NCBI GenBank assembly: GCA_028386065.3
Contig: JAKUCV010005653.1
Span: 112,672 to 176,671, forward strand
Reading direction: 5' to 3'
Source of the DNA: Turnera subulata
Taxonomy: Eukaryota > Streptophyta > Magnoliopsida > Malpighiales > Passifloraceae
DNA length: 64,000 nucleotides
Part shown: piece after piece, positions 1 through 64,000 of the stretch
How positions within the stretch are numbered: position 1 is the stretch's first letter
Layout of the letters: the number at the start of each line of letters is the position of its first letter
The notes under the pieces: generated by a model
What the model was told of the DNA's origin: nothing
Databases searched by the model: none
The model's input: only the letters and a program-made list of their open reading frames with translations
Made by a program: the position numbers and the translations under genes

Positions 1-1457
1 AAAGTCATCTAAAATCTACAGATCTGAAGAATTCAGCCTTGGCACACCTCCCATGGTGCCTTATCTCGTGGAACATGATGGGCAACTGAAACCCAACTTG
101 CCCAACACCCATACCTTCCAGCAAGTAGGAGAAGAGAGAAGAAGAGGATCCACGCCTATAAATAAGAAGAAGGAAGAAAGAACTAAACATCAATAACCCA
201 TCGATCAAACACCCATAAAAATTGCAGTAGTTTTGGAACAAAGGGTTCTTGGGGAAACACGATTTCGCACCCTTTTCTGGGCAGAAATCGTGTTATCCCT
301 AACCTCCAGATTGTTCCAAACATCATGCTATCCTTTACCCCCATTGTTTCTATAATTCTGAGCATGAATTAAACAACCCCTCTTAGGTTGAAGGGGTGAA
401 GCATGTTTCTGTTCTTATTGTAATAAATTGCTTATCTTATGTTCTTAACCCATTTTTCTTGTTTTGGTTGTTGCAAACTTGCTCCATGTTTGGGTTCTGG
501 CTAAACCCTTACATGATGATAGGTAGCTAGGTGAAGGACCGAAAGGAGAAGCCATAGTCACTGGAACCACAGCAACCATCCCTTAGTTTCTAGCTTTTGA
601 CAGAAGCTAGGAATTAATTGAGGAATTGTCCCCAACACCCGATCTTAATCCCCTTGGTTTGACCGATGCGAAAGCATTAGGATGAGTGAGAATCTTGGGA
701 GGAACCTGTGAGTGAAAACAAATGGGTTCAGTATAGGTTGAGAGCACCTGCAAGAACTGATCTGTGTAATTGCCTTTGTGTTCTCGATAGGCCCAGCCAC
801 AGGCGCTCAGCACTGGCTCAGCCTGTTGCGGCACAATCAAGAAGAATGACACCACTTTTAATCTGATTCTTGATTGATTATTGAGTAGCCTATTTTTATT
901 CTAGTAGCAGCTTGGTGAAGCACTAAAATGAGAAGCCAAGTAAGCTAGACCAACAATAGTAAGCCTTCACTCCTTAGCCGTTCGAAAGAAGATAGGGAGA
1001 GATTGTGGGAAAACATGCCCCAACACCAAACTTCACCTCTAAGTGGACGTCTATTCTAGTGACAGGGGTATACGAAAGCTTAAGGAACTATCAATAAGAA
1101 CGAAAGCCGTTGGTAGTACATTAGGTTGGGAGCCCCTTCAAGGCATCTTATTAAACACAGGCCGTCAAACTGGCTCAGCCTGTTGTGAGGCTGTTGAGAA
1201 ATTTAAAGCATAAAACAGGACATGTGAACCCCGAATGCCTAAGTCTTCACCAAATCTGATCTTTTCTTACTTCAACACTACTGCTGCTTTTATTTTATTG
1301 CTCTGTTTATATTTCAACTAGCATTTACTCAACTCCACTTCTATTTGTTTATCTTAGCCTAATTTGGCTAATTGATAGTAACAGGCTCAACCTAGTCCCT
1401 GTGGATACGACCTTGATAGTACTACAACAACCCTGTGCACTTACAGGAGCCCTATCA
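1..1457 (+). mobile_element. LTR, 3' part (Ty3/gypsy-like, same family as 24940-26990)
   Basis: This stretch aligns by eye, with moderate divergence, to positions 25544-26990, which form a complete solo LTR. Shared landmarks run in the same order: a block near 370 about reddish-rich TTAGGTTGAAGGGGTGAAG, a block near 1080-1260, and an end reading GTGCACTTACAGG...CCCTATCA at 1457. The window opens about 600 bp inside the LTR, so the 5' end and its target duplication cannot be seen. No primer-binding site follows position 1457, so this is probably another solo LTR or a truncated copy. It contains no coding sequence I can support. Confidence 0.75.
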
Positions 1458-2061
1458 GCATCACATTCCCCTACATCTCTCATCGGGAGGGTTCCACTTC
1501 GTGGTTTAACTCTCTTCTCTCGTCACTTGGTTTACGGGAATTGGGTTCCTATTTTTCACTCACGGTTGACTTATCCTGGGTTTTCTTAGGGCTTATCCTC
1601 ATCTTACGGTTTGTGGATGCTGGGACCCGGATTCTGGTCTACCCTCATATCTTACTGGTTCGGGGTGGTCTGTGTCATGTGCCCCTCTGCCATCATTCTG
1701 GACTCCCTAGTAGGTTGTCTATCCCTCATGTGCTTTCAGGTTCTCTAGTGTGTTTGGAGGAAGTTGGGTGTGTCGTGCCCCTTGAGACATACAAACCAAA
1801 AGTGGGGGTGTGGTGCCCCTAACATCTCGTCATGGTTTTAGAGATGAGGTTCTGGCGAGCCCTTAGTACAAGCTTTTCAAAGCCAATGGGAACCGTGCTC
1901 TTAATTTTAGATTTTCAGAGAATCGAGATAATGAATATCAAAAATGATTAATTCAAACAACATATCACATTACTCGGGACTCAAAAATATGCATACAGGG
2001 TTCATTTCAGAGGAAAGGCCGTTCCGAGGCGTGGGGCTCGTAAAAAATCGAGGTGGGACCT
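1458..2061. other. No recognisable gene
   Basis: Short open frames occur but none resembles a protein I know, and none has a convincing start context. The segment lies between the end of an LTR and the GC-rich block that precedes the broken PMD gene. It is probably old transposon-derived sequence. Confidence 0.5.
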
Positions 2062-2170
2062 AGAAACAGAGGCGGCGGTCATATGAGGAAGCCCGCCAGA
2101 ACCCGACGGTCATGTGTGGATGACCGCCAGGACTTGGCGGTCTTCTCGTGATGTCCGTCGGCCCTGTTTC
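2062..2170 (+). repeat. GC-rich block of GGCGGTC/GACCGCC inverted repeats
   Basis: GACCGCC and its complement GGCGGTC (or one-base variants) recur several times within about 100 bp, with a common ending of the form GGCGGTC-TC-CG-GATG-C-GTCGG. The same block, with different spacers, appears at 8195-8305 inside a Tat/Ogre-like LTR and in decayed form at 62145-62205 inside a related LTR. Here it sits just upstream of the probable promoter and 5' leader of the PMD pseudogene. It stands out strongly against the AT-rich surroundings. Confidence 0.6.
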
Positions 2171-2305
2171 GGGTTTAAAAGCCCCTTTCTTCCTCTCTCT
2201 CTCTCTCCTCATTCTTTACTCAACCCCGAATCCCCTCAATTTCTTCTCCCTCCCTTACTCTCAAAACACTCTAAAACACCTCTCAACTCTTCTCAATTCT
2301 CATCC

Positions 2306-4803
2306 ATGGCATCATCATCATCAAATCCTTCTAAATCGCGGGAAGAGACAATGAGGAAATATCGTCCCAAATCTGACCCAGAGGAGAATCCACGCTTATT
2401 GTTGAAATCTCCTGATAGGCACATCTCCTCCCAACTCCACAAAGTTCAGGCAAGTGATTTCTAAACCCAAAAACTTCTTGAATTGAAGTTTTGATTGATT
2501 TTTTGAGTTTATGCCCTCATACCTTTAGAATTCGAATTTATGCAATGCATGGTATGTTTGAAAGCTTGAGAATGTCCCTAGGATGCTTATGATGCTTGCC
2601 CCTATATTTAATTCATGGATTAGACTCAAGAAATCACGGATTGAAGTTTTGCCCAAATTGGGGGTTTTATGGTTCTTGGCGAATTTAGGGGATTGTGAGT
2701 GATTCTGATGTTGTTTTGATATTGCAAATGTGTGGAATTGATGTTGGGTAACTGGGTATTAATGGGCTTGTCCCAATTTTGGCCCATTTCGAACTTTGCC
2801 AGGGCCGATTTTTGTGATTTTCTTGTGTTTTGACCCGCAAATAAAACTATGCTATGATGTTGGTATGCATGATGTAAGCGTGTAATCCTATCTTTATGAT
2901 GCATGTCTTGATGCGTGTGGTCTTGGTGAACCCGGGTTGGCGTTAGTATTGACTTCTTTTGGCACCTCTACACATGATTTGAAAGATAGGCAGCGAAATC
3001 ATGCCGGGGCTAACGCCCGCCATCTCATCCTTGAGCATGTGAGAAAGGATAGGCCTGTTCAGGAAATTATTGAGAGCGTTGGGTTGTGGGACTTCTTTCG
3101 CACTTTTTGAGGAGACAGAGTTGACCTACAGGCTGTATCAGCCCTGGGTGAGAGAAGGTGGGATACCACCAATACCTTCCACTTTGCTTGTGGTGAGATG
3201 ACCATGACTCCTTCGGATTTTACCCACATCACTGGGTTATTGTTCCAAGGCGATCCAGTCATCTTTGACCAATAGTTAGGCATCGATCGTTTTCAGAAGC
3301 TAGTGGGACTTGTCCCTGACTGGGTCCGCACATGTGAGGTGTCTCCTACGTGGCTACAAAATGCCTTACTGGGTCCTCAGTATTCTGGGACAGTGGAGCA
3401 GAGAGCTCGAGGCTTGATATTGGTGAGCATGAGTAGATCCCTCTTTGCTTCCGGTAATGATCGGGTTCGGTGCTATTTGTTGGCGTCGCTTGTACACTTG
3501 GATGAACCACGGATCGATTGGACCTCGGTGGGTTTTGCGAACACCTACCTAGAGATGTGCAACTTTTCCAGGGTTGTTGCCAAGCACTTCTATGGTTCAG
3601 CCTGGATTTGGGAAGTATGTCTTTTGCCTTTGTCTCTTTTATCATACGTGTTTGCCTCTTCATCTCCTTACTTACTTGGGTAACCTTGGTAGGTGTGGGG
3701 TCAAGAGTATCTTGGACTGTCCGCTCCAAAGCTGCCAGCTGATGAGAAGTCATGGCCAGTTTCTCTCCATTGGGGCTCCCGAGCCGTGGGACTAGGAGTA
3801 ATGCCCACGACCGAGTACGGGCCCGTCACTACATAGACCAGGTTGCCATGTCGGGCAAGGTACTTTTTCTCCCTTATCTCTTGTTTCTCGAAAAACTTTT
3901 TTTGTAGTATTGTCTTACCGAACACTTATTGACAGATCCAGTTTTATCCTTTCGCGACTTACTAGGATATATTGGAGAGGATTGACTCCATGACTCTAGT
4001 GATGGATCACTGTCGATGCTTGATAGGATATCCTGACATAAGGGTGTGGTACCTCGGGGATCGTTTATATGCGCAGACCATTGAGCTCCCTTGCATACCC
4101 CGTGACCCTCCGATCTCCATACGAGACATCAATGAGAGGGGGTGAGGCCCCTAAATGTGATCGTTTGGATTGGCATGCCAATAACTTAGCCTTACCAGGC
4201 GACTATTCATCCTTTGTTAGTGAATCTCTTTTGCCTCCCTTGACTACCCTAGAGGCAGGTGGGTCGGTGGCCATTACTTGTCCTTCTCGTCAGAGTTTTG
4301 CCTCCCGGAGGAGAAGGAGTGCCGGGGCATTTTTTTCTTCATCTGGTCCTCTTCTCCAAGCATGCGAGGCCGACTATGAGACCTTTGATGACTCGTATAG
4401 GCGCTGTTGGGTACCCTTTTCCGAAGACCTTCCTCCTGATTTTCCCTCGCTTCCGGCCGACATTACCACAGTATCATTTTGATCATTGTTTCCTGATTAC
4501 CTCTTTTCTTCCCTTCTATTGTAGCTTGACTGAATTTTTTTGTATGGATAGGTTCCGGCTACTGAAGTCTCTCGACTTTGGACACTGCTTGGATGGTAGT
4601 TGACTTCCTGTGTGAGAGAGGGGGGATGTGCTTGCCCCGTGCCGTCGTCTAGAGATCCCCGTCCTCCTGGGCCTTCGGTACCATCTTTTGCTCCTTGGCT
4701 GATTCTCCATCCTCTTGATCCTTCCTCGGGTGATTCCAAGGATACCATACAGGAGCATACTAGGCCGGTTCGCCAGACCCAGAGTAAGAAGAGACGGTCT
4801 TGA
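2306..4803 (+). pseudogene. Plant mobile domain (PMD, aminotransferase-like) pseudogene
   Basis: A CT-rich leader precedes an ATG at 2306 and a serine-rich first exon. After an apparent intron, the frame from about 2950 reads a PMD-type domain: VGLWDFF, then WDTTNTFHF and GEMTMTPSDFTHITGLLFQG, the segment typical of PMD proteins of the MAIN/transposon class. The frame is broken by TGA at 3108 and TAG at 3273. Putative later introns (donor near 3616, acceptor near 3692; donor near 3860, acceptor near 3934) join segments containing WGQEYLG and RVWYLGDRLY. Further stops follow beyond 4140. PMD genes occur both as host silencing or development factors and as passengers in transposons; this one is decayed and lies among gypsy remnants, so a transposon origin is likelier. 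The exon ends are inferred. Confidence 0.6.
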
Positions 4804-5821
4804 TTGATGCATGTATGCCCTATCATCTAGATGCTTGTACTATGGTGGACTATCCTTTCTTTTGTATGCATGCGAGTGTCCTAAATTCTAGACTCAAGTA
4901 TTTGGATGGGATTACTCTTTACGAATGCATGTTTTATTTTTCCTGATCTCGAAATGTAATTATGCATGTAATTTAAAAGACCACCGAATCGTGTGCCACG
5001 AGTAATGGGACAAGTCAGGTATAAGGTTTAAAGGATTTGCACAAGGTCCCACAAGACACCTACTTCTCTTTGTTGGGTTTATCAATGAGAACCATTTCAA
5101 GCAAAGATTTCTATGAACATTGAGCATGCCCCGAGTTTCCCCAAACACCATTTGGCCTTAACTTTTGCCTAGGCCGCCCTTTCGGGTTTTCAATCTAGCG
5201 GACTAATCCCCCTCTCTTTCTGTGTTTTCTTTTACTTTGTTCCTCCGAGGATGGTGGTCAAAACTTACCCAGGTGATGGCGAGTTCCAAGTCTTTTTATC
5301 TCGTGGTGATACTTTTCCCGTGATGGCTCGATTTTGGTCCTTCTTTGACTTAACAACATAACTAGGGACACTACTCTTGAGCATCGGAGGAGATCTCTTC
5401 AATAGGTGGAATCCAAACCTAAACCCTATCATCTTTTACCAACTTAGTTTAGGAACCGAACATTATTCAGACTGGGCTCTTTGATAGAGTTACCTACGTA
5501 CCAGTAGAAAATAGTGTTCATTATTTGTCTAATCACATAGAAGTGCTTTTCTCGAGAAATTTTAAATGGCACGTTGGTTGTGGGTACACATTCTTTTTTA
5601 TTTATTTATTTTCTTTTTTTCTCTTTTTTTTCCTTTATTTTTTCGGAGAAATGAACTCACAGGCCAAGCTTATTACTCTTAGAAAAAGCACTTAATTCGA
5701 AACAGATTTGATTTACTGGATCAGGTCTCTATAGTTCATCTTATGGTTCCCAAACTAAGCTGATAAATTCTGATAAGACTTAAGGCATCAACTCCATAAA
5801 TGAGGGGGATGGGAACATCCA
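4804..5821. other. No gene seen; retrotransposon-like filler
   Basis: There is no convincing ORF on either strand. A pyrimidine-rich tract lies at about 5590-5645. The phrase around 5490 (CTACGTACC) resembles a short motif of the Tat/Ogre-like LTRs elsewhere in the window, so the stretch is probably decayed gypsy sequence. Confidence 0.4.
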
Positions 5822-6900
5822 TTACATGAATGTTAAGAAAAATACATCAATAAAAGACAAACAACATTGACTCCTCGAGGTGAAGTTAACATGGATAGGC
5901 TTCAACCTTTTTTTTTTATTTTGAGAACAAAAAGAAAACAGACTCGACATTTTGCAACCCCTAAGACTTCTCATCCCCCCATTAGCTGTTCTAAGCATCC
6001 TCCGCCATCTCCCATTCAATCTTATCTGGGTACATGAGCCTTCTTCATGGGACCGTAGTGACGGTTTCCTTCAGGTCATCATGTTGGACTTCGATCGTCA
6101 TTGTCTCGTCTCCTTCCTCGGGACTGTCTTCATCTTCCTTATTGGTCATCATGCCATCATGCGACTTTGAATATTCCTCGGATTCTGTGGCATCACCCCA
6201 ATCATCCCACTTGCTTTCCCTCAACTCCTGGATGCATTCCCAGAGACTTTCTTTGGCCTTGATGCTTTCTCTAGTAAGTGCGGCATTCCGGAGTTGGAGG
6301 CCCCTCATCACATCTTCAACAAGTGCAAACTATCCCATGGCATCCCAGAACTGCTTCATGGCTACTTGGGCAAATGGTTGGCCGAGTAAGACCCCACGGA
6401 GGATCATTTCCTCTAACTGGCCCATCAAAGTTCGAAACGTTGACTGCACCTCTTTCTCTTATTGGAGACTCCGGTCTTCATAAATTGGAAAATCATCCCC
6501 CATCAAATCCTCTTTCGGGTTCATTCTTACGCCGGTAGCACCCTCTGACCGGTTAGCATGCTCATTGCTCATGGTTCCTCTTGACTGTCGAAGGTGAAGA
6601 GGTAGGTTTTAGTGCCTTGCTCAAATGGGTTTAAAAGAGAGGCTAGTAACAAATGGTCGGATAGGATGTGGACTGACTCTTGATTCGGCATGCTATCTTT
6701 TCTAAAACTCAATGCAAAATGACATGTATTATTCAATCCTAACTTCTCAAATCTTAGGGCAATTGGGCATCCACTCAAATTGTCACAATGAACTTTCCAT
6801 GGGTTTTGGTAAACCACCGCTTGAAAACATGAAATCTCTTTCCTCTTAATAGCCATGGATGATTCCTCTCCTTTCCTCCTTTTCCAAATCCTCATATATG
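5822..6900 (-). pseudogene. Decayed gag-like leader ORFs of a minus-oriented Tat/Ogre-like element
   Basis: Two minus-strand frames lie downstream of the LTR and primer-binding site at 7307-8923. The first (6895 to 6569) starts MRIWKRRKGEESS. The second (6311 to 6045) begins MMRGLQLRNAALTRES, is rich in charged residues and predicts a short coiled coil followed by an acidic tail (about 30 Asp/Glu). Between them the reading is interrupted by several stops. Position and composition suit the coiled-coil start of a Ty3/gypsy Tat-type gag, but I see no nucleocapsid knuckle, protease or polymerase further left, so the element is truncated or rearranged. The family assignment is inferred from position. 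Confidence 0.35.
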
Positions 6901-7306
6901 CATGAATTCAAATCCCAAAATAACAAGATACAACACATATGTTTAATACATCAAAGTCCATAAGAATGCACGTACCACTTACTGATTTACAATGCATGAG
7001 ATGCTCAAGGTATGCAGCTGGTTGGGGGCCAAAAGATTGCCGCTAAGGAATAAGCTGACTTACTCACATGTGATAAAGGATATCGCGTGAGGTCCAAGGC
7101 CAATTAATCCCTATCATTTCTAAGCATCGAGAAACGGGGTCACTCAAACCACTATCGGTTAAGGAAAGCAAGTAGCGGATTCGGATTCCCTCGCCCTCTT
7201 AAGGTAAAGGTTTCACATCAATTGTCATGAATGCAAGGCACTTATGATGACAAATAAAAGGAACACAAGATTTAATAACTGCACAAAGCCTCTTGAACCC
7301 ACTACT
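6901..7306 (-). other. 5' leader of the minus-oriented gypsy fragment
   Basis: This non-coding stretch lies between the primer-binding site and the first leader ORF of the minus-oriented element. No ORF or structure stands out. Confidence 0.4.
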
Positions 7307-7325
7307 TCCCTAATGGAGTTGCCAA
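7307..7325 (-). promoter_or_regulatory. Primer-binding site, Tat/Ogre-like
   Basis: Immediately inside the LTR boundary, the minus strand reads TTGGCAACTCCATTAGGGA. This is close to the TGGCGACTCC...GGGA site used by plant Ogre/Tat elements, which is thought to pair with a tRNA-Arg. It fixes the LTR at 7327-8923 as a 5' LTR of an element running leftwards. The match is diverged. Confidence 0.6.
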
Positions 7326-7326
7326 C

Positions 7327-8923
7327 TGTGAATACCTGACCCAAAATCACTTGGGCCTATTCACCTAATCCTTTCACCTTCATCCTCGGGTCAATCCCAT
7401 AACATTGGAGTCGCCACCCAAGTTTTATTAAGGACAAAACTTGGGAAAAAACCTTAATATGACTCCTTTAGGCTACATGGTCATGGCGAACCAAAGTTAT
7501 GGGATAGGGGTTCATCATAGATGGGAAGGTGTTAGGCACCCATCCGTGTTGGGTCGAGACTGTGTGCAATTATAAATTGCAGGTGTGCCTGGTGCTAGTG
7601 TGCATGTGTGGAAAATAAAGAGAAGGGGAGAAGAAGAAGATTTGGCTTGCATCCCGTTGTAAGACCGGGATTACCTGCGTACCCGAGTGATCGGGGTTAA
7701 AGCCATGTAGTTCTAACATGGAACAAATCGGCCACTTACATCATCAAAATCATCAGCATATGATCAACAATGATCGATCAACAGAGGGTTTAGTGTTACC
7801 TCTTGTAGCCCTCCTCTAGCTCCTTGCAATGGGTTGAGTTCTACACCCACCTTCTTGCCGCTTCTAAGCTCTATGGTTGATCCTCTTCTTGACTCCTCCT
7901 TACTAGACTACTGCTAATGCCTCCCACGAAATTCCTCCAGAGTTTCTGCCTAAAGAATGTATTTCTAGGCTTGGAGAAGTAGAGTTTCTCCAAGCACTCA
8001 TGGCTTATAGGTGTGTATGTGAGAAAAGTGTGTGTCCCTTTTGAAATGTGTGTGAGGGGTCCTATTTATAGTGCTCTGGGAAACCTAGGGGCGTAGACCT
8101 TCTTAATGGTGAAGATTGTACCCGAAAATCTGGTCTAATACCGCGTAGGATCGAAATTAGAAACAAAATCGGAGATTTGGGCGAATTCGGAAGGACATGA
8201 CCGCCGCTGCCGGCGGTCATCCACTGCTTGACCGCCAGTGCCAGCGGTCTTGTGTGGATGCCCCGCGGCACCTGGCGGTCGTCGCGAGATGACTGTCGGC
8301 TGCCCCGCGTGTCACCCGTTCTTTCCATTTTCAGACCCCCAATCCCCCTGATTCAGCCCTGATTTGATCCTACCGCGTAATTAACCCCTAATCAACCCAG
8401 AATCACTCAATTACTTGATTATCACTCCCCCTAAATCATTCTATAATAGATTAATTACACCTTAATGCCTATTTCATACTAAATCATGCCAAAAACAACA
8501 TTTCCACATAAATGATGATTTAATTCTATTTTTCTACAAAAATCAGAGCTAAAATTAATCTGCAAGAAATGTGTTAATGGGCTGGGTAAACTCTGGAGAA
8601 TCTATTTACTTGGACTCTTAAACCTATTCCTAACCCAAAAATGAATCATCATGTAATTGGATTAAAAACAACTAAAAGAGCCCAAGCAATGAAGTAAAAT
8701 GTATCCTAATGTAAATAAACCTTATTATATGTTTTATCCTAAGATTAAATTATCTCATTAATCCTAAGGTTTGGATGCCCAAAGGTTTAGATTACCAAAA
8801 ATACATTAATTAAATACTTATCATGCCTTAACTTAAAATCAAATCGTCTCATTAACCTTAAGTTAAGCACGCTTGGAATCTAATTTTAGCAAAATATTCG
8901 TGGGTCAAATTTGGGTGTTCACA
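7327..8923 (-). mobile_element. Tat/Ogre-like Ty3/gypsy 5' LTR (1597 bp)
   Basis: Read on the minus strand, the LTR opens TGTGAACACCCAAATTTGAC and closes ...GGTATTCACA, with TG...CA termini. A TATA-like box (TATAAATA) sits at plus 8070-8063, and U5 carries TACGTAGG- and GGGTGGCGACTCC-type motifs also seen in the LTRs near 20.1/21.7 kb and 61.3-61.7 kb. The GC-rich GACCGCC/GGCGGTC block lies upstream of the TATA box in U3. A primer-binding site follows on its inner side. I do not see a matching 3' LTR to the left, and no clean target duplication is visible. Confidence 0.7.
8195..8305. repeat. GC-rich GACCGCC/GGCGGTC inverted-repeat block in LTR U3
   Basis: Here the block contains four or more GACCGCC or GGCGGTC units with short spacers, so it can form several alternative hairpins. 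It shares its layout with 2062-2170, which lies upstream of a different transcription unit. Confidence 0.6.
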
Positions 8924-10246
8924 ACGGGGCCAGTTCAGAATTTCCAAAAACCTTATTCTGAAGCCATGGAACTGAAAATCAGCCAAATTGCATATTTACA
9001 CCCACACCATGGACTTGGCCTATAAATAGAGGGCTCTCCCCCCTCATTTTTCCTTTCTCCGAGAGTCGCATTCTCTCAGTGCACTTTTAATTCCCTCCCC
9101 CACCCACCCTCACCCCACCCCCCCTCCCCCGCGTCCCGCTAGAAGTTGATAATAAAGGGTTCGAGTTTTCGCCCTCGTTTACCTCTCTTGTCCCCTCTAA
9201 GATCGGAATTCAGGTGCGGAGTCGTCATTTTCCTAAGCAACCTTCTACGGGTTAGAGCTCCATTCTCCCCCTCTGTCGAAGGTTCGCTTTTGGGTTTCCA
9301 TCGTAACATTACGATGCTGAAATTATTTTTGGTTATTTAACAAGCAGTATGTTGTTATAATGCCTGGATTTATATCCATGTGTCGCTATTGGTATACCGT
9401 TATAATGCCAGAACAATGTAAGTGTTCGCTAATGGTACCGTATGGAAACCCATTTACCTTCATTCACTGTTACTGATTGTTTGTGTTGCATTCATAATAT
9501 AGGTTGTTAGATTTATCATTCTCGCATTTTTGCATTGTTGCATTGTGTTATAAATATTGTGTTTATTTGCTTGTTAGTGTTGCATGTTAGGAGGTCCGGA
9601 GGATGAAATGGGTATGTCTACTAGGATAGGCCCTAAAATAATTTTAGTGTTCGATGCGAAAATCATTAAACCTTATTGATCGAAATGCTTTCTAAATGCA
9701 AGAAATAATGCTTTATATGATGATAATAAGTGCCTTTCAATGATGATGTTAAATGTCTTCCAATAATGATGCTAAAATGATTTTCAAAACATTTTGCAAA
9801 ACCCATTTGGGCATGAACATCTTTAAAGATGTATTCTTTTGTCAAATCCACTCTTCATTTACCAAATGACTTTTGATGCATAAAGAACCAACGATTTCAA
9901 ACTTGTATGTTTTCAAAGAAAGATCACTGAAGCTTTGTTTTCCAACACGAAATGTTGTTAGTAAAGACTATGCTTTTCTTAATATAATGTGAAAGAACTA
10001 AAAATGAATGTTTTGATGCCAATCACTCTTTTTGTTATCGATGTTCTGTATCAGAAAGCGGCCTTTGGAAAGCAGAACGTCACCAGTCAAACATTTGTCT
10101 AACTTTGGACATATGAAAATGATTTTCAACTATTGCATTGCATGTTTTAAAACTTTCTCATTTATATTCTTTGAAAATTGCATTCATGAGTTTCATGCAC
10201 AAAATTTCATCTTTTCATGAAAATGACATAAGTTTGCGTTGAAAAT
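8924..10246 (+). mobile_element. Outer Tat/Ogre-like LTR, left part (split by element 1)
   Basis: A TATA-like box (TATAAATA, 9021-9028) is followed by a pyrimidine-rich leader (9050-9140). The sequence stops at 10246, where copia-type element 1 begins, and appears to resume at 19834. Its upstream end is missing: it abuts the outer end of the minus-oriented LTR at 8923, head to head. The family call rests on U5 motifs in the continuation (near 20063-20100 and 21735). Confidence 0.5.
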
Positions 10247-10530
10247 TGTTAGAACTCATGTCTCCTTGTCTCATTTCAGGGGTTTGATATTGACAAACCA
10301 AGCATGACTCAATTGATGACAACCTTTAAGCAAAAAGAAATCAATCAAAGAGCAAAGGTCTAAAGAGAAAAGAGCAAAAGAATTGAAGTAACAAGAAAGA
10401 AGAGTTAGGAACTCAAAATTATACAAAGGTTAAACACTCAATTCTTCTAAGACATTGGCTCAAAAAAAAATCAATTTTACTCATGCATTCAATAGCATCC
10501 TTTCAATCATGAAATGCGTTTTGAGCAATG

Positions 10531-11080
10531 AACATCGATGCTCTGATTTTAGACATCGATGTTCCTGCCTTCAAACAATCTTTCAAAATAGGCAGTAGCT
10601 CAGAACATCGATGTTGGCATCCCAAACATCGATGTTCTCATGACCGTTGCACTTGAAAAATATTTTGCAACAGCAAAACATCGATGTTCAAATTTGAGAT
10701 ATCGATGTTCCATCAATTGATGTCTTTAAATTGACTTTCGCTGAACCAAATGAACATCGATGTTCTTCAAGTAAACATCGATGTTCCCATGATGATGCTT
10801 TCAAAATGATTTCACAGAACCAAAAGAACATCGATGTTCTTCAAGTAAACATCGATGTTCCCATGATCATCAGCTTTCAAATGATTTTGCCGAACCAAAT
10901 GAACATCGATGTTTATTGAGTAAACATCGATGTTTTAGTGACCGTTGGACTCAATAATTCATATTTACTGGCAAAACATCGATGTTCCTTTGGTAAACAT
11001 CGATGTTCTCATGACCGTTGGTCCAAATAATTCAAGTTTACTGGCCAAACATCGATGTTCTAAGTTCAAACATCGATGTT
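10531..11080. promoter_or_regulatory. Array of 8 paired 12-bp palindromes (AACATCGATGTT)
   Basis: Sites start at 10531/10552, 10604/10625, 10677/10698, 10753/10774, 10827/10848, 10902/10923, 10975/10996 and 11048/11069. Every pair is exactly 21 bp start to start, and pairs repeat every 73-76 bp. Thirteen of 16 sites are perfect; the others are AACATCGATGCT, GACATCGATGTT and GATATCGATGTT, so the ATCGAT core never changes. The 9-bp spacers vary freely. Each site has one symmetrical CpG. The architecture implies a dimer-of-dimers or cooperative factor bound on one DNA face; the factor is unknown. Confidence 0.9.
10939..10949 (-). promoter_or_regulatory. MSA-type (G2/M) element in LTR
   Basis: The minus strand reads TCCAACGGTCA, a full match to the plant mitosis-specific activator consensus YCYAACGGYYA bound by MYB3R factors. 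It lies between two palindrome pairs. One-mismatch copies occur at 11012-11022 and near 10642. Confidence 0.55.
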
Positions 11081-11720
11081 GTACCGTTTTGAGCAGACAC
11101 CTTTTTCAACATCCCATGCTATTTTGTCTAAAGGTGTTTTGGATTGATTCCATAACGATCATACATGTTTTGAGACATATAAATAGAGGATTTACATTTC
11201 TGTTTAATAACAATCAACTCTATACATTTTAAGCATTCAATGGTCATACATACATTGCAATTTTTATGAGCCAATTTCCTTGAGAATTGAGAGTTGTCTT
11301 TATAGAGCTTATTTGTTACTCATATTCACTCTTGAGAGAGCTTTTGTTTGAGTGTTTTTAAAGTGTTGTTCATACACCTTAAGGGAGGATTGTTCCCTTG
11401 TAGCAACTCATAGGAAGAGTGTTTTCTTTCCTTGAGAGAAGTCATGAAGTGAGGTATCTTCAAGCAAGTAGAGTTTCGTGTGGCTCGAGCTCTAGGTTTG
11501 TATACGGTTTGTTAAGCACCCGGAAGCTTAACCTAGATAGTGAATTCTTCGAGAGAGTCTCTCGGAGGACTGGATTAGCAACACAAGTTGTGTGTGTGAA
11601 CCAGTATAAATTTTGGTGTGTCCTTATTCTTTCAATTCCGCATTTATTTCCTGCAAGTTTTTTAGTTTCGTCCGAAAAACGCTATTCACCCTCCTCTAGC
11701 GTAGGGCACCTGTTCTAGCA

Positions 11721-11735
11721 ATTGGTAGCAGAGCC
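11721..11735 (+). promoter_or_regulatory. Copia primer-binding site (initiator tRNA-Met type)
   Basis: ATTGGTAGCAGAGCC follows the LTR directly and differs by one base from the usual TGGTATCAGAGC start of plant copia primer-binding sites. Confidence 0.8.
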
Positions 11736-11775
11736 TAACTCTCTGAAAGACTTAACCGTTTGAGAGAAACTTTCC

Positions 11776-13612
11776 ATGGCTTCTTCAAGTAATTATGCAG
11801 GACTCTTCGAAGGACAATCAACCACTCGTCCACCGCTCTTTGATGGCACCAACTACAGCTACTAGAAAGAGAGGATGAGAATCTTCCTCCAAGCCAACAA
11901 CTATGCTCTTTGGCGAATCATGAAGATCGGAGAGTAAATTCCGACAAAGAAAGTTGGTGAAACCATAGTGACAAAGACGGAGGTGGAATATGACGCTGCA
12001 GACATTACGATGATTGAAAATAACGCCAAATCAATCAACATGCTCTATTGTGCAGTCAACCCCGATGAAGACCGGAAAATCTCTTGCTGCACAACTGCAA
12101 ATGAAATGTGAGATAAGCTGGAGGTCACCTACGAAGGAACCGATCAAGTTCGAGAGGCCAAAATCGACTCCCTCGCTGCAGATTACGAACTCTTTCGAAT
12201 GAAGGAGAACGAGAGAATAGAGGAGATGTTCGAACGACTTTCTAAAATCGTAATTAACCTTCATGCTCTCAAGAAGGTCTACTCCGACAAGGACTTGGTC
12301 AGAAAAGTCCTCAGATGCCTCACTCCCGAATGGCGTTCTAAAGCCGACGCAATCTATAAAAACATCGGGACATCGAACACAACCATTGACAGTCTTAGAG
12401 GTATTCTTCTAACCTATGAAACTACCATTCTTAAACCCTCTTGCAAAGAAGAAGAACATAGCTCTCAAAGCTTCCACCTCCAAGACGCAAGAGCTCACTA
12501 AATTGGACTCTAGCGATGACGATCAAGAACTCGGACTTGTCACCCGTAAAATACCCAAATTCATGAAGAAAGAATTTGAAAGGAAAGGAAGGAAGACGTC
12601 TGGTCCACCAAAGTGCTATGGATGTGGAGAGGTTGGGCACATCAAGCCTAAGTGCCCTAAGGCAAAGGAGGAAAAAGAAAAGAAGCCCTACAAGAAGCAA
12701 AGGGCATACATCTCTTTGGGAGGCGATTCCGGCGATGAATCATCCGATAGCGATGAAGAAGAAACGGCCAACCTATGTCTCATGGCACGAGAGGAAGAAC
12801 CGGAAGAGGTAAGTACTTCTCACTCAAGCGAAGATTATACTTTTGAAGAATTGCAAGATGCATTTNGTCTCATGGCACGAGAGGAAGAACCGGAAGAGGT
12901 AAGTACTTCTCACTCAAGCGAAGATTATACTTTTGAAGAATTGCAAGATGCATTTAATGAGCTTTATGGTAAATACATTTCGGCATCTAGAACTAATAAG
13001 GGCTTAAAGAAACAACTTGCAACTCTAGAAAATGATATGGAGAAAGTGTCAAGTGAAAATGAAAAACTTAAAGAGGAAAATAAGTTTTACGGAAAGAGGA
13101 GTGCTAATAAACCGGAAAGTCCAATTAAGGAATGCTCATCATGTAAGTCATTAAAGGAACAAGTTGAAGAACTTGAAACAAAAATTAGGAAGTGTTCATC
13201 ATGTGAGACATTAAAAGAGCAAGTTAATGAACTTGAAACAACACTAAAGAAATTTAACACCCCTCAAAAGAACTTGAATTCTCTCTTAGGTAATTTGCAA
13301 TCAACTAAACATGGAGTAGGTTTCAAGAATGAACCTAAGAAGAAGAAAGTTGAAACAAAACCTAGGAAACCTATGTTTCAACCTAAGGAAAACAAGGTTA
13401 GTAAAATGCACAAACATAGGCAATATAGTAACTATTATCAACCTAGAAAGATGCACAATCCAAATGTTATTTGTCATTATTGCAATAGAATAGGACATAT
13501 TGCTCCCGTTTGCTTCACAAGGCGTAGGCATTGGGCACAAGATGAAGCTCATTACCATTATGTCTCTAACACTCAAGGACCCAAGAAGTTTTGGGTACCA
13601 AAAACCCATTGA
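11776..13612 (+). pseudogene. Copia gag (UBN2-like, CCHC zinc knuckle), broken
   Basis: The ATG at 11776 opens a copia gag: an N-terminal LFDGTNYSYW-type motif, a UBN2-like helical region (LYCAVNPD, then EMFERLSKIVNNLHALKK in the better copy), and a CCHC knuckle CYGCGEVGHIKPKCP encoded near 12616. A long lysine/glutamate-rich coiled coil follows, with a second knuckle-like CHYCNRIGHIAPVCF near 13470. It is inactivated by TAG at 11863, TAA at 11935, TGA at 12109 and a frameshift near 12445. The stop at 11863 is a Trp codon in element 2, so it arose after the copies split. An assembly gap with a duplicated flank lies inside (12777-12955). The coiled coil could drive particle assembly; that is inference. 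Confidence 0.85.
12777..12955 (+). repeat. 89-bp exact duplication around a single N (assembly join)
   Basis: Positions 12777-12865 and 12867-12955 are identical, separated by one N at 12866. Element 2 has this segment once. Exact identity on both sides of a single N points to two overlapping contigs placed end to end rather than a biological repeat. Confidence 0.85.
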
Positions 13613-13623
13613 TTTGTTTTGTA

Positions 13624-13760
13624 GGTATGCTTGAAGGCATCAATTGTACTTTGGTACCTTGATAGCGGATGCTCCAAGCACTTGATCAAAGAAGCATCCA
13701 AATTCTTGACTGATTCTTGTAGAAATGCAATGATAAGTGGTAACATTGAAAATAATCATT
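13624..13760 (+). pseudogene. Copia protease stub
   Basis: After gag, one frame reads WYLDSGCSKHLIKEASKF, the start of the copia aspartic protease with the catalytic DSG triad. The reading then degenerates into sequence without polymerase motifs. Element 2 has the same stub at 55566-55700 and breaks off at about the same place, so the loss of pol predates the split of the two copies. Confidence 0.75.
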
Positions 13761-14129
13761 CTTTGGTTGAAATCGTTCTATTATTTCTATTATACTTTTA
13801 ATAGTGCTCTTAATGCTTACTTAATTAATTAATGCTTATTGTTTATTGTATACATATCATTCTTGAGTAATAATAGTCTTAAGCATTCTATCTTACCTCG
13901 GTTGAAAAAGAGCTTAGAAGTAAATTAATTTTGCATAAAGTAAAATTTGGGTAGTAGGTTCATATTCAAATGTTACAACCCGAGTGAACAAGATGGCTTC
14001 TTTTTTTCGCATCAAGCATAGCATGTAGAGCATAATAGATCAAGTTGAGGAACACTAACTTATCGTTGAACATTCATAAAAAGATGACACAATAGCTTAA
14101 AGCATAAATATTTTTTATTATTATTTGTT

Positions 14130-14813
14130 TTAACGATTGGGTATAGCAGTGATTGAGAAATTGTAAGGGACATTAGCAATATTGACCCTAATACTATCAT
14201 TCCAAGAGAACCACATTCCGCCCGAATTGTTCTGACCATGAAGTTCGAACCGGTTTGCTGGAGGAAAACGAAGCGGGAAGACACCGTGATTATCTCCAGG
14301 CTGCCACAAGGTCTTTGTGAGCAGAACCATGTTGGGCTTGTACTGGTTCTTTAGATCTCTTAAAGTTCGTGTGAAATCTTGGGAGCGCCTAGTGATCCCT
14401 CTGCAGTTCCAAACCAGAAGGCGAGCTTTTGGCCAAGTGGGTGGTAAGCTAGTTGTCTGCGGAACGCTCTGAGCAGTCATTGAAATTTGGTAATAGCTGC
14501 CCTCATTCAGAGTCTGGCAAGAAGGCTCCAGCCTGAACTCCTGAAGTCTGTCAGAGTTGAAGAACATGATTGAATTAGCCGAGCCGTAGAAGGAAGCTCG
14601 CAGGGCACTTTGACGCTCCAGGAAGATTGTCTCCTCCATGGGTGTGACAAAGAACCAAGACGAGTAGAGCTCGTCAACAAAGACCAAACGAGGCATCCTC
14701 CCAAGCTCGTTCGGCAGTTCCTCTTGTTGCTCATTTATCAGGCTATAGGCTAACCGATTCCTTCTTCCTAAGGAGGCTCCCTCAACAAAGAAGACAGATG
14801 ATGGAGCAGGCAT
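14130..14813 (-). CDS. Antisense ORF 1 (227 aa) with a truncated LINE-type endonuclease start
   Basis: This ORF is open for 227 codons against the direction of the element, and its counterpart in element 2 (56063-56746) has the same length. Residues 1-125 resemble nothing I recognise. From about residue 130 it reads ARLLVWNCRGITR, then PNMVLLTKTLW, the opening strands of the APE-like endonuclease of plant LINEs, but it stops before the catalytic His region, so nuclease activity is not expected. A TATA-like box (CTATAAAAGG) lies on the same strand at 14913-14904, about 90 bp upstream, and is conserved in element 2. It is probably a captured host or LINE chimera. Whether it is translated is unknown. 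Confidence 0.55.
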   Translation of the reverse strand: MPAPSSVFFVEGASLGRRNRLAYSLINEQQEELPNELGRMPRLVFVDELYSSWFFVTPMEETIFLERQSALRASFYGSANSIMFFNSDRLQEFRLEPSCQTLNEGSYYQISMTAQSVPQTTSLPPTWPKARLLVWNCRGITRRSQDFTRTLRDLKNQYKPNMVLLTKTLWQPGDNHGVFPLRFPPANRFELHGQNNSGGMWFSWNDSIRVNIANVPYNFSITAIPNR

Positions 14814-14903
14814 TTTTGTCTTGTTGTGGTTTGTGTATCTCTCTCTCTCTCTGAATTGTATTTTTCTTTAAATGCTTTTGATTATTTACTAACCATTGCT
14901 TTA

Positions 14904-14913
14904 CCTTTTATAG
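14904..14913 (-). promoter_or_regulatory. TATA-like box of antisense ORF 1
   Basis: The minus strand reads CTATAAAAGG. The same ten bases occur at the same place in element 2 (56847-56838), about 90 bp before the antisense ATG; a CT/GA-rich tract lies between box and ATG in both. Confidence 0.5.
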
Positions 14914-15470
14914 AAATACGATTACCTATTTTTCAAAATCTAGACCCTACCTATTTTTCGATAAACGGTAAAGCAAACCTCTCTCTTCACAAAACTACAA
15001 ATTGTATACGCTCCTCAAGGCTCCTCTTTTTTTTTGAAAATCTTTACCACTGTCTACATTATTACTCTTGTCATGTTGCATGTTTTCGGGCAACAAACAC
15101 TTGTGTTTTCTAGCTCACTTCTCACATGCATTACTTTTTCACTCTGGCTATCTTGGCTCTTCAATAAAGGGATATGAATCCCAAAAGTTGCTTTTTTGCT
15201 CATGTGGGGTTTATGAACAAGTGGTTGATAATTATTGTCATTAATTCGCCGTGCATTATGACGTCATTTTTTTTGGCTTACTCAAATAATGAAATTCGTT
15301 TTATTAAGGAATATTTGATTTCTATTATTGCTAGAAATTCGTGATTTCACCGCTTATATTCTTTTTGGTTACTAATAACAGGCTTGATTTTATTGGATCT
15401 TATATCTTTCCTACCATTTATGTTTAAAAAACAAGCTTGATTAAGAAAAAGGAACTACTTACTTATTCAT
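14914..15470. other. Spacer between antisense ORFs
   Basis: AT-rich sequence, well matched to element 2 (56848-57420), with no supportable ORF. Because it lies downstream of antisense ORF 2 and upstream of antisense ORF 1, it may hold the end of one antisense unit and the promoter of the next. Confidence 0.45.
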
Positions 15471-15863
15471 TCATAAAATATTACAATAGAAGCAATCTAT
15501 GAAGTCATTTGCATGTTTGCGGACATTCTCAACCTGGGAGGAAAGTCCCATACAAGCCATCTCGATCTGCATCACAGCAGAGCTGATCTTCTTCAGGGCT
15601 AAGTTTAGATGCCCAAGTGTTTGTAATGGTGTATTACTGTGAGCTATCCCTTTGCCCTTCGGATGGTCAGTATCTTTGGTGACCAGCTTCTTTTGACGCT
15701 TGCGAGATATGGCCGTGTCTTCCAAATGACCAGGGACATTTCTCCGCTTGCGGCATTTCTTCTTCTTTTCCTCAACATCGGAACCACCAAAGAGAGGTGC
15801 ACCAAAAGTATAACTTAACTCCTCCGAATCAGAGGTAGTTCTAGTCCTTAGTGGTGAGTCCAT
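15471..15863 (-). CDS. Antisense ORF 2 (130 aa), basic, probably nuclear; frameshifted end
   Basis: The protein starts MDSPLRTRTTSDSEELSY, then has an acidic patch and a strongly basic run KKKKCRKRRN near residues 33-42 that resembles a nuclear localisation signal, and ends in a helix-prone region (LNLALKKISSAVMQIEMA). In element 2 the same ORF (57804-57421) ends VRKHVKELEKQMTS; here about 17 bp are missing and the last residues are out of frame. A TATA box lies 35 bp upstream in both copies. I do not recognise a family. A DNA-binding or chromatin role is only a guess from its charge. Confidence 0.5.
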   Translation of the reverse strand: MDSPLRTRTTSDSEELSYTFGAPLFGGSDVEEKKKKCRKRRNVPGHLEDTAISRKRQKKLVTKDTDHPKGKGIAHSNTPLQTLGHLNLALKKISSAVMQIEMACMGLSSQVENVRKHANDFIDCFYCNIL

Positions 15864-15897
15864 GGTTTGAGAAATGCTTTGCCAAGCATGAGGATGA

Positions 15898-15905
15898 TAT
15901 TTATA
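15898..15905 (-). promoter_or_regulatory. TATA box of antisense ORF 2
   Basis: TATAAATA on the minus strand, 35 bp before the ATG at 15863. It is conserved in element 2 at 57846-57839. The spacing allows only a very short leader. Confidence 0.5.
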
Positions 15906-16198
15906 AGCAGAAAGTGATTACGGTAAGGACATATACGAGATTTCGTGTTGAAGAAAGTGGAATACTCGAGAAAGTTGCTGACGTCAGCCGTGACGAGACT
16001 ATCAAAATCCGTAAAGAAAGAGTCATTCTTTGGAAATTCGAAATGAACTAAAAATCCCTGACTCTACATTGATCTAATTTGAGTATTTTTATTGTCTTAC
16101 CTTTACTGACATGAGCATCCGAGTATTTTCTAAGTTGTTTTGCAGGTACCCTTCATTTAAGCCAAAAGATAGGGGGACCAAGAAAGCCGAGACTGCAA

Positions 16199-16653
16199 AA
16201 CATCGATGTTGCTCAACGGAACATCGATGTTCCTAATGTACAAACCTGGACCCGAGGCTAAAAAACATCGATGTTGAGGAGCTAACATCGATGTTGAGTG
16301 GAGTTCAGCTCGTACCATTCCCAACCAGTAGCTTTAAACATCAATGTTCCATCACAAAACATCGATGTTCAGTAAGTATTATTCTTCCCAGTAGTTTTAA
16401 ACATCGATGCTTCCAGGTAAGACATCGATGTTCTGTCATTTTAGATCACAATTTTTCATCCAGTAGTTTTAAACATCGATGTTCTCATATTACAACATCG
16501 ATGTTGTCTCGATTGGCGGCATTTCAGCTTGTGTCCAGAGGCTTCACAACATCGATGTTGCACTTATGAACATCGATGTTTAGCCCTCATTTTTCAAAAA
16601 ATTATAGCCGTTGGGATTCAAACATCGATGTCTTCAATCAGAACATCGATGTT
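16199..16653. promoter_or_regulatory. Internal array of 7 palindrome pairs upstream of the 3' ORF
   Basis: Sites start at 16199/16220, 16264/16284, 16337/16358, 16400/16421, 16472/16494, 16548/16569 and 16621/16642. Five pairs are spaced 21 bp, one 20 and one 22; pairs recur every 63-76 bp. Ten of 14 sites are perfect AACATCGATGTT. The array lies between antisense ORF 2 and the sense 3' ORF, 85 bp before a TATA box, copying the LTR promoter layout. Confidence 0.85.
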
Positions 16654-16697
16654 TAGGCGTTAAAATTTCAAAAATATAGCTGTTTCTAGCCGTTGGA
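16605..16697 (-). promoter_or_regulatory. Two MSA-type elements in the internal promoter
   Basis: The minus strand reads CCCAACGGCTA (16615-16605) and TCCAACGGCTA (16697-16687). Both fully match YCYAACGGYYA, the G2/M MSA consensus, and both lie just upstream of the TATA box at 16738. Confidence 0.5.
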
Positions 16698-16737
16698 GCC
16701 TGTTGTAAGGACTACAACTGCTATATTTTAGCTCCTC

Positions 16738-16745
16738 TATATAAG
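16738..16745 (+). promoter_or_regulatory. TATA box of the 3' ORF
   Basis: TATATAAG, 96 bp before the ATG at 16841 and 85 bp after the last palindrome. Confidence 0.55.
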
Positions 16746-16840
16746 TGATGACTCCCTCTCTCATTTTATACATACTTCCTACTGTTCATTCACTCTATAC
16801 TTACTCTTCACATCATTCTCCTACTCATTTTTCTCAAAGT

Positions 16841-18102
16841 ATGGCAGGTGAGAGGAAATCTTCCAAGGGCAAATCTCCTGCTAAGGAGAGAACATCAAAG
16901 CAAAGAGGAGGCTCTTCAAGCTCAGCTCCTCAATTTACAGTGGAAGGCACCTCAATTTGGTTCTCTACCAGAGCCGAACTCCATAACTTTCTGTCTCTCT
17001 TCTCCAAGCGCTCAATTGCGTCTCCACGGTATCTTCCGGTGGATTACCCGAAGGAGAAGAACTACACGCAGCTTGAAGCCAATCTTCGAGCATCGGGATT
17101 GTGGGAATTCGTGACTAATAGGGGCTGGCAATATAGTGCGGAATTCGCCGAGCATTCTACTCAACTCTCCGACGAGATGGTGACACCTTGTCCGCTAGTG
17201 TCAATGGAGTATCTATTACCATGACATTGGAGGAATTCGGGGTGCTTGCTGGCTTGCCTTTTTAGGGAGACAATATTGCATCCTACGGAGGTGATCATTG
17301 GGCCACCATCCATGAACCACCCTTCCTGAATGAGCTTGGCTTCACAACCCTTGTCCGTCACAAATCCGGGAGGCCAACCATCCATTCCATTAACCCGGAG
17401 TATCGAGTTCTATTCTACCTTCTCACCCGGGTCATCAAGCCAAGAGACAGAAATCACACCGTCTTATCCGTTGAAGATGTGAAAGTCCTACATGCCATCA
17501 TCCACCATGCACCAATCAATTGGGCACGATTTGTGCTCATGCACATGTCGGAATATGCATCCGCATACACCGACCATCCATTGCCCTATCTATTCTTGGT
17601 CTTGAATATTTTATTGAATGCAGGTGTTGATGCTCGGCAAGGCACAGAGGTTCCTCACACAAAAATATGGGCGATAAATGATGCTACTTTCCGCACCGAA
17701 AAATCTGTGGAAGAACCAAGGCCCGGCCAAACTTCCGAGCAAGCTCCAGGGACTGCCCAAGCAGAAAGCTCCTGTGCAGCCCCTTCTCAACGCCGAACCT
17801 CCGGAGTCACTCTTGAGTCCATTGCTGACTCCATCCACGGCCTTTAATTAAGCATGACAAGCATGAGCCGAGCAATTGAGAGGATTGACACGGAAGTGCA
17901 AAGAAATGGCCACTCTCTTCGGTCTTACTTTTCCCGTGTAAATTACGATCCTCCACCATATCACACCACACTTCATGGCTACAATTTTGAAGAAGAAGGT
18001 GATAATGATGATGAGGACTTCACTCCAATGGATGTTGAGGATGGTGAAGAAGGAGCTAATGAAGAAGAAGAGGATGATGATGATGACAATGATGGGAACT
18101 AA
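16841..18102 (+). pseudogene. Sense 3' ORF: putative plant transposon protein (PF20167-like), broken
   Basis: The ATG at 16841 starts a basic, serine-rich head (MAGERKSSKGKSPAKERTSK). It leads into a helical domain with FWFSTRAELHNF-like and SGLWEFVTNRGW segments, then TLEEFGVLAGLPF, VEDVKVLHAIIHHAPINW and LPYLFLVLNILL. This order suits the plant transposon domain often carried by LTR retroelements, but the family call is from memory of its style, not from a search. A frameshift near 17180 and stops at 17262 and 17845 break it. The tail (to 18102) is very acidic (EEEEDDDDDNDGN). Element 2 has lost nearly all of this ORF. Confidence 0.6.
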
Positions 18103-18339
18103 GACCCAACTTTGTAAACTCTTATCTCTTGTTATGTTTATGTCTTTTTAAATTCAATAAAATGTTTCCTATTGCTATTTTTTTTTTTGCTAATGCCAAA
18201 AGGGGGAAGATAAGAAGAAGTATATGCACAAAGAAATAACATGCACCAAGTTAGAGGGAATAATAGTTTGAAAAACATAGGGGGAATTAACCTCACTTAT
18301 GAATTCATAAAACTTGGCATGTACTCCAATTTGTTTGTC

Positions 18340-18359
18340 ATTATCAAAAAGGGGAAAAT
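18340..18359 (+). promoter_or_regulatory. Polypurine tract of element 1
   Basis: A purine run containing AAAAAGGGGAAAA directly precedes the TG of the 3' LTR. A second AAAAGGGGGAAGA tract lies at about 18197. Confidence 0.75.
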
Positions 18360-19833
18360 TGTTAGAAATCATGTCTCCTTGTCTCATTTCAGGGTTTTGA
18401 TATTGACAAACCAAGCATGACTCAATTAATGACAACCTTGAAGCAAAAAGAAATCAATCAAAGAGCAAAGGTCTAAAGAGAAAAGAGCACAAGAATTAAA
18501 GTAACAAGAAAGAAGAGTTAGGAACTCAAAATTGTACAAAGGTTAAACACTCAATTCTTCTAAGACATTGGCTCAAAACAAAATCAATTTTACTCATGCA
18601 TTCAATAGCATCCTTTCAATCATGAAATGCGTTTTGAGCAATGAACATCGATGCTCTGATTTTAGACATCGATGTTCCTGCCTTCAAACAATCTTTCAAA
18701 ACAGGCAGTAGCTCAGAACATCGATGTTGGCATCCCAAACATCGATGTTCTCATGACCGTTGCACTTGAAAAATATTTTGCAACAGCAAAACATCGATGT
18801 TCAAATTTGAGACATCGATGTTCCATCAATTGATGTCTTTAAATTGATTTTCGCTGAACCAAATGAACATCGATGTTCTTCAAGTAAACATCGATGTTCC
18901 CATGATGATGCTTTCAAAATGATTTCACAGAACCAAATGAACATCGATGTTCTTCATGTAAACATCGATGTTCCCATGATCATTAGCTTTAAAATGATTT
19001 TGCTGAACCAAATGAACATCGATGTTCATTGAGTAAACATCGATGTTCTAGTGACCGTTGGACTCAATAATTCATATTTACAGGCAAAACATCGATGTTC
19101 CTTTGGTAAACATCGATGTTCTCTTGACCGTTGGTCCAAATAATTCAAGTTTACTGGCCAAACATCGATGTTCTAAGTTTAAACATCGATGTTGTACCGT
19201 TTTGAGCAGACACCTTTTTCAACATCCCAAGCTATTTTGTCTAAAGGAGTTTTGGATTGATTCCATAACGATCATACATGTTTTGAGACATATAAATAGA
19301 GGATTTACATCTTTATTTAATAACAATCAACTCTCTACATTTTAGGCATTCAATTGTCATACATATGTTGCAATTTTTATGAGCCAATTTCCTTGAGAAT
19401 TGAGAGTTGCCTTTATAAAGCTTATTTGTTACTCATATTCACTCTTGAGAGAGTTTTTGTTTGAGTGTTTTTAAAGTGTTGTTCATACACCTTAAGGGAG
19501 GATTGTTCCCTTGTAGCAACTCATAGGAAGAGTGTTTTCTTTCCTTGAGAGAAGTCTTGAAGTGAGGTATCTTCAAGCAAGTGGAGTTTCGTGTGACTCG
19601 AGCTCTAGGTTTGTATACGGTTTGTTAAGCACCCGGAAGCTTAACCTAGATAGTGAAATCTTGGAGAGAGTCTCTCGGAGGACTGGATTAGCCACACAAG
19701 TTGTGTGTGTGAACCAGTATAAATTTTGGTGTGTCCTTATTCTTTCAATTCCGCATTTATTTCTTGCAAGTTTTTTAGTTTCGTCCGAAAAACGCTATTC
19801 ACCCCCCTCTAGCGTAGGGCACCTGTTCTAACA
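18360..19833 (+). repeat. 3' LTR of element 1
   Basis: Same length (1474 bp) as the 5' LTR, with scattered substitutions and no indels. The eight palindrome pairs lie at 18644, 18717, 18790, 18866, 18940, 19015, 19088 and 19161, and the TATA box at 19291-19298. It ends TCTAACA at 19833. Confidence 0.9.
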
Positions 19834-20371
19834 AAAAAAAATTTTAATGCCCAAATTTGTTTTCTTAAATGCATTTTGACCCTAAAGAGAGTGATTGCGC
19901 TATTAGAGAAAATGTGATTGATTACAATTAGTAAAGTGTTTTGAGAAAATTAAGTCTTTTGTTACAGAGATATAGAAGTTTGTTTATGTGAAGATTGAGC
20001 CAATTCTAAAAGAAGACCTAGGTTGACCTTGGGGATCCCCATTTAGATGAACTACAAGAGCTTTGAACCCACTAACAGGGGGTATGTAGGCAGTCTCAAG
20101 CGGATGAGGCGTAAACTCAAATGTTTGCTTTTCTGCATTGCATCTCATTATAACATACACACTTTGCAAAATATATATGTCATGCTTTTTTGTTAATTTG
20201 CTTGTAACATGGGGTATATGCATACTATCCGGCTATGAAATGTACGCATTGACCTTGGCATCCAATACTGTGGGCGTCGTCCCAGGAAAGATGGTGGCTA
20301 GTAATAAACAAATCCTTGGGTCCTCCTCTTGGTTACGAGACAAATGCTTTATCTAGAGTCATTTGTGGGTT
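19834..20371 (+). mobile_element. Outer Tat/Ogre-like LTR, middle part
   Basis: Continues the LTR interrupted at 10246. It carries the motif AGCTTTGAACCC...GGGGGTATGTAGG near 20063-20096, the plus-strand counterpart of the U5 motif seen on the minus strand in the LTRs near 7.67 and 61.63 kb. It is interrupted at 20371 by a solo LTR. Confidence 0.5.
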
Positions 20372-21707
20372 TGATGAGCATGAAAATACACACTTTTACA
20401 GGATGCACTGTAATCTTTTGGCTTTGCATTTAGCATCCATTCATGCATTTAGATAGGAAATCACTTGCTTTTACACCAAATTCTACTTTCCTAGCTCTTG
20501 TTTGCTTTCAAGTGCAATTAGGTCCTTTTTGGAGTGGATTTTGACAATGTTGGCCCAAAAACAGCGAGGCGCTGCTGAATGCCCAGTTCCAGTTCAAACA
20601 GCACCAGCGACAGCATCCAGATGCTGTCTGACAGCGGCGTTGGCGTCAAAGTCCCGATTTTTATAATTGATTTGAAGACTTGCGCCTAAATTCAAGGAGA
20701 TTTTATTGAAGATCAGGTGGACACTCCTTGGAAAGAAAGGAGACCTTTTGCTGCTAGGTTTTAAGAAGAAAACTTATTTTCCAAGACTTAGGGTTTCATA
20801 AAAGATTTTGTCCTTTATAAATAGAAAAGAATAAAACCCTAAGAAGGGAGCCTTTGGCCCATCGACACACTCTATTCTTAGCAACAAAAATTCATCTTTC
20901 AGAGCAGGAGAGAGAGGAGAATTTGGCTGAAGCAAAGTGAATACCTTTAGATTTTTATTCGACAGCATGCCGCTGTTGCTCTCGATTGTTGTTTTTAGTT
21001 TCTTCATGAGCTAAATTCCTTAATCTAGGTTTATGGGATGTAGCTACAGTTATGTTTGAGTAATAATCCGTGTTTTGGCTTCTATTATTCATTATTCTTT
21101 GATTTGTGTATGGAGAGCTTAACAGCGCACGCGGCCTGATCACCCTCTTGTGCACCTTAGACGACCTAGCGAAGCACTGAACAGGAGAAGTTAGGAAATT
21201 TGATCGTTCTATACACAGCCTCTATCCTAACCGTTGTCGAAAGAGATTTTTAGGGTAGTTGAGGATCCAGCACCTAGTACAGCGCCTACTGCACCTTAGG
21301 ACAGGCAACACTAGTGAACAGCAGGTTGTTCGGGACTAGGGTAGGTTTACAATAACAGTGAACAGCTGGTTGTAGATGAAATAGACTAGGGAGCCCTACA
21401 AGGAAGACGAATAAATTAGCCAAACCATAGTTTTATTATTTAGACAGCACCCGCTGTAGTGAACCCCGGACAACCTAGGTTTCTTTATTACTGCATCACC
21501 TCATCAGTACACACTGTCTCTTTATTTACTGTTTATTTACTTTACTTTCACTGCCTATTACTCTCACCAATTCGATACTTTATTTACTTGTCGTTTTATA
21601 GTCTAATCGATTGTAAGCTCTAAGGACAGTGTTATTTCGTAGTCCCTGTGATTCGACCTTGTTACTATAGCAACGCTGTGCACTTGCAGCCGGTTTTGCG
21701 ACGAACA
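20372..21707 (+). mobile_element. Solo LTR (1336 bp) with TSD GGGTT
   Basis: Begins TGATGAGCATG and ends GACGAACA, flanked by GGGTT at 20367-20371 and again at 21708-21712. The start resembles that of the solo LTR at 24940 (TGATGCACATG), and its end region shares CCTGTGATTCGACCTTG and CTGTGCACTTGCAG with it, so both belong to related gypsy families. A TATA-like box lies near 20815-20823. No internal sequence remains, so the element was lost by recombination between its LTRs. Confidence 0.8.
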
Positions 21708-21841
21708 GGGTTTTTTTTTCAAGTTTTCCTTAATAAGCTTGGGTGGCGACTCCTTGTCTTTGGGCAATTAAGAGAACATCAAGAATAGTGGTGTGCCGTA
21801 CATTTTGTTTTTAGAAATTCGCTAGTAATCGATCTTTCACA
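21708..21841 (+). mobile_element. Outer Tat/Ogre-like LTR, right end
   Basis: After the TSD copy, the sequence reads through AATAAGCTTGGGTGGCGACTCC, a U5 motif shared with the minus-oriented LTR at 7.41 kb, and ends in TTTCACA at 21841, the expected terminus about 95 bp beyond the motif. Confidence 0.5.
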
Positions 21842-22430
21842 ATGAGATTCTTCCCGAGGAAGAGCTTGATGTTGTAAACAATGAAAAGAAAGTTGAGCGA
21901 AAGCGAGCCTCACAATGCCCATAAAGAAGCAATACGATTAATAAGTCAAGCCTATTCTCAAACAAGGAGAAAAATGAGAAAAGTTGGTTTAAGTGCGAAT
22001 ACCGTGCAAGTATATTCTATCGAGGTTGCTGGGCTTTAAGTGAGACCATTGTGACTCCTCCAGTTGCATCTGGGTGTATATCTTGGAATGATGGTTCTTT
22101 GGAAAGCAGTTAGTTTGTCTATCCCGGGAATCATCGAATCGGTTCCATCCATTGGGATCAAGCAAGTGTAAATACATTTAGGAAGAACAATCACAAATCA
22201 GAGGCCAACGCAATTAAGCCAAGGTAGCGGGGCAATGTTCACGGTGTGACTTCAGGATCTGTCCGGAGCGCATTCCTTCATTGACTAATCTCCCAGCAAT
22301 CGAGCCGAGGCATGGTACTCATACTTAGCAACAAAATTTTTCCCACTAAATACCGACCAGTCGGATTTGGCTTGAATGACATCTGACTCAAGGTTTCCTT
22401 GCTGATAATCTTCAAAATAATCGGCTTATT
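21842..22430. other. Unclear retroelement remnant
   Basis: No intact ORF is present. A plus-strand segment from 21843 can be read NEILPEEELDVVNNEKKVE and a minus-strand segment as LDPNGWNRFDDSRDR, but neither extends. The sequence is probably decayed polyprotein. Confidence 0.3.
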
Positions 22431-23110
22431 TCCGTTGGTGGGAGTAATATTCAGTTTCTTATCTTGTTGATGTATCGGTTAAAATCATAAAATATCTGAA
22501 CGGTCTACATGGTGAATGTGTAGGTCCACAAATATCTCCCTGAATTCTTTTCAAAAATATTGATGATTATAAACTAACCTTATTAAATGAAGGTCCACAA
22601 ATATCTCCCTGAATTCTTTTCAAAAATGCTGATGATTATAAAACTGATGATTATAAACTAACCTTATTATATGAAGGCCTGATAATTAATTTTCCTTGTG
22701 AGCAAGCAATACATGAAAATTCATTAGAATGGAAAAATTTCTGATTTCTCAATGAATGAGTGAATAAATTTTCAATAATTCAGCGCATCACTATTGACCT
22801 GGGATGGCACATCCTCAATGACTTCCAATTTTAGCATCCAATACAGGGATGAAACAAGTCTTTAATCTAATTTTTAACTTATTATCCAGAGCTTCAGGCT
22901 TGTTTGTTACCTACACTAGTAACCTTTGGAATATAAAGATATTCAGCATCCCTTACATTCATTGTTTCAATATAGTATCCATTTAAATGCATATCCCTAA
23001 AAACTAACATTTTTTTTTTAGACTTTAAAGAGAATAAAACATCTTCAATACTCATTTGTATTCCTTTCGGACTGTAAAATTTGAGCTCTTCCAAAGCCTT
23101 CAATTATTTT
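22430..23110 (-). pseudogene. Decayed copia pol (GAG-pre-integrase and integrase start)
   Basis: On the minus strand, 23100-22890 reads LKFYSPKGIQMSIEDVLFSL and NGYYIETMN, typical of the pre-integrase region of a TNT1-like copia family, and 22600-22480 reads RIQGDICGP...CRPFRYFM, the integrase start. Stops and gaps break it throughout. A tandem duplication (about 22526-22675) of a roughly 70-85-bp unit lies within it. It belongs with the gag and LTR at 23480-24939. Confidence 0.65.
22526..22675. repeat. Tandem duplication (2 units)
   Basis: Two units beginning AGGTCCACAAATATCTCC follow each other; the second has a 16-bp internal duplication around ACTGATGATTATAAA. It is a local slippage product inside the dead pol. 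Confidence 0.7.
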
Positions 23111-23479
23111 TGTACTGCCAGAGATTGTGCATACATATGTCTTGCTAAACTTTAAAGAAATAAAATATTGCTATTTATTAATTAAAAAATATGTTATTAC
23201 ATTGTCTTTAGGAAAAAAAACTCAAGTCATTATGATCAGAACCATATGCATGGTTTCATTTCACATTAAAAATTTAACAAAAATAAGATATTACAAAATA
23301 AATATAAGTAGAAAGTAAAATATAAAATAAATTAAATGAAATAAAACATAGCGTATAAAAACATGATAAAGTTGAACATAAAAATAAAAACAATTCTTTT
23401 TAGACTTTTATCATAAAAATATATAGTCACTTGCACCTTCAGGGTAAGCAAGATAAACAAAAATATCTAAAAATGAATC

Positions 23480-24198
23480 CATCTAGAGTAGGCATCATAG
23501 TCATCATCTTGAACAAGGTTGGTTTCAACAACCTTAGATTTGCCCATCAAGAACACTTGATAAAGTTCTACTAGATGCCTTGTTATACGGCATGTTCGTG
23601 ACCAATTGTATGTTCACGGTCACAACCAAAATTATCATATACTACCACATTCACTTCAAGAAATGGAAAAGAGCTAGTTGGATTAAATTCATAATTTTTC
23701 ATTAATAGCCTGTTATTTCGTTCAGCCATAAGGAAGCATGAAATTAAATTTGAATATTTTGTGAAATCTTTTTCACCATATTGCTGCTGCAGGAGCACAA
23801 TTGATGCATGAAAAGTGGAAAAAAAAAATTAACATATGAATATCAGTAATATTTTCTCCACAAAATTTCTTCTGAGAGCTTATTTGAAGCATAGTTAAAT
23901 TATATTCGTGCACAAATTTAAAATCTTGCATTCACATATGCATCTACTCATAGTGAGCTTTGTTTTAATTTCTTCCAAAGATATGCACAATCTTTGACAA
24001 TAAGATATTCAGTCTTCAGGCTATTATGATGAAGATGATAGCAAAGAAAAATTATAGTTTCCGCCTTAGTTGAACTAGATGGTTTGTTTCTGTTTTTTTT
24101 GTGATGCCTCCCAGACAATTAGCATCTAGTGCCCATGAAAAATATTTTTTTTCCAAAATATCAAGGGTCTCGAATTCAAGTTTTGTAATATCGGCCAT
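23480..24198 (-). pseudogene. Copia gag remnant (TNT1-like family)
   Basis: The ATG at 24198 gives MADITKLEFETLDI and SWALDAN; further on (23798-23583) comes LLQQQYGEKDFTKYSNLISCFLMAERNNRLLMKNYE. This matches the gag seen at 60505 on the plus strand segment for segment. Stops and frameshifts break it and no zinc knuckle remains. Confidence 0.75.
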
Positions 24199-24447
24199 AA
24201 TAGCAATACTGAAATAATAACAAAAAATATAAAAAGTATTAAGAATATAAATATAATAGTAGAAAATTAGATAACACGAATAAAAAGAACGAAAATAACA
24301 AGAAGAGAATTTTTTTAACAGTACAAGATATAAGACAAGTAATAAGGATATAAAGATAATAATAGAAAATAGATAACAGATATTGAAAAAAAATAACGGG
24401 ATAAAGAAAGATTTCGAAGAAAGTACCTTAATAGGATAGAGACTCGT

Positions 24448-24939
24448 ACTGATAACGTGTTATAAAATTGAAGTTGAAATTCATTCTTGATGGTAATAAT
24501 ACGAGCTTGAAGGTAATAATATAATTTTGATAATAATATTTGTAATGGAGAATAATTAAACTAAGAGAGGTGAAGTTTATGGTAGAATGTAAGTGTAGAA
24601 ATGCGAAGGACTGAAGGGACATATATAGTTGGAGATGGGAGAATAAAAATAATTGGATTTGATTAATTTAAAGGAATAAAATCAAATAGATATTAGGTAA
24701 AGGAAGATGATATTAATATTAGGATAAATGGGATTACCGAAAGTAATTGGCCAAAAAAATGAATCAAAGTAAAGGTTAAGTGTAGTGTAGAGATAAAATA
24801 TTTACCATTGGTTAATTCAAACATGTTAAAAACAAACAAATTTTAGGGATGGTGAAAATGACATTATATATATATTTATAACAGTTCTAGTGCTTTCAAA
24901 TGTTGTCTTACTCTCCACTTTGGTCTTTTCATTGCCAAG
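24448..24939 (-). mobile_element. LTR of the decayed minus-strand copia element (approximate)
   Basis: Its inner end reads TTTTATAACACGTTATCAG on the minus strand, matching the LTR end and following sequence at 51183-51206 on the plus strand. The outer boundary is uncertain, between about 24890 and 24939. A TA-rich tract lies at 24864-24880. A solo LTR begins at 24940. Confidence 0.5.
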
Positions 24940-26990
24940 TGATGCACATGAAATATGCATAGTTTTAGGCATGATTTTAGATATATTTACTCTCAATTCA
25001 TCATGACTATATGCCTTACTTTGAATTATTTCATCATATTCCCTTAAATCCCATCCCTTACTGTATGATTAGTGATTACAGGTGCATTTTGAAGGATTTT
25101 GGAGATTTTATTGGAGAATTCGAAGAAACAGCCTCTGGCACAGTATGAGCCTGTTTCGAGCCTGTTGTTCATTGCTGAATCGGTTGGAAGCCACGAATCC
25201 CCCTCCAATCACAAGATTTCCACTGGATTTCACCACCTTTGTCTTGATCCACAAAGCCATCATGCCCCCACATCAATTGCAAGGAGAGCTGAATTCAACT
25301 ACAGAAAAGAATGGAAAGAGACTGCACACAGCCTCACCACAGGCCCAGCCTATGGAATCTACAGATGGCCAGAAAAAGCGAAGAATGAATTTACAACTCA
25401 ACCATTTGCAGAGCTTCACCACTTGCAAAACTTTCATCTCTACAATTATAACCTGAGCATTGTAAAAGACTTTTGGCATGGGAAAGAGGGGATAATTATT
25501 ATATCCAAAGAAAATTACAATTAAAGAACTATTATCCTCCCCTAAAGTCTTCTAAAATTTGCAGATCTGAAGAACTCACCCTATCGGCACACCTCCTATG
25601 GCACCTTACCCTGAGGAACAAAGATGGGCAACTGAACTCTAACTTACCCAACTTCCATACCTTCCAGCAAGTGGGAGAAGAGAGAAGAGGAAGATTCACG
25701 CCTATAAATTGGAAGAAGGAAGAAAGAACTGGCATCGAACTCAACCCTCGATCAAACACCCAACACTGTAGAATCTTTGGAATAAAGGGTTCAAGGGGAA
25801 ACACGATTCTGCAGCCTTTTCTGGGCAGAATTCGTGTTGTCCCTAACCTCCAGATTTGTTTCAAACATCATGCACCCCTTTATTTCTTTTGATTTTATAA
25901 CTCAGATTATGAACTAAACAACCCCTCTTAGGTTGAAGGGGTGAAGCATGTCTCTTTTTTATTTGCAATAAATTGCTCATTTTATGTTCTTAACCCGACT
26001 TCTTGTTTGGTTGTTGCAAACTTGCTCCATGTCTGAGTCTTGATCAAACCCATGCATGATTATAGGTAGCTAGGTGAAGGACCGAAAGGAGAAACCATAG
26101 TTGCTGGAACAATAATAACCAACCCTTAGTTCTTAGTTTTGAAAGAAATTAGGAGCTAATTGAGGAATTAGCCTCAACACCAATTCTTAATCCCCTTGGT
26201 TTGACCGATGCGAAAGCATTAAGATCAGTGAGAATCTTGGGAGGAACCTGTGAGTGAAAACAAGTGGGTTCAGTATAAGTTGAGAGCGCCTACAAGAACT
26301 AACCTTATAATCGATTTTGTGTTGTCCACAGGCTCAGCACTGGGTCAGCCTATGGCAACACAGTCGAAAAGATAATACTATTTTAATCCGATTCTTGATT
26401 GACTTTTGAAAAGCCTATTCTTAATCAAGTAGCAGCTTGGTGAAGGATCGAAAGGAGAAGCCAAGTTAGCTAGACCAACAATAGTTAGCCTTCACTCCCT
26501 AGCCGTTCGAAAGAAGATAGGGAGAGACTGTGGGTAATTAGCATCAACACTAAACTTCACCTCTGAGTGGACGTCTATTCTAGTGACAGGGGGTAGATGG
26601 AAGCTTAGGGAACCATCAATAAGATCGAAAACCGTTGGTGGTATATTAGGTTGGGAGCCCCTTCAAGACATCTTATTAAACACAGGGCATCAAACAGGCT
26701 CAGCCTGTTATGATGCTGTTGAGCAATTTAAGAGCAAAAGATCAAGACATGCGAACCCCGGATGCCTAAGATTTTACCAAATCTGATCTTCTCCTACTTC
26801 AACACTGCTATTACTTTCTACTCTTGCTCATTTTAAATTTTAATTTGCACTCACCCAAATTTCCACTTCTCATTGACTGTTTCAAGCCTAATTTGTCTAA
26901 ATTAAGGAGTAACAGGCTCATCCCAGTCCATGTGGATACGACCTTGATAGAGTACTACAACTACCCTGTGCACTTGCAGGACCCCTATCA
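24940..26990 (+). mobile_element. Solo LTR (2051 bp) with TSD CCAAG
   Basis: Begins TGATGCACATG and ends CCCCTATCA. CCAAG precedes it (24935-24939) and follows it (26991-26995), an exact 5-bp target duplication. It is homologous to 1-1457 over its last 1.45 kb. No internal region is present. Short ORFs inside (for example 25082-25524 and 25473-25892) are not coding: they fall in LTR sequence and have no homologous frame preserved in the first copy. Confidence 0.9.
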
Positions 26991-27100
26991 CCAAGACGAT
27001 AAGAAGGTAAAGATTCTTTGAAGGCAAAGATTCCTCAGACTGACACCTATATACAAGGTAGCCCCCCTATGTGGAGCAAGGATAGGGATTTGAGCCCCTC

Positions 27101-27673
27101 ATGCCTGCCCCTTTTCCCAACCATGTCCCCTATGAGACAACCTTAACCCCATCCCCACATGTATCAAATCTCTTTCCAGACCTCAACCTCATCCCGGGTT
27201 CAAATATCCACAAACGGCTATCACAGCTGGACTTAAACTTTAACCCAGTAAAAAAATTTAAACCCTCTACCCCCAAAACCGTGATGACCCCACATGGAAA
27301 CCTTATTATCCCAGGCCGTCTTATGGGCCATAACCTTTCCAGCCCACCTCTCCTAACCCACCCGGTGGAGGGCCTTTCAAAACCTTCCTGCTTTACCCAA
27401 CCAGATGGCCCGCAGATGTTCACTTTCTTTCATGAAGGCAATAGTGTGGTTTTTACGGGCCGAACTCCCATCTCTATTGTTAGAAGAAGACCTAATCTTA
27501 AGAAATTAGCCCGTCTCTCAACCTACAGCCAAACATCCCCTTCCTCATCCATCTTCCCGATTGAACCCTTTCACTCATCCCCACTGCTTGCATCTCTTCG
27601 TATATCAGATGATAACCCTTTCCATGCTCAATCCTCTACCACCTCAAATCATGATATGGTGTCTACCTTTTGA
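27101..27673 (+). CDS. Unrecognised ORF, 190 aa
   Basis: The frame opens MPAPFPNHVPYETTLTPSPH and is rich in Pro and Ser, with a basic middle (IVRRRPNLKKLARLS). I recognise no domain. It could be a fragment of a LINE ORF1 or a retroelement leader protein, or chance. The lack of conservation data and of a visible promoter keep confidence low. Confidence 0.2.
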   Translation: MPAPFPNHVPYETTLTPSPHVSNLFPDLNLIPGSNIHKRLSQLDLNFNPVKKFKPSTPKTVMTPHGNLIIPGRLMGHNLSSPPLLTHPVEGLSKPSCFTQPDGPQMFTFFHEGNSVVFTGRTPISIVRRRPNLKKLARLSTYSQTSPSSSIFPIEPFHSSPLLASLRISDDNPFHAQSSTTSNHDMVSTF

Positions 27674-27720
27674 CTTCTGGTGTTGATGATTGTTTCAGAA
27701 GTTCCTTCCCCAACGGCGGA

Positions 27721-27872
27721 GACCAAAATGACACAAAAAATCGTAACTACCTAACCTACTTTTGGAAACTTCGTGGAACTGGAACAATTATTTTTTTGGT
27801 CTTTACAAGTTCCAGTTCCACGAGGTTTCCAAAAGTAGGTTGGGTAGTTACGATTTTTGTGTTATTTTGGTC
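27721..27872. repeat. Foldback hairpin (65-bp arms, 23-bp loop)
   Basis: The left arm (27721-27785) starts GACCAAAATGACAC; the right arm (27809-27872) is its reverse complement with about four differences, ending GTTATTTTGGTC. Loop 27786-27808. The near-perfect arms suggest a young foldback MITE or an inverted duplication that could yield a long hairpin RNA. I do not see a clear target duplication. Confidence 0.85.
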
Positions 27873-29313
27873 ACAAGAAAAATATTTCACTGGTAAAACT
27901 AGTAATAGTAGCAGCAAACGTGATTTAGAAATCTAAATAAAAAAAGGAAGAAAAAATAAAATAATATTAAAAAATTCTAAAAATTAGGACCCACTGTACA
28001 CGTGCCTTCCCCTGGTGATTTACCTGTTAACAAAGGTAAATTGGACAAACTTAACCGGTAAATTACAAGTTCAGAGACAAAATCTCTAAAAGAACCAAAG
28101 CAGGAACAACATTTGAGAAATCGAAATAATGAAAGGACACAAAGAAGATTTTTACCCATTTTATAGCAAGAAGATAGACGGAAAATTATTAGTGGGTACT
28201 AAAACTCTTTCAAACCACTAACATATACGTTGCCGGTACCTAATAGTTGTTATTTTTGTCTAGCTTGAAGACCAACTATTCAGTGGAAGATGTTAGAAGG
28301 GACTAGAAGAAACAAGGAGGTGCCACGTTGTAGTTGAAAATCCCAACATGACGTTTTCCACCAAAGTTTACAGCATAAACCATCTTCTTCGGCCTTTTTC
28401 AGAAAGTGATTGTAGCCTCCATTTTGCACGAGTGTAAAAGGCACTTCTCTATCTAAAAGCATAGAAGGGAAGTGAATAGATTGAGTGATCTTCGAGCTTA
28501 TTGAATGCTTATTGCGATATCTTTAAGTTTGATTGTATTCATGCTCACTCTTTAGGATAATGGATAACTCTAAAACGAGTTTCTAGGTGCCAAATTGGAT
28601 TAATTTTACTTGGGAATTACGATTCAAAGCTTCTGAAGTTTTGGGATAAGCTTGTTTTGAAGCTTAAGCATTGGTAAAAAGTTTTGAATATAGATTTTGA
28701 ATTGACTCTTTGTAAAGACCTAGGGTAGAATTACCTTGCAAAAACTAAATTGCAAGAGGTTAGGTTTCACATTTGAAAACACCATATATAATGTAATTGG
28801 TAGTAGATGTAGATGCTCCCCTAGCATTTAAAGAAAACCAGCCCAAATCTTGGTGTTTTCCAATGGATGCAAGAGTTATTGTATATCCCCTCATGTGATT
28901 TACCCGTCTCTTCTCATTGAATCCGTTTGTAACCAAAAAAAAATTTAAAGACTCTTGACATGGGGAAGTTGGATGGCAGCGTTAGATGATTGCCCATGGC
29001 AACGGGCAATGGGGTGATTTTTTTAACAGCAACGTTTCAGGAAAATCAAGGGTGAAATGAAGAGGCGCTTGGAAAAAAAAAAAAAAGAGGAAAATGATAG
29101 GGAAAATTGTTTGAAATAAAATAAAGATAAGAACCCTTAGGTTATTTTAAAGTAATGAGGATAAATCTCAACTGGAGGGGGACTCGAGGCACTCACACAT
29201 AAAAATATCAATCTGATAAAAAAAAAAAAAAACTAACAATTTAAACAAGTTTGTAGTTATCAGCATATCTAGAGGATCAGATGACAGATTATTTACTGCA
29301 ATGTGGCTGACAT
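27873..29313. other. Intergenic, downstream of SMC6
   Basis: AT-rich with several A-runs (for example 29075-29088, 29219-29232). Short ORFs lack any recognisable content. The SMC6 3' UTR and polyadenylation site must lie just below 29314 but cannot be fixed. Confidence 0.5.
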
Positions 29314-29481
29314 TCAAGAGCGAGGAGCCGCCATCTGTTGCTTCTTTATCTTGTCTCCCTGTTTAACCATACTGCATTAACAGCAAACAAAGCCTGTTAA
29401 CTATTACGTAGCTTGGATACATTCAAAAGAAATTATCGCACTTCTTTGAAAACATAATTCTTAGGTTTGCTATAATCTATC

Positions 29482-29536
<55 letters not shown>

Positions 29537-32500
29537 GATCCTGTATCGATCAGGTCAGATGTTTGGGGTAGTATAAGTGATTGATATTTCTTATTATTCA
29601 ATAAGCATCTGCAGATGCAGTATTGCATGATTGATGTTCTATGTACTGGAAGTTGGGATATTGAAATGATTGAAACCCATTTGCTCAACACAAGGAGAAA
29701 ACGAAAACTTGTTGGCATTTCACCCAGTTTCAGTAAGCCTATCATTTCAAAAAAAAATAAACATCCAAACCCACAAAACAAGCCCCAATATGCATTGCAC
29801 TGAGCATCCACTTACCAAGCATCAATCGAGCAGAAGTTATCAACAAATGACAACATATAGGAGAATATAAGCAAAAAAAAAAAGAAAGAAAAAGAGAGAA
29901 GGATAATCACAGGAAACAACCTTCCAGGTCACTTTTAGGTTTGCAAGTATTTTTTGAGGCTAAATTTCTTCCCATGCTTGTTTTGTGTGTTATTTATGAT
30001 GCTTAGCTTTATATCGTGTTTTTTCTGTTTTGGTAATAGAAGGGAAATACAATCACATGAATTCGCGAGAGATAGATGCTCCTAAAGCATCTGCTGCCAA
30101 AATGTTTAGACAACTCAGGTGGTTCTTCTACCAATCGGAGCTCATCACTCAAGGTTAGAGCTTGTTTTGCTTAGCTTTATATCATTCATTGACGCCACAG
30201 ACCACAGCTAAATACTCTTTAACATACTGTTCACAGCCGCCCAACACTCTCTAAGCCCTCAACTAATTTCAACCCTAAACTCTCCCATTAAGTCCCTAAT
30301 TGAGCACAAAAAATGTCCTACATCAATTGCTGTAGTGGTGCAAACAGAGCACAACAAGGTCAGTTAAGATGCTTGGAAAAGCAAAAAAAGAACCCTGTAC
30401 CTTCAGTTTAATCTCAAGACGATAAAGTTTCTACAGGTGATTTATTATGCTTCTCTAAATTTCTCCCTCAATTATAGGGAATTCTTCTCTTATGATTCTT
30501 TGTCCCACGTCTTCACATGGTATCAAAAATTACAGATTAAAGCTCAGTGGTACTCTTGGTTTTCAAGAGTAAGTTCTTTGATTCAAATCCTACCTAAACA
30601 ACAGTGCTCATATCATAAAGAGTAAGGTTCTTCAAATAGAAATCAATTATTGTGTAATTGAGCAGAAGGTCTAACCTGATATCATGAGGGGTGATAAATA
30701 TCCACTGTGATCCCTGTGCCAACGCAAAGTCCACTAAAGTGTCCAAGCTGATTTTCCGACTCACTGCATCCTGAGGACCAAAGAAATAATATATTTATTG
30801 GAGCATTCCATACCAAAGATGCCCACCCTTTCACATCCGGATCAGAACCCTCAAAGCTTAATACTCTGGATGGGTATGCAGACTGACCAAATTTACACAC
30901 CCAGCAGAAGGAACAATGGAGCCAGCGACTATGTTTAAGAACACCCGCAGGCACTAGATCCTTCCAAACAAAGATAAAACTTACCATAAACACATCAAAC
31001 TCATCCATGGCTCGGAATGGGGCCTCTGTCATGCTATGAAGAGCTAATGCAAAGCACAATGTAGAGAAAGAGCGTTCGCCACCTAATGAACAGGGCAATA
31101 ACAAACATCACAATGTTGGCAATCCAAATTCTTGTGTAAGAAAAACTTGCACTAGTGATTTGGCAGAGGATTTCAAGCAAGGCATAAACTTTCCAAGTTC
31201 CCAAAATACTTCAAAAGAGGGAAATTTTATGTCAGTAAAATTGCAATAGTTTACAATACTGCTAGGTACCGGGATGATGTCCTCCTATGTCGCCGTGGTG
31301 TAACATATGATTAAATTCTGACATGGATTTTGGTTTAATGAAAGCTAATGTATATCTAATTTCTTAAAATTACGAAACCAAAGTCTTGAGAGATCCTTTC
31401 TATTTTCTTTCAGGATTACTGTCTCTCACCAATATCAAACAGAGCAATGCTCTCTTTGCTCCTAAAGGAATAGCATGATAAGCATCAATAATAGACTGAG
31501 AACATATAATGCTCAATACTTGAAACATAAACAAATAAAGTCGAGGAGGAGAAAAACCTGACAACCCCCTAGTATCACGAACATTGCTGCTTGATGCATC
31601 CTGAGGCATCTTAACCTAAGAAGGATAGTATAAGCAATTAGTAACAAAGAAAGATATCGCCACATGAGCTGTCTTCAGAGCAGAAGAATTAAATCATGAA
31701 GTTATTGCTTACTAATCTGCTTAAACACATAAATCCGCAATTCCAAGGCAACAGGCTTACCTCTACTGCAAGGGTCTTTTCCTCATAGCTAACTTTAATG
31801 TTGCCACTAACCCCTTTGTTTCCTAAATGCTCGTTAAATCTAATTGCAAAAAGAAAACCAGCAAAAACATATTAGCAACCACTCTAGAATGAACTAACAT
31901 TTCCAAAGAGTTTAGGTATAAAGAGAAAAATCCCTACTTCCAAGTCAACTCGCGTTTTGCAACTGATGCATTCCTTTGAAACTTGCTCTGTCGCAGATCT
32001 AAGGCTTCCTCGCAAGCCTGCAATTCAAATTGGGAAAGAGACAGAAAACAGAAAAACCAATTAAGACCGGGGAAACAATATGAGTAGAAGTTGCTCTGTC
32101 AAAAATGAAGTTTGGTGATAAGTTGGAGAACAAGGTTTTTAGAAATTGACTAAACAATAAACCAAAACTCACAAAGACAATCACTTAACACAAAACAATA
32201 TACAAGTTACCAAGACCCAGTTAAACCTCAATGTCAAAATAAGTGGGATATATGGAGAGAGCCTCCAAAAGTAGCTCTCCTGTGATACATTCTCCATCTG
32301 TTGTAAAGGCTTCATATCGTCTCTTACAACCTCAGCCTATATTATTTCAGACTACAGCTCCTAACTTAATGCTTAAGAACTAATCTGGTCAGATCTATAC
32401 GTGATGCTTCATCAGCCTGTCCATGCCCATGTTATATGGCATTAAAACCCCTCTCAATATTTATGCCCCACATCAACCTTTGTCTTCTTCATTATATCAT

Positions 32501-35500
32501 CTTAACCAATCCTTCCTAGTCTTAAAAGCCTTTTCATCACAACAGATTCACCTCAAATAATGAACCTGCTGATTTTCCCAACCTGACCATCGCCATTTCA
32601 ACACTGTAGAGAATTGCTGGTGTGATGCTGTATTATAAATTTATTTTTTCTAACAGAAACATTGGGGAACTAAGTTGCAGTTCTCCACTTTAAAAATCCT
32701 TATATTGATGTAATGGGCAGCATTCTCTTGTTTCCTCAGTGTGTATGACAATATAACAGAAGGATGGTCATGATTTACCACCTGCTTCCTTTCCCATCAC
32801 CTTTCTCCTATTGTTGCTATGCACTATAACTGCAGTGCATGTTCTTGAGGTAAGATACTCCTCCGTAACTGTAGGATTTGGTTTACCATCTTCTTATGGA
32901 TTCAGTGTATCTAGTCAACATCATGCAGAGTTATGTTCATGATATATCAATAGAGTATAGGACGAAAAACTGAAGCAAAGTTGCTTTGGCTGCCTACAAC
33001 ACTGACATAGACATCTCCAAGAAGAATCCCGTTCAATCAACTCGATCCCCATATCATTTCAACTCTTCGGAAACCACTGCTCCTTTTTCATTTCGCCTAT
33101 TTAAAGCTTCTTTCCTTTAACGTGACTAGTTTTAGCATAAATATAGCGTTTAACGCATGTCACAATAAGGTATTAAAAAATGTAGCAAAGCCAGGAATAA
33201 GACTGTTAGAAGACTCATTGGTTGCATTTTCATTAGGAATCATTAATCTCTTATTTCTAAGATGATCTAGAAGTTGACGGTAAAGTCCACCAATGGGATG
33301 TATTTCAGACCAAATCATTTTGCAAAGGCAGAAAATAAGCATATGACCATGCATTTGTCCTTTTCCACCCATGCATGTTGAACACGAAATGTCAAAAAAT
33401 TAGAAAAACAATAGAAAAAAGAAACATGGCCTTGAAACCAGAAACAAGACAACAAAATTAGAGATAATTATGGAACTGTAACAGCTGAACAAGCATATCG
33501 ATTTATGAAAAGAAGATAAATAAGAGCATGTTTTCCATATAGCTTTTTTAAGTAATCAAACCTAACTAAATCAGGGTTGACACTGAAGCAGTATATGAGA
33601 ATGGACAAAAGAAAGCCACCTTCAATTTTTCACGAAAAGCTTTGTACATTTGTCGTTTTCTTAAAATTTTGCGCTCCTTTTTATCATACGACAATCTTAG
33701 GTCATCAATAGATTCAGAATACCTGCAAGAACAAACAGACAAGTTAAACTTCATAACTAGCATAAATGTTCTCTGAAAGGTGTTACAGTACAGATAATGA
33801 CCATACTGCTGGCACTCATGCTGAAGTCTCTGATTCAGTTTATTCAATCGAGCACTGAGTTGCTCTGGGGTGCTCCCGTCCCAACCTCCCAAAGCTTCAA
33901 TATCACTCTCCGGACATATAATAGATGCCTTTCTGCAGCTTTCCTACCATTTTAGAAAATATAACTTCAGCAGTGAAAATAGTTACAATAGACCTCGTTC
34001 AATAAAAATGTCAAACATTATGTTCCATAATTTCAGTATTTGTACATAGTACATTAGCAGTCTCTTGCTCTAAGATTGTTTGGATCTGACTTGCAGAAAG
34101 CAGTTGAAAGTCACGGTTGTTAGCTACCATATCCCACTGACTTCAATTTAGCGTGCAGATTAATAAACATTGGCAAAATTCATTCCATCTCCTGCATGCT
34201 GCTTAATTACCTCTCAATTTGCTCTCAAACTGCAAATATAATAATTTATTTATGGAGGCTATGAGAACCGTAGTCACTTTCATGATTGACAAGCAAAACA
34301 TGAAGCACATGAATCAGTAGAAGTTGACTCTAAGACATGTTCAATCTAGTGGTGATTGTATTAGTCAGATTTTATGTGCTACATTCAATTGCAGTTGTTA
34401 TAACAGCTTTTATTACTTCTACGTTTATAGAGAATATTTTTATATTTCAAAAGGTTGGGGCTTGTGCATTATCAGGTGACAAAGTGACATGAGAGCTGGA
34501 TATAACCTTTACTGATGGTAGTATTCTAATAATTGTTGTCAGATTATTCAATTCGCTTCTGCAAAATTGAAGTTGCAGGTATCCTAGTCATGAGAACTGC
34601 AGTCCAAGTAAGAACTAAGGCATACACTACCAAAGATGCCTTCTCACACTATGAAATGAACCTGAAAGGACACTCGAACATTGGGAAAAATGGTGCTTTT
34701 GCTTTAAAGCAGTAACCATATCATGAAAACCCTATGGCCGAATACCTAGCAACAGATGAATAGCTAAAGATAACACAAGCTGATCTGAACAATGCCAGGG
34801 AGCACGTATTACTGATGGCAGAAAAGAGCATGTAACAAGCATGGACACAACTTATCAAAAGAAGAAAAACAAACATGGACACAGTGGATAAGAGAAAGAC
34901 AGTAAGGTAGTTAAACAAGTGGAAGTTCAAGTTAAATTCTTTGCAACCAGCTTCCATCAATGAGTGCACCAATTAAAATGTCTTCTGTGCTATTATAAAG
35001 TCGAAATTATGTTTTCCTTCCACAGTTATTGAAGTTTATTCAAGCACCTGAAAAGTAGTGTCTGCAATTCAGCATGCTGACATTTGAGGTTGAGCTTTCT
35101 CCAACCATCGGTGAATGATGCAGATTAAGGATATGTCACCAATCTAAGATTTCCTTTTACTTGAGGAAATTTTGAATTGAAATCTTGGATACTTAGCAGG
35201 TTTGCAATATTAATTAAGACTCCAGATAATGGTGGTATTTTATCTCTTTCATTCTCTACTAGGAGGTCATTTAATAAGTAGAGCAGATATTATTTTTACT
35301 CTGGGGACTTGTGTTGGAGAATTAAAATTGAATAAAATAAGCTTTTTCAATGAAGTTAGAAAATTGTATTTTCGATTCATTATTGAGGAGTTCAAGAACA
35401 CTTCTAGTAAATTCATGTAGCTAGGCGAAATTCTAGGTCTTCTATGAGTTCTGGAGCATGCCATGACTGAAAAATTGCAATGTGTAGAAGGACAAGTAGC

Positions 35501-38500
35501 AGCGCTACTTTCTGCTCTTTGCATCAACCAGATGAATCTAACCACTAAAGGGTTGTTGCAAACCCAAGAGAGATGTAGTTTAGCCTTACACATCTGTGTG
35601 TTCTAAATTTTCACCTCATACACAACTAATCAACCATGCTGATTTAAGTTTAGAAAAGAAAAACAAAAGCAAGAAGCAGGAAAGAGGGGAAAATTTTATT
35701 TCAGAAGAAAAGTTATATGCCAATAGCTGTTCAATAAAGCTAGCATATCTATGTCCCATTGGTTCAATCCAAGAGTTCAAATTCGTCAGAAGCCAGGTCA
35801 TTACCTCATCCGTGAAGATGGGCACTAAATAACTGCCATATTTCTAAGAAACAAACGAAAATAGTAGGCGGGAGATGCACCTTGCGATTTTCTTCAAGTT
35901 CCTTATATTCTCTCTGTGCGACTTCGACATCATTAAGGACACGGGAAGTCATTATCCGTTCATAGTGAGCCTTCTCCTATACAAAACTTTAGTTTCAGAA
36001 CAGGATACCAGAAATTCACAAAAAAGAATTGCAATGAACAATCAAAGAAAAAGGAAATCAACAATCAAGGTTATAATAGGTACTGTTTCTGCAGATTGTA
36101 TATCTTTCTCAATCCTCATTAGCTCCCTCTCTGCTTCTTCAAAGGCATCAATTTCTTCCTTCGCTGATTCTACATTTTTTTTTGTTTGGCATAATAGAGC
36201 AAAAGCATATATAAGAAGAGGAATATGTGACAAGACAAAAGACTAGTACCATAAAAAAGCACAAGAAACTTGGGTGAACAGATGACTACTACCTACCACA
36301 TAAAGTCTCAAATGATAATTTAAGTTTCTTGGCTTTTGAATCAGCATCTTTCACTCTTACTTGGAGCTTTTCCAAAAAGATGTCTTTTTCTCTTATCTCC
36401 TCTTCGGTGCTCTGATAAAACATTTGCACAAGACCACATCTATGAGAACATGAGAATTAAGAAAATGGAAATCTATGCCAGGTTGACATCATATGACCAG
36501 AGGGTGAACGAAACAGGAGGAGATAAGAATTGTATAACAGAACTAACTGAAATTTCTTTCTGAAGCTCATCAAAATTTGATGGAGGTGAACCACTGTCAG
36601 TAGCAAATGACTTTTTCAAATCCTGAAGCTCTAATTTCTTAGAAGCCAGCTCACGCGTCAGATTCAAGCACCTCTCCTAGTCCACGCAAGGAAACACGGA
36701 AGCAGTGAATATGCAGATGCCAATGTACATTAATCCCACGAACCACATAAACTCGATAAAATGTGAATGAGGAATCAAATAGTTAGAATTTGACTCTTGC
36801 TTGGCAAAGTAAATTCAGGAATCAAGAGCCATGAATCAGTTCACAGCAACATAGTTCTTGCAGCTTTACCAGATTCAGATGTTTCTCACACAACAAAGTG
36901 ATGAGTTACAGATTTGATGCAGAGTGTCTAAACAGAGAAGTCACCAGCGAGTCTTAAGTTCCATGGAAGGTTATTCAAGATGTCCCATGCTGATATTGTT
37001 AGAATTGCATGATAAGTCAACAATTGCTATAAATATGTGACGTGTAAGCTTCATCATATATGGACATTACAAGCAAAAAGTCCTTATTAAACATATAGAG
37101 CTTGATGTTGATGTTTATCAATAGCAACCTCTATCCCCAACTGTTCTAGTGTTAAGCAGCTATATGGATTGCAAAAATAAGGGAATTCGTTGGTCAGTTC
37201 AAAACCTTTCCGTAAAAATGAATGGACCCTACCTATTATTTCCTTATATGCAAGGTAATAAAGAAAACTGTGCGCTAACTAGTTTGCTTTTAGAGATACT
37301 AAAACTTCCCCAGTTCAGTTAAAACTTTGGTCTTTAATCTTGATATTAATCAGCCAGCAACAAAAGCTCAGTCATCACAATCCACAAGATAAGATAACTC
37401 CAGGCTTCCAAGGAAAGGAAAAGTACTTGTAAATCCAATTTCATCATAAAAAAGTGCAACCGTGTTATAAACAGTTTTGGAAAGCAAAAGCATTCATGCT
37501 TAAATTTATCCTTTCAAACAAAGCTCTTTTCTAAAATAATAAATTGATTTATTTACCCACGAAAAGCAAGTTCCATGTCGATTATGCGCTCTTTTAACTT
37601 CATGAAAAAAGGCCACATGAAAATAAGATATAAGAACCTCCCTCCATATTTTTCCAAATGATGACCTACTCCTGATAGTTTTGTTCTAATCATCTAGCAA
37701 TAATAGTATATATGGTTCCTTATCACTACTTCAAATGGGGTCACAGTTATAAAAGCAAGAGTTTCAAGGGGCTTTGACAAAAAATCTCACCATGGGTGCA
37801 TATGTCAACAGTGCATCAGATATGGAGATGGTTCACTAGTGAGAATTTATTACTTGAAACAATAATCTCAACAATTTGTTTTCTTATAATTGCAAAACTT
37901 GTACCGCTGTGACCCTACAAGTTGGCGCATGGTAAATGAAGGCCGAAGTAGAACAATGGAAAACAGGAAAAAGAACATCAGAAGCAGTTTAGGACAATGG
38001 AGAAAAGCATTGAAACAAAATATGGAGAGATATTCTTACCTTCGCAGCCTTTAGACTATGCTGAAGATCCTGAATCTCAGCCTCATAAGCCCGCTTTCTC
38101 TTCCGGCTCTCTTCAACTTCAGTTTGAACATTAGACTTTTGTTGATTAAGATCCCTGATGCGAACATCATAAGAACTACAGAGACGGCCAGTTTTAAGCT
38201 TCTTAAGAGGAGGAAGAACTGTCTGGACTGATCCACGTGAAAACCTGTAAGTGAGCATCAACAGAAAAAAGTGTTCAAAGAGAGAAACAGACAGAGAGAA
38301 ACCAAAATAGTACCAGCTTTGCATGATGAATCAATTATACAAAGAGAAGAGCTCAGAAAGGAAAACCCTTTCATATCATGATAAAAAATAAGAATGAAAG
38401 GAAACGTGCTGCACTAAACCCAAAAAGATTCTTTGGCTCTACTCCTTTTTCCTACCCCTGGCTTGGCAGGTTAAAGTATGAAACCATTTGTTTCCCCCTT

Positions 38501-41500
38501 ATTCTCCCCATTCTACTCCATTAAAGAAAGTTTTTTCCCCCACTTTCCCAGTGTGCCAAAATGCAACTATGCAAGAAACAATGAAAGACATACGTGCATG
38601 CAAATCAATGGCATTCCGTGCCTCAACCATCACTTATCCAAATCAGACAAATTAACTTGTTTTTCCTGTATTACCAAGCAATATTCCCACACCGCATATA
38701 AGCTATACATGTTTCCAAAATGGTGATCACCAAGTATAAAATTAAAACCTGGATCCAACTTTGAAACAGGATGCAGAGTGAAATCCCAACTTACATTTTA
38801 TAACCATCTAAGGTATAAACCTCTTTTAGATTTGTTGTCTTTCTATCGAAAGCAATAGCTTTTCCATCATCATAATTTTCCACAAGCACTTGCCTCTCAG
38901 CTTGTGCCTGGAGAAGAAGAAAAATGTTCAGAGGGACCTCAAAACAACAAGCACGATATAGAGGGGATAGAAAGCCAAGTAACAGAAAACATTACTTCCA
39001 ACAAGAATCTAGCATCAATCATGAAACCTGTAAAAACTTACCATATCCACCAAGACATTTAATACAGTATCACTGTCAGATCGAATAATAGAAAGTGTGG
39101 TTGGGAATTTCGTTTGAGGTAGCATGTGGGGTGGCACAATCAACCTACACCAGAAAAAAACAGAAACCACAATCAAGTGGGAATCAAAATCATTGTAGCT
39201 AACCAAAAATTTGGATATGTAAGCAGAACATGGAGCAGTTATCCATATACCTTTTCCTTGAGAAGTCATATATGATTATCTGCAGGTTATTATAATTTGC
39301 TTCTGTAGCACATCTTCGCAGAAGAATAGAATCCTTATGGTCCGTCACAATGAAAGCATTCAGCAATTTCCCGAGTGCATTTTCAACAACGGGAGCCCAT
39401 GCCTCGTTATCAGCCAAGCTCTGCAGCACATGATCGTAATAGATATCAGACCTCAATTGCTATTGATTGTATCTTATGCCTTCCGGTGTTATATCATAGC
39501 AGAATCAAGGTTTATGTGTGAGAGCTTGCTAAAATAAAATATATTAGTTGAAGAGTCATCCACCATCAGTTTCCAAAAAAAAAGCAGTATGAATAACTAA
39601 CAAAATGAAACAGTAGAGATCCAGTGTGCAATATAACATTTTTTTACATACTGGTTGGGAAAAAAATCTTAAGCTTGGAGATCTAGCCCAAAATGGCATC
39701 ATTAGTAGTTAATCTTAGGAAAATACCTTGACTCAAATCAACTAAGCTTAGATGCCAAACTATATGGCAACCAATCATTTCATAATACAAAAAAGGGCAA
39801 CTGAAAAGAAAGGCTATGCAACTGAACACAAAAAGCTGAATGAAATTTTCCACAACTAGAGCTCTTACATAAATTTACGCAGACTAATCATTTGATAGCA
39901 TTTCTGAAAACCACAAACCCCAAGACGTTATAGATAAGTCAGTACCACCTACACATAAGTGCCACCTTCACATAAGCGTTATCTGTGATATTGCAATTTT
40001 TAGATGTTCTTGACTATTTTGCTTGAAGAGACGTAACCAAATATTAGGCTCCTCACAGTAGAAACCTAGACATAAAAATCAATATGTAACACAAACTGTT
40101 CAATACAGTCACTATAGGAGTTTGAGATTCTATTCCCCAAGTGACTTTCCAATTTCTTTCTTCAACAGCTCTGACAATAAAAGTATTTCCACATCAAATG
40201 TATATACTTATAACATAGTCTTGCAATATTCGCATGCAGACATCATTTTGAGACTCACCAAATGAGCACCAATAGGACCTATAGGTGGTCTTTTGAATCT
40301 CTGGTGATGTCTTTCAATCGTGCGTAAAAGTTGAGTCACCCTTTCTCCTCCAAATGCCGTAACCTTCCAAGAAAAGAATGATGCGATTCAGCAATATTGT
40401 TATAATCAACTACACATTAGGAAAGGGACTTGACCATCCAAATGAGTTCCTGGCATCAATGACAGAAATGCATACAGAAACCGAAATGAACTCCAAGTGA
40501 TCTACATGCAAGAATTATCATTCATATAATATGAAAGGAGCTTCCTTAACCTTGTTTCTCTGGTGATTCTGGCAATTACGAATTTCTGCATGGAGTTCAT
40601 TTTCCTTTCTTTCATATTCTTGAATCTGAAAAGACAAACATTGTTAATATTTTCTCAATACAATAGTTCAATAAGAAAGCAGCAAAGCAAGATGTCTAAT
40701 ATTTGTCTTTTAGATAAATATTATACATTCTTATGCATGGATATTCTATATCGTAATGCACTCCATTTCTCATAATGCCATGAGGAAATAAATTCTCCAT
40801 TGCAAAAAATACCCTGAACTGAACCACCACAAATGAATTCCACAGCTAATAGTCCCTCAACTGTAACACATAAATTCACTAGTCCCAGCCATTTTTAGAC
40901 AACCCACCAATAGAAATAACTATATATCTCTCAATTACAAGAATCCGGCTTTCTTTATGCTAAATTACAAGAATCCCATAGTGGAACCCATGCAACAGTT
41001 AGATATAATACAGACAGCAACTGAAAGTAACAAGATGGACCAGAGCCTTCTGTGATGAGAAAAATGCTTCTCATCTTTCTGCAACAATCAATTATATCTA
41101 TATTATGTGTAGACAATACAGTGTTAGACCGCTAAAGGGTTTCATCCCTATTCCAGCAAAGCTTAGCACTGTGATCCCAAAGAATGTGGAACCTATGGAT
41201 CTCAAAAGGAGAAACTCCCAAGTATATATAGATATGAATTCATTTTGATGAATGCATTACAACTTGACATCATTAATTAGTGTCAACCTCAAACAAATGA
41301 CAGCCTGAAAAATAGTGAAGAGGCGCACCATTATTATTCAATAAAAAGTGCACCATAACACTCTCATACCTTAGATATTACAGTAAGACGAATCTTTACA
41401 TCTAAACACTAGTTACAAGATATCTCAAATGTCTCTGATTAATGCAGTAGTGCTTGCAGAAAAATATGTGAATTACTATCTGAAGTTCACAAAAAATTTA

Positions 41501-44500
41501 AAAATTAAAACAATGAAAAGAAAAGGCAGAACAAATAATCAAAAAGGTAAGTGTACTAAGTATGCATGATCATAAAGAGAAACTGGAAGACTAAGAATCC
41601 ATGTTAAGGCATAACATTAGCTTGTCTATTAGCCAACAGGATCGAGGATATATATTACAATCCAACAGTATATATAATGTTGCTTACCCAGTTACTTTAA
41701 GAAGCTGAAACCAACACCAAAATTATTCTCAGAACCAAGCATCTTACAAATACTAAGCATCTCCATACCTCTTCTGTAATCTTTCTGATTTCAGTCATTC
41801 CGTCGTACACAGTTTCTGATAATGTACTCTCTTCAGTCTTTAACCTAAATAACAAAAGGAAAAAAGCTAGACATCACATTTTGACACAAAAGTTGACAAT
41901 TTATCTACATGTAATCCTGCAAATCCAAATATTGTTCTTGACCATCATGATGACACTTATTATGATTTGAAAACCTACCCGCTGTTCAAAATACCAATTT
42001 TGGCTCCATAAATACCTAGGTACTTGAGAGTTCAAAATTTCAAGAATAAAACAATTGTCCAAGTAGAAGCAAAAGTACAGAAACAATGCTAACTATATAG
42101 CAATGATATTAAATTTCTGCACTTGTCACACATAAATCTACTTCCTCACTGTTTCATGCCTCTAATCTCCAAATCTCTTCATAATATAAATAGATTATAA
42201 AAAATTGAATCCCAAAAGTAGAGTTTGGGAGGAGCTGAAAAGAACATGTCAGACAAGAGATTAGCTGCCAATTATCACACAAAAAATATAGGACAGGAAG
42301 TGATGCACTTTTAGAACTAAGCATTTAGTTTCAGTTTAAGTCGTGGCTCTATGACAGTATTTCTAATCTGTGCCTGATAGCAATTTTGTGGTTAACAGCA
42401 ATGTAAAGCGTTGAATAATGAATGGAACTTTGCCTTGCATATGGTTGCTCTCTCCTTTTGTATTTCTCTGGGGCAAATGTAGGTGTTTGCTGCTGCTGTT
42501 TCATGCAGTTAGAAAAAGATTGCTCCTGCTTCGAATACTTGCTTTTAATTTCTACATAAATGTAACCTAATTGTTTGCAATGGCCTATGGCATGCTAACG
42601 TAGCTGAGTACTGACATCTCCGTATATTCATGAAATTATGCCAACCGACTCTTTTTGCCAATGCCATAGTTTATTTTTCTAAATTTTCACATAATTAGCA
42701 TATTTTCATATATATGCACTTCAACAGTAATTGAATGTTTTCCGAACCAATTTCTTCTGCTTTGTATTTTCTCATCCCTTCTTGACATAATATAGGTTTT
42801 AAATGGTAGGTAGTATCTGTAGCTGCAAAGACAGAAGCAAAACTTCTCTCTTTAAAACTAACTAGTCTCCTCTCCCACGTGTCTCGGGTACCGCAGCTAA
42901 CCAAAATAGTAGTTAATGGTATGATTTAGAAGTAGGAGAAAATTATTCTTCAAATATTGCATTATTTAAGTATTTGTCAAAATAACCAAAACAGAATTAT
43001 TAAAATTTAAAAGGCCTAAAACCAAAAAAAAAAGTAAGATGCAACATCTTTTTAAAAAATAGAGTAGGAGATTATATATTGTTTTAAAAGAAATATATAA
43101 TGACTTAAATTAGATTGAAGAAGATTTGCCTATGAGCCTGAGAATTGAGAAAGGCTATCTCCAAAAAGGTACCGAGCAATTTTTATATTCGGAGAGAATC
43201 ATTTCAAAAAGGAAAGTGAACTAACTGTTAATTGGTGCATGGGAATGAACATCAATTTATAGTAAATTAGGATATTATGCTATTATAGTATTGATGGTGG
43301 CCTTTTTATTACGCATTGATTGTTGGGAAGAAATAGTTATAACGTTTACAAAATGCATGGACGTTATGAGCTCACAAATCAATATTAATCAATCATTAAG
43401 TGCATTGATAAACCTTACAAATGTCCAATCATTTTTTTTCCTTTTTCCCTTCCTATTATTAAGTGCATTTTTTTCCTTATGAGTGAAAAAAGGTGTTTAA
43501 TAGTAGGAAATTTAATGAGAAGAAGAGAAGGGGAGAAAGGGAAATTAGTGAGTGCATTTATTTTGCTGGTAGATTTCCAATTTTAGAAGTTTTTCAATTT
43601 AACATTAGCATTGATTGTCCTTAATTAATAAATTTTGTAGTTTTAAAATTATTCCTGCATTTAAACTTTGGTTGCTGTTTTTCAATTTAATTGCCACGTG
43701 TTAACTCTTTAGGAAGCCACGAGTCAAAACCACAGAGCCCATTGAGTTAGGGTCTGCTATAATATAGTAAATAGATAGATTTCCTCAAGTTCACTTATGA
43801 TAAAACCAGAAGAAGTTATCATTTTGGATATTGAGTTCATGTTTGTTTCAATAAACTTTTGGTGTTTAGTAAATCCTGTATTATGCTTCTTCTCAAATTC
43901 AGCTAAAAATGTGCAATGCAGAGTTTGTTTGGTTAATATTCATAGTTCTCAATACTAACAAGACTCCAAATGCACACTTTTACCAACAAAAGTACAACCT
44001 TTAGCGACATGTTATGTTGCCAAGTGTGAATGCAGTGTAGTTAACAATTAGAGTGCAAATTGCAACACCAAGTTGTTGTCTATCTGGAAATTGATCCTAA
44101 CTTATCTCCATTTTATGTCTTCCACCTCAAAACTGTGTGATTGTAATATCGTTATCATCATCATCTATCACTAAACACAAGGGTCAGTTTGGGAACCTCT
44201 TTTTAAAGCTTATGTTCTTTCCGGAGAACAGAAAACTTGTTTTGGTATGTTTTTCGAGTTGTTTTCTATGAAAGCAGATTCCAGAGAACAATTAAATGAT
44301 GTCTTCCCTGTTTTGGTGGGAGAATAGGTCTCTTATCATTAATAAATAAAAAGACATACATAATATAATCTTTCCTTTTTTTCCCATTTTAAACGTTGCA
44401 TATATTATTGATGTGGAAATATCTTGGCTTATTAGGATATTAATTATTCATGGGGTGCTTGTATCATTACCCATGCAAGTTTGTGCACAAATCAGAAGAA

Positions 44501-47500
44501 GTAAATGAATAACCTTGAAAGTCTTGCGTCAATTTCATCAATCATGTCTTGAAGTTTTTTTGCTTTACCCTGCATTTCGGATTCTTCAGCCTGTGGGAAT
44601 TCAAAAAAAAAAAGAAACAAAAGAGAGATACTGTAAGAGGAACGTAAGAGAAAAGAGAAGGATTCCCAGTGTGGAACTGGTGACTAATCCATTACAATCT
44701 TTCAAATCCCATTGTAAAGTCACAGTAACAAGTTAACCATGAATCATGAAAAGGCAATAACTAAAACATCGGTGGATATTCTCAAGCATTGAGAGAATAA
44801 AACAAATGAACCAATTGAAAAGTGGCATCTTCATAATGCCAGACAACAGAACTGGACTTCTGCTGGACAGATTGCATACATCAATGAATACATTTAAATG
44901 GTGAGAGAGAAAGAGACCGAAAGATCACAAGAAAGTTACCAGTAAACTCCAAATTCTAGTAATTCTGATAGGAGACATGCAAATCACTTTTTCTTCAGAA
45001 CGTGCAGCATAGCTTTTGGAGCCTTGCATTAGACATTTATTCACATAGACAGAAAAGTGACGATAAGGAAGATGTACATTCATTTATATATTTAAGAAAA
45101 AGACCTTTACTGTTTCAAAGACCTCTGCTAAGGAAGCTACATTTCTGAAGAACAGAAACTGGAGAGGGCTAGTATAAGTTAGCAGGAAATTGCTCATAAC
45201 TGTTTCAAAAAACAACCGGGTGTTTCCATCTGTCTGCCAGCCGGCTCTGTTTATTGCTGCAAGCCAATCATAGACGAGAGCTTTGCGATTGACAGGCTTC
45301 CAGGACTTCTAGGTCACTTTGATCCATTCAGAATTTCCAGAAAGATGTGAGTACACAAACGAGATTGTGGTCTTAGACATCTAAGAGAGTCTGGTTACTC
45401 TTTGATGTTATTGGGAAGTTTGGTTGGCATAGTATAAGTACTATCCCACTTGGTTCCTTGGAAAATGTAGTTGCTTTTGACCCCATGTTCAACTCCAATG
45501 ATGTCTAATGGAGTTGGTATAAGGAATTGAATGTAAGGATGTCATAAGAACCATTGGACCGTATGGCCAATAATTTGCTGGCAAAAAGTTAAACAATTAA
45601 TGACATGCCTTCTTTTATTTTAGCAAAATTATTTAGCAAGAAAAAAAAAAGTAATGTAAGCAAAAAGAGAAATGCGATCAAATTGGCCATTTGGCCAATT
45701 GCCGCACAAATTTGATGGGGAATTTTTGAAGTTAATTAAACAGATCTTACAAGCCATGAACATTAATAGAAACAAAGAAAACAATGGTAAAACAAGAAAA
45801 AGGCAAGACATAGTGCAATATCAACCCACAGGGAAGGAAGACAAAAGAAAAACCTGTGTATTCCTAAACTGTTGCTCATGAAGATCCTGGACTTGTTGTT
45901 CAAGTGACCTTAATCGCTTGACCATTTTATGTTTGTGGTTGATTTCACGATCATGCTGTTGTTCTAACTGAATCTTCTCTTTCATTGCCTGGGAAAAAAA
46001 TCATATAAAAAGTGATTAAAAGAAAAATAAATCTATAATAACATCCAACCTTGTAAAATTAAAATCTGACTACTTCATGGTTTTATATAGCATTTTTTTC
46101 TACTTTTTTCAGAAGGGAGAAGCCTTATAATTATTTCATATCCCATATGGCCACTCAGTAAAGTTTTATTAAAAAGGAAAAACACTGACACTGTTATTTT
46201 CCAGGAAAAAGAGAATATTTAATCCATTTCCAACATACCAACGAAATACAATTCTTCAGTTCATCCTGCTTTCTCCTCACTTCCGATGTTTTATTCATCA
46301 TTCCTTCAATTTGAGCTTTCTTCTTTGTGAAGCGGTCCCTTAAGGACTCCACCTTGCCCTGTAACATAATTTCAAGGGAAGCAGGTTTACATGCATTATA
46401 GGAAAGCCATACATAATCACTAAACCTGAATGTCTAGAGATGAACTCTATGCAATATGCAAGGAAAACAGGCTCCATAGAAAATAGAAAAGTAATAAATA
46501 GAATATGATTTCTTAAAAGAAAATAGTGGAAGAAATGTCAAAGCACCTCCCCGACCAAAAACGTAATCAAGGAAGCACCACAGTGATAGCCAATATCCCA
46601 GAGAAAAAAATTAGATGCTACATAAATTCTTAACTTCAATTTGCTTTTGTAACTTATGCACCGTGTTGCAAGTTGATCGAGGATTTCTTTTTCTCTGCTC
46701 CAGAAACATAGAGGCACAAAGGTGATCTAAGCCTTGAGGAGTGTCAGTAGGAATTCTGAAGAAATCAGTTTCATTTGCTTTGAACGTATGCCAATGTATG
46801 TTATGAGTTTTCCTGTTTAGGGTTACTCATCGTTGTACCACATAGGGAGAGTAACATTTACCATAAGACAGAAAGGTTTCCCATCTCTATTTCGTCAGAT
46901 TGACTGTGACATACTGCCATGTAGATGTGATATTAATTTAAACTGGGGGTACTGGAAACCTGGTGATTTGATTCCACAGCAGATATGCATGGCTGAAACC
47001 AGATTTCACTCCTCTCCTCTGGTCTGTCTTTTTTCTATATTATAATATATCATTCCTTACTACAGTGAAGAAAAGATTCCACAAATTTAAAGCTTATTAT
47101 ACTCTTAAAAGTAGAAGGGAAAGTTAATTGACTTTTGCTTTCAATAAACAGGTCTTGTGTCAGATTTCTTCCTCTTTCCTCCGTCTTCTGGCTTATTATC
47201 GCATGTATTTCTTGTTTCTACAGAGACAGCTTAGTGCCTCGGGTAACGTCACAGCACCTGAAAAGCAATGATATACTTACCCATCTTTCTGATGGATTAA
47301 TCCAATCCCGTAAAATTCAAACTCCCTGTACGTTAGTTGAGGCCACGCCACGCACAATTCTGAAGGCCCATCTTTTACTAGTCAATACAATTCTAATTAA
47401 TTCTGTAAATGCTAAATCCTAACTAATAGCAGAATCAAGACCTAAATTAATGCTTCTTCTCTAACTTCGCACATTGGAAACAGATATAAACAGATTAGTC

Positions 47501-50289
47501 AGACAGAGTCAAATCCTAAACTAATGCTTCTTCTCTAACTTCGCACATTGGAAACAGGTATAAACAGATTAGTCAGACGTGTCTACAACTCTATATGGGA
47601 CAAAGATATGTCGAAAATCAGAAGATGCATGCTAGTGACAAACAGATTTACACTTACAATTTCCCAATCAATTTTGGCTTGGCAAGTGGGTATCCGTTCT
47701 TTTAGCTTGGCAATCCTCATGTTTTGCTCCTCAAGCTGCTTGTCTACACTGTAAACCCAAGACCATGCAAGTTTCTTCTTTAATTGCTGTACCTGCTGAG
47801 ATACTTCTTCTAGATGCTCCATATTTTTTATCTTCTGCTGCAACTCAGTAAGTTCCTTTTCTATTGGTTCTATTGAAGTCTCCAGTTCATCAACAAGTGC
47901 ATTTGCAGACCCCAGTTGTTCATAAATACTTTGCAAAAGATCATTAACTTGCTGAAGAAGAGTGGCTTTAAAAAAGAACTGAGAAACAAAGAATGAAAAC
48001 GGCATAGAGTTAATTCCAATTCAGGCTATTTGCAAATCAATAAGAGTTTACCTTGAATTTATCCTTGTCATTTCCAGAATGTAAAAATTCTCTGCTTTTG
48101 TCTTGACTCATTATCACACATGGATTCTCCACATCAATCTGTAGAATTTATAGCATATCATCTCAAATATTCATCAGAGCAATTGAAGCTAAAATCAAAA
48201 CAGAAGAGAAAGGAGCTAGAAGAAAACATCACTCTTCTAAGAGGAACATGGTATTTTGACCAATTTAATTAAAGATTTTATCTTGCACTTGTTTTTCAAG
48301 AATCACTAAGTAAAGAAACATAGTGTACAAGGCAAATGCAAAAGGATGAAACAAATTCTTCAAGAAGAAGATAGAGCAAAATCTATAAAGTTAAAAATTA
48401 TACAAGTTAATTTCAATGAGGAGAGGCAAGAAACTAATGTTGTGATTGCATCTTAACAAGTCTGCTATGCAGGAAGTAGGCAACCACAACCAAGGTTCTT
48501 GTGGCACAGGGAGAGAAAGGGAAAAGAAACCAGCAGTCAATACAGAGGCACCAACCTCAGGGATTGATCGTTTCAGTGTTGTTGCTGTGAACATACAAAT
48601 TTTAAACTCCAGGTTTTCATAAGAGGCACCTTCTGCTTGTTCTTTCATTCTAACAATAAACATGACTGCTACAATGAATACTGGCGTCACCACTTCAATG
48701 ATTATACCTTAAGAAAATAATTACTAATACAAGGCCAATTTCTTGCGTAGTTTGCTTAGATGAACATGGAAAACTCATCATTCACTCAATGCCTCCCTCA
48801 ACATAGCCATGTTGGCAGGTAAAAACATCCAGTGATCCGGAAACTTTCAAGTAAAACCCAAAACTCACAAGTCATACCATCTGGGAGACCCACTAATCTT
48901 AAGGTGTAGTTTAAATCAAATGTTTATATGAATGAAAACATTTTTAACAAAACTAAAATAGTTTAATGAGCTATGGTAGATGAACAAACGCCAGTTTCCT
49001 GTTATTATATAAACATGTCATCACTTGAACAAAAGAAAAAAAAAATTAGGGAATGAACCAGAGAACATAATAGCATTCATGCAGCAACTGTTACTCACAT
49101 TGAAATGTTCTACAAGCTCCCGGAGCTCCTCCTTTCGACCAGCAACCTTTCGACCTGTAAATGCATCAGCGAAACTTTAGGAGAAGGAGTAAGAATACAG
49201 CCAGAAAGCATAACATATTCATATAAATTGGAAGAAGTATCATGTCATATCCATGTTGGGGAAGAAAAACTATGACCTGGTGATGTGGATAATATCCATT
49301 TAATTAATGAGCACCAACAAACAAAAGGTGAAATTAGGAACAAGAGTGAGCTCTATTTCTTGCCATTTAAAATGAGCTTAGATTTCCTCTTTTTTTTTTT
49401 TTTCCTTCTGGCAAAGTGCACCTACCCAATCTATAAGGCACTCGATGCTATAAGAGAATAGATAAAGACAAAGGTTGTCACAGAAAACAATTGATACCTC
49501 TATGGTCCTTGAGAATAGTGGAGCTAGTAGACTGAGTAATCCTACGTTCTATGATTATGGAATCACCGTAGACATCAGGCTTGAAAGGCTCATCTCCTTG
49601 GTTTCTGATCTCCACTTCAACAACAGCGTGACTGCACCATGTTAAGTCCCATAAAGATTAAATAGTAAGTGAAACTAAAGAAGAAACTGAAGGAGCAAAG
49701 CTCTAAACATGTAAGAGGGGAAACAGGGGGACAGCGCAACAGAGCACACTTGCATTGTAACTACATCACTCAAATATTTTATCTGATTTTTTTATTTTTT
49801 GTTTGCCATCGCATCCAACACAAATCTTATATACTGCTTGCTTGCTTGCTTAGCATACCTGCAGCCGGTCTTGATAAAATCCTTCAAGGTAGAGGCCCTT
49901 TGGGTCCCTTTGGCTCGACATCCGAATGCAATGCACAAAGCTGTGAGAATCGCGCTCTTTCCACCTACAAAGAGAGGGTAACAGACAAAACAAAAGCAAG
50001 AGGGAGAGAGTCAAAAATATTGTGCTCCATAAACAACCAAACATGTAAAAAAAAAAAAAAAAGCTTTAAACAGCTGAAACGCAATCGTATGGATTGAAAA
50101 CCCCTCACTGACTGACTGAGTGAGGAACAAGTATAATATAATACAATACAATAGGCACTTACTTCCATTTTGGCCGGTGATGAAATTAACCCAGGGGCAG
50201 AGCTCAATTTGGAGGTTACTGTGGCACATAAAATTCTCCAATCGGATCCAGGAGATGGTACCCGCACCGGACCTGGAGCCGGAAGACAT
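29314..50289 (-). CDS. SMC6: SMC6, structural maintenance of chromosomes 6 (28 exons, 1047 aa)
   Basis: SMC6 pairs with SMC5 in the nuclear SMC5/6 complex, which supports homologous-recombination repair. Exons: 50289-50163, 49964-49859, 49631-49498, 49154-49099, 48138-48052, 47978-47658, 46358-46239, 45988-45854, 44590-44514, 41844-41769, 40625-40551, 40363-40259, 39420-39251, 39144-39042, 38907-38795, 38244-38040, 36676-36548, 36411-36297, 36169-36084, 35976-35881, 33943-33807, 33722-33620, 32017-31938, 31839-31761, 31615-31558, 31082-30985, 30770-30676, 29371-29314. All introns are GT-AG, phases agree, and no stop interrupts 3144 nt. Walker A GQNGSGKS is at residues 39-46 (split by intron 1), coiled coils at about 175-435 and 640-890, the hinge at about 440-630, LSGGE at 963-967, Walker B with D991-E992, and the end is MAAPRS. 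Length fits plant SMC6. Odd: Cys-Pro at 31-32, where Gly-Asp/Glu is usual. Confidence 0.95.
29372..30675 (-). other. SMC6 intron 27, with an (ATA)n microsatellite
   Basis: A 1.3-kb intron before the 58-bp last exon. It contains about 18 uninterrupted ATA/TAA units at 29482-29536. No other gene is visible. Confidence 0.85.
29482..29536. repeat. (ATA)n microsatellite
   Basis: About 55 bp of perfect trinucleotide repeat inside SMC6 intron 27. It produces a false tyrosine-repeat ORF on the minus strand. Confidence 0.95.
32018..33619 (-). other. SMC6 intron 22
   Basis: A 1.6-kb intron with no ORF or mobile element I can support. Confidence 0.8.
33944..35880 (-). other. SMC6 intron 20
   Basis: A 1.9-kb intron with no recognisable gene. 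Short ORFs here (for example 35267-35593) are chance. Confidence 0.8.
36677..38039 (-). other. SMC6 intron 16
   Basis: A 1.4-kb AT-rich intron; nothing else is seen. Confidence 0.8.
41845..44513 (-). other. SMC6 intron 9, the longest intron (2.7 kb)
   Basis: Much of its length is explained by a possible Helitron-like insertion at 42862-43779. The rest is AT-rich without ORFs. Confidence 0.8.
42862..43779 (-). mobile_element. Possible Helitron-like insertion (918 bp)
   Basis: Read on the minus strand it starts TCTATCTATTTACTATATT after an A, and ends GAGACTAG before a T. These are the 5' TC and 3' CTAG ends and the A|T target expected of plant Helitrons. The hairpin expected just before the 3' end is weak. 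No Rep/helicase ORF is present, so it would be non-autonomous. Confidence 0.35.
47441..47580. repeat. 74-bp tandem duplication in SMC6 intron 6
   Basis: Two copies beginning CCTAAATTAATGC (47441) and CCTAAACTAATGC (47515) share about 64 bp with two or three differences. It lies within the intron and should not affect the coding sequence. Confidence 0.85.
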
Positions 50290-50560
50290 TTGGGGTTGTA
50301 TAATTATAAACCCTAGAACCGGCCAGTGGGTGCCTGCTTAATCGACGGAGAGGAGACTCTGATTCAATTCTCTCCGATTTATGATTTCTACCAGCCCTAG
50401 GAAAGGATAATAAATTACAAGGAGAACAGAAAAGAAAAGAAAAAAAAAAGAGAATTTGAGGAGCCGCCCGGCAACGCAAACGAGTTGAGAGTCTATTTTA
50501 TGGCGGGAAAATAGATGGACGGACTTGTAATGGGCTCCGTCTCACGTTTTATTAGGCCTC
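50290..50560 (-). promoter_or_regulatory. SMC6 promoter and 5' leader
   Basis: Contains an E2F-type site (TTTCCCGCC on the minus strand, at 50510-50501), 212 bp upstream of the ATG. No convincing TATA box is visible, common for housekeeping and cell-cycle genes. A transposon LTR begins a few hundred bp further upstream, so the native promoter is short. Confidence 0.6.
50501..50510 (-). promoter_or_regulatory. E2F binding site
   Basis: TTTCCCGCCA on the gene strand matches the plant E2F consensus TTTCCCGCC. E2F controls many S-phase replication and repair genes, which fits SMC6. Confidence 0.6.
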
Positions 50561-50689
50561 GACCTCCACCATTGGGGCTTTAACCCATTTCGATTCCATT
50601 TTATGACCAACCAAACGAAACTCCCTCCATCAACCTATCCTTTTGTCTCTCTTTCTTTTAATGAAACCAATTGTTTCGAAACTATATGT

Positions 50690-51192
50690 GAATATTTCAC
50701 ATCTTTCTGTTATAAATAAATTAGGTGAATGTCTTACTATCCAGTAAAATTTATTTTTATCACATCCGAATTTATCTCCGGTAAATATTTTACCCATACA
50801 GCTAATTTCTATTTGGATTCTTCACACTCCATAATTCCATTTTGTCCTAATCTTGATATCATCTTCCTTTACCTAACATCCCTTTGATTTTATCCTTTTA
50901 AATTAATCATACTTATTTATTTTTATTCTCCCATTATCAAATATAAATACCCCTTCATTCCTTCACATTCATATACTTACATCTTACCATAAATTTTACT
51001 CTCTTCTCATCTCCATACATCACTCTTTCCAATCTCCCTCCATCTATGTTTATTATTCTCATTTTCATATTATTATCAAAGTTGTATTATTACTATTAAA
51101 GTTGTATTATTACCATCAAGGTTATATTATCACCTTGATCAAGTTTGTATTATTCCAATCAAGAGTGAATTTCATCTCTCAATTTTATAACA
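50690..51192 (+). mobile_element. Copia-type LTR (TNT1-like gag family), approximate start
   Basis: Homologous to the minus-strand LTR at 24448-24900: shared blocks CATCTTCCTTTACCTAA, ATTATTCTC and the end AGTGAATTTCA...TTTTATAACA. The sequence after it (TTATCAGCACGAG) is shared by both copies and probably contains the primer-binding site. The interior resumes beyond the LINE at 60113. Confidence 0.6.
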
Positions 51193-51235
51193 CATTATCA
51201 GCACGAGTCTCTAGCCAAATAAGGTACTTTATTTT

Positions 51236-52379
51236 TTAGAATCAAAACTTTCAATTGATAAACTGAGTTAAAGTAAAAACTCTAACAATAGTACGAACAG
51301 AACCTGGTATTACACTCGAGCAACAAGAAAACTAGAGTGATGGGGATAATCCAATAAAAACTAGGAAAAAAGCGAATGCCCCTAAAATTACCAAGAGATT
51401 GAGTGTTTATGGAGAGATTGCATGACTTGAGGGGAGTCATGCCACAAAATCGCAGCTTTAAGTTAGCCATAATATCACTAAGCACTCCATCAAGGAGCGA
51501 TAGTTGTGAGTAAAATGCCTACGATTCCTTTCCCTCCACAAGTGATAGATGCATGCATTCCAAGCTAATCGAAGGATTAAAGAGGTAATACACTTCTTCT
51601 ATAAGTGACAAAGAGCCCAAGAGAACTCCACATACCAACATCTTGCAGCTTTAGTTATACCGCAAGCAGATAAGAGTTTAGACCAGACCTCTGAAGAGAA
51701 AGGACAACCAAAAAATAGGTGATCCCGAGTCTCCTCCAAATGAGAACAAAATAGGCAAGAAGCATTTGTGATAATGCACCAGCGTTGTAACCGAGCTCGC
51801 GTAGCAAGCCTATTAAGGATGGCAAGCCAAGTAATGAAGCTATGCTTGGGGATAAAACCAACAGACCACAACATTTTAAACTAAGGGACACGAGCTCGCT
51901 TGCATCGAAGAGAATCCCATGCACTGCGAACATTGAATTCGCTAGAAGTAGAAAGATCCCAATGCAGCTGATCAGAGGTACAAGAGGAAAAATAGCAAAT
52001 AGAGCTTCATCTTTTAATTGAAACACAAGAGGAATGCGAGAGATAGGCTAAGACCAAGTGCCATTGACAACTAAAACACTACCTGGAGCATGAAGAGGTA
52101 TTCGAGAACTGGAAAGGATTTGATTAGAGAGTAAAGGATGAAGAGGTCCTCGTGGGTGCCAATTATCCCACCACATAGGTATTTCTTCCATCACCAATTG
52201 AATGAGAGATAGATGAGGTGAATTGTGGCCGTAGCTTGAGTAGCTTACGAAGACTCCAAGAACAATTCATAGGTATACTCAAGCTCTATAAACTTCTTTG
52301 TTTAAGAATATAAGTGTGCATCCAAGCTACCCAAAGCGAACCAGCTTTTAGCAATAAATTCGAAATGTTTCTAGCTATA
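51236..52379 (-). mobile_element. LINE fragment, C-terminal part (zf-RVT)
   Basis: The minus strand encodes GFIPKHSFITWLAILNRLAT and then ITNASCLFCSHLEETRDHLFFGCPF, the zinc-binding region at the end of plant LINE reverse transcriptases (Cys-Cys-His-Cys). Upstream parts carry stops. At 52379 it is cut by element 2 and resumes at 59864, where WNAA|YIARNISNLLLKA is restored across the insertion. AGGTACTT at 51222 and again at 60114 is the probable target duplication. Confidence 0.8.
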
Positions 52380-52384
52380 TAAGC

Positions 52385-53743
52385 TGTTAGAAATAGTGTT
52401 TTGCTAATGCCTCCTTGTCTCATACAGGTTTTGATATTGACAAACCGGACATTGATTCAAAATGATGACAAACCCGAGGCAAAAAGAAATCACTCCCGAA
52501 GCAAAAAGAAATGACTCAAAGAGAAGAAATATAAAGTGAAGAAGAGCACAAGAATTGAAGCACAAGAAGATTTAGGAACCTAATTGTAAAAGGTTAACAC
52601 TCAAATTCTTCTAAGATGTTAGCTCAAACATAATCAATTTTTTCTCATGCATAACATTCTTTTTATCAATCATAAAAATAGTTTTTGAGCACTAAACATC
52701 GATGTTGTGCTTCTAAACATCGATGTTCCTGCCTTCTAAAAGGTTTATCAAAAGCGGCAGTAGCTCAAAACATCGATGTTGGCATCCCAAACATCGATGT
52801 TCTCCTGTCCGATTGCATTTCAAGATGTTTTGCAAAAACACTGTTCAAACATCGATGTTCACTTTTCAAACATCGATATTCTACTGTTCAAACATCGATG
52901 TTCAAAGTTTAAACATCGATGTTCTACTGTTCATTGTTTTAAATTGTTTTGGCAGTGCTCTAAAACATCGATGTTCAAGTTTGAAACATCGATGTTTTAG
53001 TGACCGTTGGACCAAAACATCGATGTTTTAGTGACCGTTGGCCCAATAATTCATATTTACTGGCCAAACATCGATGTTCTAGTGCTAAACATCGATGTTG
53101 TGCCGTTTTAAGCAGAAACCTTTTGCATCTTTCTATGTTGTTTTGTCTAAAGGTGTTTTGGAATGATTCCCCAACGGTCATATAAGTTTTTAGACATATA
53201 AATAGAGCATTTACACCTCTGTTTATTAACAATCAACTCTCCATACATTTATCATTCATTGATACACATTCATTCAAGTTTTTTATGAGCTAATATCCTT
53301 CATTGAGATTTGAGAGAGTTGCCTTATAGTGCTTATCTTGTTACTCAACATCCACTCTTTGAGAGAGTTTCTATTTTGAGTGTTGTGAGTGTTGTTATAC
53401 ACTTTAAGAGAGGATTGTTCCCTTGTAGTAACTCATAGGAAGAGTGTTTTCTTTCTTGAGAGAAGTCTTGAAGTGAGGTATCTTCAAGCAGGTAGAGTTT
53501 CGTGTGACTTGAGCTCTAGTTTTGTATATGGTTTGTTAAGCACCCGGAAGCTTAACCTAGATAGTGAAATCTTCGAGAGAGTCTCTCGGAGGACTGGATT
53601 AGCCACACAAGTTGTGTGTGTGAACCAGTATAAATCTTGGTGTGTCCTTATTCTTTCAATTCCGCATTTATTTCCTGCAAGTTTTTTAATTTGTCCGAAA
53701 AATGCTATTCACCCCCCTCTAGCGTAGGGCACCTGTTCTAACA
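52385..53743 (+). repeat. 5' LTR of element 2 (13 palindrome sites)
   Basis: TGTTAG...CTAACA. Palindrome sites start at 52695, 52716, 52769, 52790, 52848, 52869, 52891, 52912, 52964, 52985, 53016, 53067 and 53088; 12 of 13 are perfect. TATA box at 53197-53204. MSA matches: TCCAACGGTCA on the minus strand at 53011-53001 and CCCAACGGTCA on the plus strand at 53170-53180. Confidence 0.9.
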
Positions 53744-53760
53744 ATTGGTAGTGGAGCCTA
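53744..53760 (+). promoter_or_regulatory. Primer-binding site of element 2
   Basis: ATTGGTAGTGGAGCC follows the LTR, a slightly decayed copy of the site in element 1 (tRNA-Met type). Confidence 0.7.
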
Positions 53761-53798
53761 ACTCTCTGAAAGACTTAACCGTTTGAGAGAAACTTTCC

Positions 53799-55534
53799 AT
53801 GGCTTCTTAAAGTAATTATGAAGGACTCTTCGAAGGATAATCAACCACTCGTCCACCGCTCTTTGATGGCACCAAATACAGCTACTGGAAGGAGAGGATG
53901 AGAATCTTCCTCCAATCCAACAACTATGCTCTTTGGCGAATCATGAAGATCGGAGAGCAAATTTTGACAAAGAAAGTTGGTGAAACCACAGTGCCAAAGA
54001 CGGAGGAGGAGTATAACACTACAAACATTACAATGGTTAAAAACAATGCCAAATCAATCAACATGCTCTATTGTGCAGTCAACCCCGATGATAATCGGAA
54101 AATCTCTTGTTGCACAACCGCAAAAGAAATGTGGGATAAGCTGGAGGTCACCTACGAACAAACCGATCAAGTTCGAGAGGCTAAAATCGACTCCCTCACT
54201 GCAGATTACGAACTCTTTCGAATGAAGGAGAACGAGAGAATAGAGGAGATGTTCGAACGATTTTCTAAAATCGTAAATAACCTTCATGCTCTCAAGAAGG
54301 TCTACTCCGACAAGGACTTGGTCAGAAAAGTCCTCGATGCCTCACTCCTGAATGGCGTTCTAAAGCCGACGCAATCTATGAAAACATCGGGACATCGAAC
54401 ATAACCATTGATGATCTTAGAGGTAATCTTCTAACCTATGAAACTACAATTCTTAAACCCTCTTTGCAGGAACCAAAGAAGAAGAACATAGCTCTCAAAG
54501 CTTCCACCTCCAAGACGCAAGAGCTCACTGAATTGGACTCTAGCGATGACGATCAAGAACTCGGACTTGTCACCCTTAAAATACACAAATTTATGAAGAA
54601 ATAATTTGAAAGGAAAGAAAGGAAGACGTCTGGTCCACCCAAGTGCTATGGATGTGGAGAGGTTGGGCACATCAAGCCTAAGTGCCCCATGGCAAAGGAG
54701 GGAAAAGAAAAGAAGCCTTACAAGAAGCAAAGGGCATACATCTCTTGGGGAGGCGATTCCGGCGATGAATCATCCAATAGCGATGAAGAAGAAACGCCCA
54801 ACCTATGCCTCATGCCACGAGAGGAAGAACTGGAAGAGGTAAGTACTTCTCACTCAAACGAAGATTATACTTTTGAAGAATTGCAAGATGCATTTAATGA
54901 GTTTTATGGTAAATACATTTCGGCATCTAGAACTAATAAGGGCTTAAAGAAACAACTTGCAGCTCTAGAAAATGATATGGAGAAAGTGTCAAGTGAAAAT
55001 GAAAAGCTTAAAGAAGAAAATAAGTCTTACGGAAAGAGGAGTGCTAATAAACTGGAAAGTCCAATTAAGGAATGCTCATCATGTAAGTCATTAAAGGAAC
55101 AAGTTGAAGAACTTGAAACAAAAAATAGGGAGTGTTCATCATGTGAAACATTAAAAGAACAAGTTAATGAACTTGAAACAACACTAAAGAAATTTAACAC
55201 CCCTCAAAAGAACTTGAATTCTCTCTTAGGTAATTTGCAATCAACTAAACATGGAGTAGGTTTCAAGAATGAACCTAAGAAGAAGAAAGTTGAAACAAAA
55301 CCTAGGAAACCTATGTTTCAAACTAAGGAAAACAAGGTTAGTAAAATGCACAAACATAGGCAATATAGTAATTATTATCAACCTAGAAGGATGCACAATC
55401 CAAATGTTATTTGTCATTATTGCAATAGAATAGGACATATTGCTCCCGTTTGCTTCACAAGGCATAGGCATTGGGCACAAGATGAAGCTCATTACCATTA
55501 TGTCTCTAACACTCAAGGACCCAAGAAGATTTGA
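53799..55534 (+). pseudogene. Copia gag of element 2, broken
   Basis: Colinear with the gag of element 1 but with different lesions: TAA at codon 4 (53808), another stop soon after, a 1-bp loss near 54336 and TAA near 54602. Between these it reads LFDGTKYSYWKERMRIFLQ, an intact helical region and the knuckle CYGCGEVGHIKPKCP. From 54689 the coiled-coil region is open for 281 codons and has a second knuckle-like CHYCNRIGHIAPVCF. Because the lesions are not shared with element 1, the parent gag was probably intact. Confidence 0.85.
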
Positions 55535-55565
55535 GTACCAAAAACCCATTGATTTGTTTTGTAGG

Positions 55566-55700
55566 TATGCTTGAAGGCATCAAGTGTACTTTGGTACCTT
55601 GATAGCGGATGCTCCAAGCACTTGATCAAAGAAGCATCCAAATTCTTGATTGATCCTTGTAGAAATGCAAGGATAAGTGGTAATGTTGAAAATACTCATC
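55566..55700 (+). pseudogene. Copia protease stub of element 2
   Basis: WYLDSGCSKHLIKEASKFL with the DSG catalytic motif, then decay, as in element 1. Confidence 0.75.
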
Positions 55701-56062
55701 CTTCGGTTAAAATCATTCTATCCCTTCTAGTATACCTTTAATAGTGCTCTTAATGCTTAATTAATTAATGCACATTACATATCATTCTTGGGTAATGGTA
55801 GAAGAATCTTGTTTGCATCCCATTTTCCCTTGGTTGAAAAAGAGCTTAGAAGTAAATTAATTTTGCATGAAGTAAATCTTTTTTTGGTAGCAGGTTTATA
55901 TCCAAATGTTAAAATCCAAGAGCACAAGATAGCTTCTTTTTCGCATCAAGCATAGCATGTAGAGCATAGTAGATAGTTGAGGAACACTAACTTATCGTTG
56001 AACATTCATAAAAAGATGACACAATTGCTTAAAGCATAAATATTTTTTTATTATTATTTGTT

Positions 56063-56746
56063 TTAACGATTGGGTACAGCAGTGACTGAGAAACTATTAG
56101 AGACATTAGCAATATTGACCCTAATACTATCATTCCAAGAGAACCACATTCCGCCTGAATTGTTCTGACCATGAAGTTCGAACCGGTTTGCTGAAGGAAA
56201 ACGAAGCGGGATGACACCGTGATTATCTCCAGGCTGCCACAAGGTCTCTGTGAGCAGAACCATGTTGGGCTTGTACTGGTTCTTCAGATCTCTTAAGGTT
56301 CGTGTGAACTCATTAGAGCGCCTAGTGATTCCTCTGCAGTTCCAAACCAGAAGGCGAGCTTTTGGCCAAGTGGGTGGTAAGCCAGTTGTCCGCGGAACGC
56401 TCTGAGCAGTCATTGAAATTCGGTAATAGCTGCCCTCATTCAGAGTCTGGCAAGAAGGCTCTAGCCTGAACTCTTGAAGTCTGTCAGAGATGAAGAACAT
56501 GATGGAATTGGCCAAGCCGTAAAAGGAAGCTCGCAGGGTACTTTGGTGCTCCAGGAAGATTGTCTCCTCCATGGGTGTGACAAAGAACCGGGACGAGTAG
56601 AGCTCGTCAACGAAGACCAAACGAGGCATCCTCCCAAGCTCGTTTGGGAGTTCCTCTTGTTGCTCATTTATCAAGCTATAGGCTAACCGATTCCTTCTTC
56701 CTAAGGAGGCTCCCTCAACAAAGAAGACAGATGATGGAGCAGGCAT
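56063..56746 (-). CDS. Antisense ORF 1 of element 2 (227 aa)
   Basis: Open and the same length as its counterpart in element 1, with about 20 amino-acid differences and no indel or stop, in a region where the sense gag of both copies has broken several times. It ends in the same truncated LINE endonuclease start (ARLLVWNCRGITR, PNMVLLTETLW). The TATA-like box CTATAAAAGG is at 56847-56838. Confidence 0.55.
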   Translation of the reverse strand: MPAPSSVFFVEGASLGRRNRLAYSLINEQQEELPNELGRMPRLVFVDELYSSRFFVTPMEETIFLEHQSTLRASFYGLANSIMFFISDRLQEFRLEPSCQTLNEGSYYRISMTAQSVPRTTGLPPTWPKARLLVWNCRGITRRSNEFTRTLRDLKNQYKPNMVLLTETLWQPGDNHGVIPLRFPSANRFELHGQNNSGGMWFSWNDSIRVNIANVSNSFSVTAVPNR

Positions 56747-57420
56747 TTTTGTCTTGCTGAGATTTGAGTATCTCTCTCTCTCTCTCTGAATCGTATTTTC
56801 TTTAAATGCTTTTGATTATTTACTAACCATTGCTTTGCCTTTTATAGAAATACGATTATCTATTTTTCAAAGTCTAGACCCTACCTATTTTTCGATAAAC
56901 GGTAAAGCAAACCTCTCTCTTCACAAAACTACAAATTGTATATGCTCCTCAAGGCTCCTCTTTTTGAAAATCTTTACCACTGTCTACATACCCTTGTCAT
57001 GTTGCATGTTTTCGGGCAACAAACACTTGTGTTTTCTAGCTCACTTCTCACATGCATTACTTTTTCACTCTGGCTATCTTGGCTCTTCAATAAAGGGATA
57101 TGAATCCCAAAAGTCGCTTTTTTTGCTCATGTGGGGTTTATGAACAAGTGGTTGCTAATTATTGTCATTAATTCACCGTGCGTTATGACGTCATTTTTTT
57201 TTGGCTTACACAAATAATGAACATCGTTTTATTAAGGAATATTTGATTTCTATTATTGCTAGAAATTCGTGATTTCACCACTTATATTCTTTTTGGTTAC
57301 TAATAACAGGCTTGATTTTATTGGATCTTATATTCCTACCATTTATGTTTAAAAACAAGCTTGATTAAGAAAAAGGAACTACTTATTTATTCATTCATAA
57401 AATATTACAATAGAAGCAAT

Positions 57421-57804
57421 CTATGAAGTCATTTGCTTCTCTAGTTCCTTTACATGTTTGCGGACATACTCAACCTGAGAGGAAATTCCCATACAGGCCA
57501 TCTCGATCTGCATCACAGTAGAGTTGATCTTCTTCAGGGCTAAGTTCAGATGCCCCAATGTATGTAATGGTGTACTACTGTGAGCTATCCCTTTGCCCTT
57601 CGGATCATCAGTTTCCTTGGTGACAGGCTTCTTTTGACGCTTGCAAGATATGGTCGTGTCTTCCATCTGACCAGGGATGTTCTTCTGCTTGTGAGGTTTC
57701 TTCTTATTTTCCTCAACATCGGAACCACCAAAGAGAGGTGCACCAAAAGTATAACTTAACTCCTCCGAATCAGAGGTAGTTCTAGTCCTCAGTGGTGAGT
57801 CCAT
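57421..57804 (-). CDS. Antisense ORF 2 of element 2 (127 aa)
   Basis: Begins MDSPLRTRTTSDSEELSY and ends VRKHVKELEKQMTS, with a helix-prone C-terminus that is frameshifted in element 1. The basic run is weaker here (KKKPHKQKN). The frame is also open upstream to 57855, but the ATG at 57804 is the one shared with element 1 and lies 35 bp from the TATA box at 57846-57839. Confidence 0.5.
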   Translation of the reverse strand: MDSPLRTRTTSDSEELSYTFGAPLFGGSDVEENKKKPHKQKNIPGQMEDTTISCKRQKKPVTKETDDPKGKGIAHSSTPLHTLGHLNLALKKINSTVMQIEMACMGISSQVEYVRKHVKELEKQMTS

Positions 57805-58098
57805 GGTTTGAGAAATGCTTTGCCAAGCATGAGGATGGTATTTATAAGCAAACATGATGACGGTAAGGGTGTATACTAAATTTCATGTTGGAAAAATGTG
57901 GAATACTCGAGAGGGTTGCTGAAGTAAGCCATGACGAAATTACTAAAACTGTAAAGAATCACTCTACATTGATCTAATTTGTATTTTTATTGTATTATCT
58001 TTTACTGACTTGAGCGTCGGAGTGTCTTCTAAGACGTTTTTGCAGGTACCCCTCATTTAGGCAAAAAGATAGGGGGAATAAGACTTTCCAAGTTAGCT

Positions 58099-58199
58099 AA
58101 CATCGATGTTCAGAAACCAAACATCGATGTTTGGTGTAGTGCATGCTCAAAACTTTGACAGAATGCATACAACACTGATGTTCCGTCAACATTGATGTT
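58099..58199. promoter_or_regulatory. Remnant internal palindrome array of element 2
   Basis: One perfect pair (58099/58120, 21 bp apart) and two decayed sites (58171 AACACTGATGTT, 58188 AACATTGATGTT). It marks the place of the internal promoter found complete in element 1; the ORF it would serve has been deleted. Confidence 0.7.
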
Positions 58200-58436
58200 C
58201 AGGGAGTATCGTCTCTTTTGCTATCTTTTGATTATGTCTCTTTAATTTAATCTTTAGTTTGCCATTGTTATTCTTTTTGTCAATGCCAAAAGGGGGAAGA
58301 TTAAATAAGAGTATATGTATATGCATTAAGTTAGGGGGAATCACGTTTTGACAAACGTAGGGGAATTAACCTCATTTTGAATCCATACACTTGACATATA
58401 CTCTTCTTGGTTTGTCATTATCAAAAAGGGGGAAAT

Positions 58437-59858
58437 TATTAGAAATAGTGTTTTGCTAATGCCTCCTTGTCTCATACAGGTTTTGATATTGACAAACCGG
58501 ACATTGATTCAAAATGACGACAAACCCGAGGCAAAAAGAAATCACTCCCGAAGCAAAAAGAAATGACTCAAAGAGAAGAAATGCAAAGTGAAGAAGAGCA
58601 CAAGAATTGAAGCACAAGAAGATTTAGGAACCTAATTGTAAAAGGTTAACACTCAAATTCTTCTAAGATGTTAGCTCAAACATAATCAATTTTTTCTCAT
58701 GCATAGCATTCTTTTTATCAATCATAAAAATGGTTTTTGAGCACTAAACATCGATGTTGTGTTTCTAAACATCGATGTTCTTGCCTTCTAAAAGGTTTAC
58801 CAAAAGCGGCAGTAGCTCAAAACGTCGATGTTGGCATCCCAAACATCGATGTTCTCCTGTCCGATTGCATTTCAAGATGTTTTGCAGAAACACTGTTCAA
58901 ACATCGATGTTCACTTTTCAAACATCGATGTTCTACTGTTCAAACATCGATGTTCAAAGTTTAAACATCGATGTTCACTTTTCAAACATCGATGTTCTAC
59001 TGTTCAAACATTGATGTTCAAAGTTTAAACATCGATGTTCTACTGTTCATTATTTTAAATTGTTTTGGCAGTGCTCCAAAACATCGATGTTTTAGTGACC
59101 GTTGGACCAAAACATCGATGTTTAAGTTTAGAACATCGATGTTTTAGTGACCGTTGGCCCAATAATTCATATTTACTGGCCAAACATCGATGTTCTAGTG
59201 CTAAACATCGATGTTGTGCCGTTTTAAGCAGAAACCTTTTGCATCTTTCTATGTTGTTTTGTCTAAAGGTGTTTTGGAATGATTCCCCAACGGTCATATA
59301 AGTTTTTAGACATATAAATAGAGTATTTACACCTCTGTTTATTAACAATCAACTCTCCATACATTTATCATTCATTGATACACATTCATTCAAGTTTTTT
59401 ATGAGCTAATATCCTTCATTGAGATTTGAGAGAGTTGCCTTATAGTGCTTATCTTGTTACTCATCATCCACTCTTTGAGGGAGTTTCTATTTTGAGTGTT
59501 GTGAGTGTTGTTATACACTTTAAGGGAGGATTGTTCCCTTGTAGTAACTCGTAGGAAGAGTGTTTTCTTTCTTGAGAGAAGTCTTGAAGTGAGGTATCTT
59601 CAAGCAGGTAGAGTTTCGTGTGACTTGAGCTCTAGTTTTGTATACGGTTTGTTAAGCACCCGGAAGCTTAACCTAGATAGTGAAATCTTCGAGAGAGTCT
59701 CTCGGAGGACTGGATTAGCCACACAAGTTGTGTGTGTGAACCAGTATAAATCTTGGTGTGTCCTTATTCTTTCAATTCCGCATTTATTTCCTGCAAGTTT
59801 TTTAATTTGTCCGAAAATCGCTATTCACCCCCCCTAGCGTAGGGCACCTGTTCTAACA
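58437..59858 (+). repeat. 3' LTR of element 2 (16 palindrome sites)
   Basis: Preceded by a purine tract (AAAAAGGGGGAAA). It begins TATTAG instead of TGTTAG, a terminal mutation. Sites start at 58747, 58768, 58821, 58842, 58900, 58921, 58943, 58964, 58985, 59007, 59028, 59080, 59111, 59132, 59183 and 59204. Seven consecutive sites (58900-59028) sit 21 or 22 bp apart without a break. TATA box 59313-59320. Confidence 0.9.
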
Positions 59859-59863
59859 TAAGC

Positions 59864-60113
59864 AGCATTCCAATCCTTTAATTTTCTAATCCAAGCCCAC
59901 CTTCTTGCTTAGTAAGGGAAAGGTCATCCCAAAAGACTTTTGCTTTGCGAGCAGTGGTAGCATTTTGGGACCACAGAAAAGCTACACATTTCTGCTCAAT
60001 ATGTGATAGGACCTTTGAAGGCAAGATAAACACATTTGCCCAATAATTTTGGATGTTGAGAAGAGCTGAAAGAGGATACTTAGTCTTAAATGGGTGATTT
60101 ATAATATTGCACA
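59864..60113 (-). mobile_element. LINE fragment, reverse transcriptase part
   Basis: The minus strand reads HIEQKCVAFLWSQN and KVFWDDLSLTKQEGGLGL, then KDWNAA, the conserved region after the polymerase domain of plant LINEs. It continues across element 2 into 52379-51236. The 5' part of the LINE is missing, as is usual for truncated insertions. Confidence 0.8.
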
Positions 60114-60157
60114 GGTACTTATTTTTAAACTTTTCTTATTACTACTTTCATCCTTTC

Positions 60158-60460
60158 TATATATATTATTATTCTATTAATATTGCTAAAAGATTTATAG
60201 AGTAAGCATATATATATATATATATATATATATTACATATTCTATATTATTATTCTACTAATATTGCTGAAAGATTTATCGAGTAAGTATATATATATTA
60301 CATATTTTATATTATTATTCTACTAATATTGCTGAAAGATTTATCGAGTAAGCGTATATATATTACGTATTCTATATTATTATTCTACTAATATTACTGA
60401 AAGAATTATCGATTAAGTATATATATAGTATACATTCTATATTATCATTCTATTGCTCTT
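60158..60460 (+). repeat. About 65-bp tandem repeat, 4.5 units, with (TA)n
   Basis: Units begin CTATATTATTATTCTACTAA and end in a TA-run of variable length; the first unit has the longest (TA)n (about 60210-60232). It lies in the leader of the copia element, before its gag ATG at 60505. Confidence 0.85.
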
Positions 60461-60504
60461 ATTACTTGTTTCATATCTTTCGTAATTATTTAATTTCTAT
60501 TATC

Positions 60505-61247
60505 ATGGCCAATTTTACAACACTTGAATTCGATGCCCTTGACATTTCCGGAAGAAATTTGTCATGGGCACTAGATGCCAAAATGCATTTATATGCTAAT
60601 AGTCTGGAGACACCATAAAGGAATGAAATAAAGCATCAAGTTCAAAAAAAACGAAAGTTGTAATTTTTCTTCGTCATCTTCTTTGTGACAATCTAAAGAT
60701 TGAATATTTTATTGTCAGAGATTTTGCAGATCTTTGGAAGAAATTAATAGAAATGTATGACCACTAGAAGATGGTTATTCTCCCAAAAGCTCATTATGTG
60801 TATATATATCTGAGGTTGAAAGATTTTAAATCTGTGCATGAATATAATTCAACTATGTTTTAAATAAGCTCTCAGATAAACTTATGTGGAGAAAATATTA
60901 TTGATGTTGATAAGTTAGAAAAAAAATTGTTTTTCATACATCAAATGTGCTCCTGTAGTAGCAATATTGTGAAGAAGGCTTCACAATTATTTGGGATTTA
61001 ATTTCATGCCTCCTTATGGCTAAACAAAATAATGAGCTATTAATGAAAAATTATGAATGCCATCTAACTGGCTCTGCTTCATTCCCTGAAGTGAATGCGG
61101 CCATATAATGATAATTTTTTCATGACCGTGAACAGGCCATTGGTCACAAACATGTCATATAGCTTGGCATTTGGTAGAACTTTACTAAATGTCCCTGAAC
61201 GACAAATCTAATATTGTTGAAATGAACTTTGTTCAAGATGATGACAG
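60505..61247 (+). pseudogene. Copia gag remnant (TNT1-like family), left part
   Basis: Starts MANFTTLEFDALDISGRNLSW; further blocks match the minus-strand remnant at 23480-24198, for example LLMKNYE and FVQDDD near the end. Several stops. It is cut at 61247 by a Tat/Ogre-like LTR and resumes at 62833 (the DDYDA-type target is split). Confidence 0.7.
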
Positions 61248-62832
61248 TGAGGACCCGACCCAAAGTTGATTGGGCCTCCTCACCTATTCCCTTACACTTT
61301 CTTCTTCACCATCACCCAATACCTTTGGAGTCGCCACCCGGATTTTATTATAGGACAAAATTTGAGAAAAACCATTCTTGAATTCCAATGACTCCGTTTA
61401 AGGCAATCGATTAGCGAACCAAAGATATTGGGCCCGGGGGTTCGTCATGGATGGGAAGGTGTTAGGCACCCATCCATGTCGGGGTGAAACTTTGTGCAAT
61501 TGAAGAATAATTATATGCCTTGTGAAAGTGTGTGTTGTGTGGAAACAAATCACATAAAACAACTCAAAATTAAACTGAAACAAAAAGGAAAATAAAAATA
61601 ATTGGGCTTGAGTTTCTACCACTAGAAACCGCCTACGTACCCCGGCGACCGGGTTCAAAGCCCACGTAGTTCTTGATATGACATCACAACAGCAATTACA
61701 TCATCAATGGCATCATCAAATCATCAACAAATAGTAGAAATAAAGGGATTTAGGATTACCTCTTGTAGCCCTCCTCTAGCTTCTTGGTTTGGGTTGTGTT
61801 CTTCACCCACTTTCTTCCCATTCCTAAGCTCAATCTTTGATCCCTTCTTGGTCTACCCTTGCTGCTATTTGGTTGATGCTACCCACGAAATTTCTCCAGA
61901 GTTTCTGCCTAAGAATGTTTCTGGACTTGGAGAGGTAGAGTTTCTCCAAGCACTAAAGCTTATGGAGGTGTATGTGAAAGAGAGATTGTGTGTCCGGATA
62001 TGAATGAGAGGTCCTATTCATAGTGTTCTGGGGAGTGTAGGGGTCGTGCACGTCTTAATTATCAAGATTATGGCCGGAAATCTAGGCCAAAACTGTGTAG
62101 GATCAAATTAGAAAGAAAATCGGGGAAAAATCTGCATTCTGGGCGCCCATGACTGCCATGCCCGGAGGTCATCTCGAGATGGCCTCCCGGCTCCTCTCGG
62201 TTTCACGCGTTCTTTCCATTTTCGGCCCCCAATCCCTCTAATTCCGCCCTAATTTGATCTAACTGTGTAATTAAATCCTAATCAACCCAGAAAATCCTTT
62301 TTTCTTGATTAGTACTCCTCCTAATCATTCCATAACTGATTGATACACATTAACTCCCATTTTATGCAAGAATCATACCAAAAACACATTTACCTTTTAA
62401 AGGATGATATAATTCTGATTTTCCACTAAAATGAAAGCTAAAATTAGTCTGTAAGTAATGTGTTTATGGGCTAATCAACTCTGGAGAATCCATATCCCAT
62501 TAACTTGGGCCTCTAAATTCATTTCCAACCAAAAAATAAATCATCTCAATATAATTAGATTGAGAATAAATAAGAAGGCAAAAATTAATAAAAAGGGGAC
62601 ATATATAAATAAATTAAACCTTGATATATTTTTTTATCTTAAGATTAAATCATCTCAGTAATCCTAAGGTTCAAACACATAAAGGTTTAAATTATAAAAT
62701 ATGTCAATTCTACTAAAATAAATTCTAAATATACTTTAATCTAAGACCAAATCATCTCATCATTCTCATGGTTTATGCATACTTAAAATTTAATTTAGAA
62801 GAATATCGGTGGGTCAAATTTGGGTGTTCACA
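61248..62832 (-). mobile_element. Tat/Ogre-like solo LTR (about 1585 bp)
   Basis: Diverged homologue of 7327-8923 in the same orientation: outer end GGGTCAAATTTGGGTGTTCACA at 62832, U5 motifs GGAGTCGCCACCC (61328) and GCCTACGTACCCCGG (61630), and a decayed TATA box near 62015. No internal sequence adjoins it and the interrupted gag continues on both sides. The target duplication is not clear. Confidence 0.75.
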
Positions 62833-62941
62833 GATGCCTCTCGTTAGTGAGTCTTTAGAAACTGAAGATGAACAAACGAAAAGAAGAATATACAAATTTG
62901 ACGGAGTAGATGCTGATGTTGTTGTGATGTGTCATGAATTT
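62833..62941 (+). pseudogene. Copia gag remnant, right part
   Basis: Short continuation of the gag interrupted at 61247, soon lost in the tandem array. Confidence 0.4.
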
Positions 62942-64000
62942 CGAGCAGCTATGCTGGTTTGAAAATATGGGGCAGTTATGCCACCATGGCACAATCCAAA
63001 TCACTCGAAATGACGGGGCAGCTATGTCCCAAAATGCATAATCATCTCAAAATTTCGGGCAGCTACGCCCTCAGGAGGTGTTCAATTTTAAAACTTCAGG
63101 CAGCTGTGCCCAATGATGCACGATTATCTTAAAAACTCGGGGGAAAAGTAGCTACTAAAGCATAAACTGCACTTTTTTCCTTCCCCGCGAGTGTAGCATG
63201 ATGAGCAGTTATGCCCCTAATACATAATCGATTGAAAGAAAGTCGGGGAGCTATGCCCCTTGTCTGCAATCGATTCAAAACATATGGGCAACTATGCCCT
63301 TGAAGTGACCAATTTCAAAAACTTGGGCAGCTATACCCCCAATTTGAAATCAACTTCAAGAATTTGGGCAGCTATGCCCTCAACGTAGTCTAACTCAAAA
63401 ACTTGGACAGCTATGTCCCTGACACAATTAGCTTCTTAAATTCGTGCAGTAATGCCCTTGGTTTGAAATCATCTTTAAAAGTTTAAGCAGATATGCCCAT
63501 GATACAATCAACTTAAAAAATTCGGGCAGCTATGCCCTGAGGAGGAAATCGATTTCAAAAATTTGGGCAGCTATGCCTTTAACATGATCAAACTAAAAAC
63601 TCAGGCGGCTATGCTCTTCGCGCAATCAAATTCAAAAAACTGGGGCATTTATGCCCCTTATGCAATCAAATTAAAACTCGGACAGCTATGTCCCTGATGC
63701 ATTCAACTTTAAAAAACTATGGCGGCTATGCCCTCCATGTAATCAAATGAAAAACTTAGGCAGCCATGCCCTTCATCTGTTCAAAAACTCGGGCAGCTAT
63801 GCCCCTGATGTATTTAAATTAAAAATTCAGGCAACTATGCCCTTCTTAATGATACAGGCAGCTATGCACAAGGCGTAATCAACTTCGAAAATGCGGGCAG
63901 CTATGCCCCTCATGTTCAAAGATCCGGGCAGCTATGCCCTTTGTTTAACTTTCAAAAATTAGGACATCTATGCCCCTTATTCAAGTTCAAAAAACCAGGG
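62942..64000 (+). repeat. Degenerate tandem array, about 25 units of roughly 40 bp, core GGGCAGCTATGCCC
   Basis: Each unit has a 14-bp core with 5-bp inverted arms (GGGCA/TGCCC around GCTA), followed by an A-rich spacer of 15-30 bp. Unit length ranges from about 27 to 63 bp and spacers are poorly conserved while the core persists. Two units have compensating changes in both arms (GGACA/TGTCC near 63403 and 63677). The array runs off the window, so its length is unknown. Confidence 0.85.

What the first reader, a model, noticed from the sequence alone, without database searches (positions are those of the whole stretch)
10531..11080. Helically phased pairs of a 12-bp palindrome in LTR U3
AACATCGATGTT occurs 16 times in 550 bp of the LTR as eight pairs. 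All eight pairs are exactly 21 bp start to start (two turns of B-DNA) and pairs recur every 73-76 bp (about seven turns). The ATCGAT core is invariant while 9-bp spacers differ. A random 12-mer would be expected far less than once in the window; about 79 sites are present, 64 perfect. This implies selection for a cooperative factor binding one DNA face. I know of no described plant element with this layout.
Basis: partly seen in the sequence, partly recalled or inferred. Interest (0 to 1): 0.88.

Follow-up and report, generated by a model that had tools for sequence, protein, structure and literature searches.

The report
Paired palindrome arrays in retrotransposon promoters
A plant jumping gene carries rows of the same 12-letter palindrome, mostly in pairs 21 letters apart, in front of its predicted sense-strand promoters, next to sequences resembling known cell-division control signals; they look like landing sites for a DNA-binding protein that has not been identified.

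Summary
In detail: 16 copies of AACATCGATGTT (two mismatches or fewer) form eight pairs, all 21 bp apart, in the U3 of a 1,474-bp LTR. All 79 such sites of the window lie in two related, apparently non-autonomous copia-type elements. A further array (INT1, 16199-16653) lies inside element 1, upstream of a TATA-like box and an extra sense ORF. INT1 linkers show no detectable similarity to LTR linkers and spacers match at chance level (0.258), yet the palindrome is shared (0.944). That is the best evidence that the 12-mer is maintained as such. A second motif shares these promoters: all 8 exact window matches to the plant MSA (MYB3R, G2/M) consensus lie there (0.18 expected). Best reading: arrays of dimer-type binding sites at the element's sense promoters, possibly gated to dividing cells. 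Selection for helical spacing is not shown: spacers change length no less often per base than linkers (P=0.65), and exceptions exist. Arrays of the same palindrome with 21- or 42-bp steps also occur in bacterial contigs. The binding factor is unknown and no other plant copies could be fetched. New variant of a known kind.

The parts
10247..11720 (+). 5' LTR of element 1 (E1), TGTTAGAA...TTCTAGCA, 1,474 bp; 5' flank AAAAT
   Evidence: self-BLAST with 18354-19834 at 97.1%; boundaries read by eye
10531..11080 (+). LTR array: 16 palindromes in eight 21-bp pairs, inter-pair steps 52,52,55,53,54,52,52
10939..10949 (+). MSA-consensus match (TGACCGTTGGA) in an array linker
11178..11185 (+). TATA-like box of the 5' LTR (TATAAATA), 97 bp after the array
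11722..11740 (+). primer-binding-site-like stretch TTGGTAGCAGAGCCTAACT just inside the 5' LTR (copia / initiator-Met type by recall)
   Evidence: read
12112..13612 (+). gag pieces: Retrotran_gag_2 (PF14223, 8.4e-12) and an ORF with zinc knuckle (PF00098, below cutoff) and coiled coil; not one open frame in E1
14130..14867 (-). antisense ORF B (245 codons stop to stop); dN/dS 0.34 between E1 and E2; TATA-like box at 14912(-)
15471..15863 (-). antisense ORF A from its first ATG, with a strongly basic stretch; dN/dS 0.52 (P=0.09); TATA-like box at 15905(-)
16199..16653 (+). internal array INT1: 14 palindromes in seven pairs (21,20,21,21,22,21,21), linkers not detectably related to the LTR arrays
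16605..16615 (+). MSA-consensus match TAGCCGTTGGG in INT1
16687..16697 (+). MSA-consensus match TAGCCGTTGGA between INT1 and its TATA-like box
16738..16745 (+). TATA-like box of the internal sense promoter (TATATAAG), 84 bp after INT1
16841..18102 (+). extra sense ORF, interrupted, in three open pieces; the middle piece 17266-17847 matches Transposase_32 (PF20167, 3.6e-8, 33.9 bits, below the curated cutoff of 45)
18360..19833 (+). 3' LTR of E1 with 16 sites (18644-19193) and a TATA-like box at 19291
52385..53743 (+). 5' LTR of element 2 (E2), 13 sites; perfect target-site duplication TAAGC at 52380-52384 and 59859-59863
53001..53180 (.). two MSA-consensus matches of the E2 5' LTR (53001 +, 53170 -), the second just upstream of the TATA-like box at 53197
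58099..58199 (+). INT2: reduced internal array of E2 (one intact 21-bp pair, two decayed sites 17 bp apart); the region matching E1's extra sense ORF is missing from E2
58437..59858 (+). 3' LTR of E2, 16 sites, including a run of seven with steps 21,22,21,21,22,21 and one single site

Best explanation
The palindrome AACATCGATGTT is a binding site for a dimeric sequence-specific protein. The retrotransposon has multiplied it into promoter-proximal arrays upstream of each sense promoter it appears to carry: the U3 of both LTRs and, in E1, an internal promoter in front of an extra gene. Arrays grow by tandem duplication; the linkers then drift, while element copies that keep many intact sites leave more descendants. 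The neighbouring MSA-like CCAACGG sites suggest that the same promoters also read the G2/M programme through R1R2R3-MYB (MYB3R) proteins, so transcription would peak in dividing cells. Shown: the sites, their conservation against linkers, their position before TATA-like boxes, the second array with unrelated linkers, the MSA enrichment. Inferred: that these are promoters, that a protein binds, that it is a dimer and an activator, and the cell-cycle timing. Not established: that the 21-bp spacing itself is selected, and whether the factor is of the host or made by the element.
For: 79 of 79 sites lie inside two elements. Over the 30 sites of the 5' LTR of E1 and INT1, information content is 1.53-2.00 bits at the 12 positions and 0.65 or less outside. 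Motif identity 0.979 and 0.943 versus spacer 0.393 and linker 0.531 in the LTR array. INT1 linkers versus LTR linkers score at shuffle level (17 versus mean 17.4; 16 versus 16.5; also with bridged motifs, 18 versus 19.3 and 19 versus 18.4), while the positive control LTR1-LTR2 scores 64 versus 17; motif 0.944 versus spacer 0.258. E1-E2 LTR differences in motifs, array non-motif and rest: 5/165, 37/229, 91/892 (5' pair); 8/192, 54/252, 83/888 (3' pair); 4/165, 41/230, 84/889 (E1 3' with E2 5'). Five of five sense TATA-like boxes found lie 84-97 bp after the last site. MSA consensus: 8 of 8 window matches are in these promoters, 0.18 expected; 1, 2 and 2 matches in three motif-masked arrays, shuffled mean 0.004 or less.
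Against: No binding or expression data, and no plant copies beyond the two elements. Spacer length is not more constrained per base than linker length. After insertion, motifs in E2 change as fast as the rest of the LTR outside the array (2/156 versus 13/951), as expected for dead copies, but in E1 they look depleted (1/192 versus 42/1281, P=0.035), which selection in the active lineage alone does not predict. The E1-E2 LTR alignments carry about 60 gaps. The short core CCGTT is not enriched (51 versus 47), and 4 of the 16 CCGTTGG matches lie outside the elements. CHR elements, which often accompany MSA in DREAM targets (recalled), are not consistently enriched: 4, 2 and 0. The antisense TATA-like box at 15905 has no array close by (nearest site 294 bp away).
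Confidence: 0.6

Rival explanations
1. The arrays are targets of a protein made by the element itself (an anti-silencing or trans-activating factor), in the way VANC proteins bind short motifs arrayed in VANDAL transposons. Candidates are the extra sense ORF with a Transposase_32-like piece or the antisense ORFs A and B to the left of INT1.
For: Same short motif at several promoters of one element family and nowhere else in the window. Antisense ORF B is under protein-level constraint (dN/dS 0.34, P=0.0013). ORF A has a strongly basic stretch. E2, which lacks the region matching the extra sense ORF, has only a remnant INT2 in which 2 of 4 sites have decayed, although its LTR arrays are largely intact. 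VANC precedent: motif arrays in tandem repeats in noncoding regions (PMC5735166, passages; PMC10398659, passages).
Against: The sense ORF is interrupted in E1 and missing in E2, yet E2's LTR arrays are largely intact. No DNA-binding domain was recognised in the pieces scanned. The fold of the Transposase_32 piece was unusable (mean pLDDT 40.2). No homologues at E 0.001 in the protein collection for ORF B or the Transposase_32 piece; that collection may hold few plant proteins.
Confidence: 0.22
2. No selection: palindromes are kept by hairpin-mediated template switching during replication or reverse transcription. Each pair can form a 12-bp stem with a 9-nt loop, and such arrays expand by slippage.
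For: The two pairs folded as RNA give full 12-bp stems (-13.1 and -16.4 kcal/mol). The arrays are tandem repeats. Arrays of the same palindrome with a 21- or 42-bp step recur in bacterial contigs. 5'/3' LTR differences avoid motifs in E1 (1/192) and, pooled over both elements, relative to the array linkers (3/348 versus 22/597, P=0.010).
Against: Arm correction would preserve pairing, not the same sequence in every pair; 0 of 13 variant checks (12 distinct bases, some shared by descent; 20 pairs examined) show a compensating partner. Single sites and an odd run of seven persist. E2 motifs mutate at the ordinary rate after insertion (2/156 versus 13/951). It explains neither the arrays' place before TATA-like boxes nor the MSA co-occurrence.
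Confidence: 0.12
3. An ordinary minisatellite in the LTR with no function; the palindrome is simply the slowest-changing part.
For: TRF calls parts of the region 73-74-bp tandem repeats at 82-85% match; site number differs between the two LTRs of E2, 13 versus 16.
Against: Conservation stops sharply at the edges of the 12-mer. The same 12-mer is in INT1 with unrelated linkers.
Confidence: 0.06

Closest known systems
VANC target arrays of VANDAL transposons (Arabidopsis; PMC5735166 and PMC10398659, passages seen)
   Same: Short motif at high density in noncoding parts of one transposon family, arranged in fast-changing tandem repeats
   Different: VANDALs are DNA transposons (recalled) and the 9-base VANC21 motif YAGTATTAY is not a palindrome. 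Here the motif is a 12-bp palindrome, mostly in pairs, in an LTR element; no VANC relative was recognised
Repeated promoter motifs in the U3 of plant copia elements (Tto1, Tnt1, ONSEN; details recalled, the elements are named in passages of PMC10794571, where the 13-bp Tto1 element appears only as a reference title)
   Same: Short cis-elements upstream of the LTR TATA box
   Different: As I recall them these are stress- or wound-response elements in few copies; the palindrome, the pairs and the second array at an internal promoter are not part of what I know of them
MSA elements of G2/M genes bound by MYB3R (PMC10905365, passages)
   Same: AACGG-core sites near the transcription start, repeated and in either orientation
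   Different: Here they sit in a retrotransposon and are outnumbered by ATCGAT palindromes, which are not an MSA feature as far as I know
Plant LTR elements with additional sense and antisense ORFs (Grande, RIRE2, Retand; PMC7264820, passages; a sunflower Athila ORF partly similar to PF20167, PMC11728184, passages)
   Same: Extra ORFs before the 3' LTR in both orientations, with a promoter of its own for the antisense gene in Grande
   Different: A palindrome array shared by the LTR and an internal promoter is not mentioned in the passages seen

Membership tests
LTR retrotransposon, copia type, non-autonomous | paired LTRs, target-site duplication, primer binding site, gag | tested here: met
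   LTR pairs; TAAGC duplication for E2, 4 of 5 bases for E1 (read); PF14223 gag 5.2e-21 in E2 and 8.4e-12 in E1
LTR retrotransposon, copia type, non-autonomous | no pol domains (non-autonomous) | tested here: inconclusive
   No polymerase or integrase domain in the 10 ORF pieces of the elements given to Pfam (8, 2 of 4); not every frame was scanned
VANC-type anti-silencing target | short motif arrayed at high density in noncoding parts of one family only | tested here: met
   79 of 79 sites in the two elements of this window; the rest of the genome could not be searched
VANC-type anti-silencing target | element encodes a VANC protein that binds the motif and causes loss of methylation | not testable with these tools
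   No such family among the Pfam hits of the pieces scanned (whether Pfam has a VANC model was not checked); binding and methylation need experiments
MSA / MYB3R-controlled promoter | exact YCYAACGGYYA sites (11-mer consensus recalled) near the TATA, more than chance | tested here: met
   8 matches, all in the promoters, 0.18 expected; three arrays tested separately
MSA / MYB3R-controlled promoter | G2/M-specific expression dependent on MYB3R | not testable with these tools
   needs synchronised cells
Helically phased cooperative binding array | pair spacing constrained more than neighbouring sequence | tested here: not met
   2 length changes in 135 bp of spacer versus 8 in 510 bp of linker, P=0.65; few events, so low power. 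Inter-pair steps fit 10.5 bp but the copies are not independent
RNA hairpin element | compensating changes in paired arms | tested here: not met
   0 of 13 variant checks compensated

The most novel reading that the evidence does not exclude
A retrotransposon that times all its sense transcription to mitosis: one composite code, paired ATCGAT palindromes plus MSA sites, is present at both the LTR and an internal promoter. The palindromes would be read cooperatively by a factor not yet described in plants, perhaps made by the element itself.
Probability: 0.2. Interest if true: 0.78.

Novelty: new variant of a known kind. Interest (0 to 1): 0.55.

Why it matters
If the arrays are binding sites, this element offers a ready test of how plant transposons evolve dense, uniform enhancers, and a short DNA bait (12 or 33 bp) with which to fish for a factor whose site matches no plant motif that I recall. 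The MSA co-occurrence makes a specific prediction, cell-cycle-gated transcription, that can be tested in synchronised tobacco cells. If a protein of the element binds, it would be a VANC-like self-recognition system in a class I element.

Tried and rejected
RNA hairpin or dimer signal: pairs can fold (two folded), but no variant is compensated and single sites persist. 21-nt small-RNA phasing: inter-pair steps of 51-55 bp break a 21-nt register. Coding repeat: open frames over the arrays reach 110 codons at most in the stop-to-stop lists. Glucocorticoid response element: the DNA of GR-DBD crystals 1GLU and 1R4O contains AACATCGATGTT (PMC10297449, one table passage); plants lack nuclear receptors (recalled), so a coincidence. 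CHR elements: not consistent.

Relatives: gag of E2 against viral contigs, 23 stretches matched a pattern, none a relative; an LTR stretch against viral contigs, none; protein searches of antisense ORF B and the Transposase_32 piece, none (the third search was not used). The pattern scan of prokaryote genomes hit 11 contigs, all with bacterial titles. The single viral hit is not special: three control palindromes gave 0, 1 and 0 loci. No control scan of prokaryote genomes was possible (cap), so I cannot say whether this palindrome is over-represented there. Structure of the Transposase_32 piece: unusable. In one search the script crashed before the shuffle control for INT1; searches cover that question.

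Literature: 10 of 10 searches used, of a library of open-licence papers only. The 12-mer itself is in 2 papers, a receptor review and a protein-DNA modelling paper (the second seen as listing only). CATCGATG with motif is in 350 papers, of which 20 were listed and none read. ATCGAT with palindromic, retrotransposon and tandem repeat: 0 papers. Mitosis-specific activator with LTR retrotransposon: 0 papers. ATCGAT with binding, Arabidopsis and promoter: 4 papers, listing only, none about a plant binding factor by title. No paper was read whole; the papers opened were seen as passages.

Rows left out: the pooled phase test used LTR1_5, INT1 and LTR2_3 and left out LTR1_3 and LTR2_5 as near-copies. 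The compensation check used 20 pairs and left out all LTR1_3 pairs but one, LTR2 pairs without variants, and INT2. The INT1 unit and spacer comparison used the five 21-bp pairs of seven. The TATA scan looked for three 8-base words only.

Full report
What is there. The window holds two related LTR elements. E1 has LTRs at 10247-11720 and 18360-19833 (97.1% identical over the BLAST match; 43 differences in 1,473 aligned columns). E2 has LTRs at 52385-53743 and 58437-59858, flanked by a perfect TAAGC duplication; E1's flanks agree at 4 of 5 bases (read). Both carry a copia-type gag (PF14223). None of the 10 ORF pieces of the elements given to Pfam contains a polymerase or integrase. E1 also has an extra sense ORF, interrupted, in three open pieces, the middle one matching Transposase_32 weakly (3.6e-8, below the curated cutoff). 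Both elements have two antisense ORFs with TATA-like boxes of their own. Between E1 and E2 antisense ORF B has dN/dS 0.34 (22 of 558 versus 18 of 162 sites, P=0.0013). ORF A (0.52, P=0.09) and the gag C-terminal piece (0.47, P=0.08) lean the same way without significance, and a short gag N-terminal piece does not (1.32, 67 codons).

The palindrome. AACATCGATGTT with two mismatches or fewer occurs 79 times against 3.05 expected, 64 of them perfect, all within the two elements. It occurs in the four LTR arrays (16, 16, 13 and 16 sites), in an internal array INT1 of E1 (14 sites) and in a remnant INT2 of E2 (4 sites). They are, however, copies of a 73-74-bp tandem unit, so eight equal spacings are not eight observations.

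Is the palindrome maintained? In the 5' LTR of E1 motif identity between units is 0.979 and 0.943, spacers 0.393, linkers 0.531 (shuffled linkers 0.410; shuffled spacers 0.271). Over the 30 sites of that LTR and INT1 conservation is 1.53-2.00 bits at the 12 positions and at most 0.65 outside. With palindromes masked, INT1 and LTR linkers align no better than shuffles, whereas the two LTR families align far better. Between LTR1 and INT1 the first motif of a pair is 0.944 identical and the spacer 0.258. INT1 and INT2 align through their left flank into the first pair; both palindromes are intact in both and the spacers differ. I take this as good evidence that the 12-mer is kept for its sequence in the active lineage. 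A weak counter-hint of common ancestry of INT1 and LTR arrays remains: the 8-mer CAGTAGCT lies upstream of a pair in both, and both have a modal inter-pair step near 52.

A cautionary test. Differences between the two LTRs of one copy should be neutral. In E2 they are, against the LTR outside the array (2/156 in motifs, 13/951 in the rest; array linkers 10/239). In E1 motifs are depleted (1/192 versus 42/1281, P=0.035). Pooled against the rest of the LTR the depletion is not significant (3/348 versus 43/1874, P=0.10); pooled against the array linkers it is (3/348 versus 22/597, P=0.010). A direct comparison of within-copy with E1-E2 differences, motif against array linker, shows no contrast (3 and 22 versus 5 and 37, P=1.0). 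Small numbers, array misalignment, or LTR differences older than the insertion could account for this; it is also the result that favours a mutational explanation.

Is the spacing selected? The inter-pair steps (52,52,55,53,54,52,52; 44,53,42,51,54,52; 53,58,52,31,51) fit a 10.5-bp repeat better than steps jittered by up to 8 bp (LTR1 P=0.0001, INT1 P=0.0003, LTR2 P=0.024). Within pairs, 2 of 15 spacers changed length (by one base each), the same per-base rate as linkers (8 in 510 bp; P=0.65).

Where the arrays sit. Sense TATA-like boxes at 11178, 16738, 19291, 53197 and 59313, the five found, lie 97, 84, 97, 97 and 97 bp downstream of the last palindrome. INT1 lies between antisense ORF A and the extra sense ORF, so it could serve both; its nearest site is 294 bp from the antisense box at 15905.

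A second motif. CCGTTGG-containing sites recur in the linkers: 16 in the window against 2.19 expected, 12 of them in the elements. The full MSA consensus (YCYAACGGYYA, recalled; the AACGG/CCGTT core is in PMC10905365, passages) has 8 exact matches in the window, 0.18 expected, all in these promoters: one in each E1 LTR, two in INT1 and the stretch after it, two in each E2 LTR. LTR copies repeat one another, so the separate instances are fewer than eight. The bare CCGTT core is not enriched in the window (51 versus 47), so it is the extended site that stands out. Motif-masked arrays taken one at a time give 1, 2 and 2 matches against 0.004 or fewer expected. CHR elements are not consistent (4, 2, 0).

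Prokaryote arrays. A scan of prokaryote species genomes for two palindromes 3-33 bp apart hit 11 contigs. In 9 of 11 the sites form arrays with a 21- or 41/42-bp step, in 2 of 11 a 15-bp step. Units and flanks differ between groups. Open frames overlap most of these arrays and are repetitive, so coding is not excluded for them. They look like separate satellites or iteron arrays. They suggest that palindromes with a two-turn step arise repeatedly, which weakens the uniqueness of the plant layout; but the scan was made with this palindrome alone and no control palindrome could be scanned there. Of a review of prokaryote satellites (PMC6749651) I saw passages only and did not look in it for this palindrome.

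Conclusion. The arrays are most likely dimer-type binding sites multiplied in the element's sense promoters (0.6), for a factor that may be of the host or of the element. Membership in the VANC-type system is not claimed: motif density is met, the protein is not found. Mitotic gating by MYB3R is a testable inference from motif matches alone.

Noticed in passing
L002 4698-4898; L004 4593-4814; L006 2678-2899; L007 6653-6811; L008 7537-7716; L009 3046-3309; L010 1-243; L011 4408-4916; L012 5809-5987: Arrays of the same palindrome with 21- or 41/42-bp steps in bacterial contigs (four of one Kiruna bin, four of Tannerella or Tannerellaceae, one Spirochaetia); L011 also holds a variant core AACTTTGAAGTT. 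L003 and L005 (actinobacteria) have a 15-bp step.
   Followed up: partly
window 14130-14867 (-) and 56063-56815 (-): Antisense ORF inside the retrotransposon, dN/dS 0.34 between the two copies, its C-terminal part weakly like an endonuclease/exonuclease/phosphatase domain (PF03372, E=0.023, below cutoff).
   Followed up: partly
window 58099-58199: In E2, which lacks the region matching the extra sense ORF, the internal array has only four sites, two of them decayed, while the LTR arrays are largely intact.
   Followed up: partly
window 58891-59049: Run of seven palindromes (steps 21,22,21,21,22,21) in the 3' LTR of E2 against four in its 5' LTR: the array seems to have changed length around or after insertion.
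   Followed up: no
window 63310-63993: Another set of tandem repeats (periods of about 40 and 80 bp) built on GGGCAGCTATGCCC, whose arms GGGCA/TGCCC are complementary.
   Followed up: no
window 12776-12955: 90-bp tandem duplication in the gag ORF of E1 (98% match); not listed by TRF at the matching place of E2.
   Followed up: no
window 27721-27872: A stretch that matches its own reverse complement at 82.6% (alignment length 155), perhaps a small inverted-repeat element.
   Followed up: no
PDB entries 1GLU and 1R4O (PMC10297449 table): The 12-mer is contained in the glucocorticoid-receptor crystal DNA with a 4-nt spacer; taken as coincidence.
   Followed up: yes
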